Positions 1-64,000 of a DNA stretch of 64,000 bases are shown here, piece after piece. Made by a program: the position numbers and the translations under genes. This DNA comes from Verrucomicrobiota bacterium (GTDB taxonomy: Bacteria; Verrucomicrobiota; Kiritimatiellia; SS1-B-03-39; UBA6053), in assembly GCA_020831625.1 (NCBI GenBank), contig JAFIGD010000010.1, forward strand, positions 62,001 to 126,000, given 5' to 3'. Below the pieces are notes generated by a model. It made no database searches and had not been told where the DNA came from. It worked only from the letters and a program-made list of their open reading frames with translations. The first letter of the stretch is position 1, and every line of letters begins with the position of its first letter.

Positions 1-1191
1 CGGGTGCAGCGGGTGGGCAGTGTGAACATCGGGGAGGATTTCGAGGTGATGCAGGGCATGTCGGCGGCCTGGTTTTTCGGGGATGCGTCGGATGGGGCTT
101 TGGCGGGGCGTTCAGTGCCGCCGGAGGTGCGGGAGATTCTCGCGCCCCGTTTCGCGAACGAGGCGTCACCGGGACGGACGCTTTCGGACCCGGACGGGCG
201 GTTTGAGTGGTCGTTTTCGGCGTTTGAACCCCGGGCGCGGGCGCCGAGGCGGGTGCGGGTGACGCTGCGTGAATCGTTTCCGGTCACGGCGGCGGTGCGG
301 GATCAGTTCACGATTCCGGAGGTGGGTGATCCGCGCTGGCCGGGCTGGTGGCATGATGTGCCGGAAGCGGTGCGGGAACAGGTGGCGGATGCGATTGAGG
401 AGGTGCGGGTGGTGCCGGTGCGTCCGGTGCGCTACGATGAACCGGGGGGCTACGCCTGGGAGATTCAGGTGACGTTTGAGTCGATTCAGTTTCCGTTCCG
501 TCCGGTGCGGGGGCACCGCATGGGGTTCGATGACAGCGGGCGGGATGTGCTGGTGCAGGTGCTGTACGCGACGCGGATCAGTCTGTCGTTCGGCTTTCTG
601 CTGGTGATCAGCAGTGTGGTGCTGGGAACGGTATTGGGGGCCTTGCAGGGATATTTCGGGGGATGGATTGATCTGGTGGGGCAGCGGCTGATCGAAATTT
701 ATCAGTCGATTCCGTTTCTGTATGTGATGATTTTTGTGGGATCGGTGTTCGGGCGGAGTTTTATCTTATTGTTGCTGGTGTACGCGGTGTTCAACTGGAT
801 TTCGATTTCGTATTACATGCGGGCAGAGTTTTTGCGGCTGCGGCGTCAGCCGTTTACCGAGGCGGCAAAGGCGCTGGGTTTGCCGACGGCCCGGATTATG
901 TGGTTTCACCTGTTGCCGAACGCGCTGGTGCCGATTATCACCTTTTTTCCGTTCATGCTGGTGGGGGCGATCGGGAGCTTGAACGCCCTGGATTTTCTGG
1001 GATTTGGTCTGCCCGCGGGCACCCCGAGCTGGGGAGCGCTGCTGCGTCAGGCCCAGACCGCGCGGCACGCGTGGTGGCTGATCACCTATTCGTCGCTGGC
1101 GCTGTTCATCGTGATTCTGCTGACGGTGTTTATCGGCGAGGGATTGCGGGCGGCGTTTGATCCGAAACGGGAGGCCCATTGGGAAGCGTAA
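1..1191 (+). CDS. yejE: Peptide ABC transporter permease, YejE/OppC-like (5' partial)
   Basis: Inner-membrane permease of a peptide importer. The reading frame is open to the left edge and no N-terminal membrane helix is visible, so the true start lies outside the window. The first ~170 visible residues are hydrophilic and probably periplasmic. From about residue 175 the sequence reads GHRMGFDDSGRDVLVQVLYATRISLSF in short blocks typical of YejE, followed by five hydrophobic segments. The EAA loop (EAAKALGLPTARIMWFHLLP region, about residues 283-302) contacts the ATPase. The stop codon TAA overlaps an ATG of the next gene (TAATG at 1189-1193), so the two are translationally coupled. The YejE-type call rests on the paired double ATPase and the PSWGALLRQAQ tail; the exact peptide substrate cannot be read from the sequence. 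Confidence 0.88.
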   Translation, partial: RVQRVGSVNIGEDFEVMQGMSAAWFFGDASDGALAGRSVPPEVREILAPRFANEASPGRTLSDPDGRFEWSFSAFEPRARAPRRVRVTLRESFPVTAAVRDQFTIPEVGDPRWPGWWHDVPEAVREQVADAIEEVRVVPVRPVRYDEPGGYAWEIQVTFESIQFPFRPVRGHRMGFDDSGRDVLVQVLYATRISLSFGFLLVISSVVLGTVLGALQGYFGGWIDLVGQRLIEIYQSIPFLYVMIFVGSVFGRSFILLLLVYAVFNWISISYYMRAEFLRLRRQPFTEAAKALGLPTARIMWFHLLPNALVPIITFFPFMLVGAIGSLNALDFLGFGLPAGTPSWGALLRQAQTARHAWWLITYSSLALFIVILLTVFIGEGLRAAFDPKREAHWEA

Positions 1192-1217
1192 TGGGAAGCA
1201 TAATGGAAAGCGTAATG
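1182..1217. repeat. 12-base tandem repeat across the yejE/yejF junction
   Basis: Three near-identical 12-base units (GGAAGCGTAATG, GGAAGCATAATG, GAAAGCGTAATG) run through the stop codon of the permease gene and the start of the ATPase gene. Each unit carries a GGAAG-like ribosome site and an ATG in the ATPase frame, so the repeat multiplies start signals. Confidence 0.8.
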
Positions 1218-2846
1218 ACTCAGGAACCCTTGTTGACGGTGAAAAATTTGTCGGTTTCTTTTCAGACCGATGACCGCTTTGTGCGCGCGGTGGACGATGT
1301 GTCCTTTGAGGTGAGACCCGGCGAGGTGCTGGGGCTGGTGGGGGAGTCGGGCAGCGGCAAGACGGTGACAGGCATGTCGATTCTGCGTTTGAATCCCAGA
1401 CCGCCTGCGACCTATGAGGGGGGCGAGATTTGGTTTGAGGGGCAGGATCTGTTGAAAGTGAAGCCGGAGGATCTGCGGAAAATCCGGGGCTCGAAAATCA
1501 GCGCGATTTTTCAGGAGCCGATGACCGCGCTGTCGCCGCTGAAGACGGTGGGGGATCAGTTGCGGGAATTGCTGGATATTCACCGTTCGGACTGGACGCG
1601 GAAGGAGAAGGACTCGTTTGTGGTGGAGTGGCTGGCGAAGGTGGGGATTCCGGAGCCGGATGCGCGGCGGCATCAATATCCGTTCCAGTTCAGTGGCGGG
1701 ATGCGGCAGCGGGTGACCATTGCCATGGCGCTGATGTTGGAGCCGAGGCTGGTGATCGCGGACGAGCCCACGACCGCCCTGGATGTGACCCTGCAGGCGC
1801 AGGTGTTTGATTTGATGATGAAGATGAAGTCGGCGAAGACTTCGCTGATCTTTATTACCCACGACATGGGGGTGGTGTGGGAACTGTGCGACCGGGTGCT
1901 GGTGATGAAGGATGCGAAGCTGGTGGAGGAGGGGGAGGCGGTGAGTCTTTTCGCTTCGCCGAGTGAGGCGTACACCCGGAAGCTGCTCAATGCGGTGCCG
2001 AGTCTGCAAGATCCGCCGGTGCGGGAGCTGCCGGAATTCGAGAATGCGCCGCTGGTCGAGACCCGGGGGCTGTGCACCTGGTTTCCGGTGAAGGGCGGGG
2101 TTCTTTCGCGCACGCGGGGGCATGTGAAGGCGGTGGACGCGGTGACCATGCGGATTCGTTCGGGAGAGACGCTTGGGGTCGTCGGCGAATCCGGCAGCGG
2201 CAAGTCCACGCTGGGCCGCACGCTGATCGGCCTGGAGGCGGCCACGGGCGGGGAGATGTTTTTTCAGGGCAAGAGCCTGAACGGTCTGCGCGGGAAAGCC
2301 TGGCAACCGGTGCGGCGGAACATGCAAATGATTTTTCAGGATCCCTATTCCAGTTTGAACGGACGCTTGAAGATTCTGGATTTGTTGACCGAAGCGCCGA
2401 AACTGCATGGGCTCATCGACAAAAAAGACCCCGACTACGCCGCGAACTGTCTGGAGGAGGTCGGGCTGACCCCGGAGATGATGTACCGCTATCCGCACGA
2501 ATTCAGCGGCGGACAGCGTCAGCGCATCTGCATCGCCCGCGCGCTGGCGCTGCGGCCGAAGCTGATCATCTGCGATGAGGCGGTGAGTGCGCTCGATGTG
2601 ACCATCCAGGCGCAGATTCTGGACTTGTTGGTGGAGCTTCGGGAACGTCACGGGCTGGCGTATTTATTTATTTCGCATGATTTAAGCGTGGTGAAACGCC
2701 TCTGTGATCACGTGCTGGTGATGAGGCGGGGGCAAGTGGTGGAGGAGGGGAGTCCGGCGCGGGTGATCGAACAGCCCGAGCACGATTACACCCGTAAACT
2801 ACTGGCGGCGGTACCAGTCCCCGGGGACATGTCGAAGCGTCGATAA
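1191..2846 (+). CDS. yejF: Peptide ABC transporter, duplicated ATP-binding protein (YejF-like)
   Basis: Cytoplasmic ATPase with two full nucleotide-binding domains in one chain, as in YejF of microcin C/peptide importers. Domain 1 has Walker A GESGSGKTV, signature FSGGMRQR, Walker B LVIADEPTTALD and switch HD. Domain 2 repeats this with GESGSGKST, FSGGQRQR, LIICDEAVSALD and SHD. A typical oligopeptide C-terminal region ends each half (SPSEAYTRKLL, QPEHDYTRKLL). Four in-frame starts are possible: TTG 1179, ATG 1191, 1203 and 1215. I chose 1191 because it overlaps the upstream stop, but ATG 1215 sits best behind a GGAAAG ribosome site. The region between them is a 12-base repeat. Confidence 0.92.
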   Translation: MGSIMESVMTQEPLLTVKNLSVSFQTDDRFVRAVDDVSFEVRPGEVLGLVGESGSGKTVTGMSILRLNPRPPATYEGGEIWFEGQDLLKVKPEDLRKIRGSKISAIFQEPMTALSPLKTVGDQLRELLDIHRSDWTRKEKDSFVVEWLAKVGIPEPDARRHQYPFQFSGGMRQRVTIAMALMLEPRLVIADEPTTALDVTLQAQVFDLMMKMKSAKTSLIFITHDMGVVWELCDRVLVMKDAKLVEEGEAVSLFASPSEAYTRKLLNAVPSLQDPPVRELPEFENAPLVETRGLCTWFPVKGGVLSRTRGHVKAVDAVTMRIRSGETLGVVGESGSGKSTLGRTLIGLEAATGGEMFFQGKSLNGLRGKAWQPVRRNMQMIFQDPYSSLNGRLKILDLLTEAPKLHGLIDKKDPDYAANCLEEVGLTPEMMYRYPHEFSGGQRQRICIARALALRPKLIICDEAVSALDVTIQAQILDLLVELRERHGLAYLFISHDLSVVKRLCDHVLVMRRGQVVEEGSPARVIEQPEHDYTRKLLAAVPVPGDMSKRR

Positions 2847-2853
2847 CTTCTGT

Positions 2854-2867
2854 GCGCACCTGTTGCA
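2854..2867. repeat. Direct repeat copy 1 (GCGCACCTGTTGCA)
   Basis: This 14-base word recurs exactly at 3781-3794, on the other side of the toxin-antitoxin module and transposase remnant. A 13-base core of it (CGCACCTGTTGCA, followed by C as here) also lies inside the PIN toxin gene at 3394-3407. Confidence 0.7.
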
Positions 2868-2887
2868 CATAGAGGTAGAAGGATTAC

Positions 2888-2922
2888 TTGACAACCAGAC
2901 CAGATCTGGTTAGCTTCATAAT
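2888..2922 (+). promoter_or_regulatory. Promoter and palindromic operator of the phd/PIN operon
   Basis: A perfect -35 box TTGACA (2888-2893) is followed 17 bases on by a weak -10 TAGCTT (2911-2916). Transcription would begin at or next to the ATG at 2923, giving a nearly leaderless mRNA. Between the boxes lies an inverted repeat AACCAGA-n5-TCTGGTT (2893-2911) that contains the perfect palindrome CCAGATCTGG. Its place over the promoter fits autoregulation by a Phd-type antitoxin. Binding is inferred. Confidence 0.6.
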
Positions 2923-3165
2923 ATGAAGACATACACAATTACAGAAAGCAAAACGCAGCTATCCTCATTGGTGGAACAGGTTGTCACTACAGGTCAGCCG
3001 GTTGTAATTGGCCGGCATGGGCGTCCTATGGTGCAGCTATGTGTTTTCGAGACGAAACAACCGCAACGCATGCTTGGTGCGTATCGGGATCAGATTCAGA
3101 TGGCTGACGATTATGATCAGTGGCCTGAAGACGAGGCGAAAGCACTAGGTTTAATTTCGGAGTAA
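2923..3165 (+). CDS. Antitoxin, Phd/YefM family
   Basis: An 80-residue protein starting MKTYTITESKTQLSSLVEQV, with the Phd/YefM N-terminal DNA-binding fold (KTQLSSLVEQVVTTGQPVVIGRHGRP is the family's core pattern). The acidic C-terminal tail (about 50-80) would wrap the toxin. Its TAA stop overlaps the ATG of the next gene (TAATG at 3163-3167), the usual antitoxin-first arrangement. A palindrome over the promoter suggests self-repression. Confidence 0.9.
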   Translation: MKTYTITESKTQLSSLVEQVVTTGQPVVIGRHGRPMVQLCVFETKQPQRMLGAYRDQIQMADDYDQWPEDEAKALGLISE

Positions 3166-3539
3166 TGATGTTTTTGTTGGATACCCATACGCTTTTATGG
3201 GCATCAAGTCAGCCCGAACAGCTGAGTTCCCGTGTGCGGGATATTTTACTGGACTCTGAAAACTTGGTGTATGTCAGCATGGTGACCCTCTGGGAGCTTT
3301 CCATTAAACAAAGCATTGGAAAACTCATCTTACCGAAGGATTTCTTCACCGGAATTTTTGAAACGGGCTATAGGCGGCTGGATATTTCAGAAACGCACCT
3401 GTTGCACTATCGCGCCTTACCCCTGTTGCACAGGGATCCTTTTGATCGACTGCTTGTAGCCCAGGCTCAGGCTGATGATTTGGCCCTCATCAGTCGGGAT
3501 AAATGGATTCAAGCTTATGACGCTCGGACATTCTGGTAA
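3165..3539 (+). CDS. PIN-domain toxin (VapC-like ribonuclease)
   Basis: A 124-residue PIN protein predicted to be a metal-dependent ribonuclease, neutralised by the upstream antitoxin. The acidic metal site can be traced: Asp in LLDTHTLLW near residue 6, Glu in VTLWELSIK, Asp in HRDPFDRLL, and Asp in LISRD near the C-terminus. The HRDPFDRLLVAQAQ block is typical of the PIN subgroup that pairs with Phd-like antitoxins. It overlaps the antitoxin stop and has a second ATG directly after the first. It looks intact. A transposase fragment lies directly beyond its stop. Confidence 0.9.
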   Translation: MMFLLDTHTLLWASSQPEQLSSRVRDILLDSENLVYVSMVTLWELSIKQSIGKLILPKDFFTGIFETGYRRLDISETHLLHYRALPLLHRDPFDRLLVAQAQADDLALISRDKWIQAYDARTFW

Positions 3540-3684
3540 AAACGGTTTTTTCTTCGTCGCCAAACAAAAACCGTTGCTGGACGACGCGGCTGGTGACGTG
3601 AACAAAGTAACCACCGGACTTTGGCAAAATCCGCAGTCCACGTTTCAGGGTATTCAACTTGGCGGGGCGGTGATGGATTGACAT
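3540..3684 (-). pseudogene. Fragment of a REP-associated (Y1/IS200-like) transposase
   Basis: Reading leftward from an ATG at 3682-3684, the sequence contains GGYFVHVTSRVVQQRFLFGDEEKTVF, in blocks like the N-terminus of REP-associated tyrosine transposases (YxHVxSR...FxFxxEEKxxF). Only about 48 residues remain. The HUH motif, catalytic Tyr and the rest are missing, and the frame then runs into the antisense of the PIN toxin gene. It is a dead remnant. Family assignment is by recognised pattern only. Confidence 0.6.
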
Positions 3685-3780
3685 GTCAGAAACTCCCGGT
3701 TCGAGCTGAATGATTTTAAATTCATAACCCTACACCCCCGAAAGACTCCGCCTTCCACGCTTATTTCATTTTTTTGCTGC

Positions 3781-3794
3781 GCGCACCTGTTGCA
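3781..3794. repeat. Direct repeat copy 2 (GCGCACCTGTTGCA)
   Basis: Exact copy of the 14-base word at 2854-2867, bracketing the toxin-antitoxin module and transposase fragment (about 925 bases apart). Confidence 0.7.
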
Positions 3795-3858
3795 GCCACG
3801 TTTGTTGCAGCTCCGTTCTCGGCTTGATTTTTCAGTTTGCCGGTGATTAGTTGAATTT

Positions 3859-4404
3859 ATGGCGTATCGAATTCATGACAGTGTGGTCTCAGGCGAACTC
3901 GATTTTCGTGTAAAAGGACGGGTGACCGGATATCTTGACCTTTTTGGGTGTGATGTGCCGGTCCATCTGGATCTGAGGGGTTTTCCCAATCCGGATTTGG
4001 CGGGCGTGATCCTGCGTTTTAAGAATCCCGAGGCAAATCAACCTTTACCGTACGGAATGCATCCAATTCAGGAGGGGACGACAGGAGATTTGACGGCCTC
4101 CCGCAAAAACCGCATCTTGGATTGTTCGGTAGAAGAGGCCATGGCGCTGGCGAAACAAAAGCTGCCTTTTCCTGAGCATTGGGGCAATACGTTGTATTTA
4201 GAGTGGTTCAGTTCGTATAACGGCCGGGTGGTGGTTGAAATCGGCGACGCAGAGGTCCATGTCGAAGGTATGCCCACCTGGCGGATGACCGAGGAGGACC
4301 AATGCCGGCAACAAGAGGAAATGTTCGATGCTTTCGGCAATTTTATGAATAGCCTTCAAGATGCGATTGACGAGGAGGACCCTGAGGGGTTTGGGGAGGA
4401 GTAG
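3859..4404 (+). CDS. Hypothetical protein, 181 residues
   Basis: I do not recognise the family. The protein is soluble and acidic, with no signal peptide or membrane segment. The first ~60 residues look like beta strands (GELDFRVKGRVTGYLDLFG, then VPVHLDLRGFPNPDLAG). The C-terminal ~50 residues are helical and end in a very acidic tail (DEEDPEGFGEE). The start at 3859 is the first ATG of the frame. No clear ribosome site precedes it. Codon use is coding-like, and there is no operon partner: upstream is the repeat-flanked TA patch, and downstream is a gap. Confidence 0.6.
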   Translation: MAYRIHDSVVSGELDFRVKGRVTGYLDLFGCDVPVHLDLRGFPNPDLAGVILRFKNPEANQPLPYGMHPIQEGTTGDLTASRKNRILDCSVEEAMALAKQKLPFPEHWGNTLYLEWFSSYNGRVVVEIGDAEVHVEGMPTWRMTEEDQCRQQEEMFDAFGNFMNSLQDAIDEEDPEGFGEE

Positions 4405-4709
4405 TCTTGTTTGAAAAGGATCTCACCGTTCGGGCCGAACCGGTCTCGCACGCCTTCAGACTGCACATCCAGATATTACAGTTAACTATTTCATTTGTGC
4501 TTTTACTATGGCGATCTGTGCTCTTTTGGATCGAAGGATGCTTGATTTCTGGCGGGATTTCGGGGAAAAGTAAGCTATGTTTCAACTTTTCTTGTCTGAT
4601 ATGGAAATCGCCCCCCATCCGGCGGATGTGGCGTTGCGTTCGGTCAATGGATGGAGTTTGACGTGTGGGCCCGACTTGGATAGGCTTGGGGGCAAATGGA
4701 GATTGGATT
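4405..4709. other. Gap without a convincing gene
   Basis: About 300 bases between the hypothetical protein and the SGNH hydrolase. Short frames exist on the plus strand but lack coding-like composition or recognisable motifs. A short AT-richer stretch (about 4470-4580) may hold a promoter for the SGNH-avtA operon; no consensus boxes are clear. Confidence 0.5.
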
Positions 4710-5426
4710 ATGAAATGTATCGTTTTGTTGTTTTGGTTTGGAGTGAGTGTGCTTTTTGCGGGGGAGCCGCTCCGGATTCTGGCGGTAGGGGATTCGATTA
4801 CGCAGGGTGGAATTCGGGGGCGTGAGGAGTACACGTATCGTTTGCCGCTGCAGCGGCTGCTGCACGAGCGGGGAACCGCGTTCCGCTTTCTGGGCACGCG
4901 GGAACGGGGTTTTCAGCGCGGCAGCTCCTGGCCGGAGGTGGCGGAGGGCGTGCCGTTTCAGCCGAATCATTTCGGATTCTACGGCGGGCGCACGGCGGAG
5001 GTGGCGCGGAGTTTACGCGACGAACTGCCCCGGATGGATCCGCCGGATGTGGCCCTGATTCATTTGGGAACGAATGATCTGTCGACCAACCGGGATGAAG
5101 AAGCGATCCTGAATCCTTTGCGGGATATTGTGGCGCAGTTGCGGGAGAAAAATCCGGGGATGGTGATTCTGCTGGCTCATTTGAATTTTAATTCCGGGCC
5201 GGCCCTGCGGCTTCGACCGAAGGTGGAGGCGTTGGCGGAGGAACTTGATTCGGAGACCTCCCCGGTGCGGACGGTGCCGATGTATCGGGACTGGAATGAA
5301 AATCCGAATCATCCGCAAACGGACACCTTCGATTGGCTGCATCCGAATCCGCAGGGACAGTTGAAAATGGCGGAGGCGTGGTTGAAGGTTCTGGACGGGG
5401 TTCTCCCGGGAAATGAGCGCTTATGA
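4710..5426 (+). CDS. Secreted SGNH/GDSL-type esterase
   Basis: Predicted exported hydrolase of about 238 residues. I chose the ATG at 4710 over an upstream in-frame ATG (4665) because it yields a proper signal peptide (MKCIVLLFWFGVSVLFAG). Right after it comes block I with the nucleophile Ser, ILAVGDSITQGG. Block III is HLGTNDLSTN. The catalytic Asp/His pair is in DWLHPNPQG near the C-terminus. Members of this family deacylate esters, often on polysaccharides; the substrate here is unknown. The stop overlaps the start of avtA by four bases (ATGA), so the two are likely cotranslated, although no functional link is obvious. Confidence 0.88.
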   Translation: MKCIVLLFWFGVSVLFAGEPLRILAVGDSITQGGIRGREEYTYRLPLQRLLHERGTAFRFLGTRERGFQRGSSWPEVAEGVPFQPNHFGFYGGRTAEVARSLRDELPRMDPPDVALIHLGTNDLSTNRDEEAILNPLRDIVAQLREKNPGMVILLAHLNFNSGPALRLRPKVEALAEELDSETSPVRTVPMYRDWNENPNHPQTDTFDWLHPNPQGQLKMAEAWLKVLDGVLPGNERL

Positions 5427-6676
5427 AATGGTCCTGGTCGGCCTTCGGCACACAGTTTGAGGAGCCTTCGGGTATTTTAGAACTGATGCGGGATCTGGGG
5501 GAGGCTCTGGCGGGAGGCGATCCGGATTTGTGCATGCTGGGGGGCGGGAATCCGGCCCCGATTCCGGAGGTGGAGGCTTTGTTCCGTGAACAGTGGCAGA
5601 CCTTGGCGCGGGATCCGTCCCGCCTGGACGCGGTCTTGGGTAAATACGACACCGCGCAGGGCTCTCCGGTTTTCCTGGAGGCACTGGCGGCGTATCTGAA
5701 TGCGAAGTATGACTGGGGGATTGGTCCGGAAAATATCGGCATCACGAACGGGAGTCAGACCGCGTTTTTCTATTTGTTCAATCTGCTGGCGGGCGGCGGG
5801 AAGAAGATTCTGCTGCCGCTGTCGCCGGAGTATATCGGGTATGCGGATCAGGGGCACGGTCCGGGAATGTTCCGGGCTGTGCACGGGCGTCTGGAGGAAA
5901 CCGGTCCGCACCGGTTCAAATACCGCATGGACCGTGCGGCGCTGGAGATCGGGGACGATGTGGCGGCGATCGCGGTCTCGCGGCCGACCAATCCAACGGG
6001 CAACGTTTTGACAAATGACGAGATTCAGACCCTGTCGGATTTGGCGTTGGCGCATGAGATTCCGTTGCTGATCGACAACGCGTACGGGGCTCCGTTTCCG
6101 GGGATTCTGTTCCGCGAGGTGAAACCGGTGTGGGCTCCGCATATTATTTTATCGATGAGTTTGTCGAAGCTGGGATTGCCGGGGGTGAGGACGGGGATCA
6201 TTGTGGCGGACCGTCCGGTGATTGAGATGCTGACCTCGGTGAACGCGGTGGCGGGTCTGGCGAACGGGAACGTGGGGCAGGCACTGGTGGGGCCGCTGCT
6301 GGGGGACGGACGCCTGGACGCCTTGTGCCGCGAGGCGATCCGTCCGTTTTATGCGGAACGTTCGCAACGGGCGGCGGCGGTGTGGGAGGAGGCTCTGGGC
6401 GATTCGGTGCCCTGGATGCGCCATGAGGCCGAGGGATCGATGTTTCACTGGATTCGTTTTCCCGGTCTGCCGGTGAAAAGCGCCGAGCTGTATCAGATTT
6501 TGAAACGGAAGGGCGTGCTGGTGGTGCCGGGCCATTTCTTTTTCTACGGGCTGGACCGGGATCCGCCGGAGAAGCATGAATGCCTGCGCGTGCACACGGC
6601 AATGAATCCGGAGATGACCGCGAAGGGGATTGACATCATCGCCCGGACGGTGCGGGGGCTTAATTGGAGCGGCTAA
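5423..6676 (+). CDS. avtA: Valine--pyruvate aminotransferase
   Basis: PLP-dependent class I/II aminotransferase, 417 residues, the usual length for AvtA. It has the AvtA-typical opening (GILELMRDLGEAL, then MLGGGNPAPIP), a PLP-binding Asn/Asp region (NPTGNVLT, LIDNAYGAPFP) and the Schiff-base lysine in SMSLSKLGLPGVRTG. It would exchange amino groups among valine, alanine and 2-oxo acids in the cytoplasm. The start overlaps the stop of the esterase gene by ATGA. Confidence 0.9.
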   Translation: MKWSWSAFGTQFEEPSGILELMRDLGEALAGGDPDLCMLGGGNPAPIPEVEALFREQWQTLARDPSRLDAVLGKYDTAQGSPVFLEALAAYLNAKYDWGIGPENIGITNGSQTAFFYLFNLLAGGGKKILLPLSPEYIGYADQGHGPGMFRAVHGRLEETGPHRFKYRMDRAALEIGDDVAAIAVSRPTNPTGNVLTNDEIQTLSDLALAHEIPLLIDNAYGAPFPGILFREVKPVWAPHIILSMSLSKLGLPGVRTGIIVADRPVIEMLTSVNAVAGLANGNVGQALVGPLLGDGRLDALCREAIRPFYAERSQRAAAVWEEALGDSVPWMRHEAEGSMFHWIRFPGLPVKSAELYQILKRKGVLVVPGHFFFYGLDRDPPEKHECLRVHTAMNPEMTAKGIDIIARTVRGLNWSG

Positions 6677-6724
6677 TTGCGAATCGTGCTTGCGGAAGCG
6701 GCATAGAGGTTGCATGATAGGAAT

Positions 6725-7552
6725 ATGCGCACACGTAACGGCAGTAAAGAGTTCGTTTTTCAGGCTTTGGCCCTGGGAGTGATTGTGATTTTGGTTCATA
6801 CGGCGTATGAGCTGGTGATTCGGCCGCGGGCGATCGCGGCGATGGAGCGGGCGGCGGAAATCCGGGAGAGTCAGCCGGAAGTGGATGTGCCGCAGTCGCT
6901 GTCGGTGATTCTGAAGGATTATGAGCAGGAGGCGTGTTTTATTTTGTTGTTCTGGGCGCTGGCGTCGATGGCGTACAAGGGCAAGCTGTTGCGGAGGGAT
7001 CTGGTGTTTCTTCAGCGGGATTTTGTGGAGGTGGAGGAGGGGAAACGGATTCTGCCGGTGGATGCGAGGGATCTGAGCCGTCAATTGCAGGCCCTGCCGG
7101 AGGATCAGCGTTCGGCGCTGCTGCCGCGGACGCTGCTGGCGGCGCTGCACCGGTTTGAGTCGACCCGGAATGTGCAGGATGTGTCGGAGACGGTGACGCA
7201 GTTGTGTTTGTCGGAGGGGGAGCGGCAGGAGTCGGAGTTGAGCATGATCCGCTACATCGCCTGGGCGATTCCGAGCATCGGATTTATCGGCACGGTGCGG
7301 GGGATCGGCCTGGCACTGTCGCAGGCGCACGCGGCGGTGGAGGGGGAGATCGGTCCGGTGACCGAGAGTCTGGGAACGGCGTTCAACTCGACGCTGATCG
7401 CGCTGTGCTTGAGTATTCTGCTGATGTTTGTGGTGCATCAGTTGCAGTTGCAACAGGAGCGGTATGTGCTGGATGTGCAGGATTATGCGGAGGAGAAGCT
7501 GATCCGGCATCTGCACGTGATCCGCGAATCCCGGCGGGAGCCGCAGGAATGA
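6725..7552 (+). CDS. MotA/TolQ/ExbB-family proton channel protein
   Basis: Inner-membrane protein of about 275 residues, first of a coupled three-gene set. Membrane helices can be seen near residues 11-30 (FQALALGVIVILVHTAYEL), 75-90 (ACFILLFWALASMAY), about 175-195 (AWAIPSIGFIGTVRGIG) and about 215-240 (LIALCLSILLMFVVH). The block IPSIGFIGTVRGIGLAL and the later GTAFNSTLIALCLS match the TolQ/ExbB/MotA channel signature. A long cytoplasmic loop separates the second and third helices. I use ATG 6725; a TTG at 6710 is in frame too. The stop overlaps the next start by ATGA. The likely role is to couple proton (or sodium) flow to the VWA partner; this is inferred from the family. Confidence 0.85.
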   Translation: MRTRNGSKEFVFQALALGVIVILVHTAYELVIRPRAIAAMERAAEIRESQPEVDVPQSLSVILKDYEQEACFILLFWALASMAYKGKLLRRDLVFLQRDFVEVEEGKRILPVDARDLSRQLQALPEDQRSALLPRTLLAALHRFESTRNVQDVSETVTQLCLSEGERQESELSMIRYIAWAIPSIGFIGTVRGIGLALSQAHAAVEGEIGPVTESLGTAFNSTLIALCLSILLMFVVHQLQLQQERYVLDVQDYAEEKLIRHLHVIRESRREPQE

Positions 7553-8577
7553 GGCTGTTGGATCTGGATCCGGCGTCGCGGGGTCTGGCGGTGTGGAACG
7601 GCGGAGCCTGGCGCTTCGGCGCGGAGGCGCTGGCGGCGTGCCGGGTGGATCCGCAGGCGACCTGCTGGGATGTGTGGGAGGTGCTGTCGCTTATTCCGCT
7701 GGGGGTGAACCGGGACGGGGTGCGGCATCGGGCGGATTTGGCGGTGCGCATGCTGCGGGCGGAGGGGGGGGGGGCGGATGCACCGCGGGTGGCGCTGACG
7801 CCTTCGGGCTGGGACAAGGAGACCATGGGGGTGTTCCTGGGCGCGGCTTCGGCGGCGGGACTGAAGGTGCGCTGGCTGACCCCGCGGGCTGGGGTGGTGG
7901 TGTCGAAATTGAATCCGGCCGGAGACGCGTGCACGGTGGTGGAATGGTCCTGGAACCGTCTGCAGCGGGTGAAATGGGTCCGCAAGGGGGAAACCTGGCG
8001 CCAGGAGGAGATGCGTCTGGTCGCGGATGCGGGGATTCTGGCGTGTTTTCGCCGGGAGGCGCTGGCGGTTCAGGATTTGGCGCTGGAAAAATTCCGATTT
8101 GATCCTTTGTATTCGGGGCGGACGGAACAGGCGCTGTTTTCGGGATGGTGGGCGTCACTGCGGGAGGGGACGGAGTGGTCGGTGACGACCCCGGAGGGCG
8201 GACGGATTGATTTGTCCGGAGAGCGGACCCGGTTCTCGGCGCTGCACGGGGCGGTGATGGCGGAGGTGTCGGACGCTGAGGACGTGATCGCGCCGATGGC
8301 GTTTTTGCGGTTGATGGGGTGGCACCGGGCCCGGGCGGAGCTGTCGGTTTCGGGTCTTGAGGTGGAGGTGGAGGATCATGACGCGGATTCGGCGCGCTGG
8401 CGGGAGACGCTGGGGGCGGTGGAGCGGGACGGCGGCGGACCGCGGGCGACGCATGTGGTGATCGACGGGATAGCGGAGCCCTGGACGGGGGAGGCGCGGC
8501 CGGGGGAAACGGTGAAGCTGCCGGACGGCCGCACGGCGCTGGCGGTGTATGTCCGGGAGACTCATGGCGCGGCGTAA
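7549..8577 (+). CDS. Protein with possible actin/Hsp70-like fold, middle gene of the TolQ-VWA set
   Basis: 342 residues, soluble, no signal peptide. ATG 7549 overlaps the channel gene's stop by four bases, and the TGG/TAA end overlaps the VWA gene by 14 bases. The N-terminus LLDLDPASRGLAVWNGG and the block ALTPSGWDKETMG...AASAAGLKVRWLTP resemble the first strands and the 'A-A-x-A-G-L' helix of actin/Hsp70-type ATPase domains. Beyond that I see no clear phosphate loop, so ATPase activity is uncertain. It contains many Trp residues and an acidic C-terminal half. The conserved packing with a proton channel and a VWA protein says it is a cytoplasmic component of the same machine. Confidence 0.6.
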   Translation: MRLLDLDPASRGLAVWNGGAWRFGAEALAACRVDPQATCWDVWEVLSLIPLGVNRDGVRHRADLAVRMLRAEGGGADAPRVALTPSGWDKETMGVFLGAASAAGLKVRWLTPRAGVVVSKLNPAGDACTVVEWSWNRLQRVKWVRKGETWRQEEMRLVADAGILACFRREALAVQDLALEKFRFDPLYSGRTEQALFSGWWASLREGTEWSVTTPEGGRIDLSGERTRFSALHGAVMAEVSDAEDVIAPMAFLRLMGWHRARAELSVSGLEVEVEDHDADSARWRETLGAVERDGGGPRATHVVIDGIAEPWTGEARPGETVKLPDGRTALAVYVRETHGAA

Positions 8578-9649
8578 ATTCACGGTCTTCAGCCTGAGTT
8601 TTCTCGACTGCATTTGCTGCGGGTTCGGGGCGGTGATTTTGCTGTTTGTGCTGATGAGCGCGCGGTCGGCCACTGTGCGCGAAGAGCGGGTGGAGGATTT
8701 GCGGGGGGAGGTGGATCTGGTGGAGATCGAGGTGCTGAATCTGGAGCGGGAGAAGGTGCTGGCGCGGAACGCGCTGGATGAACTGATCGAGGAGATTGAG
8801 GAGACGCAGGGGCTGAGCCGGGAGGTGTTGGCGTTGCTGGAGGAGGCCCGCGAGGAACTGGCTCGGTTTGAGGGGGAGACGCTGGCGACCGAGGAGCACG
8901 TGAACCAGTTGAAGACGGATTTGCTGAGTCTGGAAGAGGGGCTGAAACGGTTGCGGGCCGGCGCGGAGGCGGAGGAGGAGGGGGAGGCACTGCGGATGTT
9001 CCGGGGGGACGGACGGCGGCAGTATTTGACCGGGCTGCAATTGCGGGGAGAGCGGACCCTGATTCTGGTCGACATCAGCGCGAGTATGCTTGCGGAGAAT
9101 ATCGTGGATGTGTTGCGGATTCGGAATCTGCCGGCGGCGGAACAGAAAGAGGCGGCCAAATGGGTGCAGGTGCGGCGGACGGTGGAATGGCTGCTGGCGA
9201 ATCTGCCGGCGGAGGGTCAGTTTCAGATCGCGGTGTTTCACGACGGGGCGCGTTCGCTGCTGTCGGACGCCGGCTGGTGGTCGGCGGCGGATCCGGCGGT
9301 GCGCGATGCGGCGGCGGAGGCGCTGGAGGCGCTGACCCCGTCCAGCGGGTCCAGTCTGCATCTGGCCTTTGACTGGGCAGCGGGAATGAATCCCCGTCCG
9401 GATAACATCATACTGCTCACGGACAGTTTGCCCACGATGGACCGAAGGCCGCCCGCCTTGCGCCGATCCGTCAGTGGCGCGCGGCGGATGCAGTTGTTTC
9501 AGGAGGCGGTGCGCCTGATCCCCGCCGGGATTCCGGTGAACACGATGCTGTTTTATCTGGAGGGCGACCCCTCCGCCGCGATCGCCTACTGGCGTCTTTC
9601 GGTGGACACCCGCGGCAGTATGCTCACCGTCGCCAAAGACTGGCCCTGA
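8564..9649 (+). CDS. Membrane-anchored coiled-coil VWA-domain protein
   Basis: 361 residues; start ATG 8564 has a GGGAGA ribosome site (an upstream ATG at 8549 does not). One N-terminal membrane helix carries the conserved motif FSLSFLDCICCGFGAVILL. Then comes a strongly charged coiled coil (about residues 35-125). The rest is a von Willebrand factor A domain with an intact metal site: LVDISASM (DxSxS), Thr in LTPSSGSSL and Asp in LLTDSLPT. The topology (one helix, then a periplasmic or cytoplasmic stalk and domain) is like ExbD/TolR/MotB partners of TolQ-type channels, but with a VWA head instead of a peptidoglycan-binding or ExbD fold. Third gene of the coupled set. Confidence 0.85.
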   Translation: MARRKFTVFSLSFLDCICCGFGAVILLFVLMSARSATVREERVEDLRGEVDLVEIEVLNLEREKVLARNALDELIEEIEETQGLSREVLALLEEAREELARFEGETLATEEHVNQLKTDLLSLEEGLKRLRAGAEAEEEGEALRMFRGDGRRQYLTGLQLRGERTLILVDISASMLAENIVDVLRIRNLPAAEQKEAAKWVQVRRTVEWLLANLPAEGQFQIAVFHDGARSLLSDAGWWSAADPAVRDAAAEALEALTPSSGSSLHLAFDWAAGMNPRPDNIILLTDSLPTMDRRPPALRRSVSGARRMQLFQEAVRLIPAGIPVNTMLFYLEGDPSAAIAYWRLSVDTRGSMLTVAKDWP

Positions 9650-9653
9650 TATT

Positions 9654-12600
9654 CTAAAAACTCGGAATCCGGGGGCGGCGGCGTTCGGTTGGCGCCGGGG
9701 CTTCGCCTTCGGGCTGATCGCCTTCCGGTTTTTCAGAGGGGCGGACGGCCCGTTCTGCGGCGGCGCGGGCGCCGGCCTCGGCGATGAGGGTCCAGAGGGC
9801 GCGCGCATCCGGTTTGGCCACGGTGCCCTGAATTACGACCGGCCGGAGAAGGGACCGGAAGCCGCTTTCGTCGGGGATTTCCTGAAGAAGACGGATGGAC
9901 TCAAACAGATTGGCAAGGGGCGGACGGGCGGCTATGGTCAACTCCAGACGAAGCGGGTGCTCGGTCAAGGGTTGATCCTCCACATGGGTCACCTTGCCGC
10001 TTCCCCGGAGGCGAAGATCCTGATTGCGCAGGGTGAAATCCGTGAGGGCGAGGTCGAAGTTCGGTTCGCGGTTGACCTCCAGGGAGAGGGTTTCAAATTC
10101 GATGGCATTGAAGTAGGTGGCCAGTTGACCGATTGCCTCGACATCGCCCCGGCCTGCCACCAAACCGCCCAGGCGTCCGGTCACCCCGCCCGCCTGGGCG
10201 CCTGCGGACACTGCGCCCCGGCGCAGGGCGCGGAGGGTTCCGTTTTCAGCCGAGAATTTGAATTCCCCGGTGATGAATTCCGCGAGGACGCCGAGGTTCG
10301 GAGCTTCGCCGGCCGCCCCGCCGACCATGGAGATGACCGCTTCGAGGACCGGTTCCTCCCCGGGGTCCGCATTGCGCAGGAAATTGCCGACATTGAAATC
10401 CCGGAAGCTCAGTTCGGTGGACAATTGGTAGGGTTTTTCCGGGTGATCCTCGCGGAAGCGGAGTCCGCCTTTCGCCCGGGCGACGGCGTCATCGATGACG
10501 ACAGAAAATGTCTCGAGCATGGCTTCCTGTTCGGTGACCGAGGCGAGGATTTTGAGATCCTTGAGGGTGATGTTCCCGGGCAGGATGATCCGGTTGATTT
10601 CCAGATCGGCATGCGCGAGCACACCGTCCCAGACCGGGGATTGATCCGGTTCGCGGGAGGCGTGGACGGGTTCACTCTCTTCCGCCGCACCGGAAGGGGC
10701 GGGTGCGGCCGCGTCGGGATTGGCGAACGCGGCGGCGAGGGTGGTGAAGTGCTCGCTGTAGACATTCTCGCTTCGGCTTTGGAACCGCGCATCGGGGACC
10801 TCTGCGGACAGGTCGAGGGTGAGGCCCAGATCGAAGTCGGTTGTTTGATCCGCGGCGGCGATGCGGAGGGGGCCGGACACGCTGATGCGGTCGGACTCGG
10901 CAAGGAGAATCTCCAGCGCGAGGGTGAGAGCGCTGACGGTGTCTCCGGTGTCGGTGACCCGCAGATCCCTCAGCGACAAATCGAGGGAGGCCGTAAGATC
11001 ACTTTCCCCGCCTTTCGCGTTCAGGGTTCCGGCGAGGACACCTTCCGAGGTATTGCGGAAGGGTTTCCCGAAGGGCTGAGCGAGCAGGGCGGGGAGATTC
11101 ACTTGCCAATCGGCGGTGAGTTCCACTTCCGGTTCCTGCTGCATGTCGGTGATGGAGCCGGCGGCGCGGAGGCCGGCGATTTCCTGTTCGGCACCGGTGA
11201 GAGTTAATTCGCCGAGATCAAAGCTGAGCTCCTTGGGATCGTACGCGGCGGACGGTGCGAGGGAGAGGGTGAGGTCGCTCACCAGGGGTTCGCCGTCCGG
11301 AGCGAGGCTCAGGCCGCGCAGGGTGACTGGTTCGGTTGTGGTCAGACGCAGGGTTTGGCCTTCGCCGGAAAGGATCAGGCGGCCGCCAAAGGATTCGATG
11401 GTCAGGTTCAGATCGGGTGCGAGTCCGTTGATTAATTCGACAGGCAGGCCGGACAGCGCCATTTCGATGAGCGGTTCGCCGGGGGTGCTGAAAAAGGGCT
11501 CGTTGGTCTCAAGGTTGATGCCGAAGACCTGACGGGCATCCATTTGAATAAGGGGCGTTTCGCGGGGGGCGGCCACGAGCAGGCGGAGTTCGCGGACTTC
11601 GGCTTTTTCGGGGTTTGCCGACAGGTCAAAGGCGCTGTCGAGCAGGAAGGTGGGCACTGAGGCCAGTTCCGGGCGGAAGTTTTCCAGTTCGTTGGCCTCA
11701 ACGGAAAAGGTTCCCTGTGTGGAGCTGATCTGAGAGGCGGTGGCGAAGGTGAACCGGCCTTCTCCAGCCGCCCTGGCCCATGCGCCGTTCAAAAGCGGGT
11801 CGACAAAAAAGGCCGCCGTGCGTGTGTCGGCATTAATCGACCAGGTGCCGCTGAGGGCGCGCTCCGCGGACTCGAAAGCGGCCTGGAGGGTGACCAGGTC
11901 CGCGGCGTTTTCGGCGCCCGGGAAGAGGGTCAGGCGGAGGGAATAGTCCTCTCCGCTGCGGTCGGCGTTCTCAGACAAATCGAGCGCACCGCTTATTTGG
12001 AGGGTTTCCGTGCGTTCCTCTAAACGGACATCGACATCGGCCAGCAGTTCGACAAGGATGCCGGTCAGGATGTCTTCATTGCGCAGGGTCAGGCTCAGAT
12101 CCGTCGTGAGCGAAGCCAGGGGAACAACGGCTTCCGCCTGATGATCCTCATAGGCGAGGACGAGTTGTAGTTTCGGTTGACTTTTCGGGGTAATGTCGTT
12201 GCCGGACAGGGTGAGGCGGGCGTTTTGCAGGCCGCCTGGAAGAATCACCAGGGCCTCGATCGAAACGCTGTCGACGATGAGTCCGTGCCATTTGATGTCC
12301 TGAAACAGTCCTTCGAACGCTTCGGCGGGGGAGGGCTGCGCGGTTCGGGTCACGGGGGACGGATCCCGCGGGGGGGCGGTAACGGGTTCGGCCGGCGGGG
12401 CGGGTTCGAAATCGGTGAGATCCAGGACGAGGCCGGTCAGGCTCAGTTCGCGGATATGAAGTTTGCGGCTGAAGAGTGTTCCCATTAACGGAAAGTCAAC
12501 GCGCAGGCGTTCCATTGAGATTTTCACGGAGTCGACTTCGCCATGGAGTTGCTCCACGGTCAGGCCGCCCGGTCCGAAGTGCGCTTTTTCGAGAGTCATT

Positions 12601-12731
12601 CCGTCGGGCAGACCGCGTCGAACCACGGAGGTTTGGATGCCGGCGCTGTTCAGGATGAACGTTGCCGAGAGCAGCACGATCAACAGGATACCGACGAATA
12701 AAAACAGAAAAATTTTCAGAAGTTTTTTCAT
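9654..12731 (-). CDS. AsmA-family giant periplasmic protein
   Basis: 1025 residues. The start at 12731 (MKKLLKIFLFLFVGILLIV) gives a proper N-terminal membrane anchor; ten more codons upstream are open. The body is a long repetitive series of beta strands alternating hydrophobic and polar residues, as in AsmA/TamB/YhdP-like proteins that bridge inner and outer membranes and are linked to lipid transport. The C-terminal ~280 residues contain the AsmA-C-like section (NGTLRALRRG...NREPNFDLALTDFTLRNQDLRLRGSG in blocks) and end in a charged Pro/Arg tail. It converges on the VWA gene with four bases between stops, so the two operons end tail to tail. Family call by composition and pattern. Confidence 0.75.
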   Translation of the reverse strand: MKKLLKIFLFLFVGILLIVLLSATFILNSAGIQTSVVRRGLPDGMTLEKAHFGPGGLTVEQLHGEVDSVKISMERLRVDFPLMGTLFSRKLHIRELSLTGLVLDLTDFEPAPPAEPVTAPPRDPSPVTRTAQPSPAEAFEGLFQDIKWHGLIVDSVSIEALVILPGGLQNARLTLSGNDITPKSQPKLQLVLAYEDHQAEAVVPLASLTTDLSLTLRNEDILTGILVELLADVDVRLEERTETLQISGALDLSENADRSGEDYSLRLTLFPGAENAADLVTLQAAFESAERALSGTWSINADTRTAAFFVDPLLNGAWARAAGEGRFTFATASQISSTQGTFSVEANELENFRPELASVPTFLLDSAFDLSANPEKAEVRELRLLVAAPRETPLIQMDARQVFGINLETNEPFFSTPGEPLIEMALSGLPVELINGLAPDLNLTIESFGGRLILSGEGQTLRLTTTEPVTLRGLSLAPDGEPLVSDLTLSLAPSAAYDPKELSFDLGELTLTGAEQEIAGLRAAGSITDMQQEPEVELTADWQVNLPALLAQPFGKPFRNTSEGVLAGTLNAKGGESDLTASLDLSLRDLRVTDTGDTVSALTLALEILLAESDRISVSGPLRIAAADQTTDFDLGLTLDLSAEVPDARFQSRSENVYSEHFTTLAAAFANPDAAAPAPSGAAEESEPVHASREPDQSPVWDGVLAHADLEINRIILPGNITLKDLKILASVTEQEAMLETFSVVIDDAVARAKGGLRFREDHPEKPYQLSTELSFRDFNVGNFLRNADPGEEPVLEAVISMVGGAAGEAPNLGVLAEFITGEFKFSAENGTLRALRRGAVSAGAQAGGVTGRLGGLVAGRGDVEAIGQLATYFNAIEFETLSLEVNREPNFDLALTDFTLRNQDLRLRGSGKVTHVEDQPLTEHPLRLELTIAARPPLANLFESIRLLQEIPDESGFRSLLRPVVIQGTVAKPDARALWTLIAEAGARAAAERAVRPSEKPEGDQPEGEAPAPTERRRPRIPSF

Positions 12732-13131
12732 GAGAGACACCTGCAAGGTGAATGTTAACAATAATGGTTTAATCCATACGTTAAAACTATAAGTAAGGTC
12801 CTTTGAAAAAGCGATATTTTTTTAGGGGTGTTGGGGAAACGGGGTGTTGGGGTGATGGGGTGATGGGGTGATGGGGTCCCGATAAGATGACTGCGCGGAA
12901 CGGGCAAGCCCATTCCTTGCGGTTCCGCGGGTTGGAGTCTCTCCGTGAAATGAGATGTTTGCGCTCCACGGGCAAGCCCGTACAGCGCTTTTGGAGATGA
13001 AAATTATCATTCCCCACTGTTCCTCAGGCCGGGGGGGCTTTCGGTGAAATGAGATGTTTGCGCACAAGGGACAAGCCCGTAATGCGAGGAACGGGCAAGC
13101 CCATTCCTCAATAAGAAAATATGGCTCAATG
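12732..13131. repeat. REP-like palindromic repeats and G-rich tandem repeat
   Basis: A gene-free stretch. At 12829-12878 there is a short tandem run based on GGGGTGATG. It is followed by four copies of a palindromic unit with core GGAACGGGCAAGCCCATTCC or CACGGGCAAGCCCGT (about 12896-12918, 12966-12982, 13066-13082, 13086-13109). Two copies of a second word, GTGAAATGAGATGTTTGCGC (12944-12963 and 13044-13063), alternate with them. The same two words recur at 19840-20025, and the palindrome at 26630-26667. Confidence 0.75.
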
Positions 13132-13165
13132 TTGACAAGAGATTTCGGGTGCATATCGTTTCGAC
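13132..13165 (+). promoter_or_regulatory. Promoter of the GH31 gene, apparently leaderless
   Basis: TTGACA (13132-13137), 16 bases, then TATCGT (13154-13159). Seven bases after the -10 box is the start codon at 13166. There is no ribosome site between, so the transcript would start at the ATG. Confidence 0.5.
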
Positions 13166-15799
13166 ATGAACAAAGCCCACCCTGACTCTATCGTTGTTTT
13201 TCACCATGCGCGTTTCACAGTTTTGACAGATCGGCTGATCCGGTTGGAATATGCCGGGGACGCGGTGTTTGAGGATTTATTGACCCTAAGGGTGAGCAAT
13301 CGCTGTTTGGACCCGGTTCCGTTCCGGCAGTCGGTTAAAGGAAACACGCTGACGCTGAAAACAGGTGCGCTGACGCTGGTGTACACGGAGAACGGCAAGC
13401 CGTTTTCGCGGAACAATCTGTCGGTTTCGTTGAAGCTGAACGGAAAAGAGGTGACGTGGACACCCGGAAAGAAGGACGCGCACAATCTCAAGGGAACGGC
13501 TAAAACGCTGGATGGTGTGGATGGCTCGACCCAGAAGCACTGGCTGAGCATTGATGACCGGGATCCAAATAAGCCGATTAAAGCCGCCAGTGCAAGCGGG
13601 GACTGGATTTGGCAGGGGGATATGCAGCCGTTGCCCTTGTGTGACGGGTTGATTTCGCGTTCAGGCTGGGCGGTGGTGGATGATTCGACTTCGCCGGTGC
13701 TCGATCCGGATCTGTGTGATTGGCAACCGTTCCCGCGCGAACGGAATCCCGGTGAGCGGCGGGATCTGTATTTTCTGGGGTATGGTCATGACTACAAGGC
13801 GGCGGTTCGGGACGGGGCGAAGGTGTTTGGAGAGCAGCCGCTGCCGCCGCGCTATGCGCTGGGCTATTGGTACAGCCGCTATTGGGCCTATACCGATAAA
13901 GAGTTGAAGCAGTTGGTGGAGGATTTCGACCGCATGGACCTGCCGCTGGATGTGCTGGTGATCGATATGGACTGGCACAAACTCGGCTGGACCGGCTACA
14001 CCTGGGATCCGGACTTCTTCCCGAACCCGAAGGAACTCCTGGCCTGGCTTCGCAGGCGGGGCGTGAAGATCACCCTGAATTTGCATCCTGCCGACGGAGT
14101 GTTTGACTTTGAAGACGCGTTTCCGGACATGTTGAAGGAAATGGGGTTGACCCGCGAAGAGCTGCCGGATTTGGAGAAGCATCATTATCCCCTGTATGAG
14201 CTGATGGGCCTGGATCCGAAAACCGCAAAACGGATTCCGCTGAACATCAACGATCCGAAGTATATGCGGGCGTATTTCAAGTGTCTGCATCATCCCCAGG
14301 AGAAAATCGGGGTGGATTTCTGGTGGATGGACTGGCAGCAGGGCCGGGGCGGAAGTCAGTTGCCGAATCTGGATACGCTGCCGTGGATCAATGAGCTGCA
14401 CTGGCAGGATCAGGTGCGGAATCCGGCGGTGAAACGTCCGATCAATTTCAGCCGTTTCGGCGGCATCGGCGCGGGCCGCATGCCGGTTGGCTTCTCGGGA
14501 GACACAATTGTGACCTGGGAGTCGCTTGCGTTCCAGCCTTATTTCACCGCCACCTCCGCCAATGTGCTCTACGGCTATTGGAGTCATGACATCGGCGGGC
14601 ATATGGGCGGGGAACTGACCCCGGAGCTGTACACGCGCTGGCTTCAGTTCGGGATGTTCTCCCCGATTTTGCGGACGCACACCTCTAAGTCCATCGATTG
14701 CGAACGTCGGGTATTTCATTTTCCCGATCCCGACCGGAGCGTGATGATGGCGACGCTGCGGCGCCGGTATGAGCTGGTGCCTTATCTTTACGGTGAAATG
14801 CGTAAATGCGCCGAGACCGGCTTGTCGGTGATCCGTCCGATGTATTACGAATATCCCGAAACGAAAGAGGCGTATGCCTGTCCGAACCAGTATATGTTCG
14901 GCGACGATATGATTGTCGCGCCGGTGATTGGGCCGATGGATCCCCGGACGGAGACCGCCAAGGTGAAGGTTTGGCTGCCGGAGGGTGACTGGGTGGATAC
15001 GGCCCGCGGGCTTACCGTTCAGGGCGGGAAGTGGATGACCGCGGGATACACGCTGGAGGAGGTTCCGGTGTTTGTGCGGCCGGGAACGGTGATTCCCGAG
15101 CAGTCGTTCACCCGCCGGCTGAAACCGGGTTCGTATCCGGATCTGGTGTTCCGTGTCTATGGCGGCAAAGAAGGAAGTTGCGAGGTCTACGAGGACGACG
15201 GAGAAAGCATGGGCTGGAAACAGGATGAGTGCGCGGTGATCCGGTTCAGTCATCGGAAATCGCGCAATACCCGCACCCTTCGGCTGGAAAAAGCGGCGGG
15301 CGACTTCAAGGGCTTCAAAGAGAAGCGGCTGGTGACGGTTAGGCTTGAGGGCATGGCCCCTCCGAAATCGGTGGAGGGCGCGAAATGGCGTTATGACGGC
15401 GACACCGCGACGCTCATTCTGGATTTGGGAAAATGCGATCTGAACGCCGACACCGAGGTGGTGCTGACGGAATCAACAGAGGCGCCGGGTCTTAAAGGAA
15501 TGATGACCCGGCTGGAGAAAGCGCGGGCGTATAACTGTCAGGTCAGTCCGGCGCGTCCGTTTCATGCGGACGAGCGGCTGGCGGTGCGGGCGGCGCAGAC
15601 CGGAAACCGGATCAGCTTGGATCCTGACGCATTTGCGGAGGAATGGAAACGCCTGCACGAGGATATCCGCCGTTTGCCGAAAGCGCTTAGCGAATACGCC
15701 GCAGTGTACCGGAGCAAAGGAAAAGCGCTGGAGCCGTGCGCGTTGACGCTGGACCGGGCGAGAGGTCTGGTGGAGAATGTGGTGGCCGATTTTCAGTGA
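13166..15799 (+). CDS. Glycoside hydrolase family 31 (alpha-glucosidase/xylosidase-like)
   Basis: 877 residues, cytoplasmic by absence of a signal peptide. The GH31 catalytic barrel is clear: VLVIDMDWHKLGWTGYTWD in blocks, the nucleophile Asp in DFWWMDWQQG (about residue 390), the acid/base Asp in FSGDTIVTWESL (about 450), and the HDIGGH motif. A C-terminal beta domain (FRVYGGKEGSCEVYEDDGES) is usual in the family. It would cleave alpha-linked sugar units. The last ~110 residues form an extra helical tail, longer than typical. The stop overlaps the GTG start of the next gene, implying coupled translation. Confidence 0.92.
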   Translation: MNKAHPDSIVVFHHARFTVLTDRLIRLEYAGDAVFEDLLTLRVSNRCLDPVPFRQSVKGNTLTLKTGALTLVYTENGKPFSRNNLSVSLKLNGKEVTWTPGKKDAHNLKGTAKTLDGVDGSTQKHWLSIDDRDPNKPIKAASASGDWIWQGDMQPLPLCDGLISRSGWAVVDDSTSPVLDPDLCDWQPFPRERNPGERRDLYFLGYGHDYKAAVRDGAKVFGEQPLPPRYALGYWYSRYWAYTDKELKQLVEDFDRMDLPLDVLVIDMDWHKLGWTGYTWDPDFFPNPKELLAWLRRRGVKITLNLHPADGVFDFEDAFPDMLKEMGLTREELPDLEKHHYPLYELMGLDPKTAKRIPLNINDPKYMRAYFKCLHHPQEKIGVDFWWMDWQQGRGGSQLPNLDTLPWINELHWQDQVRNPAVKRPINFSRFGGIGAGRMPVGFSGDTIVTWESLAFQPYFTATSANVLYGYWSHDIGGHMGGELTPELYTRWLQFGMFSPILRTHTSKSIDCERRVFHFPDPDRSVMMATLRRRYELVPYLYGEMRKCAETGLSVIRPMYYEYPETKEAYACPNQYMFGDDMIVAPVIGPMDPRTETAKVKVWLPEGDWVDTARGLTVQGGKWMTAGYTLEEVPVFVRPGTVIPEQSFTRRLKPGSYPDLVFRVYGGKEGSCEVYEDDGESMGWKQDECAVIRFSHRKSRNTRTLRLEKAAGDFKGFKEKRLVTVRLEGMAPPKSVEGAKWRYDGDTATLILDLGKCDLNADTEVVLTESTEAPGLKGMMTRLEKARAYNCQVSPARPFHADERLAVRAAQTGNRISLDPDAFAEEWKRLHEDIRRLPKALSEYAAVYRSKGKALEPCALTLDRARGLVENVVADFQ

Positions 15800-17172
15800 A
15801 CCGGTCGGTGGACTTGCTGATCCTTGGAGCCGGACCGACGGGTCTGGGGGCGGCGGCGCGGGCAGAGGCGCTGGGGATGAACTGGCGTCTGCTGGAGGCC
15901 TCTCCCGGCCCGGGTGGTCTGGCGTCCTCGTTTGTGGATGAGCGGGGGTTCACCTGGGACCTCGGGGGGCATGTGCAGTTTTCCCATTACGAGGAGTTTG
16001 ACCGGCTGATGGACTGGATTCTGGGGCCGGAGGGTTGGCTGACCCATGAGCGGGAAAGCTGGGTTCGCTTCGGGGACCGCTGGGTCCCGTATCCGTTTCA
16101 GTATAATTTGCACCGGTTGACTCCGGAGGACCGTGACCGGTGTCTGGCGGGGCTGAAGAATGCCAAAGGTGGAAGGGCGGTTTCGTTTGGGGACTGGATG
16201 GACCGGTCTTTCGGCGAGGGGATTGCTGAACTGTTTCTGCGCCCCTACAATTTTAAGGTTTGGGGCTTTCCGCCGGAGGAGATGGATTGTCAGTGGATGG
16301 GCGACCGGGTGGCGGCGCCGGACATGGCGCGGGTGATGCGGGCGCTTGAGACGGGGGAGGACAACCGGGGGTGGGGGCCGAACGCGGTGTTCCGGTTTCC
16401 CAAGCGCGGCGGGACGGGGGCGGTCTGGCGGGCGGTGGCGGACGAATTGCCCCGGAGCCGGATGGCGTATGGCGACGCGGCCGTCTCGGTGGATGCCGCG
16501 AACCGCGGAGTGCGGAGCCGAAACGGTGAAGAGTTAAGATATGACAACCTGATCAGCACAGTGCCGCTGGACGGACTGGTGCGGATGTGTCCGGGGGTGG
16601 TGGCGGCGGAAGAGGCGGCCAGGCTGCGGTATGCCTCCACGCATGTGATCGGACTGGGATTGAAGGGAACTCCGCCGGAGAGTTTGAGGGGAAAATGCTG
16701 GATGTATTTTCCGGGGGTGAACAGTCCCTATTACCGGGTGACGGTGTTCAGTCATTACAGTCCGGAGAACGTTCCGAGGCCGGGAGAGCAGTGGTCGCTG
16801 ATGGCGGAGGTGTCGGAAACGGTGCACAAACCAGTGGACCGGGAGACCCTGTTGCGTGAGACGGTGCGGGGCTTGAGGGAGGACGGGCTGCTGCCGGAGG
16901 ATACCGAGGTGCTCAGCACCGTGCACCGCGTCCTGCCCAGGGGGTACCCGGTGCCGTTTTCCGGGCGGGACGGGGTGGTGGATCCGATGTTGCGCGCGTT
17001 TGAGGCGAAGGGGATTTATAGCCGGGGGCGGTTCGGCGCGTGGAAGTATGAGGTGTCGAACCAGGACCACAGTTTTATGCAGGGCCGGGAGTGTGTGAAC
17101 CGAATCCACAGTGGTGGTGGCCCCGAGTGCGAGCCGACTCTGCATGATCCGGTTTCGGTGAACCGGCGGTGA
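15796..17172 (+). CDS. FAD-dependent amine-oxidase/protoporphyrinogen-oxidase-like protein
   Basis: 458 residues from a GTG start (15796) that overlaps the GH31 stop. A Rossmann FAD site opens the protein (DLLILGAGPTGLGAAARAEALG), followed by the second flavin contact GGLASSFVDERGFTWDLGGH in blocks. This order is shared by NAD(P)-binding Rossmann amine oxidases, protoporphyrinogen oxidases and UDP-galactopyranose mutase relatives. The C-terminal QDHSFMQGRECVNRI segment closes the FAD domain. The sugar-enzyme neighbour makes a role in sugar nucleotide or glycolipid chemistry plausible, but the substrate cannot be named. Confidence 0.8.
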   Translation: MNRSVDLLILGAGPTGLGAAARAEALGMNWRLLEASPGPGGLASSFVDERGFTWDLGGHVQFSHYEEFDRLMDWILGPEGWLTHERESWVRFGDRWVPYPFQYNLHRLTPEDRDRCLAGLKNAKGGRAVSFGDWMDRSFGEGIAELFLRPYNFKVWGFPPEEMDCQWMGDRVAAPDMARVMRALETGEDNRGWGPNAVFRFPKRGGTGAVWRAVADELPRSRMAYGDAAVSVDAANRGVRSRNGEELRYDNLISTVPLDGLVRMCPGVVAAEEAARLRYASTHVIGLGLKGTPPESLRGKCWMYFPGVNSPYYRVTVFSHYSPENVPRPGEQWSLMAEVSETVHKPVDRETLLRETVRGLREDGLLPEDTEVLSTVHRVLPRGYPVPFSGRDGVVDPMLRAFEAKGIYSRGRFGAWKYEVSNQDHSFMQGRECVNRIHSGGGPECEPTLHDPVSVNRR

Positions 17173-17295
17173 TTGCGGGTAAGTGAAGGAGGGACTGCGG
17201 ATGCTTTGGGGCAGGGGGAAAAGAACACGGTTTTTTTGGGGAAATCTCAGGCCATTTCGCTTGTGCTCTTCCTTTCTGTTCGATTGAATGTTTAG

Positions 17296-17919
17296 ATGAA
17301 GGACCGTTCTGACCCTGTTTTCAACAGACTGCCGATGTATTGGGCGGCGCTGCCGTATGTGGGAACGGCTTTGGGGGTGTATGTGTTTGATCAGGGACTG
17401 GTGGCGGTGGGGGTGTATCATCTTGGTATTCTGGCGGCCCGGGGCGGATGCCGGTTTCCGGTGCGGAGGGTATTCGGGGGGATGCGCCGGCCGGCGCTGT
17501 TCGGTCTGGGGGCCTTGTGTTTGCTGACCTGGCCTTTGCTCTGGATCCTGTGGCCGCATATGGCGCGGTCCGGTGTGGACCTTTCGGCTTTGCTGTCTCA
17601 ATGGGGGATAACCGGTACCACGGCATGGGTGTTCGCGGTGTATTCCGTGACCCTTCATCCGGTTTTGGAGGAAACCTTCTGGCGCGGCATGTTGCCGGAT
17701 CAGCTTTGGAGCGACGCGCTTTTCGCCGGATTCCATCTTCTGGTGCTCGCGCCACTGGTGCACGCCGTCTGGCTGCCGCTGGTGTTCCTTGTCCTCCTGA
17801 CCGCCTCCGCCATCTGGCGGTATTTCGCCCGCGAGACAGGAGGGCTGCTGATACCAGTCCTGACCCACGCCCTCGCGGACCTCGGGGTGCTGCTCGCCGT
17901 CCGCGCTTTGGTCGGTTGA
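17296..17919 (+). CDS. CPBP-family intramembrane metalloprotease
   Basis: 207 residues with about five or six hydrophobic helices. The CAAX-protease/bacteriocin-processing (CPBP, ABI) catalytic motifs are present in order: EETFWRG (EExxxR) about residue 125, FAGFHLL (FxxxH) about 148, and THALADLG near the C-terminus. Members cleave within membranes or modify prenylated or peptide substrates. It stands alone after the oxidoreductase with a 120-base gap. Function beyond the family is unknown. Confidence 0.85.
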   Translation: MKDRSDPVFNRLPMYWAALPYVGTALGVYVFDQGLVAVGVYHLGILAARGGCRFPVRRVFGGMRRPALFGLGALCLLTWPLLWILWPHMARSGVDLSALLSQWGITGTTAWVFAVYSVTLHPVLEETFWRGMLPDQLWSDALFAGFHLLVLAPLVHAVWLPLVFLVLLTASAIWRYFARETGGLLIPVLTHALADLGVLLAVRALVG

Positions 17920-18344
17920 TGGGATTGGCGCGATGGCTGCGGCGGGTGCTGGAGGGGCGGCCCCCTGCAAGGGGGAGGAGCGCCGGGGGCTGGGGAGCTA
18001 TAACGAAGACGATCTTATGCGACCTCGCCGCCCGCCCGGAAGGAGCCCGCGACTGAGGACGGATCAGCGGCCAGGTGGGAGCTTGCGACCGAACGCATAA
18101 GATCTCTTCGGGATAGCTCCGGGGCAGGAAGCTGGGGGCGTGACAGGTGGTGAGCTTTGGGGCAGAAGGGGGAAAGCTGACCGCCTGGCGCGACACCTGC
18201 GCGGCGCTCGGGGCAGGGACTATCGAGGAGCTTGCGACGAGTCCGCTTGGGGTATGGGACCGCCGGGAAGGCGATGGGGTTTGGGGGTAATCGCCTTACG
18301 GGCGGGCCGGGGTTCTTAATTGGAGTATCATTAAGTTGTTCAAT
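17920..18344. repeat. Gene-free segment with a long imperfect inverted repeat
   Basis: The arms are 17994-18021 and 18094-18120. Left arm begins GGAGCTAT and ends GATCTTATGCG; the right arm is its reverse complement apart from three or four positions. The 72-base loop and the flanks carry three variants of GAGCYYGCGACNGA (about 18043, 18079 and 18229). No open frame here looks coding. It could be a structured RNA, a MITE-like or REP-type element, or an integration scar; nothing matches an RNA family I know. Confidence 0.6.
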
Positions 18345-18590
18345 TTAATTTTTGCAAGAATTACATTTCCAAAAATAGACCCCAGCAGAAATAAGCGAGG
18401 CTAAAGAGATTAATCCAGCTACTGAGTCATTTTTGGCAAGAGAAACCAAAAGAAACAATAAAAATACTAAAAAAGAAAAAATTGCTTTTCCAATATAAAT
18501 ATGTTTCTCAGTTTTTGCCCAAAATATGCAAAAAATGTAACATGCTGAACCTATAAAACAGACAAGCAAAACTTTAAATAAATCGGACAT
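18345..18590 (-). CDS. Small membrane protein, candidate immunity protein
   Basis: 81 residues with three hydrophobic helices (LFKVLLVCFIGSACYIFCIF, IGKAIFSFLVFLLFLLVSLA and VAGLISLASLISAGVYFW in part). AT-rich, unlike the region. Its ATG lies two bases after the stop of the RHS-tip frame, the standard place for an immunity gene behind a polymorphic toxin. No family recognised. The function is inferred from position. Confidence 0.65.
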   Translation of the reverse strand: MSDLFKVLLVCFIGSACYIFCIFWAKTEKHIYIGKAIFSFLVFLLFLLVSLAKNDSVAGLISLASLISAGVYFWKCNSCKN

Positions 18591-18592
18591 TA

Positions 18593-19759
18593 CTATTTCA
18601 AAGGTATGCTGTTATGATTTCTAAGATCAGGTGGCAAATTACTGGATTCAGGGGAAAAGCTTGTTCTTTCAGAAAAACGATTAATTTCATTCTTTATCGA
18701 ATTACCTGAACCAAAACTAATCTCTTGCTTATAGGCATCTACCCCTAGTTCGAAAGATCCGTCCCCAGGAGTGTCATAAAAATGCTCATAATGTTCAACA
18801 GTTATATCCGTCATTTCATTAAGTTCTTGTTTAACAAAGCGTTTAACGGTTTGCCAGCCTGTGACAAAAACTATTGAGCGAATCTCGTTTTCTAATTGAA
18901 CAGAAATTGAAAACGCTGCATTAGTCGATCTAGCTATTTCAGTTCCAATTATAGTTGCTGTGTTATAGTCTGTTACATGCCTTTGACTTTGCACTAAAAT
19001 TCTTGTTGCTCTTGTTGATACTCTTAAACGTTTACAAAGTCTTGCAGCTCGAAAAACTTTTGTGGCTAGACCAGGACCAGCAGAACCCATTGCAAAGTCA
19101 ATTAAACCTTCTTGCCATGAATATTCTTCACCAGTTGCCCAAGCAATACCATAACCGAGACCAACGCTCAATATACCTCCGGCAAGGTTGAAAAACCTTC
19201 CATCATGGTCATATTGTATAATTGGATTGTTTCCAACAAAACCGTAAACATTGAAGCCTCCTACTTCCCCAATAGGATCCCGATTTGGCCAAAATAAGAT
19301 CCCTTGAAATGAAAAAGATTCCTCTTGTTGTGGTGTGGAGCGGGTGGTTTGAGGGGCGGCGGTGTCGTGTAGTGATCCGGGGTGATGTGAGATTGCGCAG
19401 GTGTGGGTCGGGTGGGTGTAGCTGTAGGGGATGTGTGGGATGCCGGTGGATTCCCCAGGGGTGTTGTAGATGTAGAGGAAGGTGTTTGTGTGGGATGCGG
19501 CAAAGCTGGGGGCGTCGAAAAAAGCCCTTAAATATTGGCGAAAAGGATTAAAGCCGTTTGAAAGGTGTTTGACGTTTTGGAGTCGTTGCAGGTACAGGAA
19601 GAGGGTGAAGAACGGGAGGAATGCGGTTGGCGAGTCGGTTAGCGCGGGTGGTGTCGTACATGCATGTTGGGTCCGGCACGTCTGGGCGGGGCGTGAGGTT
19701 TGCGGCGGAGGTCGTGCCGGGATTTTGACGTTGGAGGGCGTGACGGACATCGTGTTCAA
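18593..19759 (-). CDS. Orphan RHS C-terminal tip with toxin domain (5' part doubtful)
   Basis: From about 19290 leftward the frame reads WPNRDPIGEVGGFNVYGF and then VGNNPIIQYDHDG, which is the hallmark end of the RHS core. It is followed by about 195 residues of unfamiliar AT-rich toxin-like sequence. The RHS core that should precede this (thousands of bases in a full gene) is missing. The upstream ~150 codons (19310-19759) are GC-rich, Pro/Thr/His-rich and not RHS-like, so the frame there is probably accidental, and there is no convincing start. It is most likely a displaced RHS-CT cassette, expressed only if recombined onto a full RHS gene, and possibly a pseudogene. Confidence 0.6.
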   Translation of the reverse strand: MNTMSVTPSNVKIPARPPPQTSRPAQTCRTQHACTTPPALTDSPTAFLPFFTLFLYLQRLQNVKHLSNGFNPFRQYLRAFFDAPSFAASHTNTFLYIYNTPGESTGIPHIPYSYTHPTHTCAISHHPGSLHDTAAPQTTRSTPQQEESFSFQGILFWPNRDPIGEVGGFNVYGFVGNNPIIQYDHDGRFFNLAGGILSVGLGYGIAWATGEEYSWQEGLIDFAMGSAGPGLATKVFRAARLCKRLRVSTRATRILVQSQRHVTDYNTATIIGTEIARSTNAAFSISVQLENEIRSIVFVTGWQTVKRFVKQELNEMTDITVEHYEHFYDTPGDGSFELGVDAYKQEISFGSGNSIKNEINRFSERTSFSPESSNLPPDLRNHNSIPLK

Positions 19760-19839
19760 ATCATGGATTTTGAGATCGGTAACTCAAGACTTTTTTCGAT
19801 TTATTGAACCGCGAAGGGCGCGAAGGTCACGAAGAGATG

Positions 19840-20025
19840 GCTGCGCGGAACGGGGCGAGCCCGTTCCTTGCTTATGTTTGTGGGAGGGTTGTCGTGGAAT
19901 GAGATGTTTCGCAGCTCCGGGGCGAGCCCGAGGTTGCGAGGGGGGGGAGATGTCTGCGCGGAAGGGGGCGAGCCTGTTCCATGCTTGTGCTTGTTGGGCG
20001 GGCTGCGGTGGAATGAGATGTTTCT
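19840..20025. repeat. REP-like palindromic repeats, second cluster
   Basis: Three units with core GGAACGGGGCGAGCCCGTTCC or variants (19846-19867, 19916-19931, 19959-19980) and two copies of GTGGAATGAGATGTTTC (about 19894 and 20008). These are the same two words, in the same order, as at 12896-13109. They lie upstream of the orphan RHS region and just beyond the stop of the GH63-like gene. Confidence 0.75.
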
Positions 20026-20027
20026 TG

Positions 20028-21734
20028 TTAAATGGATGAGGGTTTTGTTGCCTGGAGAATGAGAAAAACGCTGGCGGTCCAGGTGTAGGCTTTGTCGCGG
20101 AGGGGGGCACCGGTGAGGGCGTCGAAGTTTTCGGCGAAGCCGGAGCGGGCGCAGAGGGCGCAGTAGCGGCGGGCGATGTCGTCGGCGAGGCCGGGGTCGC
20201 CTCCGCGGCGGAGTCCGTCGATGAGCAGATGGGTGGAGGGAGCCCAGACGGGTCCGCGCCAATAGCCGTCGGGGGTGTAATGCGGACTGTCGGGATGTTC
20301 GGTGGCGGGACCGAACCCGGTGAGGTAGCCGCGCAGGCGGGCTTTGAGTTTGTTGCGAATGGCTTCGGGGAGGAGGTCGCCGAGGACGAGGGGCATGGTC
20401 TCGATGAGGGTGTCGCTGATGATTTTTTCGTTTTCGGGGAGGTAAACGGCGTGGAAGCGTTCGCCGTCCCAGAGGGTGTCGAGGAGCCGGGTGAGGAGTT
20501 TTTCGGCTTCTTGGCTCCATGCGGCGGCGTCGTGGTGTTGGCCGAGTTGCCGGTGAAGGTCGGCGAGTTCGCGGCATTGCAGAACGAGGAAGGCGGGCAG
20601 GTCGGGGGTGAGCAGGGGCACGCCGCGGAGGAAGAAGGTGCTGTTGTCCCAGCCGCTGTCGTTGCCGTGGAGGTAGAGGGGGAGCCCGCCGTCTTCGCGG
20701 ACGCGGTGGTTGAGCCACCAGCGGGTCCAGGGTTCGAGCCAGGAGAGGCTTTCGCGGATGCGGTCGGCGGTGAAAAAGTCGGGGCGGAGGGTGCGGAGGC
20801 GGGAGAGGGCCCAGCCGTGGATCGGGGGTTTGCAGAAGTTGAAGTGTTCGTGGATGTCGTTCTGGGCATCGGGGAACGCGCCGTGCTCGTTTTGGCGGTC
20901 GGCCATGAGCATCATTTGGTCCCAGGCGAGTTCGGGGTGTCCGGGCATGAGGGCCATGGCGTTGAAGGCGTGGTCCCAGCTCCACACGTTGGTCATGTGG
21001 TTTTTGCTCATGAGGATGGCGGGGCGCTTGAAGTGGCCGGAGGGATGCACGGTGGCGGCCCAGAGGACCCAGGCGGCGCGGCGGCGGGCGGGTTCGGTTT
21101 CGGGGGCTCCGGCGGGGATGCCGTCGAGGAAGGCGGCGAAGGCCTCGCGGACCGCCTGGACACAGGTGTCAAAGGGGCGGAAGCTCCGGGGCAGCCAGGT
21201 GCTCAGAAAGAGATCCAGCGCGAGTTCCCAGGTGCCGTCGTCTCCGGGGCCGATGCGGGCCTGCAGGCGGTTGCTGTGTTCGCCCTGCCAGTCGGTGAGG
21301 GCTTCGAACTGTCCGGAGAGGGGATGCAGGAGGACTTTGCGGCAACAGGCGCGGGCGTTGACTTCCCACGCGCCGTTCCCGGCCGGATACATGGAGGTGC
21401 CGGGGGAGGGTTCGACGTGAAGATCGAGGGTGCAGCCTTCTCCCCGGAAGCGGACGGCTTTTTCGCCGTCGAAGACGATGTCGATGCGGCCCGGGCCCTG
21501 TTTGGGTTTCAGGGTGAGGACGGCCTCATCCCAGGCGGTGTCGGGGTCTTCGCCGTTGACGAGAAGTTTGGCGAGGGTGTTGCGGTAGAAGCGGGCGCCG
21601 TGGCATTGGCGGAGGTAGAGGCCGCGGCCGCCTTCATCGGGGGAGCTGTCGGCATCCATGCGCCGAAAGACCATATAACTGCCAAATGCGGAAAAGCCTT
21701 CGAAGCGGAGATCCTGATGGGGAGAGATGTTCAT
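20028..21734 (-). CDS. GH63/trehalase-like (alpha/alpha)6 glycosidase
   Basis: 568 residues, no signal peptide. The C-terminal two thirds form an (alpha/alpha)6 barrel of the GH63/mannosylglycerate-hydrolase-like type: NVWSWDHAFNAMAL, HGNDSGWDNSTFF with the probable catalytic Asp, and DGYWRGPVWAPSTHLLIDGL near the end. The N-terminal third is a beta domain. It should act on alpha-linked gluco- or manno-oligosaccharides, or on a glycosylated compatible solute. The start ATG overlaps the mevalonate decarboxylase stop by four bases, placing it last in a three-gene operon. Confidence 0.82.
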   Translation of the reverse strand: MNISPHQDLRFEGFSAFGSYMVFRRMDADSSPDEGGRGLYLRQCHGARFYRNTLAKLLVNGEDPDTAWDEAVLTLKPKQGPGRIDIVFDGEKAVRFRGEGCTLDLHVEPSPGTSMYPAGNGAWEVNARACCRKVLLHPLSGQFEALTDWQGEHSNRLQARIGPGDDGTWELALDLFLSTWLPRSFRPFDTCVQAVREAFAAFLDGIPAGAPETEPARRRAAWVLWAATVHPSGHFKRPAILMSKNHMTNVWSWDHAFNAMALMPGHPELAWDQMMLMADRQNEHGAFPDAQNDIHEHFNFCKPPIHGWALSRLRTLRPDFFTADRIRESLSWLEPWTRWWLNHRVREDGGLPLYLHGNDSGWDNSTFFLRGVPLLTPDLPAFLVLQCRELADLHRQLGQHHDAAAWSQEAEKLLTRLLDTLWDGERFHAVYLPENEKIISDTLIETMPLVLGDLLPEAIRNKLKARLRGYLTGFGPATEHPDSPHYTPDGYWRGPVWAPSTHLLIDGLRRGGDPGLADDIARRYCALCARSGFAENFDALTGAPLRDKAYTWTASVFLILQATKPSSI

Positions 21735-22720
21735 GGTGTCGGGTTTTGGTCGATTTGAATGAGCATCGGGAAGTTCCGGAGGACATCCGCCTCGTGTTCG
21801 GCGGTGTAGAGGAGCTTGAGATTGGGGCCGGCGTCGAGGGTGGCGAAGACGGGGAGTCCTTCGGCGCGGAGGCGGTGGACGCTGTGCAGGTGGGCGGTGG
21901 TTTCGGGCAGCCAGTAGATCACGGGAGGCCAGGAGCCGATCATGGTGGCGTGCATGGCGAGGGCGTTGTGCTCGGCGGTTTCGCCGAGGGTGATGAAGTC
22001 GTGATCGAGCACGGCGCGGCGGATGCGGGGGAGGTCGTGTTCGACCTGTTTGGGCCAGGCTTCGTAGAGGGGCGCGGTGCGGACGGTGCGCTCCATGGCC
22101 TCAGTGGAGCCGACGGGCTTGGGGGCTTCGGAGACGGTGAGGATGCCGATGCGGAATTCGGGCCAGACGGGGGCGAGGGGTTCGGCGAAGGAGTCCATGC
22201 CGTCGGGTGAGGAGCCCGCATGCCATTCGACGAAGCCTTCGAAAACGCTGCGGGAGGCGCTGCCGCTGCCGAGGCGGGCGAGGATGCTGCGGAGCTGCGG
22301 GGGGAGATTCCATGCGTAGAGGGATTCGAGGGCTTTGACGGCGCAGGCGAAAGCGGAGGCGCTGCTGGCGAGGCCGGCGGCGATGGGGATGGTGTTGTGG
22401 CTTTCGATCGCGAGGCGGTGGGCGGGATCGCGGATGAGGTCGAGAAAGGCGAAGAGGCGGCGGAAGGTCCGGCTGTCGGGGGCGACGGCTTCCCCGTTGA
22501 GGGTCAATGCATCGGCTTCGGCGCGGCGGAGGGTCATGCGGGTGCCGTGCGCGCCGAGGGAGACGGAGAGGCTGCCGGTGACGGGGAGTTTGAGGCGGGT
22601 GTCGCGCTTGCCCCAGTATTTGCAGAGGGCGATGTTGGCGGGGGCATAGGCTTCGCCGGTGTCGCGGCGGGTGTTGCGCGGCGGGAGCAGGCTTTGAATG
22701 TGTTGAATCGGATCAGTCAT
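21731..22720 (-). CDS. mvaD: Diphosphomevalonate decarboxylase
   Basis: GHMP-kinase fold enzyme, 329 residues, of the isoprenoid (mevalonate) pathway. It converts mevalonate 5-diphosphate to isopentenyl diphosphate with ATP. Motifs: NIALCKYWGKRD at the N-terminus, GLASSASAFA (phosphate loop) near residue 115, the LGSGSASRS block, and ATLDAGPNLKLL with the catalytic Asp near the C-terminus. It overlaps the mevalonate kinase stop by eight bases. Confidence 0.92.
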   Translation of the reverse strand: MTDPIQHIQSLLPPRNTRRDTGEAYAPANIALCKYWGKRDTRLKLPVTGSLSVSLGAHGTRMTLRRAEADALTLNGEAVAPDSRTFRRLFAFLDLIRDPAHRLAIESHNTIPIAAGLASSASAFACAVKALESLYAWNLPPQLRSILARLGSGSASRSVFEGFVEWHAGSSPDGMDSFAEPLAPVWPEFRIGILTVSEAPKPVGSTEAMERTVRTAPLYEAWPKQVEHDLPRIRRAVLDHDFITLGETAEHNALAMHATMIGSWPPVIYWLPETTAHLHSVHRLRAEGLPVFATLDAGPNLKLLYTAEHEADVLRNFPMLIQIDQNPTP

Positions 22721-23642
22721 GGACGGTGACGCCTTCGGGGGCGATGTGGACGGGGTAGGCGGTGTGGGTTTGGATTTTCAGTCCGGGCGGGCCGAGGGCG
22801 ATGACGCAGTCGCCGAGTCCGGAGCCGGAAATTTTGCAGGCGAGGGTGTCGGGATGTCGGTCCAGCGCGTCCAGCAATTCGGCGGTGGCGGGGTCTTCGC
22901 ATCCGAGTGCTTTTTGACAGGCCCGGTGGTGTGTGAAGCATTCGGCGAGCGCGGGCAGGTCGCCGTTGCGGATGGCGGCGGTGGCTTCCAGGGTCAGGGT
23001 GTTGAGGGTTTGGAAAAGGGCGTCGCGTTCGGATTCCCGGCCGGTCCAGCGTTCGTCGAGGAGACGGATGACCTCGGCAGTGGGGGTTTTGTGGCCGACA
23101 TAGTGGGCGCTGAGCGGCAGGGGTTGAATGAGGGGTTCGATTTCGAGGGGCTCGGCGCGGTAGCGGACGATGCCGCCATACGTTGCGGCGGCGAGATCGG
23201 CCCCGGAACCGCGGCCCTGAACGGCGTGAAGCACCGCACGGGCGTCGGAAAAAATCCGGGCGCGGTCCAGGGGTTCCCCGCGGGCGGCGTGGAGGGCGGC
23301 GACGGTGGCGACGGTGACAGCGGCGGAGGAGCCGAATCCGATGTCGGCGGAGAAGGCGGCGTCAATGTGGAGGTCAAGCCCGGTGCGGGGGCGGAGGTGG
23401 CTGAGGGCGCCGAGGATGAAATGGAAGGGGCGGGTGACGGTGAGGTCGTCGAGTGAAGTTTGGTGCTGGCCGAGCGCGGAATGGAGTTGAATCATCCGGT
23501 CGGGGCGGGAGGAAAGGCGGACGGTAATGCGCTGATCGATGGCGGCGCAGAGGGCGGCGTGACCGTGGAGCACGGCATGTTCCCCCGTGAGCATGAGGGT
23601 GCCGGGGGCGGAGGCGGTCGCGGAACGGAGGGACGGGGACAT
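22713..23642 (-). CDS. mvk: Mevalonate kinase
   Basis: GHMP kinase, 309 residues, first gene of the operon. Motif 1 is PGTLMLTGEHAVLHG, motif 2 is DIGFGSSAAVTVATVAA (ATP loop), a probable catalytic Asp is in GRGSGADLAAATYGG, and motif 3 is KISGSGLGDCVIA. It phosphorylates mevalonate at the 5 position. Only two of the pathway's kinase/decarboxylase steps are here; the phosphomevalonate kinase must lie elsewhere or be replaced. Confidence 0.9.
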   Translation of the reverse strand: MSPSLRSATASAPGTLMLTGEHAVLHGHAALCAAIDQRITVRLSSRPDRMIQLHSALGQHQTSLDDLTVTRPFHFILGALSHLRPRTGLDLHIDAAFSADIGFGSSAAVTVATVAALHAARGEPLDRARIFSDARAVLHAVQGRGSGADLAAATYGGIVRYRAEPLEIEPLIQPLPLSAHYVGHKTPTAEVIRLLDERWTGRESERDALFQTLNTLTLEATAAIRNGDLPALAECFTHHRACQKALGCEDPATAELLDALDRHPDTLACKISGSGLGDCVIALGPPGLKIQTHTAYPVHIAPEGVTVHD

Positions 23643-23851
23643 GCGCTCAGCCTCTGGAGGCGTTTATGGGATAGTAAATCATTCGCTGAGCTTATTTTGC
23701 GGGAGAGGGAATGGCAACTGAAAAGGCGGGGGAAGAAATCCCGGGCTTCTTCTGTTTATCAAAAATAGTATAGGCATCATGACGGGATTTTCGTATATAA
23801 AAGCCCTATGACTATACCTCTTACCCATAAGCCAGCGTTGGAGGCGCGCGG

Positions 23852-25498
23852 ATGAGCGCCCGTTTTTCTCTTCGCCATTGGCGGGCGGATCTGCTGGGCG
23901 GATTGACCACCGCGATTGTTTCGCTGCCGCTGAGCCTGGCGTTCGGGGTGGCCTCCGGTGCCGGGGCCGAGGCCGGACTGTACGGGGCCTTTTTTGTGGG
24001 ACTGTTTTCTTTGTTGTTCGGGAGCGCCACGCGGCTGGTTTCGGAACCGACCGGGCCGATGACAGTGTTTATGGCGGCGCTGATCCCATCCCTGATCGCC
24101 CGCGATCCGGAAAACGGGCTGGCGATCGCCTTTTCGGTGGTGATGGTGGCCGGGCTCTTTCAAATGGCTCTGGGCGCGCTGAAGCTGGGTCAGTTTGTGA
24201 CGCTGATGCCCTACGGGGTGGTGTCCGGCTTTATGTCGGGGATCGGCATTTTGCTGATGATTATGCAGCTCCCGGCGATTTTCGGGGGGGAGATGCCGCA
24301 GGGCGGGGTGCTTGGCATTTTCCGGGCCCTGCCGGACCTGGCGCGGACGGTTCAGGTCTGGGAGCCGGTGCTGGCGGGGATTTCGCTGGTGATTCTGATC
24401 GGATTTCCGGCCCGTTGGCGGCGGGTGTGTCCGCCGCAATTGTTGGTGATTGTGGGCACGGCGCTGATCGTGCTGCTGCTGCCGGACCGGGAGGCGTTGC
24501 GGCTGGTCGGCGAAATCTCCGTGGGCATTCCCCGCATTCGAATCCCGCGGTTTCCGCCGGATCTGGTGACCCAGATTCTGCTCGACGGGATGATGCTGGG
24601 GATGCTGGGCAGCATCGACGCGCTGTTGACCGCGATGATCAGCGACGGACTGACCCGGGAATATCACGACAGCAACCGGGAACTGGTGGGGCAGGGGCTG
24701 GGGAATTTTCTGTCGGGACTGTTTGGCGGACTTCCCGGCGCGGGAGCCACGCTGCGGACGGTGTTGAACATTCAGGTGGGCTCCAAAACCGCGACATCCG
24801 GGTTATTCCGGGTGGGGTTTCTGGTGATCTTTCTGTTTGCGTTCTCCTCTCTGCTGCGTCCGGTGCCGATGGCGGCCCTGGCGGCGATTTCGCTGAAAAT
24901 CGGTTACGATATTCTGGACTGGAGTTTCATGAAGCGCGTGCACCGTGTGAGTGCTTCGAGCACGTTCATGATGTACACGGTCCTGCTGCTGACGGTATTT
25001 GTGGATCTGGTGGTCGCGGTGGGCGTGGGGGTGTTTTTCGCAAATCTGCTGACGATCAAGCGGATGTCGGATTTGCATGCGGAATCGGTGCAGACCATCT
25101 CCGTGCCCCGCAATGATCATCTGTTGTCGGCTGAGAATAAGGGTTTATTGTCGGGCTGCAAGGGGCAGGTGCTGCTGTTTCAGATGAGCGGACCGATGAT
25201 CTTCGGCGTGGCCAAAGCGATCGCGCGGGAACATGCGGCGATGAAAATGGCGAAGGTGCTGGTGCTGGATTTGTCAGAGGTGCCGATTTTGGGGGTGACG
25301 GTCTGCATGTCGATTGAAAACATGGTGCTGGATGCGAAGACGCAGGGGGTGGATGTGATCGTCACCGGGGCGGCGGGGCGCACGCGGGAGCGGCTGGAAA
25401 AATTCGGATTTTTCGCGCATGATCATCTGTTTGAGGAAAGCGATCTCACCGCCGCGCTGCGCTCGGCGGCGGCGCGGGTGGAGGCGAAGACGTCCTGA
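23852..25498 (+). CDS. SulP-family anion transporter with STAS domain
   Basis: 548 residues. The N-terminus has the SulP opening (LRHWRADLLGGLTTAIVSLPLSLAFG in blocks) and about twelve membrane segments. ATRLVSEPTGPMTVFMAAL and the RELVGQGLGNFLSGLFGGLPGAGA block are conserved in the family. The C-terminal ~120 residues form a cytoplasmic STAS domain (VLVLDLSEVPILGVTVCMSIENMV). It probably moves sulfate, bicarbonate or a similar anion. A ribosome site GGAGG lies about ten bases before the ATG. It is divergent from the mevalonate operon across 209 bases. Sulfate uptake would suit the sulfotransferases in this window, but that is only suggestive. Confidence 0.9.
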   Translation: MSARFSLRHWRADLLGGLTTAIVSLPLSLAFGVASGAGAEAGLYGAFFVGLFSLLFGSATRLVSEPTGPMTVFMAALIPSLIARDPENGLAIAFSVVMVAGLFQMALGALKLGQFVTLMPYGVVSGFMSGIGILLMIMQLPAIFGGEMPQGGVLGIFRALPDLARTVQVWEPVLAGISLVILIGFPARWRRVCPPQLLVIVGTALIVLLLPDREALRLVGEISVGIPRIRIPRFPPDLVTQILLDGMMLGMLGSIDALLTAMISDGLTREYHDSNRELVGQGLGNFLSGLFGGLPGAGATLRTVLNIQVGSKTATSGLFRVGFLVIFLFAFSSLLRPVPMAALAAISLKIGYDILDWSFMKRVHRVSASSTFMMYTVLLLTVFVDLVVAVGVGVFFANLLTIKRMSDLHAESVQTISVPRNDHLLSAENKGLLSGCKGQVLLFQMSGPMIFGVAKAIAREHAAMKMAKVLVLDLSEVPILGVTVCMSIENMVLDAKTQGVDVIVTGAAGRTRERLEKFGFFAHDHLFEESDLTAALRSAAARVEAKTS

Positions 25499-25505
25499 GG
25501 CCGTC

Positions 25506-26030
25506 TCAGAGAGGCTGTGTCCGTGCGGCTTGAATCAATTTTCGGACTCTTTTACGGTAGGCCCGCTGTCGTTCGGCCGCCTTTTGGGCTTTGTGCTCCC
25601 GTGATTTTTGGGGACGCCCGCGTTTCGGGGTGAAAACCTGTTCGGGGATGGTGAAGAGGTTGCGGTGCCGGAAGCTTGCGGGAGTGTTGGCGATCAGCCA
25701 GCCTCGGAGAGGGGAGCCAAACCATGGATCTTCTCTGACTCGATTTGAGTCTTTGCACCAATCCGGCCGGGGGATTTTCGCCTGATCGGCAAGCCATTCC
25801 GCGTAGGCGGCCAGCATCGCGTCCGCAAGAACGCCATCCTGAAAACGTTCAGCCAGCCGGGGCGGTTCAGGAGTGAGTCGGCTTGCGAATTCTTTGCGGC
25901 TGTGAACGCCGCCCCGTTGAATTTCATGTTGCCAGTCCCGGAGATTTCTTCCAAATTCCTCGATCGATGTGGAGGATTCGGCGATGTCCTGAAGCGTTTT
26001 GGGTCTGTGGAGTGTTCCGGAGACGTTCAT
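25506..26030 (-). CDS. Hypothetical protein paired with the DUF6036 nucleotidyltransferase
   Basis: 174 residues. No known domain recognised. The N-terminal half is helical and polar. The C-terminal ~50 residues are very basic (KRGRPQKSREHKAQKAAERQ, then YRKRVRKLI), suggesting nucleic-acid contact. The ATG overlaps the upstream gene's stop by four bases, so the two are coupled. It may be the toxin's partner or an effector; no more can be said. It ends seven bases from the convergent SulP gene. Confidence 0.65.
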   Translation of the reverse strand: MNVSGTLHRPKTLQDIAESSTSIEEFGRNLRDWQHEIQRGGVHSRKEFASRLTPEPPRLAERFQDGVLADAMLAAYAEWLADQAKIPRPDWCKDSNRVREDPWFGSPLRGWLIANTPASFRHRNLFTIPEQVFTPKRGRPQKSREHKAQKAAERQRAYRKRVRKLIQAARTQPL

Positions 26031-26566
26031 GTCCAGATCTCCCCGATGAGTAGACGAAGGGTTTCTTTTTGCGGAGACGGTATGATGTCGTCCGGATAGT
26101 ATTTATCGATCCAATCCTGAATTTCGGAAACAGAATGAATGTCCATTTTTCGAATCAAAAACCGTAAATCATCGAGATCTCCGGTATATCCCGGTAACTG
26201 AGAGCGGCACGCCAGTGCTTTCATGGCCAGGAGATATCCTGCGGTTGGTGCGGTAAGCTGCAGGCCTGGAAGTTCAATCGGAAGATTTCTCAGTTGTTCA
26301 GAAGGCGCAAGAAACGTCCGGACCTGATCATTCAACCAGTCATCCGGTAAATCCAGTTCTTTTGCGACGATTGCGGCAAGGCGCAGCCCCGGGGCACGTG
26401 GACGAAATATCGCATCCACATCTTTGGTTGTTGCACGTGAGTCGTAGGCAAGCATCATTAAAGCCCCCCCATAAATACAGCATTCCAATTGAAGTCCCTC
26501 GTCTTGTGCCAGTTGTCCAAGACGGGTTAACGCTTTGAGGACAATATTTTGATCCATTTGTCTCAT
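26027..26566 (-). CDS. DUF6036-type nucleotidyltransferase
   Basis: 179 residues. The nucleotidyltransferase core is visible: CIYGGALMMLAYDSRATTKDVDAIF, in blocks, gives the G-G...T-x-D-V-D metal site near residues 33-55, the layout of DUF6036/AbiEii-related enzymes. The partner gene overlaps by four bases. Such pairs are usually seen as toxin-antitoxin or mobile accessory modules, which is an inference here. The ATG at 26566 matches the transcription start predicted from the promoter. A second ATG lies three codons further in. Confidence 0.75.
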   Translation of the reverse strand: MRQMDQNIVLKALTRLGQLAQDEGLQLECCIYGGALMMLAYDSRATTKDVDAIFRPRAPGLRLAAIVAKELDLPDDWLNDQVRTFLAPSEQLRNLPIELPGLQLTAPTAGYLLAMKALACRSQLPGYTGDLDDLRFLIRKMDIHSVSEIQDWIDKYYPDDIIPSPQKETLRLLIGEIWT

Positions 26567-26601
26567 GCTTAAATCATAACGTTATGTTTTAATAAAAGCA
26601 A
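26567..26601 (-). promoter_or_regulatory. Promoter of the DUF6036 pair, apparently leaderless
   Basis: On the minus strand, -35 TTGCTT (26601-26596), 17-base spacer, -10 TATGAT (26578-26573), then six bases to the ATG at 26566. There is no ribosome site. The palindrome ATAACGTTAT (26575-26584) overlaps the -10 box and could be an operator. Confidence 0.6.
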
Positions 26602-26629
26602 TGAATTTATCTTTACCCATGCCCTCTGG

Positions 26630-26667
26630 GATGTCTGCGCGGAACGGGACGGGCCCGTTCCTTGCTT
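26630..26667. repeat. REP-like palindrome, single copy
   Basis: GATGTCTGCGCGGAACGGGACGGGCCCGTTCCTTGCTT, split here as GATGTCTGCGC / GGAACGGGACGGGCCCGTTCC / TTGCTT. It matches the units at 19840 and 12890 and contains the pairing GGAACGGG...CCCGTTCC. Confidence 0.75.
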
Positions 26668-26708
26668 AAATAAAAACCGCTCCACAGGCGGGCCTGTGGA
26701 GCGGTTTT
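26668..26708 (-). terminator. Rho-independent terminator of the FKBP gene
   Basis: A perfect 16-bp stem, AAAACCGCTCCACAGG (26673-26688) against CCTGTGGAGCGGTTTT (26693-26708), with a four-base loop. On the minus strand it is followed by TTTTTATTT. The position, 24 bases past the FKBP stop, fits termination of that gene. Confidence 0.9.
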
Positions 26709-26731
26709 CAGATGTTTATTGAGCGCGGGTT

Positions 26732-27481
26732 TTACGCGTTGATCTGGAGGAGTTCGACATCGAAGTCGAGGACCTGGTTGGGGCCGATGGAGGCGGGTCC
26801 CTGTTCGCCGTAGGCGAGGTTGGCGGGAATCCAGAAGCGGTATTTGGCGCCGGGAGCCATGAGCTGGACGCCTTCGGTCCAGCCGGGGATCACGCGGTTG
26901 AGGGGGAATTCGATGGGCTCGCCGCGCTGGACGGAACTGTCGAAAACGGTGCCGTCGAGAAGCCGGCCGGTGTAGTGGACGGTGACGGTGTCGGTGGCTG
27001 CGGGTTTTGCCCCTTCGCCTTCCTGGATGACTTCGTACTGGAGACCGCTGTCGGTGGTGGTGATGCCGTCTTTTTCCGCGTTTTCCTGAAGGAAGGCCTG
27101 ACCGGCGGCGAGGTTTTCGGCGGCGTTTCCGCCGGCGGCCTGCTGGGACTGCTGTTGCATTTGCTGGAAGAGCTGAAAGGCTTCAGCGATTTGTTCCTGG
27201 GTGTAGGCGGCGTCTTTGGCGGACAGCTTGTCGCTGAGTCCGGCGAGCATTTTGAGGGGGTGGAGACCCTGCTGCATGGCCTGGCGGGCGCTGTGGCCGC
27301 CGGCGGCGTAGAGCATCGCGTTTTCGTCGAGCGCCTGTTGGGTGGCGTCGCGGAAGCCGTCGAGGTATTTCTGCTGCTGCAGTTCGTTGGGAATTTGCTG
27401 TTGAAGCTGTTCGCCCTGGGTGAAGCCTTCCTGATAACTGAGGGTTTCGAGGGCGGGCGCGGGGAGTTGATTTAAATCCAT
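26732..27481 (-). CDS. FKBP-type peptidyl-prolyl isomerase (FkpA/Mip-like)
   Basis: 249 residues. The C-terminal ~110 residues are an FKBP domain (VTVHYTGRLLDGTVFDSS, VIPGWTEGVQLM, YGEQGPASIGPNQVLDFDVELL). The N-terminal half is a helical, Gln-rich dimerisation domain as in FkpA/Mip. It speeds proline isomerisation during protein folding. Most relatives are exported, yet no signal peptide is seen here (MDLNQLPAPALETLSYQEGF), so it is probably cytoplasmic. A good AGGAAAA ribosome site precedes the ATG. A strong terminator follows the gene. Confidence 0.92.
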   Translation of the reverse strand: MDLNQLPAPALETLSYQEGFTQGEQLQQQIPNELQQQKYLDGFRDATQQALDENAMLYAAGGHSARQAMQQGLHPLKMLAGLSDKLSAKDAAYTQEQIAEAFQLFQQMQQQSQQAAGGNAAENLAAGQAFLQENAEKDGITTTDSGLQYEVIQEGEGAKPAATDTVTVHYTGRLLDGTVFDSSVQRGEPIEFPLNRVIPGWTEGVQLMAPGAKYRFWIPANLAYGEQGPASIGPNQVLDFDVELLQINA

Positions 27482-27504
27482 GGGGATTTTCCTTTCTGTT
27501 TGGG

Positions 27505-27616
27505 TTTTCCGACCTTCGGAAAACGGATGAAGTTATTTTCCGAGGATCGGAAAATTAGAGGTTGGGTTTTCCGGGGATCGGAAAAGAGGCGGGCGGTTTT
27601 TCCGAGGGTCGGAAAA
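27505..27616. repeat. Cluster of four TTTTCCGAnnnTCGGAAAA palindromes
   Basis: Copies at 27505-27523, 27536-27554, 27567-27585 and 27598-27616, each 19 bases with arms TTTTCC/GGAAAA, spaced exactly 31 bases start to start. The centres differ (GACCTTC, GAGGATC, GGGGATC, GAGGGTC). The even 31-base spacing (about three helical turns) is striking. The cluster lies upstream of the FKBP gene, between it and the small membrane protein gene. Confidence 0.9.
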
Positions 27617-27634
27617 CCGGTTCGCCGCCGAGAA

Positions 27635-27946
27635 TTATTCGAAGAAACCGCTTTTGAGCACGAAGACGCGGGAGGCGACGCCGAGGGAGACGTTTTGTCC
27701 TTCGTGGTCTTTCATGAGGGAAAGCAGTTTATAGTCGTGGTAGGTGTAGGGGGAGATGCCGAGCCGTTCCTGGACTTCGTGAAGCAGGCCGTTGATCTGC
27801 CGGAGGGGATCCCGGTCGGCTTCTTTCTCCATCTGCCGGAGGATGGCCTGCTGATGGGTTTCCCGGGTGGGGTTGGTGTTGGCGATTACGAAAAATAAAC
27901 CGCCGAAAATGACCAGCCGGATGAGAAATTTGAAGAGTGCTTTCAT
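27635..27946 (-). CDS. Small membrane-anchored protein, DUF4359-like
   Basis: 103 residues from ATG 27946; a GTG at 27964 is also in frame. One N-terminal hydrophobic helix (LFKFLIRLVIFGGLFFVIA) is followed by NTNPTRETHQQAIL, the pattern of DUF4359 proteins (a helix, then TNPxxxxY/H). The rest is polar. The function of DUF4359 is unknown. The palindrome cluster lies just beyond its stop. Confidence 0.6.
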   Translation of the reverse strand: MKALFKFLIRLVIFGGLFFVIANTNPTRETHQQAILRQMEKEADRDPLRQINGLLHEVQERLGISPYTYHDYKLLSLMKDHEGQNVSLGVASRVFVLKSGFFE

Positions 27947-28039
27947 TGGGGACGCATAGCGCACTTTTTATGTGTTTTGAAGGTTAAAGTGCGGGTTAGC
28001 GTTGCATGATTGGGGCTTTCCGGTTAGCCTTCGGGGATT

Positions 28040-28801
28040 ATGAAAGTCCGTGTCCGTAAATTCACCCGTTTTCTCACGTCGTCCCAGGTGCCGTTTGTGG
28101 TGTATGGCGCGGTGGCGGCGGCGATGGTGTGCATCTGGCTGCTGCGGAGGTTTCATGAGGATTTCGCGTTTGATTTGTTGGCGGAGCTGATCGGGGTTGC
28201 GTTCACGGTGTTTATCATCGACACCCTGCTGGTGCGTTCGAAGACGCGGCGGTGGCGGATTGTTCAGGAGAATGTGGATTATCTGATCGCCCGCACGATC
28301 AACCGCCTGCGGGACGGGGTGGCGCTGCGGGCGTTTCAGTTTGAACCGGAGGTGTCGGGGGATTCGCTTTCGTTTTCGGATGAGGCGGTGCGGTCGCAGC
28401 GCGCGGCGTTTCTGTTGCGGCTCTCGGGGCTGGAGTCGGGGGCGCTGACGGAACGGCTGTTTGAAAAGGAGTTGTTTTCGAAGGATTCCTACGCGTATTT
28501 TAATGAGAAGTCGGAGGAGATTTGGGGGATTCTGAATATGAAGTATTCGGAATATCTGGAGCCTTCCCTGGTCGCGCTGCTGATTGATTTGCACATCCGC
28601 CTGAAGGATGTGTGCGGGTATATCCGGCATTATCAGAAGGCGGAGCGCTTTCCGGGAGCGTCTTCGGGCCGTTATCGTGAAACCGGCCGGCGGGGGGCCG
28701 GGCGGGAGTTTGTTGAGATTCTGCGGATTTTGAATGCGCTGAAGGAGATGGGGTATTCCCGTCCGCCGGACGCGATGGCGGAGGGGCATTCGCTGTCATA
28801 G
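28040..28801 (+). CDS. Membrane protein of unknown function
   Basis: 253 residues. Two hydrophobic helices near residues 18-36 (VPFVVYGAVAAAMVCIWLL) and 45-64 (LLAELIGVAFTVFIIDTLLV) are followed by about 190 mostly helical, charged cytoplasmic residues. The pattern of two helices then RSKTRRWR is shared by many uncharacterised bacterial proteins. No catalytic motif is visible. It overlaps the end of the convergent TatD gene by six bases. Confidence 0.65.
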   Translation: MKVRVRKFTRFLTSSQVPFVVYGAVAAAMVCIWLLRRFHEDFAFDLLAELIGVAFTVFIIDTLLVRSKTRRWRIVQENVDYLIARTINRLRDGVALRAFQFEPEVSGDSLSFSDEAVRSQRAAFLLRLSGLESGALTERLFEKELFSKDSYAYFNEKSEEIWGILNMKYSEYLEPSLVALLIDLHIRLKDVCGYIRHYQKAERFPGASSGRYRETGRRGAGREFVEILRILNALKEMGYSRPPDAMAEGHSLS

Positions 28802-29587
28802 ACCGCCGGGTGGTCCGGTTCGGAGACAGGCGGTCCGGTTTTGTTCGGTGAGAGCGCGGAGGGTTTCGAGGGGAATGTTTTTGATGCGGGCGGCGTGTTC
28901 GGCGACGGCGGGGAGTTGGGCGGGTTCGGAGCGGTGTTTTTTGCCGCGGGGATCCTGCCAGGGGGCGTCGGTTTCGAGGAGGAGGCGGTCGGGGGGGATT
29001 TGACGGAGGGTGTCCTCGAGTTTGCGGGAGGGCGGGGTGCGGCGGAGGGCTCCGCCGAAGGAGAAGTAGGCTCCGAGATCGATCCAGGCCTTGAGGTTGT
29101 TTGTGCCGCCGCCCCAGGCGTGGAGGAGGACGGCGGGCGGGGTGTGTTCGCGGACGGCGGCGAGGAGATCGTCCCAGACATTGCCGACGGCGTGGAGGGT
29201 GCAGGGGCGGCGGAGGGATTGGGCAAGGATGAGCTGCCGGCGGAGGGTGTCGAGCTGGCGGGGGTAGGGGGTGTCGGTAAGCTGGCGGTCGAGGCCGATT
29301 TCGCCGATGCCGGCGCGGGGGAAGCGGTGAAGGAGGTCGCGGAGGCGGGGCTCCCAGTCGTCGGAGCGGTCGGCGAACCAGGGGTGGAGCCCGAAGTGGG
29401 GATGGACGGCAGGGTCGTCGGCGAGGGAGGCGACCTGGAGCCAGTCGTCGGGGGAGGTGCCGTTGACGAGGAAGGCGGTGACGTTGAAGGCGGCGGCGCG
29501 GGCGCGGATCTCGGGGAGGGAGCCGTCGGCGATGAATTCCTGGAGTTGGCAGTGGGCGTCGGTCCAGCCGGTGTCGGGAGTGATCAT
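28796..29587 (-). CDS. TatD-family metal-dependent hydrolase
   Basis: 263 residues, cytoplasmic. Metal ligands of the TatD/amidohydrolase fold appear in order: DAHCQL (an Asp-x-His), HFGLHPW, GEIGLD (Glu), LHAVGN, LHAWGG (His) and LETDAPW (Asp). Related proteins are 3'-5' exonucleases or DNA-repair/quality-control deoxyribonucleases. It starts at 29587 about 20 bases after the GNAT gene's stop on the same strand and could be in its operon. Confidence 0.88.
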   Translation of the reverse strand: MITPDTGWTDAHCQLQEFIADGSLPEIRARAAAFNVTAFLVNGTSPDDWLQVASLADDPAVHPHFGLHPWFADRSDDWEPRLRDLLHRFPRAGIGEIGLDRQLTDTPYPRQLDTLRRQLILAQSLRRPCTLHAVGNVWDDLLAAVREHTPPAVLLHAWGGGTNNLKAWIDLGAYFSFGGALRRTPPSRKLEDTLRQIPPDRLLLETDAPWQDPRGKKHRSEPAQLPAVAEHAARIKNIPLETLRALTEQNRTACLRTGPPGGL

Positions 29588-29606
29588 GTTCTTCTTTCAG
29601 CGTGGA

Positions 29607-30503
29607 TTATCGGCGTTGTCCAGATGATTCCATTTGTTTGCTGTAGCGGCAGTAGCCTCCGATTTTTTGGCTGCCGATGCGTTTGGCCATGGCGATGGTT
29701 TCTTTTTCAATTGCAGGCCGGGCGGTGAAAATGAAACGGGAAATAGATTGATATTGTGGTTCGTTGAACCGGGCCATGAGGTGCGCGTTAACCGCTTTTG
29801 ACCGATAATGGTACTTTTTTGCCACCGCACGCATATGGATAAATGCGGTGTCGCCAAGTCGTTTCACCAGCAAAATACCGGCGATGTCCCCATCCAGACG
29901 AACGACGGCCGAGAGATGAGGGTCGTATGCGTCGGTGGTGTTGGCCAGCATTTGTTCGTGTCCCAGGCGCTCCAGTTCGGCCAGCCCGTGTTCTGCGGAA
30001 AGTGCGCGAACGGCGCCGAAATCCTCAGGCCGCAGGGAGGACATCGTAATGCCTTTGGACAGCTTCGTCGAGCCTATGAGGCGGGCGGCGGTTTCGATTC
30101 GATTTTCGCCTATATTGTTTCGGAGGCACATCCACCATTCATCGGTGCGGTCACAGGTGAAACCCGCCTCTTCCAAATAAAGACGCCAGGGAGCCTTTTC
30201 CGGGAAAACAAGATGGATATTTCGCAAGTCCTCTCTGCGGGCGACCGATTCGATTTCGTTCAGAAGGTCCGTGACATATTCGCGGGTGCAGAACCGGGTT
30301 CGAAAACACAGATGCAGCCTGGCGGCATTCTGGTTATGGATTTGCAGGGCCGCGGCGGCGACGATCCGTTCCGGCAGGCCGGAGACCATTATGCGGGGAT
30401 GAACCCGTCCCCGCAGTTGCGTGCGGGGCCCGAGAAATTTCCAGACCCGCGGGAGTTCGTCGGGCCAGGGCGGGCGGATTTCAACTGGAGGCGGCGCATT
30501 CAT
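29607..30503 (-). CDS. GNAT-like acyltransferase, possibly tandem
   Basis: 298 residues. Two GNAT-like halves: residues about 1-130 (LPERIVAAAALQIHN, a beta strand pair before CTREYVTDLLNEIE) and about 145-290 (LSAVVRLDGDIAGILLVKRLGDTAFIHMRAVAKKYHYRSKAVNAHLM in blocks), where VRLDGDIAGILL is the typical central strand. The acceptor cannot be told. It overlaps the start of its upstream neighbour (the phosphodiesterase-sulfotransferase fusion) by four bases, so it is translated with it and may modify the same material. Confidence 0.6.
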   Translation of the reverse strand: MNAPPPVEIRPPWPDELPRVWKFLGPRTQLRGRVHPRIMVSGLPERIVAAAALQIHNQNAARLHLCFRTRFCTREYVTDLLNEIESVARREDLRNIHLVFPEKAPWRLYLEEAGFTCDRTDEWWMCLRNNIGENRIETAARLIGSTKLSKGITMSSLRPEDFGAVRALSAEHGLAELERLGHEQMLANTTDAYDPHLSAVVRLDGDIAGILLVKRLGDTAFIHMRAVAKKYHYRSKAVNAHLMARFNEPQYQSISRFIFTARPAIEKETIAMAKRIGSQKIGGYCRYSKQMESSGQRR

Positions 30504-33196
30504 GAGGTAGTCCGCTGGTGGTGAAGATCAGGGAAAACCGCGCGGGCCATGTTGCCGGCGCGGGGCAGAGAACCGGCCCCGAAAAACGTCTGCAGTTCTC
30601 CGGCCGCCGCGTCGGGATTTTTGAGGATATCGTGATAGTTCAGCTCGAGGACCTTGATTTCCGGGCGGGTGCGGAGCTGCGCCAGCACCGCCGTTTCGTG
30701 GTGTTGCAGGAGAGCGGTGAGTTCGTCGAGGCCCCGGTCGGCGCCGGGTTTCTGCAAGCGGTTCAGCATCGCCTGCTGGGAGCGGGCGATCTCTTCAAGG
30801 GGTCGGCGTACGAATACCACCTGATAGGCATGTTGCCGGGGCAGATGCTCAAGTTGAGCGGAGACGACTTTGACGACCCGCTCGCCGACCTGCTCAATGA
30901 TGTCCGGTTGCCGGGCGAGGTGTTTGATTTCCTCCCATTCAAAGTATCCCCGGGGATTGTCGGGGTCCGCCGGGCGTTTATCATCCGCCATTGGCTCCAT
31001 GCCGCCCTCCAGCAGCATTTGCATGAGCATGGAGGTGCCTGAACGGGGAAGACCGGAGACGATTGAAACGGTTTTCCCGGAGGATCCGGGGGGGGATGGA
31101 TTCGGGAAGGAATAGACCTCAACCGGAGTTTGGCCGGCCCGCCGCCGGGACTGGGTTTGGCGACAGGTATCCCGAAGGGTTTGCAGGAGGGTTGCGGGAT
31201 TTTCCCGGGGCGTCGGTGGTGACGGGGTGTGCGGGCGCGCGCGGGCCAGGTGTGCCAGGACCTGATCCTGCAGGGCGTTGGAGGCTTTGGGGTAGAGGCG
31301 AAGCAGACCTTCCCTGGAATTGTCGAGATTCGGCTCGAAGCGTAGGGCCTCGGCATAGGCCCTGGCGGCGGTTTCAGAATCGCCCAGGCTTTCGGCGGCC
31401 TGCGCCACGGTGAGGTGCGCGAGGGGCAGCTCCCGTTTCAGGCTCAAGGCCTTCCGGGCGGCATCCATGGCTTCGGGAGGCTTGTCGCGGCGGAGCAAGG
31501 CGCGACTGAGCCCCAGCCAGGCCATGGGATCGTCGGAATTGTTTTTCAGGCTGTTGCGGAAGTGATGTTCCGCGTCGTCGATCCGGTTTTGGTGGAGGGC
31601 GATGAGACCCCGATGATTTTCAAAGGCGGTTTGGTCGGGTGACGCGCCGGATTTCGCCTCAAGGTGCTGAGCCGCGGTTTTGATGTCGCCCAGGAGGTAG
31701 GCGATGCTTCCGAGCAAGCCCTGAGCCTGCGGATGCTGTTCGCCGAAGTCGCGGAGGACCTCGACGGCCTCCCAGGCGGCGTTTTCCAGGCGTAACGCCG
31801 CCAGGGCGCGGGCGACATGAAAGGCGTAGTGGGGCGTTTCCGGCGCCAGGGTGTGGGCCCGCCACAGGTGGGGCAGGGCCTCGGCGGGAAGATCCGCGTC
31901 GAGCAGGGAAATTCCGAGATTGAAGGCGGTGTCGCGCTCGGTCATTTCGGTGAGATCTTCATCGGGAGTGGACGGCATGTCGATGTAGCCGAGATCGATG
32001 AACTGCCGCAGCAGCGCCTTATTCTCCTCTTCGTCGTTTTGAGCGGATGCGGTCCGTCCACCGCTGATTTCCCGGTCCCAGGTCGGGAGGGTGGCCGGGC
32101 GTGTCCCGTCCCCGACCACCTCAAACAGGGCCCGGCCGTCCATGTCTTCTCCGACGGGCAGGTCCAGAAGGTGCAGGAGGGTCGGGGTCACATCGAGTAT
32201 GCTGACTCCCTCAAGGGTCGTGTTTGGCTGGATGTCGGGACCGGCGACGACGAACATGCCGTGGGGGCGGTGCCAGTGGGCGATCCCCGCCGCGACGTCC
32301 GGTGTTTGGTCGGGCCGGAGGTGGTCGCTGAAAAAACCATGGTCGGAAACGAGCATGAGGGTGACGTCGGGGCCGGCATGTTGCAGCAGATCGGCCAGCA
32401 GGAAGTCCTGCACCCGGTAGGCCGCGTCGACTACGGAGCCGTAAAAACGCACCTCGCGGTCGGTGGCGCTGCCGCGGCGGGGGGGGCGGTATTCCATGAA
32501 ATCGTGGCAAATCCAATCGATAAAATGGTAGTAGACGGCGAGGCAGCGCCAGGAGGGTTCGGCGTCCAGAAGGGTGACGGCGGCATTGTGCGCGGTGTAG
32601 AGTTCGGCGAGGCGGTAGAGAATTTTTTCCCAGCGGCGGTCATGCTCCATCTGCATTTCCGCCAGGGCGGGGAGGAAAAGGCCCAGCAGGCGCTGATCGA
32701 TGTCCGCGCTGTTCACGCGGGTATCGGCGAGGCGGTCGGCCCATTCCGGGGGTGTGACCGAACGGGGTGGAACGGGCCACGGGTCTCCGGCCTTTTGCGG
32801 AGGGCGGGTGAAAGCCTCGGAAACGCAGACACCCTGGATGTGTTCCGCGGGGTGGGACGCGAACCAGCCGATCACGTGGTTGGGCAGGTTCCGGTCGGAA
32901 AGAATATTCCAGAATGCCGGACACCGGCGCATTTGGCTGGAGACGGCCTGGACCTTGCCAGTGGCCGGATTGACCTGGCTGAATCCGAGAATCCCGTGCC
33001 GGTGGGGGCGTTTTCCGGTGGCCATACTGTTCCACAGCATCGGGGACAGGTATGGCGGCAGGCTGGCGGAGGGTCCAGAGGCTCCGTTCTTCACCGCCAG
33101 AGACAGTTGCGGCAGTTGTCCCGCCTCCATGAGCGGACGGGCGATGCGCCAGTCGCCCCCGTCCCAGCCGACAAGGAGAACCTTGCGCTCAGGCAT
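30500..33196 (-). CDS. Type I phosphodiesterase-TPR-sulfotransferase fusion
   Basis: 898 residues with three parts. Residues 1-400 are an alkaline-phosphatase-superfamily phosphodiesterase domain: VLLVGWDGGDWRI (metal Asp), LPPYLSPMLWNSMATG (probable nucleophile Ser or Thr), LMLVSDHGFFSDH (metal Asp and His) and HRPHGMFVVAG. Residues about 430-650 are TPR repeats (for example DDPMAWLGLSRALLRRDKPP). Residues about 715-890 are a sulfotransferase, with PAPS-binding VSIVSGLPRSGTSML and VVFVRRPLEEIARS. No signal peptide. A TPR scaffold joining a phosphodiesterase to a sulfotransferase implies a linked reaction on a phosphodiester- or glycan-bearing substrate. The start overlaps the PEP-CTERM gene by eight bases. 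Confidence 0.85.
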   Translation of the reverse strand: MPERKVLLVGWDGGDWRIARPLMEAGQLPQLSLAVKNGASGPSASLPPYLSPMLWNSMATGKRPHRHGILGFSQVNPATGKVQAVSSQMRRCPAFWNILSDRNLPNHVIGWFASHPAEHIQGVCVSEAFTRPPQKAGDPWPVPPRSVTPPEWADRLADTRVNSADIDQRLLGLFLPALAEMQMEHDRRWEKILYRLAELYTAHNAAVTLLDAEPSWRCLAVYYHFIDWICHDFMEYRPPRRGSATDREVRFYGSVVDAAYRVQDFLLADLLQHAGPDVTLMLVSDHGFFSDHLRPDQTPDVAAGIAHWHRPHGMFVVAGPDIQPNTTLEGVSILDVTPTLLHLLDLPVGEDMDGRALFEVVGDGTRPATLPTWDREISGGRTASAQNDEEENKALLRQFIDLGYIDMPSTPDEDLTEMTERDTAFNLGISLLDADLPAEALPHLWRAHTLAPETPHYAFHVARALAALRLENAAWEAVEVLRDFGEQHPQAQGLLGSIAYLLGDIKTAAQHLEAKSGASPDQTAFENHRGLIALHQNRIDDAEHHFRNSLKNNSDDPMAWLGLSRALLRRDKPPEAMDAARKALSLKRELPLAHLTVAQAAESLGDSETAARAYAEALRFEPNLDNSREGLLRLYPKASNALQDQVLAHLARARPHTPSPPTPRENPATLLQTLRDTCRQTQSRRRAGQTPVEVYSFPNPSPPGSSGKTVSIVSGLPRSGTSMLMQMLLEGGMEPMADDKRPADPDNPRGYFEWEEIKHLARQPDIIEQVGERVVKVVSAQLEHLPRQHAYQVVFVRRPLEEIARSQQAMLNRLQKPGADRGLDELTALLQHHETAVLAQLRTRPEIKVLELNYHDILKNPDAAAGELQTFFGAGSLPRAGNMARAVFPDLHHQRTTS

Positions 33197-33809
33197 CGGC
33201 CTGAGCCGCGCGGCGACGCCGCTCCATCATGTATAGAGAACCCGCAGCAAGGATTGCCAGCATGACCGTTTGAGGCTCGGGGACTGCCCCGGCGGGGATC
33301 GGTGCGCCGCTGTCATCATAGGCGAAGCTGTGAAGAACCATCGAGCTGTTTTCCCTGTATTCGAAATCCGCCCAACCGAAGTTGGGGGTGCCTTCATTAT
33401 TAAACATCAAGCCAAGAAAACCACGGGTGCCAGGCGCCCAGTTCGCGTCGTTATTTCCGCTTATATTTATGTACGTTAACTCATTAGTGAAGTTTTCGCT
33501 TCCCGAAATTAAGTCCTCGGTTGAGAAACGTTTTGCATAATCATCGAGTAAAGCGATTTCTCCTGACGTGTTCTGGTTGAAAAGGACGGGCTTGTTCGTT
33601 CCATTATCATAAAAATACAACCGGAATACCTCGCCGCCCAGAGTTTGGTTGGTGGTGGTGGCCCATTGTTCAGACAAGCTGAAAAAGATGGAGTCAGAAG
33701 TGGTCGATGCGGTTAGGGGGACTTCCAAGCTGGTGTGGATAATCGCGGCGGGGGCGACAGCGGCTCCGGCAACGGAGGCGAGGGAGAATGTTTTTTGTTT
33801 TGTTTTCAT
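33189..33809 (-). CDS. PEP-CTERM surface protein
   Basis: 206 residues from ATG 33809 (MKTKQKTFSLASVAGAAVAPA), chosen over a start at 33896 because it begins a signal peptide. The C-terminus is a complete PEP-CTERM sorting signal: VPEPQTVMLAILAAGSLYMMERRRRAAQ has the PEP motif, hydrophobic helix and Arg cluster in blocks. An exosortase would cleave and anchor it. The middle is a Gly/Asn/Thr-rich beta domain without enzyme motifs. It shares an operon with the phosphodiesterase-sulfotransferase fusion, with overlapping stop and start. No exosortase is in the window. Confidence 0.88.
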   Translation of the reverse strand: MKTKQKTFSLASVAGAAVAPAAIIHTSLEVPLTASTTSDSIFFSLSEQWATTTNQTLGGEVFRLYFYDNGTNKPVLFNQNTSGEIALLDDYAKRFSTEDLISGSENFTNELTYINISGNNDANWAPGTRGFLGLMFNNEGTPNFGWADFEYRENSSMVLHSFAYDDSGAPIPAGAVPEPQTVMLAILAAGSLYMMERRRRAAQADA

Positions 33810-33932
33810 GGTAGCGGGTGTTGTTTGATGTGAAATGTTTATGCTGAACTTTCTCTCGAAGACCATTGTCATTGTAAATGATAAATGATGTGTCAACTTG
33901 TCTTTTCGGGAAATTCCTGATTATTGGGGGAT

Positions 33933-34838
33933 ATGAAGTGGACGATTTATGCGTTTTATAAGTTTTTTGATTTCCCGGACTTTGCGGAGGCCCGGGAGGG
34001 TTTGTTGGCGTTTTGCGAGGAGCAGGGGATTTGCGGGAGTGTGCTGCTGGCGGCGGAGGGGGTGAATGGAACCATGGCGGGGTCGGCGGAGGCGATGGAG
34101 GGGTTGATGGCGTATCTGGAGGGGCTGGCGGGACCGATTGAGGTGAAGGCGGCGGTGTCGGATGAGAAGCCGTTTCGGAAAACGAAGGTGAAGCTGAAAT
34201 CGGAGATTGTGCATTTGGGTCGGCCGGATTTGCGGCCGGGGGAGACGGCGGTGGGGCGGTATGTGGAGCCGAAGGATTGGAATGCGCTGATCGCGGAGGC
34301 GGGGGTGCGGGTGATTGACACGCGGAATGATTTCGAGGTGCGGGTGGGGACCTTTGCGGGGGCGGAGAATCCGCATACGGAGAGGTTTTCGGAGTTTCCG
34401 GACTATGTGGAGCAGGCGCTGGATCCGTCGAGGGACAGGAAGGTGGCGATGTTCTGCACGGGGGGCATCCGCTGCGAAAAAGCGACGGCGCATTTGCTGG
34501 AGCAGGGGTTTGAGGAGGTGTACCACCTCAAGGGCGGGATTTTGAAGTATTTGGAGGAGGTGCCCGAGGCGGAGAGTCTGTGGCGGGGGGAGTGCTTTGT
34601 GTTCGATGACCGGGTGACGGTGAATCATCGGCTGGAGCCCGGCGAGACGGAGTGCTGCCGGGGGTGTTGGAATCCGCTGCGGCCGGAGGATAAGCTGGAT
34701 CCGCGCTACGAGGCAGGGGTCAGTTGTCCGCTGTGCTTTGACCGCAAATCGCCGGAGCGGCTGGCGGCGGCGCGTGAGCGCGAGCGGCAGCGGGTGTTGG
34801 CGCTTGAGCGGGCGGCAGCGGCGGCGGGAAACGGGTGA
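33933..34838 (+). CDS. trhO: tRNA uridine(34) hydroxylase, rhodanese-related (TrhO/YceA)
   Basis: 301 residues. The N-terminal UPF0176 region (YAFYKFFDFPDFAEAREGLL, VLLAAEGVNGTMAGS) leads to a rhodanese domain (VIDTRNDFEVRVGTFAGAENP) with catalytic Cys in MFCTGGIRCEKATAHL. A C-terminal zinc-like set of Cys (CCRGCWNP and CPLCFDRK) is present. It hydroxylates U34 of tRNAs. I use the ATG at 33933, preceded by GGGGGA. Two other in-frame starts lie 9-12 bases upstream. Confidence 0.93.
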   Translation: MKWTIYAFYKFFDFPDFAEAREGLLAFCEEQGICGSVLLAAEGVNGTMAGSAEAMEGLMAYLEGLAGPIEVKAAVSDEKPFRKTKVKLKSEIVHLGRPDLRPGETAVGRYVEPKDWNALIAEAGVRVIDTRNDFEVRVGTFAGAENPHTERFSEFPDYVEQALDPSRDRKVAMFCTGGIRCEKATAHLLEQGFEEVYHLKGGILKYLEEVPEAESLWRGECFVFDDRVTVNHRLEPGETECCRGCWNPLRPEDKLDPRYEAGVSCPLCFDRKSPERLAAARERERQRVLALERAAAAAGNG

Positions 34839-34890
34839 GGAATGTTTATGGCGGGTTAACGGTTCAGCCCGCCGGGCCGAGTACTTGCGC

Positions 34891-35021
34891 TTCGGTGAGA
34901 CAGATGGTCGACAGCAGGTGGGGATTCAACCACGGATGAACACGGATGAACACGGATAGACACGGACGCTTGAACGCTGAAGTTCTTGAGAAAGAAGGAG
35001 CTCTTTATTCCGCTTTTTCAT
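34891..35021. repeat. Direct repeat A flanking a small gene
   Basis: About 130 bases, nearly identical to 35564-35687 in the same orientation. Both start TTCGGTG, share AGCAGGTGGGGATTCAACC, carry the short repeat ACGGATGAACACGG (an extra ten-base unit here) and end TTGAGAAAGAAGGAGC then CTTTATTCCGC. An unshared 17-base insert (from about 35022) precedes a shared CATCATCCTTAT (35036-35046). Confidence 0.85.
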
Positions 35022-35043
35022 CAACCCCAACATCCCATCATCC

Positions 35044-35523
35044 TTATGAAACCCATTTGCTTGTATCTTCGTAATCGATTATCCATTCGCCGTTTACTTT
35101 CTTTACGCTGTAGATTTTTCCTCCTCCAGTCAAAGGATCTTGAACAACTCCAGTAGTTACCTCCACATGGGTTTCCGACAAAACGGTTATCAATAGAATG
35201 GGCTCCGCATTATCAATTTTGTTAATCGCGGTCACGATTTTTACAACATCCTCAACGCTGACACTTATTATCTTCCCGCTGACTTCAACGCCATGAACGG
35301 TAATGCTTTGAAAAATTTGGGATACGGCGCTGAAATCGTCAATCGGCATTCCGATATTTTCCTCTGTGTAAAGAACCCCGTCTTTCAGAGTGAAGTACTT
35401 GCTCGAAGCCTGCTTTAAGCCAACCCGCCAGCCTGAGAAAAAAACGAAAATACCCAGGCAAAAGGTTACAGAAGATATAACCAGTCTCTTTCTGTATTTC
35501 GGTATGGGGTTTAAATTTTTCAT
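35044..35523 (-). CDS. Hypothetical membrane-anchored protein between direct repeats
   Basis: 159 residues. A single N-terminal helix (LVISSVTFCLGIFVFFSGW) is followed by a hydrophilic, probably extracytoplasmic domain with beta-rich character (GKIISVSVEDVVKIVTAIN, HVEVTTGVVQDPLTGG). It is AT-richer than the surroundings and bracketed on both sides by ~130-base direct repeats. No family recognised. The stop is right at repeat A. Possibly a small cassette or duplication product. Confidence 0.6.
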   Translation of the reverse strand: MKNLNPIPKYRKRLVISSVTFCLGIFVFFSGWRVGLKQASSKYFTLKDGVLYTEENIGMPIDDFSAVSQIFQSITVHGVEVSGKIISVSVEDVVKIVTAINKIDNAEPILLITVLSETHVEVTTGVVQDPLTGGGKIYSVKKVNGEWIIDYEDTSKWVS

Positions 35524-35563
35524 TGCGATCGTCGCGCATCACTCGCCCGAGGGAGCCTCGCTG

Positions 35564-35687
35564 TTCGGTGCGACAGCTGGTCGGCAGCAGGTGGGGATTC
35601 AACCACGGATGAACACGGATGGACACGGATGCATGAACGCTGAAGTTCTTGAGAAAGAAGGAGCACTTTATTCCGCGTTTTCATCAT
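35564..35687. repeat. Direct repeat B flanking a small gene
   Basis: Second copy of the repeat at 34891-35021, about 673 bases downstream. It lacks one ten-base ATGAACACGG unit and has a few substitutions. Confidence 0.85.
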
Positions 35688-36130
35688 CCTTATATTGAAT
35701 TTCTTGTTGTTTTTTCTGCTTTATGTCCTGATTCAGAAACAACTGCAAGGAAAAATGAAAAACGAGAGGGGGGCCAAGGGAACCGTTTCGTGACGCAATT
35801 GCTCTGAAATATTCGCTTGCACCCCATCCGGGGCGCCGGAGCGTTTATCAACGTTATCCCAAGGCTGCGGTCGTTCCTCCCTTGCCTTGGGCTATGCGCT
35901 TTGCCCCCGTCCGGGGGCGTGAGACCCGGGGAGGTGGGGTTCTGGTATGGTGTTGTGATGGGATTTCCAGTAGGATCTTATGAATCGTGATCGAAATGGG
36001 TGTTTTTGCGATCAGGATTACGATTACGATTACGATTACGAAGAAAATCCGGTTTGGTTGCGGATGTAATCTGCTTTAGGGCATCCCTCAATACCCATTC
36101 CCCCCGCCGCCGGGTCAAAAGGTTGAGGCG
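35688..36130. repeat. Gene-free segment: palindromes and GATTAC hexamers
   Basis: Contains ACCCCATCCGGGGCG near 35821-35835, an inverted repeat CCCAAGGC (35858-35865) with GCCTTGGG (35884-35891), and GCCCCCGTCCGGGGGC at 35903-35918, all in about 100 bases. At about 36013-36042 there are four or more tandem GATTAC units, kin to the GATTAA runs at 39301 and 56713. The layout resembles the terminal palindromes that accompany REP-associated transposases; no transposase is present here. Confidence 0.6.
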
Positions 36131-36742
36131 TCAACCTTTAAGGCTGGCCATGTACGCGTTAACCGTGGCGGTGATTTCGGCAAGCGTGTGTTTGGGCGGC
36201 TGGCATCTTTCGGCCCAGGATCTGCCGGGATGAAGTTCGTCCCAGGAGGGTCGTTTCCCTTTGTACCTTCCGCCGCCGGGATCATGGTTTCCGAATCCGT
36301 CAACAACCTGGTTCCAAAGCGGATTGAACTTTTGGATCACAAGTGTTTCACCGAGGGATATCCAAATGTCGTCCACGACCAGCGCGCGGTACGTGAAGTC
36401 TTTCAGCTCGAGGGATTTGACGGCCTCGATGGTCTTTTTGTGTTCAATCAGCCTTTTTGACAGTGCGGTTGAGTCGAGCGAGGCATCCAGATCTTTGCCT
36501 TTGCGCCCGCCTTTCGGGATGGCTTTGCCCACATAAATCGGGAAGCGGGCCAGCGGTCGGTTCAGTTGACTTAACGGTTCGTATAGCTGAAAAGGGCCGG
36601 AATAATAGATGGCGTATATTCCCGCGCCGGGTGTACTCTCCACATCGCCCAAAGGTTGCGGTTCACTTTCCAGCAGGGCCTCAACGATGCTTTTTCCAAG
36701 ATTTATTTTAGAGAGCGGATTGAAAATTGGCGGGGTTTTCAT
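36131..36742 (-). CDS. Eco29kI-type restriction endonuclease (GIY-YIG)
   Basis: 203 residues from ATG 36742. The GIY-YIG nuclease core is clear: GAGIYAIYYSGPF with the first Tyr pair, then FPIYVGKAIPKGGRKGKD (YVG, and a catalytic Arg further on in SKRLIEHKK). The Eco29kI relatives cut CCGCGG; the target here is inferred, not read. The gene overlaps the 3' end of its methyltransferase by 35 bases, so expression is coupled and the endonuclease follows the methyltransferase. Confidence 0.85.
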   Translation of the reverse strand: MKTPPIFNPLSKINLGKSIVEALLESEPQPLGDVESTPGAGIYAIYYSGPFQLYEPLSQLNRPLARFPIYVGKAIPKGGRKGKDLDASLDSTALSKRLIEHKKTIEAVKSLELKDFTYRALVVDDIWISLGETLVIQKFNPLWNQVVDGFGNHDPGGGRYKGKRPSWDELHPGRSWAERCQPPKHTLAEITATVNAYMASLKG

Positions 36743-37880
36743 GCGTTTTATTGAGATGCGAATGGATCGATGCCGCCACGGTCTGCGCAAGGCGGACCGG
36801 GACCGCGTTTCCAAGCTGTCGCATACTTTCTGTCCATGATCCAGAAAAAATATAGGAATCGGGAAATGTTTGAATGCGGGCTGATTCCCGCACCGAAAAA
36901 TACCGGACCTGATCATTATCATCCCTCAGCATATTTTCGCCGCCGGGCACGCCGTGGTTCCCCGCCTTGAGGGCTTTGGCGGGTTCATCCCATGCGCTGC
37001 CGGTGTGGCCCGGATACGATTTGGCCCCGGGTTGGAGCGCATGGTTTTGAAATTTGGTGTTTTGATTCGGATGCGGGAGGCCTTTCAGAGCGTCCCGGAC
37101 GGTGTTCCATCTGTCCCGGATTTTGAAAAGCGCGGGTTCGCTTTGAAGGCGGAGGATTCTGGAATTCAGACGCGACGGTGTGTCGCGGGCCGGGGGCAGA
37201 CCGTGTTGTTTCCAGTATTCTCCGGTGACAAATTTTTGCCGCAGCAACTCATCCTGCGAATGGGTCGGTGACGGAAAAAACCACTCGGTGTTTAAGTCAG
37301 ACCGGAGGCCGATGAAAAAGACTCTGTGGCGTCTTTGAGGCACCCCGAAGTCGGCGGCGTCGGCCAGATGGATGTAGACCTGATAGGTCAGGCTGTCGGT
37401 CAGGCGGGTTTTGGAGGAGTGGTGTTTCTGGAGGCGCTGGAGATTCACGTCCCAGGGCAGATTTTGTGACACCGGAAATTCCGGGTAGGTCAACTGCAGG
37501 CGGATAAATTCGACATAGTTGCTGAAGGACTGGCGGAGGAGCCCCCGGACGTTTTCAAACATGAAGGCTTTGGGGCGGAGTTCCTTCACGGCCCGCACGG
37601 CCTGGGGGAACATGTCCCGGGTGTCGTCGTAGCCTCTGGCCTTGCCGCCGATGGAAAAAGGCTGGCAGGGCGGTCCGCCGGCCACCAGGTCCACGTGGCC
37701 CATTTCGCCGAACTGGATTTCCCTCACATCGGATTCGAGCAAATTCCACTGCGGGCGGTTTAACCGCAGGGTTGCGCAGGCGTCGCGGTTGCGTTCGACC
37801 AGCGCGACATGTTCAAAGCCTGCGGCTTCCAATCCAAGCGCGAGGCCGCCCGCCCCGGAAAAGAGTTCAATTGATTTCAT
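36708..37880 (-). CDS. DNA cytosine-5 methyltransferase (Eco29kI-type)
   Basis: 390 residues from ATG 37880. All C5-methyltransferase landmarks are in order: motif I IELFSGAGGLALGLEAAGF, motif IV GGPPCQPFS with the catalytic Cys, motif VI ENVRG, motif VIII PQRRHRVFF, a variable recognition region about 190-320, and motif X near the end (LGNAVPVRLAQTVA). It protects host DNA from the adjacent endonuclease. An upstream in-frame start at 37901 exists but gives no better ribosome site. Confidence 0.93.
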   Translation of the reverse strand: MKSIELFSGAGGLALGLEAAGFEHVALVERNRDACATLRLNRPQWNLLESDVREIQFGEMGHVDLVAGGPPCQPFSIGGKARGYDDTRDMFPQAVRAVKELRPKAFMFENVRGLLRQSFSNYVEFIRLQLTYPEFPVSQNLPWDVNLQRLQKHHSSKTRLTDSLTYQVYIHLADAADFGVPQRRHRVFFIGLRSDLNTEWFFPSPTHSQDELLRQKFVTGEYWKQHGLPPARDTPSRLNSRILRLQSEPALFKIRDRWNTVRDALKGLPHPNQNTKFQNHALQPGAKSYPGHTGSAWDEPAKALKAGNHGVPGGENMLRDDNDQVRYFSVRESARIQTFPDSYIFSGSWTESMRQLGNAVPVRLAQTVAASIHSHLNKTHENPANFQSAL

Positions 37881-37915
37881 TCTTTTTGTATGACAAATCA
37901 CGCGGCTAAAAACAA
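37881..37915 (-). promoter_or_regulatory. Possible leaderless promoter of the methyltransferase gene
   Basis: Minus strand: TTGTTT (37915-37910), 17 bases, CATACA (37892-37887), then six bases to the ATG. The -10 matches poorly, but the geometry repeats that of other promoters in this window and no ribosome site is present. Confidence 0.35.
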
Positions 37916-37939
37916 TACATAAGTTTCATAAAAATGAAA

Positions 37940-39145
37940 TCAGGCGGTTCGGCCCTCTTTTTGGGGAGTGGCGGGTGTTGGGGTTGCGGCGGCGTGGAGC
38001 ATGCCGAAGAGCATGAGGTAGTTCATGAAGATTTCGCTGTTGCCGAAGTTGTATTCGACGATGCCGTTGAGGAGGAGGGCGAGGACGGCGCAGGCGAGGG
38101 CGCCGCGGAGGAGGCGGAGTTCGCGGGGGGCGGGGCGGAAGGCGGTCCAGAGGGTGTAGAGCATCCAGAGGGTCCACCAGGCGACCCCGTGCCAGCCGAG
38201 TTCGAGGCGGATCTGCAGGAGGTTGTTGTGGAGGTGGCGGAGGCGGTCTTCGAGGTGGTAGCGCTCGTTGCGGGGGAGGTCGGCGTTGACGTGGTCGATG
38301 ATGGTGCGGAAGTCCTCGTGTTCGCTGGCGTTGAAGCCCATGCCGTAGGGGTACTGGGGCAGGAGGCGGGGGGCGACGGCCTCCCAGAGGGTGTAGCGGC
38401 CGCCGTGGCGGGGGCTGAGGTTGTCGCGGATGTTGTCGAGGCGGGCGCGGACGAAGGGGAGGGAGGCGGCGAAGGCACCGATGAGGATCATGCCGATGAG
38501 GGTTTTCCACTGGCGGCTCCAGAGGGTCCATACCGGGAGGACGAGGAGGGTGGCAAGCCAGACGCCGCGTTTGTTGTGGAGGAGGATGCCGGCGGTGATG
38601 AGGAGGAGCAGCAGGAGGAGGCCGGCGAGGCCGGGGCGGCGGGATTCGGCGCGGTGGCCGAGGAGGAGGAAGAGGGTGATCATGTAGACCTGAGGGGCGG
38701 TCATGTTGCCGGTGTGGAAGAGGGGGGTGCCGGCGCGGACTTCGAGGGGGACGCGGACGAGGTCGTAGAGGGAGAGGATGACGATGCCGAGGAGGGCGGC
38801 GCGGATGAGGCGGAGGAGCTGCGCACGGCGGTCCAGTCCGTTGCAGGCGAGGGGCACGGTGAAGATGAGGGGGAAGAGGAGGAGGCGGTTGAGTTTGCTG
38901 AGGGTGTTGTCGGGCCGGACGGAGTAAAATACGCTGGCGAGGAGGATGAGGGCGAAGCCGGCGGCGAGGAGGATTTCCGGGCGGTTGAGCTGAACCCGGC
39001 CGCGGAGGGCGAGAACCAGTCCCCAAACTCCGGCGATGTAGAGGGGGACCTGGCCGAGGGCGTTGCTGACCGGCAGGAGGATGAAGCCGAGACAGAGGAG
39101 GTCGGTGAGGGTGATGGATTTGGCCGGGCGGGTGAGGAGGGACAT
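37940..39145 (-). CDS. O-antigen ligase/polymerase family membrane protein
   Basis: 401 residues with ten or more hydrophobic helices and the Wzy_C/WaaL-type periplasmic loop in the middle (RARLDNIRDNLSPRHGGRYTLWEAV region with GMGFNASEHEDF and HLHNNLLQIRLELG, the usual RY..W and H-N-x-x-L pattern). It links or polymerises surface polysaccharide on the periplasmic side. The start 39145 is the first ATG inside the hydrophobic frame; upstream codons up to 39511 translate tandem repeats and are not protein-like. Confidence 0.82.
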   Translation of the reverse strand: MSLLTRPAKSITLTDLLCLGFILLPVSNALGQVPLYIAGVWGLVLALRGRVQLNRPEILLAAGFALILLASVFYSVRPDNTLSKLNRLLLFPLIFTVPLACNGLDRRAQLLRLIRAALLGIVILSLYDLVRVPLEVRAGTPLFHTGNMTAPQVYMITLFLLLGHRAESRRPGLAGLLLLLLLITAGILLHNKRGVWLATLLVLPVWTLWSRQWKTLIGMILIGAFAASLPFVRARLDNIRDNLSPRHGGRYTLWEAVAPRLLPQYPYGMGFNASEHEDFRTIIDHVNADLPRNERYHLEDRLRHLHNNLLQIRLELGWHGVAWWTLWMLYTLWTAFRPAPRELRLLRGALACAVLALLLNGIVEYNFGNSEIFMNYLMLFGMLHAAATPTPATPQKEGRTA

Positions 39146-39158
39146 GGGGAATGGAAGA

Positions 39159-39300
39159 GTGACGAGTGACGAGTGACGAATGACGAGTGGGGGGGGAGTG
39201 ACGAGTGGGGGAGTGACGAGTGACGAATGACGAGTGACGAGTGGGGGGAGTGACGAGTGACGAATGACGAGTGACGAGTGGGGGGAGTGACGAGTGGGGG
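39159..39300. repeat. Tandem RTGACGA heptamer array, first
   Basis: Many copies of GTGACGA or ATGACGA interrupted by G-runs (GTGGGGGG), forming a higher-order unit. It sits between the O-antigen ligase start and the hexamer array. Similar arrays occur at 56591-56643 and 59153-59341. Confidence 0.9.
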
Positions 39301-39360
39301 GATTAAGATTAAGATTAAGATTAAGATTAAGATTAAGATTAAGATTACGATTACGATTAG
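39301..39360. repeat. Tandem GATTAA hexamer array, first
   Basis: Seven GATTAA units (39301-39342), then two GATTAC and one GATTAG. A matching run of seven GATTAA lies at 56713-56754. GATTAC units are also at about 36013-36042. Confidence 0.95.
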
Positions 39361-39363
39361 GAT

Positions 39364-40581
39364 TTAATGGGGGAAGAGGAGGTCTCGGGCGGTGAAGGGA
39401 GTTGGGAGGGCGGGGGGACGGGAGGGATTGGTTCCGTCCCGGAAGGGCGGGGCGGCGGCGAGGGGGGCGGGAATAAGAATGCGGGTGGCTCCGGTGCGGG
39501 TTCCGATCCATTCGTGGCCGGGCAGGTCATGGCGGATCCAGTTGCGGAGGGTTTCGGCGTCGGTGTGGACGAGCATCCAGGTGACATCGCGGGGGAAGAG
39601 ATGTACGCGCCAGGATTCGGGCGACTGTGGATGGGGCGGAGGGCGGGTGGACAGTCGGGGTATGAGGGCCATGTCGGCCTGTCCGCGTTCCAGCAGTCTT
39701 TGGATGAAGGCGGCGCGGAGGTCGGCGGGGGTCGGGGCCTCGGGCAGCAGGCGGAGTCGGCGGATGAGATCCGGCGGGAGGTCGGGGGGATTCTGATCGG
39801 GGGGGCGGACCCATTCGACTTCGGCAAAGAGGTTGGTGAATGTCTGTTGGACGGTGTCCCAGGTGAGGGAGACGCGGATGACGGCGCGTCCGCGGGAGCC
39901 GGGGCGGATGCGGTAGCGGCTTCCGTTGTCCAGAGGGATGACAGCGGGGTTGGCGGACGCGGGTTCAATGAAGAGGGGGATGTCGGGGAAGGTGCGGCTC
40001 CAGGCGGAGGGGTCGGCGCCTTCGGGCAGGGCGAGGATGGGGAGGTCGGGGGAGGCGCGGAGTTCGGCGAGGATGTTCTGGAGGCTGTCTTCGGGCGGGA
40101 GAATGCGGAGGGGGCGGAGCAGCGGGGGCGGGACGCGCATCGGGGTGTCGGCGGGGAGCAGCCCGAGGACGGTGAGTTCGGGGCCGTCGGGGTGACGGAG
40201 TTGGCGGAGCGGGGGAATGGGGACCTCCGCTTCCGGATACTGGGGCAGGATGCCGACATTCAGGAGGGTCCAGGGGAGCGGGCTGCTTTCGAAAACGGAT
40301 GGGCCCCGGGTTTGGAGGAGTTCGAGGCCGGGGATGAGGACATCGGGGGTGCGGAGGGAGTCGGGCGCGTCGGGGAGAATGCTGCCGCCGATGTCGATCC
40401 AATATCCGTCGGGGGCCTGGCGCTGGATGTGGGTGATGACCCCGGGGCGGCCGGGGGCTTCCCGGCCGGCGGGGAGGATGCCGCCGGTGTCGCCGGAGAC
40501 CCAGAGGGTGAGTTGCACGGGCCGCGCGGAGGCGGTCAGGGCGCAGAGGAACAGGAGAAGGCCTAGTCCTGAGCGCTTCAC
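39364..40581 (-). CDS. Secreted protein, degenerate 5'-nucleotidase-like
   Basis: 405 residues from a GTG start at 40581, right after the aminotransferase stop and behind a GGGGGG ribosome site. Signal peptide: MKRSGLGLLLFLCALTASA. The next residues, PVQLTLWVSGDTGGILPAG and GVITHIQRQAPDGYWIDIGGSIL, line up by pattern with the start of UshA-type 5'-nucleotidases (TNDTHG and DAGD). Here the metal ligands are changed to GDTGG and DIGG, so activity is unlikely. The rest is Pro-rich and low in similarity. Alternative: an unrelated lipoprotein-like factor. Confidence is moderate on the fold. Confidence 0.5.
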   Translation of the reverse strand: MKRSGLGLLLFLCALTASARPVQLTLWVSGDTGGILPAGREAPGRPGVITHIQRQAPDGYWIDIGGSILPDAPDSLRTPDVLIPGLELLQTRGPSVFESSPLPWTLLNVGILPQYPEAEVPIPPLRQLRHPDGPELTVLGLLPADTPMRVPPPLLRPLRILPPEDSLQNILAELRASPDLPILALPEGADPSAWSRTFPDIPLFIEPASANPAVIPLDNGSRYRIRPGSRGRAVIRVSLTWDTVQQTFTNLFAEVEWVRPPDQNPPDLPPDLIRRLRLLPEAPTPADLRAAFIQRLLERGQADMALIPRLSTRPPPHPQSPESWRVHLFPRDVTWMLVHTDAETLRNWIRHDLPGHEWIGTRTGATRILIPAPLAAAPPFRDGTNPSRPPALPTPFTARDLLFPH

Positions 40582-40582
40582 G

Positions 40583-41779
40583 TTATCCCCCCAGAACCTC
40601 GCAGATCGCGTCACAGAGCGGGTTGAGGGCGGTGTCGGTGATGCCGGCGACGTTGATGCGTCCGCCTTTGACGATGTAGATGCTGTATTCTTCGCGGAGG
40701 CGGCGGACCTGCTCATCGGTGAGTCCGCTGAAGGAGAACATGCCGTTCTGGCGGGTGATGAAACTGAAATCGCGGTCCAGGCCGCGTTCTTGGAGTCCGT
40801 CGACGAGTTTTTGACGGAGGGAGTGGATGCGTTCGCGCATGGCGGCGAGTTCGGTGTCCCATTCGGTCCGCAGTTCGGGGTCGTGCAGAATGGTTTCGAC
40901 GATGGCGCCGCCGTGGCGGGGCGGATTGGAGTAATTGCTGCGGATGGCGGTTTTGACGTGGCTGAAGGCGGCCTCGGCGGCTTCGGCGCTTTGGGCGGTG
41001 AGGGTGAAGGCACCGGTGCGTTCGTTGTAGAGTCCGAAATTTTTGGAGCAGGAGGAGGAAATGACGGTTTCGAGCCCGCGTTCGGCGAAGAGCAGGAGGG
41101 GGGCGCGGTCGCTTTCGACGGAGACGCCGAAGCCCTGGTAGGCGAAATCGAAGAAGGGGAGCCAGCCGCGTTTTTCGGCGATGTCGGCGATGCGGAGCCA
41201 TTGTTCGGGAGAGGGGTCGACGCCGGTGGGGTTGTGGCAGCAGACGTGCAGGAGGACGATGTCGGTGGCGGGGATTTCCTCGAGGCAGTGGAAGAGGGCC
41301 TCGGCGTCGAGTCCCCGGGTGTCGGCGTTGTAGTAGGGGTATTCTTTGACGTTGAAGCCGGCGGCGGTGAAGATGGCTTTGTGATTGGCCCAGGTGGGAT
41401 TGCTGACCCAGACGGTGGCTCCGGGGCGGAAGGCGCTGAGAAAATCGGCACCGACTCGAAGACCGCCGGTGCCGCCGGGGGTCTGTGCGGTTTTGGCGCG
41501 GCCTTCCTGGATCAGGGGATGATGTCCGCCGAAGAGGAGGTCCTGAACGCCGCGGGCATAGGCGGGGGAGCCGGAAATGGGGAGGTAGCTTTTGGTGAGT
41601 TCGGTTTCAAGGAGGCGGAGTTCGGCCCGTTTGACGGATTCGAGGACGGGGGTTTTTCCGCGGGCATCCATGAACACGCCGACGCCCAAATTGATTTTTT
41701 TGGGATTGGGGTCGGCTTTAAATGCGTCGGTGAGACCGAGAATGGCATCGGGCGGTGCGGGGGAAATCGTTTCGAACAT
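40583..41779 (-). CDS. Aromatic/aspartate aminotransferase (class I)
   Basis: 398 residues from ATG 41779 (MFETISPAPPDAILGLTDAF), the typical AspC/TyrB opening with NPKKINLGVGVFMD. PLP lysine is in SSSCSKNFGLYNERTG and the phosphate/substrate Arg in NYSNPPRHGG and GRINVAGI. CCHNPTGVDPSPEQW is characteristic. It makes aspartate or aromatic amino acids from 2-oxo acids. I cannot separate AspC from TyrB here. The secreted-protein gene follows with no gap. Confidence 0.9.
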   Translation of the reverse strand: MFETISPAPPDAILGLTDAFKADPNPKKINLGVGVFMDARGKTPVLESVKRAELRLLETELTKSYLPISGSPAYARGVQDLLFGGHHPLIQEGRAKTAQTPGGTGGLRVGADFLSAFRPGATVWVSNPTWANHKAIFTAAGFNVKEYPYYNADTRGLDAEALFHCLEEIPATDIVLLHVCCHNPTGVDPSPEQWLRIADIAEKRGWLPFFDFAYQGFGVSVESDRAPLLLFAERGLETVISSSCSKNFGLYNERTGAFTLTAQSAEAAEAAFSHVKTAIRSNYSNPPRHGGAIVETILHDPELRTEWDTELAAMRERIHSLRQKLVDGLQERGLDRDFSFITRQNGMFSFSGLTDEQVRRLREEYSIYIVKGGRINVAGITDTALNPLCDAICEVLGG

Positions 41780-41912
41780 GAAGGGCGTCCTGTGGGGTGG
41801 GGTTGTGTTGCGTGTTCTTTCTATGAGGTTTCGCGGAATTTGGCAAGCGGTTTGCAGGCCGGCCGTTATTTTCAGGGATGGCATTTTGAAAAATATGGGG
41901 TATGGGTAAGCC

Positions 41913-42839
41913 ATGGCCGATGAAGCTGATTTTTTACCCGATGCGTCGGAAGTGAATTTGGAGGTGGCGAACCGCACCTTTAAGTATTATATTTTTGACT
42001 GGGATAACAACATCCTGCACATGCCGACGCGGATACATTTGGAGCATAAAACGCCGGACGGGATCTGGGAACCGCTGGCGGTGACGACCTCGTTTTATTC
42101 GGTGGTCCGCAATGACCGGGAGCATTATCGGCCGCCCGGAGGGGATTGGGAGGAGGCGTTCCGGGAATTCAGGGATTTCGCGAACGATCCGGAAAGTCAG
42201 TTTTTGAAAGACACCAAGACGGCGCTGGCCCCGGTGATTGAAGGACGCGAGGAGGGTGGCCCGAGTTTTCATCAGTTCCGGAAAGCGCTGGTGGAGGGGA
42301 GGCTGTTCGCGATTGTCACGGCGAGGGGTCATAAGTCGGAGACGATCCGGGCGGGGGTGGCGTATTTTATTGAGAAGGTGCTGACGGAGGCGGAGCGCCG
42401 GGAGATGATGCGGAACCTGCGGGGGTACCGGGCTCTCTATGAGGCGGACGAGGCGTGGCTCACCGATGAGGAGGTCCTGTCGCTTTATCTGGATTTAAAT
42501 AAATATCATGCGGTGACGAGTCCGGAGTTCCGGGCCCAAATGGGCATGAATGCGCCGGGCGTGGATATTCAGGAGGAGGCGAAGCAGTTCGCAATCAAGG
42601 ATTTTTTGGACCACATTATCCGCATTTGCCGCAAAAGCGGGGTGGACAAGCCGATCAGTGTGGGGTTTTCGGATGACGACCCGCGCAATGTCCGGGCGGT
42701 GGAGCAGTTTATCGAACAGGAATTGCACCGGGCGTTTCCGCATGTTAAGTTTGTGGTGTATGACACGTCCGACCCGGAGGTGCCCGACGGGCGGAAAATC
42801 GTGGTGACAGGGCAGTTGGAACTGAATTTTAAACCGTAA
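41913..42839 (+). CDS. HAD-superfamily-like protein of unknown function
   Basis: 308 residues, soluble. HAD motif order can be traced: motif I FDWDNNILH (DxD), motif II AIVTARGHKSETI (Thr/Ser with the T-A-R-G signature), a Lys in the middle region, and motif IV VGFSDDDPRNVRAVEQF with three Asp. The active-site Asp pair is DWD rather than DxDxT, so the exact activity is unsure. The last ~30 residues follow a KFVVYDTSDP pattern. It sits upstream of zwf, 15 bases away, and is probably cotranscribed. Confidence 0.65.
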   Translation: MADEADFLPDASEVNLEVANRTFKYYIFDWDNNILHMPTRIHLEHKTPDGIWEPLAVTTSFYSVVRNDREHYRPPGGDWEEAFREFRDFANDPESQFLKDTKTALAPVIEGREEGGPSFHQFRKALVEGRLFAIVTARGHKSETIRAGVAYFIEKVLTEAERREMMRNLRGYRALYEADEAWLTDEEVLSLYLDLNKYHAVTSPEFRAQMGMNAPGVDIQEEAKQFAIKDFLDHIIRICRKSGVDKPISVGFSDDDPRNVRAVEQFIEQELHRAFPHVKFVVYDTSDPEVPDGRKIVVTGQLELNFKP

Positions 42840-42854
42840 AACAAGGATGAATGA

Positions 42855-44423
42855 ATGAGTCGGATTTTGAATGTGCAACATGGTCACCCGGAGGCCCCCC
42901 GCCTGCCGGAGGTTCGGGTGGAAGAGGATTTGACGGTGGTGATTTTCGGGGGGACCGGGGATTTGACGCGGCGCAAGCTGCTGCCGGCGCTCTACGCGCT
43001 GGCGGAAGAGCGGCGGATGCCGGAGCGGTTCCGGGTGGTGGCGTTCGGGCGTCGTGACTATACCGACGAGAGCTTCCGGGCGGAAATGCTGGAGGAAATC
43101 CGGACCTATCGGCGGGAACAGGGCTCCGAGGACGCGCTGAAAGCCTTTGTGGAGCGGATTGATTATTTCAAGGGCGAACTCGATGATGCGGAGTCGTATG
43201 CCCGCATGTTCAAACAGTTGGACGGCGATGAGCGCTATCCCGCGAACCGCGTGTTTTATCTGAGTACGGCCCCGAATTTCTTTGAACCGGTGACCCGTCA
43301 GTTAAAAGAGAACGGATTGATCTATGCGGCTTCGGACGATGCCTGGAGCCGGGTGGTGATCGAGAAGCCGTTCGGGCATGATTTGGTCAGCGCGCTGGCG
43401 CTGAACCGGGAGATTCTGCGGTTGCTGGATGAATCGCAGGTCTACCGGATTGATCATTATCTGGGCAAAGAAACGGTGCAGAATATTCTCTCGTTCCGCT
43501 TTGCGAACACGATTTTCGAGCCGGTGTTCAACAACCGGTTTGTGGATCATATTCAGGTGACGGCCAGCGAGACGGTGGGGATGGAGTCGGGGCGGGGGGC
43601 GTATTTTGATCAGGCGGGGTCGCTGCGGGACATGATGCAAAATCATTTGACGCAGTTGCTGTGTTTGGTGGCGATGGAGCCGCCGAGCGGGCTGGGGTCG
43701 GACGCGGTCCGCAATGAGAAGGTCAAAGTCCTGCAGAGCATCCGGGTGCCGACGGCGGAGGATGTGCGGAAGAATATGGTCCGGGCGCAGTATGCCGCCG
43801 GGCAGGTGAAAGGGAAAAAAGTGCCGGCGTATGTGGACGAGGACCGGGTGCCGGGGGATTCGCGCACGGAGACCTACGTGGCGGCGAAATTTTTCCTGGA
43901 CAACTGGCGGTGGTCGGGGGTGCCGATGCTGCTGCGCACGGGCAAGCGGATGGCGAAGAAGCAGACCAGCATCACCGTGCAGTTCAAGAAGCCGCCGATG
44001 CAGCTTTTCAGGACGGTGCAGTGCGAGAATGATATCTGCGATCTGACCGAGACCCAGCCGAACATGCTGACCTTCCGGATTCAGCCGGACGAGGGGATTT
44101 CGCTGCATTTCGCGACCAAGCGGCCTTCGATGCACATGGTGGTGGAGGATTCGGAGCTGGATTTCCGCTATGATGAGAACTATCAGGGCACGCTGCCGGA
44201 GGCATATGAGCGTCTGTTGATGGATGTGATGCGCGGGGACGCGACCCTGTTCACGCGTTCGGACGAGGTGGAGGCGGCCTGGCGGATCATGGACCCGGTG
44301 CTGAAGGCCTGGAAGGAGCGGGACGACTATATTCCGCTGCACTTCTACGCGCCGGGCACCTGGGGACCGCTGGCGGCGGATGAACTGTTCGACCGCGAAG
44401 TGGGTCAGTGGCGGAATGATTAA
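42855..44423 (+). CDS. zwf: Glucose-6-phosphate 1-dehydrogenase
   Basis: 522 residues. The NADP site VVIFGGTGDLTRRKLLPALY opens the protein, and the substrate motif RIDHYLGKETVQN carries the catalytic His. RVVIEKPFGHD and FLDNWRWSGVPMLLRTGK are also conserved. It starts the oxidative pentose phosphate pathway. The start is the second ATG of the ATGAATGAGTCG run; an overlap with an out-of-frame ATG at 42851 is not meaningful. Confidence 0.96.
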   Translation: MSRILNVQHGHPEAPRLPEVRVEEDLTVVIFGGTGDLTRRKLLPALYALAEERRMPERFRVVAFGRRDYTDESFRAEMLEEIRTYRREQGSEDALKAFVERIDYFKGELDDAESYARMFKQLDGDERYPANRVFYLSTAPNFFEPVTRQLKENGLIYAASDDAWSRVVIEKPFGHDLVSALALNREILRLLDESQVYRIDHYLGKETVQNILSFRFANTIFEPVFNNRFVDHIQVTASETVGMESGRGAYFDQAGSLRDMMQNHLTQLLCLVAMEPPSGLGSDAVRNEKVKVLQSIRVPTAEDVRKNMVRAQYAAGQVKGKKVPAYVDEDRVPGDSRTETYVAAKFFLDNWRWSGVPMLLRTGKRMAKKQTSITVQFKKPPMQLFRTVQCENDICDLTETQPNMLTFRIQPDEGISLHFATKRPSMHMVVEDSELDFRYDENYQGTLPEAYERLLMDVMRGDATLFTRSDEVEAAWRIMDPVLKAWKERDDYIPLHFYAPGTWGPLAADELFDREVGQWRND

Positions 44424-44501
44424 GGTGCGTAAGGGTTTGCAACCGGCGTGTTTTCCGGTATAGAAGCGCGCTCTTTGTTATCTTTTTCAGAGGAACTGAT
44501 T

Positions 44502-45914
44502 ATGGCCAAAACACTTTTTGAAAAAATTTGGGACCGTCATTTGGTCCGGGATCTGCCGGACGGGACGTCTTTGTTGTATATCGACCGTCATCTGGTGCAT
44601 GAGGTGACCAGTCCGCAGGCGTTTGAGGGTTTGCGGCTGACCGGGCGGAAGGTTCGGCATCCGGAATTGACCTTTTCGACGATGGACCACAACGTGCCGA
44701 CGGATGAGAACCGGTTGAATATTCAGGATCCGATTTCCGCCGCCCAGGTGGAGGCGCTGGAGAAGAACTGCGCCGATTTCGGGGTTAAATTGTACGGCAT
44801 CGGCGACAGCCGTCAGGGGATTGTGCACGTGATCGGTCCGGAACTGGGCATCACGCTGCCGGGCTTGACGATGGTGTGCGGCGATTCGCACACCTCCACG
44901 CACGGGGCGTTCGGAACGCTGGCGTTCGGGATCGGCACCTCCGAGGTGGAGCATGTGCTGGCCACCCAGACGCTGCGTCAGAAAAAAGCGCGCACGTTCA
45001 AGGTGGAGTACACCGGCAAACTTTCCCCGCATGTGCATTCCAAGGACATGGTATTGAAGCTGATCGGGATGATCGGCACGGCGGGCGGCACGGGTTCGGT
45101 GTTCGAATTCTGCGGCGAAGCGGTGCGGGGCTTGTCGATGGAGGCCCGGATGACGATTTGCAACATGTCGATCGAGGGCGGCGCCCGCGCGGGACTGATC
45201 GCGCCGGATGAAACCACCTTTGAATACATTACCGCCAGGGACCGTCCGTTTGCGCCGAAGGGCGCGGAGCTGGAGCGGGCCCTGGCGCAATGGCGCAGTC
45301 TGCCGAGCGATCCGGACGCGGTGTTTGACCGCACCTTGACGATTGACGCCTCGAAAATCGCTCCGCAGGTGACCTGGGGGACGAGCCCGGGAATGGTGAT
45401 TGATGTGGATCAGCCGGTTCCCGGTTTGAACGACGTGGCCGGCTACAGCGCCGCGGATGTGCGCAAGGCTTTGGATTACATGGGGCTTGAGCCCGGACAG
45501 AAGCTGACGGACATCCGTCCGGACACGATTTTCATCGGCAGCTGCACCAATTCCCGGATTGAGGATTTGCGCCGCGCGGCCGCGATTCTGAAAGGCCGCA
45601 AAAAAGCGGACTCGATCAAACTGCTGGTGGTGCCGGGCTCGCATCAGGTGCGTTTGCAGGCCGAGGCCGAAGGGCTGGACAAGGTCTTCAAAGACGCGGG
45701 GGCGGAATGGCGCTGGGCGGGCTGCAGCATGTGTCTGGCGATGAACCCGGACAAGCTGGCGCCGAAGGAACGCTGCGCCTCGACCTCGAACCGCAATTTT
45801 GAAGGACGTCAGGGCGCCGGCGGCCGCACGCATTTGGTGAGTCCGGAAATGGCCGCTGCGGCGGCGGTGGAAGGTCATTTTGTTGATATTCGCAGTTGGA
45901 ACGGAGGAAACTGA
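44502..45914 (+). CDS. leuC: 3-isopropylmalate dehydratase large subunit
   Basis: 470 residues. The start at 44502 ([18 protein letters not shown]) has an AGAGGAA ribosome site; the frame is open 54 bases further. The three [4Fe-4S] Cys are in [14 protein letters not shown] (first), [14 protein letters not shown] (second) and [13 protein letters not shown] (third). It isomerises isopropylmalate in leucine synthesis, together with LeuD directly downstream. Confidence 0.97.
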
Positions 45915-45916
45915 TT

Positions 45917-46558
45917 ATGGACGCATTTACAACACATCGTGGAATACTCGCCCCGCTGGACCGGGCCAATGTGGATACCGACCAGATTATCCCCAAGCAG
46001 TTTTTGAAGTCGATCAAACGCACCGGCTTCGGTCCGAGCGCGTTTTTTGACTGGCGCTATCAGATTGACGGCACGCCGAATCCGGAGTTTGAACTGAACA
46101 AGCCCCGGTATGCGGAGCGGTCGATTCTGCTCACCCGCAACAATTTCGGCTGCGGCTCCAGCCGCGAGCACGCGGTGTGGGCGCTGGCGCAGGACGGATA
46201 CCGCGCGATTGTGGCTCCGTTCCGTGGCGAAGGAGATGACCATATTCCCGGTTTTGCGGACATCTTTAAGAACAACTGTTCCAAAAACGGGGTGGTGACG
46301 ATTGAGCTGTCGGAAGACGCGGTGGAGGAAATTTTTCAGGCGGTTTTCGCGGAGGAGGGGCTGGAGGCCTCGGTGAATCTGGCGGATCAGAAGCTGGTGC
46401 TGCACAAAGCGTCCGGCGATGTGGAATACGCCTTTGATTACGACGCCAGCGTGAAAAACAAGCTCCTGAAAGGACTGGATGATATCGAGGAATCCCTTCA
46501 GTACATGGACGATATCCGGCAGTTTGAGCAGAAACACGATACCTGGATGGTTTCCTGA
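45917..46558 (+). CDS. leuD: 3-isopropylmalate dehydratase small subunit
   Basis: 213 residues from ATG 45917, two bases past the leuC stop, with GGAGGAAA as its ribosome site. Typical motifs: NVDTDQIIPKQFLKSIKRTGFG and NNFGCGSSREHAVWAL. Forms the isomerase complex with LeuC. Confidence 0.97.
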   Translation: MDAFTTHRGILAPLDRANVDTDQIIPKQFLKSIKRTGFGPSAFFDWRYQIDGTPNPEFELNKPRYAERSILLTRNNFGCGSSREHAVWALAQDGYRAIVAPFRGEGDDHIPGFADIFKNNCSKNGVVTIELSEDAVEEIFQAVFAEEGLEASVNLADQKLVLHKASGDVEYAFDYDASVKNKLLKGLDDIEESLQYMDDIRQFEQKHDTWMVS

Positions 46559-46672
46559 GACGGACTCTAATCTTTTACTTTTCTATCCAGCCGATTCAGA
46601 TTCGGAATTTGTTGTAATGAATTGATCAACGCTCGACTTTAGTTGTATTCAAAATGATTTTAGATTTCCGTA

Positions 46673-46707
46673 TTGCAGATTTACTGTAATACTGTATCTT
46701 ATTATTT
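46673..46707 (+). promoter_or_regulatory. Possible promoter/operator of the AbrB-PIN pair
   Basis: TTGCAG (46673-46678), 16 bases, TATCTT (46695-46700), then seven bases to the ATG. Two direct repeats TACTGTA (46682-46688, 46690-46696) lie over it, a likely antitoxin-binding site. Weak match to consensus. Confidence 0.4.
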
Positions 46708-46953
46708 ATGACATCATTCATCACACTCAACGAACGTGGAACAGTGACATTGCCCGCAAAGTTGCGTAAATCCGCTGGATTACGGGCAAAAGACATTCTC
46801 ATGGCGGAAGTCACTCCGATGGGGATCCTGTTGCGTCCTACGGTCACCTTGCCGGTGGAGATTTACTCTGAAGATCGTATTCAGGAATTTGATCAGGGGG
46901 AGGAGGATCTTTCCGTGGCCATGAAACAGGCGGGATTGACCCGGGGGGCATGA
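46708..46953 (+). CDS. AbrB/SpoVT-family antitoxin
   Basis: 81 residues with the swapped-hairpin AbrB fold at the N-terminus: FITLNERGTVTLPAKLRKSAGLRAKD and LMAEVTPMGILLRP. The last ~30 residues are acidic, as in antitoxins. Its TGA stop overlaps the ATG of a PIN gene that is no longer intact (46950). It may therefore be an orphan regulator. Confidence 0.85.
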   Translation: MTSFITLNERGTVTLPAKLRKSAGLRAKDILMAEVTPMGILLRPTVTLPVEIYSEDRIQEFDQGEEDLSVAMKQAGLTRGA

Positions 46954-47190
46954 GAATTTTTCTAGACGCCAATGTTTTGTTTTCGGCCAGCAAGCAACCC
47001 GGCGCGATGGCCCAATTGCTGCAGGAATGTCTAAACCGGGAACACGTGTTGGTGGTGGATGGTTACGTGCTGGCAGAGGCGGAAAAACTTACTTGTTACC
47101 GGAGATAAAAAACACTTCGGGAGTCTTTACAACCAGGTGATCCGCGGTGTTTTGATTCTTTCCCCGTCGATGTTGGTTTCGAAGTTATAA
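46950..47190 (+). pseudogene. PIN-domain toxin, internally deleted and frameshifted
   Basis: The start overlaps the antitoxin stop. The first frame reads MRIFLDANVLFSASKQ then LLQECLNREHVLVVDG and LAEAEKL before a TAA stop at 47106-47108 (52 residues). The missing C-terminus continues in a shifted frame as LLVTGDKKHFGSLYNQV and LILSPSMLVSKL, ending at 47188-47190. An intact PIN protein is about 130-140 residues; the two parts give about 85, so roughly 50 residues between AEKL and LVTGD are lost. The first catalytic Asp (LDAN) and the last (TGDK) remain, but the middle acidic residues are gone. The toxin is dead. Confidence 0.85.
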
Positions 47191-47197
47191 GGTTGAT

Positions 47198-47629
47198 CTA
47201 TTTGCGGGTGACTTCTGTTTTTTTTAGAAGCCAGTAGCTGCCGGCGAGGCTGAGGATGAGGGCGGCGATGCCGAAGAGGGTGAGGGGCTGGAGTTCTTTC
47301 ATGTCGAGGATGATGACTTTCCGGGCGACGGCGATCATGGCGACGAGGAGGACCACTTCCACGTGGATGGCGTTTTCGGTGAGGTAGTTTTTGATGGTTT
47401 CGAGGAGTTCAAGGGCGATGAGAACCATCATGAAAAATCCGAGCACCGTCAGCATTTCCTGGTTTTGCAGCACATTGACCGGTCCCGCCAGCATATCCTT
47501 CCAGAGGACGAGAATCAGTTCGACGAGTGACTGCGCCACCACGACCATCATCAAGAGGATGAGGGTGACGACGATGAGGAGCTCGAATCGGCGGATGAAG
47601 GTTTGCAGGCGTTGGAAGGGCGGGTTCAT
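47198..47629 (-). CDS. PsiE-like inner-membrane protein
   Basis: 143 residues, four hydrophobic helices (FELLIVVTLILLMMVVVAQSL, VLGFFMMVLIALELLETI, HVEVVLLVAMIAVARKVIIL and ALILSLAGSYWLL). The helix order and the ELLETIKNYL...VEVVLLVAMIAVARKVI core match phosphate-starvation-inducible PsiE proteins. Biochemical role unknown. No phosphate-box-like sequence was seen upstream. It ends in a basic tail. Confidence 0.8.
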   Translation of the reverse strand: MNPPFQRLQTFIRRFELLIVVTLILLMMVVVAQSLVELILVLWKDMLAGPVNVLQNQEMLTVLGFFMMVLIALELLETIKNYLTENAIHVEVVLLVAMIAVARKVIILDMKELQPLTLFGIAALILSLAGSYWLLKKTEVTRK

Positions 47630-47750
47630 GAAAACAGAATGTCATACGCCCCTGGAGTTGCAAGCCTGGATTGACAGGATGAAAGAATAGAGTAGGGAAT
47701 CGGGAGTCAAAATACGAGGGTGCCGCAGGGTGCATCACAGGAGATAAAGC

Positions 47751-49250
47751 ATGAGGTCATTTGTTGAAATTCAGGCGTTGAAGGATTTGGTGGGCCAGGA
47801 GGTTTGGTTGCGGGGGTGGGTTCGCGCGATTCGCTCCAGCGGCAAGATCCGCTTTGTGGAACTGCGGGACGGGACGGGGAGTTGTCAGTGCATTGTGGAG
47901 GCGGGAGAGCCGGAGGCGTTTGCGGCGCTTGAGGGGTGCGGTCAGGAGAGCAGTGTGTGTCTGGGCGGGGTGGTGCGGGAGGAGCCCCGGAGTCCGGGCG
48001 GGGTGGAACTGGCGGTGAGCGCGGCGGAGGTGGTTCAAGCCGGGGAGGAATTCCCGATTGCCCGGAAAGAGCACGGGATCGAATTTCTCATGCAGCACCG
48101 GCATCTGTGGCTGCGCAGTCCGAGGCAGACGGCGATTCTAAAGATCCGTCACCGGATTATTCAGGCGGCGCGGGACTTTTTTGATCAGCAGGGCTTCACC
48201 TTGATTGACACACCGATTTTTCAACCGGGAGCGGCGGAAGGGGCGGGCACGCTGTTTGAGGTGGATTATTTCGGGAATCCGGCGTTTCTGGCGCAGACGG
48301 GTCAGTTGTATCTGGAGACGGCGGCGATGGCACTGGGGAAGGTGTACTGTTTTGGACCGACGTTCCGCGCGGAAAAGAGCAAGACCCGGCGGCATTTGAC
48401 GGAGTTCTGGATGATTGAGCCGGAGGTGGCGTTTTATGAATTGAAGGACTTGGAGGGGTTGTCGGAGGCGTTTATTTGTCATTTGGTGCAGGCGGTTTTG
48501 ACGCATAACCGTGCGGAGCTGGAGGCGCTGGGACGGGATTGCGCGGCGCTGGAGGCGGTGGGGATGCCGTTTCCCAGGATGACGTATTCCGAAGCGGTGG
48601 GGATGCTGCATGATCCGGAATTGCACGGGAAACTGGAGGCGGAACTGGCGGCCGAACAGGAGCGGTATGCCAAATTACAGAAACGGATTGAGGAGATGGA
48701 CGCGGAACTGGCCGGTTTAATGAAAGCCTGGAAGCGGGAGAAGCTGACCAAGGAGCAGCAGGCGCTTCGGGAAGAGGCTGGGGATTTGGAGCGCTGGCTG
48801 CGGAATCAGCCGGGGCATATCGAGGACGCGAAGCGTTTCCGGTGGGGGGATGATTTCGGCGGGGATGAGGAGACAATCCTGAGCCGTCAGTTTGACCGGC
48901 CGCTGATTATTACGGAGTATCCCCGGGAGGTGAAGGCGTTTTACATGAAGCGGAATGACGCGGATCCTCGCACGGTCTTGAATCTGGATGTGCTGGCACC
49001 CGAGGGGTACGGGGAGATTATCGGGGGGAGTCAGCGGGAGGACTCGTTGGAGGCCTTGCAGGCGCGCATGGCGGAGGAGGGCATGGATCCGGCTCCGTAT
49101 GAGTGGTATTTGGATTTGCGGCGGTTCGGATCGGTTCCGCACGGCGGATTCGGATTGGGGATTGAGCGCACAGTTTCATGGATATGCGGGTTGAAGCATA
49201 TCCGGGAGACGATCCCGTTTCCGCGGATGATGGGACGGATGGCACCCTGA
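47751..49250 (+). CDS. asnS: Asparagine--tRNA ligase with an inserted coiled coil
   Basis: 499 residues. OB-fold anticodon-binding N-terminus (about 15-105: VWLRGWVRAIRSSGKIRFVELRDG in blocks), then the class II catalytic domain: motif 2 FRAEKSKTRRHLTEFWMIEPE (about 205-225) and motif 3 GGFGLGIERTVSWICG (464-479). NAME/QLYLE and GEIIGGSQRE are also typical of AsnRS. Residues about 288-362, between the catalytic helices after MTYSEAVGML, form a charged coiled coil not usual in the family. A catalytic FDRPLIITEYPREVKAFYMK segment follows it. Aminoacylation should be intact. Confidence 0.93.
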   Translation: MRSFVEIQALKDLVGQEVWLRGWVRAIRSSGKIRFVELRDGTGSCQCIVEAGEPEAFAALEGCGQESSVCLGGVVREEPRSPGGVELAVSAAEVVQAGEEFPIARKEHGIEFLMQHRHLWLRSPRQTAILKIRHRIIQAARDFFDQQGFTLIDTPIFQPGAAEGAGTLFEVDYFGNPAFLAQTGQLYLETAAMALGKVYCFGPTFRAEKSKTRRHLTEFWMIEPEVAFYELKDLEGLSEAFICHLVQAVLTHNRAELEALGRDCAALEAVGMPFPRMTYSEAVGMLHDPELHGKLEAELAAEQERYAKLQKRIEEMDAELAGLMKAWKREKLTKEQQALREEAGDLERWLRNQPGHIEDAKRFRWGDDFGGDEETILSRQFDRPLIITEYPREVKAFYMKRNDADPRTVLNLDVLAPEGYGEIIGGSQREDSLEALQARMAEEGMDPAPYEWYLDLRRFGSVPHGGFGLGIERTVSWICGLKHIRETIPFPRMMGRMAP

Positions 49251-49380
49251 TTACGCGTCCGGCACGGGTTATGCTTTAAATTTCGAAACGTCTATTCCAT
49301 TGCCTCATCCTACAGTTTTGCAGGTTTAACGCTTTTCGTTTAACCGTAAGTGTGTCACAATGGAGGATGGAGATAACCTC

Positions 49381-49887
49381 ATGCATGCTAAATTTGTCAA
49401 AAATAAGAACTCTTCCCCGAAATCAGGGTTTACCTTGTTAGAGATTATTTTGACGATTTTTATCATGTCAATTGTTGGAAGCGTGACGGTGGTTTCTTCC
49501 CGGAACATTCTCACGCGCATGCGCATGGACCGCGCGTCTTCCCGTTTGGCGTTTCAATTGCAACAGGCCCGCTCGGAGGCGATCGCAAACAATCAGACAA
49601 TTTTTGTGGCTTTGGACACCGCTGAGAATCTCCTGGAGGTATGGGTGGACCGGAACCGGGACGGGAAGCGGGACGCGGATGAATTGACGCGGGTTCGCCT
49701 GGAGGCTCCTGGCAATGTTTCGATTGAGTCCGATTGGACCACCGGCGCGTTTAACGCGTATGGACAGTTTATCACGACTCCGGGGCAGCGGGAAATGAAA
49801 ACGGTGCGGACGCGGATGCGTGTGCCGGGTGTGGACCGGGAGGTTGAATTAACGCTGCGTGGCTCCGGAGCGGTCACCAAAAGGTAA
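49381..49887 (+). CDS. Type IV pseudopilin, GspH/FimT-like
   Basis: 168 residues from ATG 49381, with a GGAGATAAC ribosome site. Prepilin site SGFTLLEIILTIF (cut after Gly) and one helix, then a small globular head (RMRMDRASSRLAFQLQQARSEAIANNQTIFV), typical of GspH/FimT minor pseudopilins. First of four adjoining pseudopilin genes. Confidence 0.88.
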   Translation: MHAKFVKNKNSSPKSGFTLLEIILTIFIMSIVGSVTVVSSRNILTRMRMDRASSRLAFQLQQARSEAIANNQTIFVALDTAENLLEVWVDRNRDGKRDADELTRVRLEAPGNVSIESDWTTGAFNAYGQFITTPGQREMKTVRTRMRVPGVDREVELTLRGSGAVTKR

Positions 49888-49891
49888 TGCG

Positions 49892-50272
49892 ATGAAATGT
49901 CTCAAAAATAATCAGTCCGGTTTTACGATACCAGAGGTGGTGATCACCAGTGTTCTGATCGTGGTGATGATGCTGCCAATCAGCCGTCTTGCGTTTATGT
50001 CTATCCGCAGCACGCGGTATGCCCAGGATGTGGGAACCGCCATATCGCTGGGGCAGGCGCGTCTGGAGCAGTTTGCGGATTTGGATTACGACGATCTTGC
50101 CGACGGATCGGAAACGCTTGGCGACTATCGTCTGGTATGGACGGTGGAAGAGGATGACTTTGCGAAGATTGTGCGGCTGCGGGTCTTCTGGACGCTCACG
50201 GGGCGGGAATTGGATATTAATTTCAACACGGTTTTCACCAGTGATCTTTCAGCGGGGTTTAGTTTCGAATGA
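49892..50272 (+). CDS. Type IV pseudopilin, PilV/GspI-like
   Basis: 126 residues from ATG 49892 (AAAAGG ribosome site, five bases after the previous stop). Prepilin site QSGFTIPEVVITSVLIVVMM. The head is short (about 90 residues). Minor pseudopilin of PilV/GspI type; the four-base overlap with the next gene indicates coupled translation. Confidence 0.85.
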   Translation: MKCLKNNQSGFTIPEVVITSVLIVVMMLPISRLAFMSIRSTRYAQDVGTAISLGQARLEQFADLDYDDLADGSETLGDYRLVWTVEEDDFAKIVRLRVFWTLTGRELDINFNTVFTSDLSAGFSFE

Positions 50273-51207
50273 AAACCATGGCACATCCTTCAAAACGTGG
50301 GTTCACCTTGACCGAGCTGCTGGTCGCCAGCGGGCTGGCCGCAATTGTGATGGTTTCGTTTGTGGGTGGATTTGCTCAGAACCGGCGAACATTTCATCAA
50401 AAAAATATCGAGCAGGAATTGCAGCAAAACGTTCGGACGGCGATGATGTTTCTTCAGCGTGACTTGCGGTATGCGGGCAGTGGTTTGGTGATGGGAACCG
50501 GCAATTTGAGGGATTGGTTCGGATTGACGGAAACGATTACGGAAATTCCCTGGATCATCGACGGAGGGAGCGGCTCGGATGAGCTGGTGATTATCGGGGT
50601 GTCGGGTGAGCCGGTGGCAAAGCTGACGCGGAGGATTTGGGAGGGAAGCAAGACGCTGCCGCTGGTAATCACGGATCCTTCGGTCTTGCCTTATGTGCCC
50701 CGGGTCGGTGATGTGCTGGTGCTTGCGGGGATTGAGGGTGTGGTGGTGGAGTCCGTGGTCTCCGATACCGAAGTGCGAATCAGCCGGGATCCCACAACCG
50801 CCGGAGTCGGGACGCATTTGATTTACCCGGAAGGGACGGATGTGTTTCATTTGAATGTGATCCGGTACCGGGTGGGGGACGTGGACGGGGTGCCCAGTTT
50901 GCTTCGGGATGATTCCCGGTTTACGTATGAATCCGACGCGGACCGGGTGGTGGCGGACGGGGTGGAGCGATTCAAGGTCTCGAGAACCGGAAATCTTGTG
51001 GCGATTGAGATCGACGGCCGCAGCCGGCGCACCGTGCCGGGCACTCAGGAAGCCGATTCACTTTTGCGTTATTCCATGCGGTCCGACAACCGGATTCGCA
51101 ACACGTCTCCCGGACTGAGCATTCAGGGCTGGCCCAGTGATATGCTGATACCGGATGCGGATGATTTGGAAGACGACCCTAACCGACCCGAAGGAGGAGG
51201 CGACTAA
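50269..51207 (+). CDS. Type IV pseudopilin, PilW-like
   Basis: 312 residues. Prepilin site KRGFTLTELLVASGLAAIVM, and the NIEQELQQNVRTAMMFLQRDLRYAG helix typical of PilW. It overlaps the previous gene (GspI-like) by four bases and the next by TAATG at 51205-51209. Confidence 0.88.
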   Translation: MKTMAHPSKRGFTLTELLVASGLAAIVMVSFVGGFAQNRRTFHQKNIEQELQQNVRTAMMFLQRDLRYAGSGLVMGTGNLRDWFGLTETITEIPWIIDGGSGSDELVIIGVSGEPVAKLTRRIWEGSKTLPLVITDPSVLPYVPRVGDVLVLAGIEGVVVESVVSDTEVRISRDPTTAGVGTHLIYPEGTDVFHLNVIRYRVGDVDGVPSLLRDDSRFTYESDADRVVADGVERFKVSRTGNLVAIEIDGRSRRTVPGTQEADSLLRYSMRSDNRIRNTSPGLSIQGWPSDMLIPDADDLEDDPNRPEGGGD

Positions 51208-52448
51208 TGAGTGCGACATTAAAACCGAATGAAAAAAAAGAAGGGTTTATACTCTTTTATGTCATGGGAGCACTGGCGGTCCTGGCGCTGGCGGCGCTGA
51301 TTTCCACCAGCAGCGCCACGCTGGAGAGTCGAACGGCCCGGAATCATATGGACACGGTGCGGTCGCTGTATCATGCGGAAGCGGGCGTGAAACTGGTGCA
51401 GCGGACGGTTGAGAATCGACTGATGGCGGGCGAAAGTCTGTCGGAAATTTTGCAAAACCTTTCCGTCGAGGCACCCACAGGGATCGAATTTGACACCATT
51501 GACAATTTTCAGGAAATTGTTCCCGGTCGGCTGTTCACGTTTGAATCGATCGGCCGGAGCGATGACGCGATGGCCAGTGTCATGGTGCAATTTCGCAGGC
51601 GGCCGCTTTTGACAGCGGGTTTGTTTGGCGTAACCAGAGTGAATACCCGTTCCAATGTGAAGATTTTCGGATATGACAGTCGATTGTTCATTAATCCCAC
51701 AGAAGATAATGGCGGGGCCTCGATTGGCAGTAATTTTCTGGTGGCTCTTGGCAATAATAATTTATTCAGCGGATTAATTTTATTGGGGGATCAAGGGGAG
51801 GGAATGCTCGCAAACTGTTCGGGTTGCTCTTTATTCACCCAGGTCAATGTGGGTGAACAGGACCCGGATCCACTGGGCTTGACGACGACAAACGGAACAA
51901 TGGCGGAGATTTTTGAGCAGGCTGTGGTGTCTAATGATAACCATAGAGCGCGATTCTTTGATGAGACGGTGACCGGGAATCCCATTTCGGCGGATAACCG
52001 CCTTCATATGAACACCAATTCCCGACCTGTTGTGCTGGAAGCGGGGACGTATTATTTGAAGAGTGTAGAGATTGGTAACCACACGACATTACATATTGAT
52101 GATACGGACGGTCCGGTCATCATATACCTTGACGGGCCGTTTGACATGACCACTCAAGCAAATTTGGAAAATGAAATTCCCTGGAACCTCCAAATTTATT
52201 CAAGAGTTTCTGATACGATAAATTTCCAACCGAATATCAGTGTCAGTGCTTTCATTTATGCTCCTTTGGCAAACATCAATCTACAACCCTCTAATCATGG
52301 AAATCATGTGAGAGGAGCTTTCTGGGGCAACGACATCAATGTGCAGCCGGGAACAAACGGCGCGATTTGGTTGGACACCAGCCTGGCCGAGCGCATGCTG
52401 ATGAACAACCTTGAGATTCACGCCTGGTACGAGCAGCATATTAATTGA
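51207..52448 (+). CDS. PilX/GspK-like minor pseudopilin with beta-rich C-terminus
   Basis: 413 residues. Opening KEGFILFYVMGALAVLALAALISTS: the leader is cut after Gly, but position 5 is not Glu, which is typical of GspK/PilX tip subunits. After RNHMDTVRSLYHAEAGVKLVQRTV (PilX_N pattern) the C-terminal ~200 residues are a beta-helix-like domain (NRLHMNTNSRPVVLEAGTYYLKS and NHTTLHIDDTDGPVIIYLDG), as in DUF7305 surface proteins. It likely tips a pilus-like or secretion fibre. No pilin major subunit or assembly ATPase lies nearby. Confidence 0.82.
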   Translation: MSATLKPNEKKEGFILFYVMGALAVLALAALISTSSATLESRTARNHMDTVRSLYHAEAGVKLVQRTVENRLMAGESLSEILQNLSVEAPTGIEFDTIDNFQEIVPGRLFTFESIGRSDDAMASVMVQFRRRPLLTAGLFGVTRVNTRSNVKIFGYDSRLFINPTEDNGGASIGSNFLVALGNNNLFSGLILLGDQGEGMLANCSGCSLFTQVNVGEQDPDPLGLTTTNGTMAEIFEQAVVSNDNHRARFFDETVTGNPISADNRLHMNTNSRPVVLEAGTYYLKSVEIGNHTTLHIDDTDGPVIIYLDGPFDMTTQANLENEIPWNLQIYSRVSDTINFQPNISVSAFIYAPLANINLQPSNHGNHVRGAFWGNDINVQPGTNGAIWLDTSLAERMLMNNLEIHAWYEQHIN

Positions 52449-52473
52449 GGTGCGGTTTAAGGGGATGAGGATG

Positions 52474-52510
52474 AGCACCAGGGCATTCCCCGGGGGGCCT
52501 GGGTTTTCTT
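52474..52510 (+). terminator. Likely terminator of the pseudopilin operon
   Basis: A G/C stem CCAGG(GC) at 52478-52484 against GGCCTGG at 52496-52502 is followed by GTTTTCTTG. It is short but well placed 30 bases after the last pseudopilin stop and before the convergent gene. Confidence 0.5.
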
Positions 52511-52552
52511 GAGCGCTTGAAGCTTATAAAATCCTGTTTTCAAATGAAATTG

Positions 52553-55500
52553 TCACAGATAATTTAAATCCCTCAGGAGGTCCCCGGCAATGGCTTCGAA
52601 CACGCGGAGATCTTCGGAACTCATCTGGTCGCGCCATCGGCCGATCCGTGATGTGTCCGGGGGGGATTTGGTTCGTTCAAAGAGTGCTTTTCTTTGCTCC
52701 CGGGTCACCAACCCGCAGGCCTCATTTTGATCCTGTAATTCATTCAGCCGCGCTTCCGCGTTCAGATAGTATTTCAGTTGAACAGGATCGAAGGGCAAAT
52801 GGATAAACTCACCGATGCGCCACAAGACATCCTCAGGATATGCAAGGAGTTCTCCGTAACGGATTTCCATGTAATATGGAACAAACTCCGCCTGTTGGCG
52901 GGCTTCCCGTATATTCCATATCCAGGCCGAAGCCGCGGCGCGGACATCGTTTCCGGGGCCGAACCAAAGATTCCTGTGGCTGACGGCCACATCTCGGCCG
53001 TCGCGAATGATATGAATGAAGCGGGCTTCGGGAAGTCTCGACGCAATGGCATGCATGGATCGGTTGTGCAGAGGGGTTTTGTCGCCGACGCGCGGAGACG
53101 CGTGTTTTTCCGCATATGCTTGGTAAATTCGTCGAACCGTCTCCCCGGGTTCAAGGGGGTCGTGTTGAGTGATCACATTCGCCAATGCCTGGTCTGAGAG
53201 GCCCATATCGATCCATTTTGGATGGCCTGCCACCAGGGAGACCAGCCGGTCCAGGTCCGAAGGGTCCTGGTTAAGCAGTGCCAGCAAATCCGGGAGCCAG
53301 TGGGTTTCGGGGGTGATGACCATATCCGGATGCGCATCGAGCATCATGCGAAGCAGCGTGGTTCCGCTGCGGCCGGAGCCCACAATAAACGGCATCGGGG
53401 GGTGTCCGATGTGCTTCGGCACTGGGGTGGCCGGCGGGGTATAACGCGGAGCATCAGAAAAAAACAGATGGTGCGAAAGAGGCTGGTCGGTGCGCCATCC
53501 TTCATGTGAAAGATCAACCATGCGGGACTTCCCGGGTGGGATGATGAATTGGGGGGTTGTTGCGACCCGGTTAAGATGCCAGCCTTTCTTCAGTTCGGAA
53601 CCGGAAAACACCCGGCCGAGGTATTGCCTCCGTAATGTATCGATGGAGAGTCCCATGTAATGCCTCAGGCGCATGCGTTCTTCGGATACTTTGTCAGCAT
53701 GAACGCCTGCGGCGTGTCCACCGCTTGCGACCCAGGCGGGTCTGGAGGGTGTTTTTCTCACGCAACGGTGAAGTGTTCTACCCGGAGGGGCGAAATGGTA
53801 ATACTGGGTCATGGCGGTCACAAAATCCATGCCGGCGTAGTTCACATCCTCTGCGACCGGGATGAAAACGAATTCATCGGCGCCGATCACATCGATTGGG
53901 GTTGAGTGTATGCGCTCGATCATTTCTCTGAGATTTTCCCCGGGCACTGGAGATTCGAGGATTTCATCGCCGTCGGCATGTATAATCCAATCGTGGGGTG
54001 ATTCGGAAAGCACCCGTTCTTTTTCCTTTAGCAGGTTTTCCCAGCAGTAAATACCGTCGTAGGGGTATTGTTCGAAGCCGATGACTGGAGAGGGACTCCG
54101 CTTTTTGACGATTTCCGGAGTTTCATCTGTTGAACTGTGGTCGATCACATACACGTCGATTTTGTTTTCAGCATAGTGGTCCAGAATTCTGCCGAGGGTA
54201 TCCGCCACATTTCGGACCGCCAGAATTGCGAGGACCGAGCAGTGGGGGGGCGTGGTTTCGGTTCGTGCTCCGTTTTCTGGGAGGATCCGGACGGTTGGCT
54301 GAATGTTAAAATACACCTCTCCGGTTTCGAGATTGCCTTTCACGGGTTGAACGCGGAACACAAACGCATCTATTTTCCGGTGTAAAACGGTTTCATCCTC
54401 CTCCAGGCGTCCGTAGACTCCGGCATTCATGAAATAGACTCCCGGGTTCAAACGGCAGTCAAACGCGAACTGAACGCTCACCCGGGTTCCCGGCCGAACC
54501 TCTTTGATGCAGTCCTCGGCTGCCCGGGCTGAAAAAGAGCCGGCGTATTGCATGCCGGTTTTGTTTCTGAAGGTGGTTCCGAAACGCACGTCGTATGCGG
54601 GCCGGTCAAAAACCACATCATACTGACAGTGATATCGAGCGCCTCTTTGCAGAGTGTTAACGGGGGTTCCTTGACCGTTGACCACAGAAATCTCCCCGAT
54701 TCTGGCTCCCCGGCTTTCATATTCGATGGGGTTCTGAGGTTTCAATTCAAGTTCGAAGATGTCTTCTGGGCGACAGGGTTCCAATGCCGCCTGTTTCGGC
54801 ACGTGAGACGGGGCGTTGGCCATGAGGACCGGAATGGCGCTTCGGATCTCCTCCCGTTTGTCGGGGGGCGCGAAAAGCATTTTGCGGTAATGATCCAGAA
54901 TATCGCGTGGGGGGCCGATGGCCAGCAGTTCACCCTGATCCAGCAGCATGGCGCGGTCACACAGTTCGGTGATTTGTGTCGCCGCGTGAGATACGAAAAC
55001 AATGGTGGCTCCTCGGGCGCGGAGCGCCCGGATCCGGGTGAAGCACTTTTGCTGGAACAGTTCGTCTCCGACCGCCAGCGCCTCATCAATGAGCAGAATC
55101 TCGGGTTCGACATGAATCGCCACCGCGAAGGCCAGACGAAGCATCATGCCGCTGGAGTAGGTTTTTAGGGGTTGATCCACAAAGGCTTCGATGCCGGCAA
55201 AAGCAACGATTTCAGTATAACGTGACGAGAGTTCATCGGGGGTCAGACCCAGAATCGCGCCGTTGATCCACACGTTTTCGCGCCCGGTAAAGTCGGGGTT
55301 GAAGCCCGCGCCCAACTCGAGCAAAGACGCGACGCGTCCCCGAACCGCCACGTTCCCCCGGGTCGGGGCCAAAATACCGGCAATCAGCTGGAGCAGGGTT
55401 GATTTGCCAGAGCCGTTGGTTCCGACGATCCCCATGGTTTCGCCGCGGCGGATTTCAAAGGACACATCCTTCAGGGCCATGAATTCGTGGAAATATTGCC

Positions 55501-55603
55501 GCCGCCATCCCAGAAGCATTTGCTTCACCCGGTCGCGGGGCTTGTCGTAAACCGCATAGCTTTTGGAGAGGCCCACGGTGCGAATGGCGTATTCAGAGGA
55601 CAT
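52553..55603 (-). CDS. Polysaccharide ABC ATPase-glycosyltransferase-sulfotransferase fusion
   Basis: 1016 residues from ATG 55603 (AAGGA ribosome site; a TTG at 55609 is in frame). Numbers below count from the TTG. Residues 1-245: Wzt/KpsT-type ABC ATPase with Walker A GTNGSGKST (63-71), signature YSSGM, Walker B ILLIDEA and VSH. Residues about 285-425: Wzt-like beta domain that reads glycan ends. Residues about 455-690: family 2 glycosyltransferase with CSVLAILAVRNVADTL and metal site HADGDEI (about 544-550). Residues about 735-1018: sulfotransferase with PAPS loop FIVGSGRSGTTLL and FIHIIRDGRDVAVSHRN. One polypeptide would thus add a sugar, sulfate and energise export. No membrane helix is seen, so it must pair with a separate permease. 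Confidence 0.9.
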   Translation of the reverse strand: MSSEYAIRTVGLSKSYAVYDKPRDRVKQMLLGWRRQYFHEFMALKDVSFEIRRGETMGIVGTNGSGKSTLLQLIAGILAPTRGNVAVRGRVASLLELGAGFNPDFTGRENVWINGAILGLTPDELSSRYTEIVAFAGIEAFVDQPLKTYSSGMMLRLAFAVAIHVEPEILLIDEALAVGDELFQQKCFTRIRALRARGATIVFVSHAATQITELCDRAMLLDQGELLAIGPPRDILDHYRKMLFAPPDKREEIRSAIPVLMANAPSHVPKQAALEPCRPEDIFELELKPQNPIEYESRGARIGEISVVNGQGTPVNTLQRGARYHCQYDVVFDRPAYDVRFGTTFRNKTGMQYAGSFSARAAEDCIKEVRPGTRVSVQFAFDCRLNPGVYFMNAGVYGRLEEDETVLHRKIDAFVFRVQPVKGNLETGEVYFNIQPTVRILPENGARTETTPPHCSVLAILAVRNVADTLGRILDHYAENKIDVYVIDHSSTDETPEIVKKRSPSPVIGFEQYPYDGIYCWENLLKEKERVLSESPHDWIIHADGDEILESPVPGENLREMIERIHSTPIDVIGADEFVFIPVAEDVNYAGMDFVTAMTQYYHFAPPGRTLHRCVRKTPSRPAWVASGGHAAGVHADKVSEERMRLRHYMGLSIDTLRRQYLGRVFSGSELKKGWHLNRVATTPQFIIPPGKSRMVDLSHEGWRTDQPLSHHLFFSDAPRYTPPATPVPKHIGHPPMPFIVGSGRSGTTLLRMMLDAHPDMVITPETHWLPDLLALLNQDPSDLDRLVSLVAGHPKWIDMGLSDQALANVITQHDPLEPGETVRRIYQAYAEKHASPRVGDKTPLHNRSMHAIASRLPEARFIHIIRDGRDVAVSHRNLWFGPGNDVRAAASAWIWNIREARQQAEFVPYYMEIRYGELLAYPEDVLWRIGEFIHLPFDPVQLKYYLNAEARLNELQDQNEACGLVTREQRKALFERTKSPPDTSRIGRWRDQMSSEDLRVFEAIAGDLLRDLNYL

Positions 55604-56089
55604 CCGCAAATCCTTTTCGGGTTCGTTGAAACCAGGTGAATCCCAGCCAGGCCTTCAGCAGGGCGGCGGCCCAAAAGAGAGCCATGTGAACGGGATCCGG
55701 AGGGGGGGCGAAATATAGCACATTCCTCACCATTTCCACGGAAAGCGCCACGGGGTTGAACCGCATCCAGTTCTGAGAGTTTTCCGGCAGTGCCGACAGG
55801 GGATGGAAAATCGCTGACATAAACAACAGGATCGAAGTTGTGATTCCCGCGATGTGGCCGACATCCCGCAAAAACACCCCCATGGCCGCGAGAAACCAAC
55901 TTAGACCCAGTGAACAAAGGTGTAGACGGCCAACATGATGAGGGGATTAAACAAAGACCAGAGCGGGCCCAAATACGAGCCCCGGTAGCGCCCCGCAATT
56001 TCGCGCTTGATCAGTGTGAACAGCAGGTGTCGGTGTCGATACAGGCTGGAAATGATCCCGGCGGGCGAAATGGAATGATTTCCCATCAT
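55593..56089 (-). pseudogene. ABC-2 polysaccharide permease (Wzm/KpsM-like), internally deleted and frameshifted
   Basis: The N-terminal frame (56089 to 55901) reads LLFTLIKREIAGRYRGSYLG and NPLIMLAVYTFVHWV then stops. About 25 bases on, a second frame resumes with LSWFLAAMGVFLRDVGHIAG and continues HPLSALPENSQNW to an EE-like end RTRKGFADVL (stop 55593). Both parts are classic start and end of KpsM/Wzm permeases of about 260 residues. Here only about 165 codons remain, so some 100 residues holding the middle helices are gone, and the joint is out of frame. The ATPase fusion starts ten bases inside its 3' end. Either a real pseudogene or an assembly collapse. Confidence 0.85.
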
Positions 56090-56092
56090 GCG

Positions 56093-56560
56093 TTACAGGG
56101 GAAGAACGCCCATGGTGAAGACAAGCACGAACAGGGCTACGGTTTCGACCATGCCGATGGTCATGAGGTAGAGACCGAAGCCTTTGCCGGTTTCGCCCAG
56201 GGAGTCGGCTCCGGCGGCACCGGCTTTGCCCTGGAAGATTGCGGAGGCGGCCATGCCGATGCCGGCGAAGATGCCGGCGACGAGGAGCATGGGCCAGCTG
56301 GAGGGCGCTTCGATGGCCAGTTCTTTGACACGGTTCATAAGAATCATGGCGTAAATGATCTGTGAGAGGGGCGCACCGACAAAGATAACCAGCAGGAAGC
56401 TGGCGGGACGGTCCTGGAGGAAGGCGCGCTTCCAGGCACCGACCGCGGAAAGACCGGCGGTGCCGGCGCCGATGGCGGAACCGATGGCGGCAAGACTGAG
56501 GGCGAGGGCGCCGCCGAGGGTGCCGAGGGAGGTGATGTAGGTGAGTTGGTTAGGGTCCAT
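56093..56560 (-). CDS. atpK: V-type ATPase subunit K (proteolipid ring)
   Basis: 155 residues, two tandem hairpins of helices (double proteolipid as in NtpK). Each pair carries conserved ring contacts. Helix 2 has PLSQIIYAMIL (Gln), helix 3 has IFQGKAGAA (Gln), and helix 4 has GMVETVALFVLVF (Glu). This is the ligand set of sodium-binding V-type rings such as E. hirae NtpK. The stop lies three bases before the permease start, in the same orientation, so the exporter remnant may be an extension of this operon. Confidence 0.9.
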   Translation of the reverse strand: MDPNQLTYITSLGTLGGALALSLAAIGSAIGAGTAGLSAVGAWKRAFLQDRPASFLLVIFVGAPLSQIIYAMILMNRVKELAIEAPSSWPMLLVAGIFAGIGMAASAIFQGKAGAAGADSLGETGKGFGLYLMTIGMVETVALFVLVFTMGVLPL

Positions 56561-56788
56561 AATGATAAGTCTCCTGGGAGGTTGAAAAGAGTGACGAAGA
56601 ATGACGAGTGAAGAATGACGAATGACGAATGAGGAGTGACGAATGAGGAGTGGGATAGGGATTGGGAATTAAAATCGTGCTTGTAAGCGTAATCGGGTTC
56701 AGGCTCCGGATCGATTAAGATTAAGATTAAGATTAAGATTAAGATTAAGATTAAGAAAAGTCATTGGCTAAGGGAAGGTGAAAGAGGA
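56561..56788. repeat. Heptamer/hexamer repeats between subunits K and I
   Basis: 56591-56643 holds degenerate RTGACGA/RTGAGGA units, and 56713-56754 holds seven perfect GATTAA hexamers. This is the spacer between two genes of one operon on the same strand. Confidence 0.9.
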
Positions 56789-58549
56789 TTAGCGGGTGTT
56801 TTTTTTGGTTTTGGTGAAGGGAGTGTAGGGGATGCCGCTCCAGGTGAGGCCCATGTGGGAGGCGAACTCGAGGGTGTTGAGGCGGATGCCGTGGACCATG
56901 ATGCCCATGCCGGCGAGAATGAAATTGAGGGCGTGGCCCAGCAGCAGAATGATCAGCATGATCCCGGTGGCGAGGATGCCGCGTTCGGTTCCCTCCCCGA
57001 AAATCATGGTGTTGAAGCTGGAGGCGAGGGCGAAGGTGGCCATGCCCACGGCGTAGAGGCGCACGTAGCTGACAACATCCACGAAGTTGTTCACGAAACT
57101 GAGCGGCAGCATCATGTGCTGAACCCATTCCTCTTTGAGCTTTTGGGGCGGGGTCATGAAGAGGAGAATCAGCACCACACTGACGATAAACAGCGGCGTG
57201 ACCCAGGCGGGCAGGTCCTCGCCGAGCACCATCATGCCGGTGACAAAGTACATGGTCCAGGTGCTGCCGATCCAGCCGAGGTCGGCGAGGGCGGTCAGGG
57301 AGGTTCGTTTCCGCCAGAGGTTCCAGGTGTGGGCCAGGGTGAGGTGGCCCGCGCCGAGCAGGAAGCAGACGCGCATGAGGGGCATGGGATTCTGGGTGTC
57401 GGCCAGCGAGGGGATTTTGAGGCGGTCGAGGACCGGGGGCAGGGATTCGATGCCGAAGATGTTTCCGGTGAGCAGCCCCCAGATCATGGTGGCTCCGCCC
57501 ATGCAGTATAAGAGGTTGGCGAATTTGCCGCGGGTGGCGGGCTTGAAGAGATTGAGCAGGCCGACAATGAGGAGCAGGATCAGACCGTAGCCGGCATCGC
57601 CGATGATCATGCCGGAGAAAATGGTGAGGAACAGCAGAAAACTCCAGCCGACATCGACCTCGTTGTATCCGGGGGTGACGCCCAGGAAAGAAAAGACGGG
57701 CTGAATCCAGGAGACGACGGAATTCTGTTCGAGAAGGGTGGGTGTGAGGTCGGTTTCCTCGGGAGCGCGGCCGAAGAGGGCGGCTCCGGCGGTCTCGGCG
57801 GCCTGTTGCACGGCGGTCATTTGGGCGGTGGGCGCAAAGCCGGTGATCCAGCGGATTTTGCCTTCGGAATCCATGCCGAGATGGGCGCGCTCATAGGCGC
57901 AGAGGTCGGCCAGTTCATCCCGACAGGCCCGCAGGGCGTCGAGGGACGCGGTATGGCGGGCGATGGCCAGGCGGTGTCTGCGGGTCATGTCCGCCAAATG
58001 CGCGAGGCGGTGTTCCAGGGTGGCCGGGCCGCGAACGGGAAGCTGAAACGCTTCGGCGTCGATTTCGGGAATCGGTTCGGTGGAGAGGGCGATGCCGTAG
58101 CCTTCGCGGGCGGGAATCCAGGTGACGCCGGCGGGACAGACGGGGGAAATCCCGGGGGCGCGGTAAAAGCCGATGTGCAGCCCGCCGGCCTTGAGTGCGG
58201 CAAGGGTTTGCGTGTTGATGTTGCCGAAAGGCTCCCAAAGCTTTTGCTCCCGGAGCAGTTTGGCTTCGACGACGGCAATGTCTTTGATTTCCTGGTCGCG
58301 GCAGAGGATTTCGCGGACGATTTCGGCGGGCTCCTCCTCTTCCGGCGGGATGTCCGCTGGAGGCAGTTGCTCCAGTTTCTGGATCGTTTTCTCCGTGGAT
58401 TTCAGGGACTCCTCGTGCCGCTCTAGGTCGTGGTTCAAATGGCGGGTCAGATTCAGGTGAACCACACCGGCGTCACGCAGGCCGGAAAGGAGGGCGTCGG
58501 TGTCCTCCTGACGGCAGAGGAGGGTGACATGTTGCATGGGGGTGATCAT
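56789..58549 (-). CDS. atpI: V-type ATPase subunit I (membrane stator/ion channel half)
   Basis: 586 residues. A long hydrophilic N-terminal arm with coiled coil (about 1-290) is followed by seven or eight membrane helices. Late helices include FVDVVSYVRLYAVGMATFALASSF with the conserved Arg needed for ion transfer, and HALNFILAGMGIMVHGIRLNTLEF. The protein is the a/I stator subunit of the V-type ATPase. It overlaps subunit D's stop by four bases. Confidence 0.92.
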   Translation of the reverse strand: MITPMQHVTLLCRQEDTDALLSGLRDAGVVHLNLTRHLNHDLERHEESLKSTEKTIQKLEQLPPADIPPEEEEPAEIVREILCRDQEIKDIAVVEAKLLREQKLWEPFGNINTQTLAALKAGGLHIGFYRAPGISPVCPAGVTWIPAREGYGIALSTEPIPEIDAEAFQLPVRGPATLEHRLAHLADMTRRHRLAIARHTASLDALRACRDELADLCAYERAHLGMDSEGKIRWITGFAPTAQMTAVQQAAETAGAALFGRAPEETDLTPTLLEQNSVVSWIQPVFSFLGVTPGYNEVDVGWSFLLFLTIFSGMIIGDAGYGLILLLIVGLLNLFKPATRGKFANLLYCMGGATMIWGLLTGNIFGIESLPPVLDRLKIPSLADTQNPMPLMRVCFLLGAGHLTLAHTWNLWRKRTSLTALADLGWIGSTWTMYFVTGMMVLGEDLPAWVTPLFIVSVVLILLFMTPPQKLKEEWVQHMMLPLSFVNNFVDVVSYVRLYAVGMATFALASSFNTMIFGEGTERGILATGIMLIILLLGHALNFILAGMGIMVHGIRLNTLEFASHMGLTWSGIPYTPFTKTKKNTR

Positions 58550-59148
58550 ACGGCGTCCTCCTGGGTTTCGCCTTTTTTCTTGGCCAGCTTGGAGCGGGCG
58601 ACGCCGGCGACCTGTTCATCGCCGAGGGCGATGCGGATGATGCGGATGTTTTCTTTGCTTTCCGGAATTTTGATTTTCTCGAAGAGGTTCACGCGCTGGC
58701 TGGTGGTGCGCAGTTCCTGATTGAGCAGATCCTCCTGCTCCTGCAGCACGTGCAGGCGCAAATTGAATTCGATCTCGAGGCGGAGGGCCTTGAGGCCGTC
58801 GTCAATCCACACCGGCTGGTCGAGGCGGTCGGGAACGCGTTCCTCGAGTTCAAAGTGGCTGAGCACGGGAACATCCACACCGGCGATGTGCTGGGTGCCC
58901 AGGTCGAGGCGTTTGACGTGCAGCCAGTCGCTGAGAGGCGGGGCTTCGGCGAAAAGGGCGATCCAGCTTTGACGCTCTCTGCGGAGTTTTTCCTGTTCGG
59001 CGGCCACTTCGGCGCGCTCCTGCTCCACCCGGCGCACTTCCGCCTGTAACTGCTGCTTTTTGAGCAGGAGCGTGGGCAGAAACCGCTGGTACCGGCGCAG
59101 ATTTTCGCGCTGGACTTTCAGTTCGGATTTGGTGCGTTTGAGGGGCAT
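58546..59148 (-). CDS. atpD: V-type ATPase subunit D (central stalk)
   Basis: 200 residues, almost all coiled coil at both ends (MPLKRTKSELKVQRENLRRYQRFLPTLLLKKQQLQAEV in blocks; C-terminal QRVNLFEKIKIPESKENIRIIRI). This is the rotor axle joining the A3B3 head and ring. It overlaps subunit I by four bases. Confidence 0.92.
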   Translation of the reverse strand: MPLKRTKSELKVQRENLRRYQRFLPTLLLKKQQLQAEVRRVEQERAEVAAEQEKLRRERQSWIALFAEAPPLSDWLHVKRLDLGTQHIAGVDVPVLSHFELEERVPDRLDQPVWIDDGLKALRLEIEFNLRLHVLQEQEDLLNQELRTTSQRVNLFEKIKIPESKENIRIIRIALGDEQVAGVARSKLAKKKGETQEDAV

Positions 59149-59152
59149 TTGA

Positions 59153-59341
59153 GTGACGAGTGACGAGTGACGAATGACGAATGACGAGTGACGAGTGACG
59201 AGTGATGAATGACGAGTGATGAATGACGAGTGACGAATGACGAGTGACGAATGATGAATGACGAGTGACGAGTGACGAGTGAAGAATGACGAGTGACGAA
59301 TGATGAATGACGAGTGACGAGTGACGAATGACGAGTGACGA
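59153..59341. repeat. Tandem RTGAYGA heptamer array, longest
   Basis: About 27 units of 7 bases, R-T-G-A-C/T-G-A, between the start of subunit D and the stop of subunit B. The array lies inside the V-ATPase operon. Read on the minus strand it has no stop codons (Ser-Ser-Leu-Val pattern), so it does not interrupt translation there in one frame set. Confidence 0.95.
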
Positions 59342-59348
59342 ATAGTTG

Positions 59349-60662
59349 CTAACCTCTGACTTCTGACCTCTCTTTTGGCCAGAATTCCTTAATGAGGTCG
59401 GAGGGCATGCCGGTTTCGTCTTTTTCGAAGCAGTCGGCGAGGATTTGCCAACAACTGTCGAGGGCTTCTTCGAGGTGGATCGTTTTTTCGAGGTCCATGA
59501 GGTCGGATTCGAAGCGTTTGCCGAAGCTGACGAGTTTGTGGTCCCATTCGGTGAGGCGGAAGCCCATGGAGCGCTTCTCCTCGGTGGAGCGGTAACTGGC
59601 GTAGAGCTGAATCATGCGGTCCATGATTTTGCGGTGGTCGGCGCGGGTTTTGTCGTTCACGAACTGTTTGAGACGGCTGAGACTGCCGAAGGGTTCGATG
59701 CGGCCGTTGCGGAGGTAGAACTGGCCCTCGGTGATGTATCCGGTGTTGTCGGGAACCGGGTGGGTCACGTCGTCACCGGGCATGGTGGTGACCGCGAGAA
59801 TGGTGATGGACCCGGCGGTGGCGAAATCGACGGCTTTTTCGTAGCGGGCGGCGAGCTGGCTGTAGAGATCGCCGGGATATCCGCGGTTGGAGGGAATTTT
59901 CTCCATGGTGATGGCGATTTCCTTCATGGCGTCCGCGTAGTTGGTCATGTCGGTGAGCAGCACGAGCACGCGTTTGTTCTGGAGGGCGAACTGTTCGGCG
60001 ACGGCGAGGCAGAGGTCGGGCACGAACAGACACTCCACGGTGGGGTCGGCGGCGGTGTGGACGTACATGACGGTGCGGGAGAGGGAGCCGGCATCCTCGA
60101 GGGTTTCGCGGAAGGTGAGGTAGTCGTCGTATTTGAGACCCATGCCGCCGAGGACGATGACATCGACTTCGGCCTGAAGGGCGATGCGGGCGAGGAGGGG
60201 GTTGTAGGGTTCGCCGGCGACGGAGAAAATGGGGAGTTTCTGGGATTGAACGAGGGTGTTGAACACATCGATCATGGGAATCCCGGTGCGAACCATGTCG
60301 CGGGGAATGATGCGCTGGGAGGGGTTGACGGAGGGGCCGGCGACCCCGACGGGATCGGCGTCGAGTTCGGGACGTCCGTCGCGGGGACGGCCGGAGCCGT
60401 CGAAAATGCGTCCGAGGAGTTCGTCGGAGAAGGGGACGTTGAGTCCGTGGCCGAGGAAGCGGACGGTGGCGTCGGTGGGAATGCCGCGTCCGCCGGAAAA
60501 GACCTGGAGGAAGACTTTGTCGTTGTCGAGCTGAATGACCTGGGCGAGGGAGACCTCGTCCTCGTAGCGGACCTCGGCGAGATCGCCGTAGCCCACGTCG
60601 GTGGCACGGAGCATGAGGACGTTGCCGATGATGTTTTCGATGCCGTGGTAGCGGGTTTGCAT
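59349..60662 (-). CDS. atpB: V-type ATPase subunit B (non-catalytic)
   Basis: 437 residues. The B-subunit opening ([31 protein letters not shown] in blocks) and [24 protein letters not shown] are followed by [33 protein letters not shown] and [30 protein letters not shown] in blocks. It lacks the P-loop expected only in A. The non-catalytic subunit alternates with A in the hexamer. It lies two bases past the subunit A stop. Confidence 0.95.
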
Positions 60663-60664
60663 GA

Positions 60665-62419
60665 TCAGTTTTCCTCCCCGGTGGCGATGCAGGCCTTGAC
60701 GGCGTCGGTCAGTTTTGTTTCCTGCTGTTTAAAGTCCTCGGATTCCATGGGCATGCGGTTCCAGTCTTTGGCGATTTGCTGCCAGTGGATGAACGATTTC
60801 CGGGCCTCGTCGCGGGTTTTGAAGGCCAGATTGGCGGTGAGAATAAAATGAATGACGCTGAACACATGCTGTTGACGGTCGGCGGAGGTGGAGCCGTCGA
60901 CATCATGAAAGGCGTCCTGCTGGAGGTAGACCTCGTCGAGGAAATCGGCTTTGAGGTAAGTGATGAAGTCCTTGATGGCGGTGCCCTCTTCCCCGACAAC
61001 TTTCATCATTTGCTCCACATCCCGGCCCGCTTTGAGAATTTTACGGGATTCGTCGACTTTTTTCGCATCCACGAGGCTGGGGTACTTGCTCCAGCTTTCG
61101 AGGGGGTCGACGGCGGGGTAGCGGCGCTGGTCGGAGCGTTCGCGGCTGAGCCCGTGGAAGGCTCCGACGACTTTGAGGGTGCTTTGGGTGACGGGTTCCT
61201 CGAAATTGCCGCCGGCGGGGGAGACAGAGCCGCCGATGGTGACGGAGCCGATGGTGCCGTCGCGCAGGCGGACCACGCCGCCGCGTTCGTAGAAGGAGGC
61301 GATGACGGACTCGAGGTAGGCGGGGAAGGCCTCTTCGCCGGGGATTTCCTCCAGGCGGCCGGAGAGTTCGCGCAGGGCCTGGGCCCAGCGGGAGGTGGAG
61401 TCGGCGAGCAGCAGCACGTGCAGGCCCATTTGCCGGTAGTATTCGGCGATGGTGACGGCGGTGTAGACCGAGGCTTCGCGGGAGGCCACCGGCATGGAGC
61501 TGGTGTTGCAGATGATCAGGGTCCGCTCCATGAGGGACTTGCCGGTGCGGGGGTCCTCGAGTTCGGGGAATTCGCGCAGGGTTTCCACCACTTCGCCGGC
61601 GCGCTCGCCGCAGGCGGCGATAATTACGACATCCACATCCGCGCGGCGGCTGGTGATCTGCTGGAGCACGGTTTTTCCGGCGCCGAAGGGGCCGGGGATG
61701 CAGTAGGTTCCGCCGCGGGCGACGGGGAAAAAGGTGTCAAGAATGCGGACCTGCGTGGTCATGTTTTCGGTGGGGCGCAGGCGTTCCTCATAGGCCTGAA
61801 TGGCCTTTTTGACCGGCCAGTTCTGGTAGAGCTTAATACTCCGCAGTTCGCCTTTGGCGTCTTTGACTTTGGCGACCACGGTTTCGATGGTGCAGGTTTG
61901 GGCTTCGGAGATCTCCTCGACGGTGAAGGCTCCGCGCCAGCCGAAGGGGACCATGATGCGGTGGGTGAAGAGGCCTTCGGGCACGGTGCCGACGGAATCG
62001 CCGGCGTGTATGGTGTCGCCGACCTTGACGGAAGGAGTGAAGGCCCAGGTTTTGGTGCGGTCGAGACCGTCGATGTATTCGCCGCGTTCGAGAAAATAGC
62101 CGCATTTTTCGGCGAGCTGCGGGAGGGGGTTTTGGAGGCCGTCGTAGATGGAGGTGAGCAGACCGGGTCCGAGTTCGATGGAGAGCAGGTCGCGGCTGAA
62201 CTCGATGGCATCGCCCACGCGGAGCCCGGCGGTGTCTTCGAAGACCTGGAGCCAGCACTGTTTGCCGCGGATGCGGACGATCTCAGCTTTAAGGTGTTTC
62301 TCGCTGAGGCGGGCGTAGCCCACTTCGTTGAGGCGGACGGGTTGATCGAAGGTGACGCGGATGAGGTTTCCGTTCACGCCGTCGATGGTGCCGGTGGAAA
62401 GAGGGGGGGAGTCGGTCAT
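60665..62419 (-). CDS. atpA: V-type ATPase subunit A (catalytic)
   Basis: 584 residues. The catalytic P-loop is [20 protein letters not shown] (Gly-Ala-Gly-Lys-Thr), the Glu region is [16 protein letters not shown], and the nucleotide-contact [13 protein letters not shown] and the [26 protein letters not shown] block are typical. The usual A-specific insert is present around 110-200. It sits next to the regulator gene, whose stop overlaps by four bases. Confidence 0.96.
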
Positions 62420-62979
62420 GCGATGCGTTCTTCTTTCGCGCGAAGGGTTTCGAGCAAGGGGTTCATAAAGGAGTCTGTCTGTTCGGCAAATTGTGAGGTT
62501 CCCGCCTCTTCGTTCCAGGCGTCGCGCAGTTCGAGGAGTTTAAGCTGGAGGGCGTAGGCGAGAAGGTCATCCTGCGAGTAGGGTGCGGCGCGGCGTCGTT
62601 CATCGAGCCAGCTCCACTGGGCGAGCAGGAGTGCCTCTTCGCGTTTGAGCGGATCGGCGGCGTCCCAGGCGTGCCGGGCCTCGGCGCGGAGGCGGTCAAA
62701 GCGGTGGGGATTATCGGCGGGCGGGGTTTCGACGGAGCCGGGGGGGAGGCGCTTGACGCGTTCGCGGTCGTTCAGATTTTTCAGCTCGCCCCAGGCTTTG
62801 GCCCAGTCCCGGGCGAAGCCGGAGTTTCCTTCGGGCGGAGTGGAGCAGACGGCACCGAGTTCATCGAGTTCGGTTTCGGACAGGTGTTGGGAGCATCTGG
62901 ACAGCATATCCTCCAATTTCAGGGGCGCGGGCTCCTGAAGCTGGAGAGAGGGAAAGCTGCTGAGCAGAAACTGCCGCAT
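62416..62979 (-). CDS. DUF2764 protein of the V-ATPase operon
   Basis: 187 residues. DUF2764 proteins are found only inside bacterial V-ATPase operons, where they probably take the place of subunit C, and that is the basis of the call: position between E and A, helical character, and QFLLSSFPSLQLQEPAPLKLEDML at the start. No catalytic motif. Overlaps subunit A's start by four bases. Confidence 0.8.
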   Translation of the reverse strand: MRQFLLSSFPSLQLQEPAPLKLEDMLSRCSQHLSETELDELGAVCSTPPEGNSGFARDWAKAWGELKNLNDRERVKRLPPGSVETPPADNPHRFDRLRAEARHAWDAADPLKREEALLLAQWSWLDERRRAAPYSQDDLLAYALQLKLLELRDAWNEEAGTSQFAEQTDSFMNPLLETLRAKEERIA

Positions 62980-62981
62980 GG

Positions 62982-63593
62982 TCAGGCGTCCGATTTGGGC
63001 AGGAGCGTTTTGGCGAGTTCGGGACGGAGGGTGGCGCTGAGCCAGGTGGCGACCGCTTCGTCGGTGAAGTCCGCGACCGCGGCGGAGTCGGCGAAGCGGA
63101 GCTTGAATCCAGCGGAGGCTTTCGGATTGAGGACGATGTCCGCGCCGTCGTCTGCGCCCGCTTCTTTCAGCAGGGCGGGGAGGAGGTTTTCAAGCGATTT
63201 GCCCAGTTCCGGGCCCGTTTCGATGGTGAGTTTACAGGCGGAGGCGTTTTTCGCGACGATGTCTTTCAGGAGTGAGGCGATGAGTTCCGGCGCGGAGAGG
63301 GTTTCTTTGGCTGCGGTTTCGGCGGCGACTTTGAGTTGCCGGTTCAGTTCGGCGCGGAATTGCAGGAGCGTGTCGCGGGCGCTCTGTTCGAGGGCTGTTT
63401 GACCGCGGGCGCGGGTGGCTTCGGCATCGGTTTCCGCCTTTTTGCGAATGGAGGCGGCATCCTCTTCGGCTTTTTCGCGGATGCGTTTGGCCTCGTCGCG
63501 GGCCTGATGCAGGAGGGCATCGCGGTCGGCTTCGGCTTTTTTGAGGCCTTCGGAATGGATGCGGTCAAGAAGGGGTTGGATGTGTTCGCTCAT
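62982..63593 (-). CDS. atpE: V-type ATPase subunit E (peripheral stalk)
   Basis: 203 residues from ATG 63593 (MSEHIQPLLDRIHSEGLKKAEADRDALL); in-frame upstream codons are not protein-like. The N-terminal half is a Glu/Lys/Arg-rich coiled coil (EAKRIREKAEEDAASIRKKAETDAEA), and the C-terminal half is the globular head-binding domain. It is the first gene of the operon. Confidence 0.88.
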   Translation of the reverse strand: MSEHIQPLLDRIHSEGLKKAEADRDALLHQARDEAKRIREKAEEDAASIRKKAETDAEATRARGQTALEQSARDTLLQFRAELNRQLKVAAETAAKETLSAPELIASLLKDIVAKNASACKLTIETGPELGKSLENLLPALLKEAGADDGADIVLNPKASAGFKLRFADSAAVADFTDEAVATWLSATLRPELAKTLLPKSDA

Positions 63594-63987
63594 ATTTGGG
63601 TGATTGTTTATGGAGAAACCGGAGATGTTCCAATCCAAAAAGCGTTAAAAATTTATGTAAAGACGGGCGGCAGGATTTGGGGGAGGGGGCTGTGGGGCAG
63701 GGAGGGGGGAGGGAACTACGAATGAACACGAATGGATACGAATTTTTGGGATGGGGGCTGCGGGGTGGGCAAAGAAGAGATAACCACTGATGACACTGAT
63801 TTTCACTGATCTTTGGGGCAGGGTGCTGTGAGGAAGGGGAAGGAGGGGAAAAGTGTGAACTTCAAATTCCAATTCCTCTCGGCGGCGAAGGGGGGCGGTG
63901 AAGGTGTTTGAGAAATTTCTTGTTAAATCGGGGGAAGCTTTGTTCAATAGAGGGGATGTTGTTTGTTATCTTTACCCGGAGGCGATT
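63594..63987. other. Upstream region with short degenerate repeats
   Basis: Intergenic between two divergent genes. 63715-63742 contains ACGAATGAACACGAATGGATACGAAT, split as ACGAATGAACACGAA and TGGATACGAAT. 63782-63811 contains CACTGATGACACTGATTTTCACTGAT, units of a short degenerate word. Both types recall the GATGAACACGG repeats near 34931 and 35600. No gene seen; promoters for both operons must lie here but none is clear. Confidence 0.6.
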
Positions 63988-64000
63988 ATGGAATCGAAAT
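63988..64000 (+). CDS. Start of an unidentified gene (cut by window end)
   Basis: An ATG at 63988 follows a strong ribosome site (CCCGGAGGCGATT, GGAGG six bases before the ATG). Only MESK is visible. Confidence 0.5.

Follow-up and report, generated by a model that had tools for sequence, protein, structure and literature searches.

A TolQ-like channel, an Hsp70-fold protein, and a membrane VWA protein as the candidate motor core of a larger envelope system in Kiritimatiellota and distant bacteria

The window (the whole 64,000-nucleotide stretch of a Verrucomicrobiota genome analysed here) carries three open reading frames (ORFs) on the same strand: positions 6725-7552 (275 aa), 7549-8577 (342 aa), and 8564-9649 (361 aa). 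We refer to them as TQ, MID, and V1; all features described below lie on the plus strand unless stated. The ORF coordinates bear out the overlaps of 4 bases (TQ/MID) and 14 bases (MID/V1) on which the original prediction drew; its step from overlap to a protein complex does not follow, since overlap alone shows coupled translation. The TQ-MID-V1 order, with small gaps or overlaps, repeats in many distant genomes, so the arrangement is not a product of chance. By its own terms, the prediction would have been refuted by a trio confined to close relatives; genome searches reveal a wide spread instead, so it passes this check. In the window genome, all ORFs are open and key residues are kept, and searching the locus for promoters and terminators gave no signal above that of shuffled sequence. 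The trio is an incomplete part of a larger system: relatives carry V2, a paralogue of V1 with the same transmembrane (TM)-coil-VWA layout.

TQ (6725..7552) is a TolQ/ExbB-like channel A subunit, as indicated by its match to Pfam MotA_ExbB (E 1e-12, 48.3 bits vs a cut-off of 22.9), its AF2 model (pLDDT 91.7, pTM 0.84), and Foldseek. The model has four long predicted helices (residues 4-49, 66-97, 150-199, and 210-262), with an N-terminal helix additional to those of TolQ. Foldseek places TolQ and ExbB first (probability 1.0, E about 2e-3, target TM-score up to 0.69), with ZorA and MotA ranking below them. TQ is not TolQ proper, scoring 23 bits against the NCBIfam tolQ equivalog with its cut-off of 221, and the TQ alignment drew nothing useful when searched by sequence against solved structures. 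The last two TM helices hold two pore threonines, Thr190 (7292..7294; GFIGTVRG) and Thr223 (7391..7393; FNSTLIAL); in an alignment with Escherichia coli TolQ, they pair with the threonines of its GLFGTVWG and ALIATAIG segments, respectively. Both are invariant in 64 of 64 loci, a biased sample nearest to the query, and position 190 is Thr in 30 of 30 in a second comparison. Within the window's family, TQ proteins are 65-90% identical.

V1 (8564..9649; 361 aa) combines one TM helix, a coiled coil, and a VWA domain, and is the putative B-type partner of TQ; the assignment draws on Pfam VWA_3 (E 1.6e-6, above cut-off) and a family alignment. Its sole strong N-terminal hydrophobic segment is FSLSFLDCICCGFGAVILL (residues 9-27), followed by the coiled coil. 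The TM helix FSLSFLDCICCGFGAVILLFVLM spans 8588..8656, with a hydropathy peak from residue 13, and includes Asp15 (8606..8608), which conservation marks as a candidate ion-carrying residue, as in ExbD/TolR/MotB. The coiled coil lies at 8675..8974, approximate limits set by matches to coiled-coil/SMC models only. The VWA domain (9056..9649) has a metal site formed by D170, S172, S174, S263, and D287. Among the loci nearest to the query (a biased sample), the TM Asp is invariant in V1 (69/69) and V2 (54/54), and the metal site reads D-S-S-T-D in 69 of 69 V1 relatives and D-S-S-S-D in 54 of 54 V2 proteins; the window V1 has Ser263 where its relatives have Thr. V1 and V2 have in common both this metal site and a helix motif, F..SFLD.I.CGFGA..LLFV. 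The V1 copy of another genome, G009, contains stops.

These features agree with much of what the original prediction had read in the VWA protein, namely a one-helix motif with a coiled coil, an intact VWA metal site, and a channel partner bearing VWA (Pfam VWA_3 beside MotA_ExbB) rather than an ExbD/TolR/MotB domain. Its idea of a stand-in partner holds for the VWA domain and fails for any loss of the ion-coupling role, the TM Asp being invariant. V1 has no Pfam or NCBIfam match to the ExbD/TolR periplasmic domain, with VWA in its place. By mechanism, its single N-terminal TM helix and conserved Asp suggest an ExbD/TolR/MotB-like B subunit, although aligning the V1/V2 helix without gaps to that of E. 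coli TolR is not enough by itself to put the Asp in register; the published AF3 models of a similar pair, described below, speak for that register. Sequence searches of solved structures with the V1 and V2 alignments found nothing useful.

In relatives of the same family, V2 lies directly downstream of V1, and the two are adjacent in nearly all loci holding both, with no other strand arrangement seen among the best 80 of at least 535 loci. The window genome has V2 intact, as an ORF of 333 aa, but on a different contig (C43; positions 9011-10012 of locus L025, minus strand). The junction of V1 with an AsmA-like gene seen in the window recurs in G002, a close relative whose V1 is 94% identical; V2 has therefore likely been relocated rather than separated by misassembly.

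MID (7549..8577; 342 aa) has no Pfam or NCBIfam family match. Its AF2 model (pLDDT 89.7, pTM 0.81) retrieves from the PDB by Foldseek first the atypical Hsp70 Ssz1 (4gni, E 1.2e-11) and then Hsp70s, with 265 chains at E ≤ 0.001. The actin-like features suspected at the outset are thus borne out at the level of fold, that of an Hsp70 nucleotide-binding domain. MID shares this fold with Ssz1 and Hsp70 but differs from them in the absence of a substrate-binding domain, in its nucleotide loops, and, in relatives, in a C-terminal FHA domain. Inspection of alignments by eye shows no conservation of the DLGTT, DLGGGT, and GGS.R.P motifs of the glycine-rich loops that bind phosphate and adenosine; the loops look degenerate, and ATPase activity of MID is doubtful on that account. 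Relatives' MID proteins are about 455 aa long and end in the FHA domain (Pfam FHA, E down to 2.4e-13). The window MID has no Pfam FHA match; alignment to FHA-bearing homologues reveals a C-terminal stub, ATHVVIDGIAEPW...GETVKLPDGRTALAVYVRE (8449..8559), that keeps the first and last FHA strands and lacks the phosphothreonine-binding part. MID is a fast-evolving protein, with family members 37-50% identical, and is absent in some groups.

The larger system emerges from a scan for V1 and V2 over genomes of 84,980 species, which confirmed at least 535 related stretches. The best 80 of these loci, analysed here, come from Desulfobacterota, Gammaproteobacteria (many of them Woeseiaceae), Acidobacteriota, Kiritimatiellota, and one planctomycete. 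Within this set of 80, the system genes lie on one strand in every locus and follow the order F5-F4-TQ-MID-V1-V2 in 49; in most of the rest, the locus runs off the end of its contig. F5 consists of TPR repeats and a conserved C-terminal PEGA-like domain, in many cases with an N-terminal Ser/Thr kinase. F4 combines PEGA repeats with an FGE-sulfatase domain. MID is missing from a divergent group of gammaproteobacteria that otherwise retains F5-F4-TQ-V1-V2. Locus-to-locus distances of TQ, MID, V1, and V2 correlate (r 0.77-0.95, uncorrected for the species tree).

Of 388 genomes sampled from the window's phylum, 23 have TQ (E ≤ 1e-25), as do 15 of 398 from the phylum to which locus L069 belongs (E ≤ 1e-60). 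F5 tracks TQ. At E ≤ 1e-20, it is found in 10 of 195 sampled phylum genomes, and TQ is present in 10 of these 10; in 6 of them, F5 is on another contig or far from TQ. Among 15 Verrucomicrobiota that bear TQ and belong to other classes than the window, 14 have F5 at E ≤ 1e-12, and a search of 38 TQ-lacking genomes for F5 yielded stray kinase-domain matches only. The window genome itself has F4- and F5-like genes on contigs C102 and C32, such that V2, F5, and F4 occupy three other contigs, and in a single-contig genome (G008) F5-F4 lies 0.8 Mb away from TQ-MID-V1-V2. Because the co-occurrence persists without linkage, there is good evidence that F5 and the motor share a function; the positives fall in few families. 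F4 was considered as a universal component and set aside, as it is absent at E ≤ 1e-40 in most motor-bearing Verrucomicrobiota.

The kinase and the FHA domain may also travel together. An intact FHA is present in 23 of 23 loci with an active-looking kinase and in 5 of 22 loci without one (Fisher p 2e-8); one locus (L061), its kinase region masked with N, was excluded from the test. The link is only suggestive because the TQ tree holds just 2-4 independent pairs. In five loci, FHA is found without a linked kinase, and many lineages that keep the motor lack the kinase.

The channel with its VWA pair has been described before. According to a study of periplasmic force transducers (Origin and Evolution of Bacterial Periplasmic Force Transducers, MBE 2025; PMC12204202), tolQ-like genes co-occur with heterologous "TPH-vWA" pairs and without tolR or exbD. 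The pairs carry a proton-binding TM Asp, the hosts include Proteobacteria and Verrucomicrobia, and AF3 models in that paper place the pair's helices inside a pentamer with the Asp within a ring of Thr. The window genome has a TolQ-like gene, a heterologous TM-vWA pair, the TM Asp, and no adjacent tolR/exbD, and by sequence we assign the locus to this TPH-vWA/TolQ family, as a scattered-operon variant without kinase and FHA. The original prediction of an architecture with no described function stands as regards function, reported as unknown in that paper; the channel and paired-VWA core is already published there. The main text makes no mention of kinase, PEGA, sulfatase-like, or Hsp70 partners. 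Compared with the family as presented there, the present analysis adds the Hsp70-fold/FHA protein, the TPR(-kinase) protein, the PEGA-FGE protein, and the relocation of V2, and the larger partner set seems to be new. Relative to TolQRA and ExbBD-TonB, TQ and V1 share the A-subunit fold, the pore Thr, and a B-type single helix with Asp; the B subunits differ in carrying a coil and a VWA domain where TolR and ExbD have their own periplasmic domain, and a TolA/TonB-type transducer was not seen in the locus.

Starting from the observed gene content, order, and conservation, the TQ and MID folds, and the co-occurrence of F5, we consider it likely that the trio makes up the core of the motor in an ion-driven 5:2 envelope machine with a V1/V2 axle and further partners, ancestrally under kinase/FHA control. 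For its stoichiometry, ion flow, rotation, contacts, regulation, and envelope target, we infer the following. Five TQ subunits would form an ion-conducting ring around a dimeric axle of one V1 and one V2, with the ion-carrying Asp of each helix facing the ring threonines. Proton flow, driven by the proton motive force, would turn the ring against the axle; the coiled coils would transmit torque or pull to the two metal-binding periplasmic VWA domains, and these may grip an envelope target. MID, shaped like Hsp70 and probably without a working ATPase, could serve as adaptor or stator on the cytoplasmic face. In the ancestral form, the FHA domain of MID and the kinase on the TPR partner may allow phosphorylation to switch the motor or recruit it; the window lineage has lost kinase and FHA, and its motor would be constitutive or otherwise controlled. 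The TPR (F5) and PEGA/FGE (F4) proteins are likely envelope-side partners. Such a machine most likely serves in the force-driven upkeep of the envelope or in work on surface structures, and not in phage defence.

Four other readings deserve consideration. One is a gliding or adhesion motor akin to AglRQS-Glt, where the VWA domains would be force-bearing adhesion modules coupling the motor to a surface or to an outer-membrane adhesin. Like the present system, AglRQS-Glt has one TolQ-like protein, two different B subunits, and TPR and FHA proteins among its Glt partners (PMC3169522). The VWA fold serves in adhesion, moreover, and a role in gliding is suggested for a related VWA family in PMC12204202. 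The two systems differ in that AglQ and AglS belong to the ExbD/TolR family and the Agl motor operon has no VWA, Hsp70-fold, or FGE partner (PMC3169522). We hold this reading to be unlikely: no recurrent Glt/Agl homologues or adhesins stand beside the loci, and the wide host range does not suggest a common gliding habit.

Improbable to much the same degree is a sensor in place of a motor: TQ-V1-V2 would be an ion channel that opens and closes as its VWA domains bind in a metal-dependent way, and kinase, FHA, and MID would form a phosphorylation relay like the threonine-phosphorylation pathway of PpkA, Fha, and TagQRST in the type VI secretion system (T6SS). Such a relay would account for kinase, FHA, and periplasmic sensing domains in one cluster, and T6SS PpkA is activated via a periplasmic domain and then phosphorylates Fha (PMC6082577). 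The invariant Asp and both Thr, however, favour active ion coupling beyond sensing, and the many motor-keeping lineages without a kinase do not fit a relay.

The original prediction had likened the locus in some ways to Zorya and proposed a search for linkage to defence islands; neither idea is supported. Zorya-type defence, in which the motor would sense infection at the envelope and signal inward to MID, can point to a shared ion-driven 5:2 motor superfamily (ZorAB; PMC11890865), to an operon holding a gene for a cytoplasmic partner, and to weak PADLOC ZorA matches to TQ (best 2.1e-5). These matches are partial, range from about 2e-5 to 0.03, and cover the shared channel core; PADLOC finds no ZorB, and on V1, V2-type proteins, and MID it gives coiled-coil noise at most. 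TQ scores 13 bits against NCBIfam ZorA NF033917 (cut-off 500), and TolQ/ExbB folds are nearer to it than ZorA by Foldseek. Zorya differs further in that ZorB binds peptidoglycan, a part replaced here by VWA, ZorA has a long cytoplasmic tail, and ZorC/D/E act as effectors (PMC11890865). We found none of these features here: the locus has no nuclease or ATPase effector, and Zorya effector domains are not among the recurrent neighbours of the loci. The flanking genes tested with PADLOC gave no match, V1 occurs in 0 of 72,556 plasmids and 0 of 50,697 phages searched, and a recurrent single-order cluster with dispersed yet retained genes fits vertical inheritance. A defence role is hence very unlikely. 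Just as improbable is a decaying relic, with V2, F4, and F5 gone from the locus and FHA and kinase lost: the dispersed operon, fast-evolving MID, and stops in the V1 copy of G009 would suit decay, but the window genome's ORFs are open with key residues intact, TQ is 65-90% identical within the family, and the partners are still present at other loci.

The ion-driven envelope motor thus remains our preferred reading. The published core had neither partners nor a function assigned to it; the recurrent partners reported here, chiefly an F5 protein that accompanies the motor whether linked to it or not, and an Hsp70-fold/FHA protein with a linked kinase, make it a testable system. We put forward more tentatively, at somewhat less than even odds, that it represents a new class of trans-envelope machine: a proton motor with a VWA-heterodimer axle, a pseudo-Hsp70 adaptor, a TPR/PEGA module, and a kinase-FHA switch, kinase-free and scattered in Kiritimatiellota. 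The system raises the questions of what the VWA domains grip and whether phosphorylation switches an ion-driven motor. If the model is true, it would add a fourth type of load to this superfamily of motors, the other three being Ton/Tol transport and stability, flagellar or gliding motility, and Zorya.

In relatives, the place directly downstream of V1, the first TM-coil-VWA protein of the motor, is held by its paralogue V2; in the window, that exact place is occupied by a large AsmA-like gene (9654-12761, minus strand), whose end is separated by 5 bases from the stop codon of V1 and which has no match in a Pfam search. The V2 of this genome is intact and lies on another contig (C43, locus L025:9011-10012, minus strand). 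Its upstream neighbour there, at a spacing of 14 bases, is a signal-peptide/GDSL-like gene that shows no association with V2 in relatives. Upstream of the motor genes, the window carries a fused double-ATPase subunit of an oligopeptide ABC transporter (1179-2846) and, roughly 3 kb away from them, a Phd/YefM antitoxin and PIN-domain toxin pair identified by Pfam (2923-3539).

Three Verrucomicrobiota loci (L145, L146, and L154, in genomes G086, G395, and G200, respectively) encode the TolQ/ExbB-like channel, V1, and V2 without the Hsp70-fold middle protein and with neither the PEGA/FGE nor the TPR partner nearby; this is possibly the minimal form of the motor. In another genome, G009 (L011/L033), several in-frame stops interrupt the V1 copy; the channel gene and V2, unlike V1, look open.

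Downstream of V2 in L106-L113 and others, some loci carry a recurrent small lipoprotein of about 230 aa, without a Pfam match, and Woeseiaceae loci carry an OmpA-family protein immediately after V2. L106 (CAMAXE010000004.1) belongs to a MAG labelled Klebsiella pneumoniae; its channel protein groups with that of an uncultured gammaproteobacterium, and the label looks wrong. The small lipoprotein and the OmpA-family protein are candidate outer-membrane partners.
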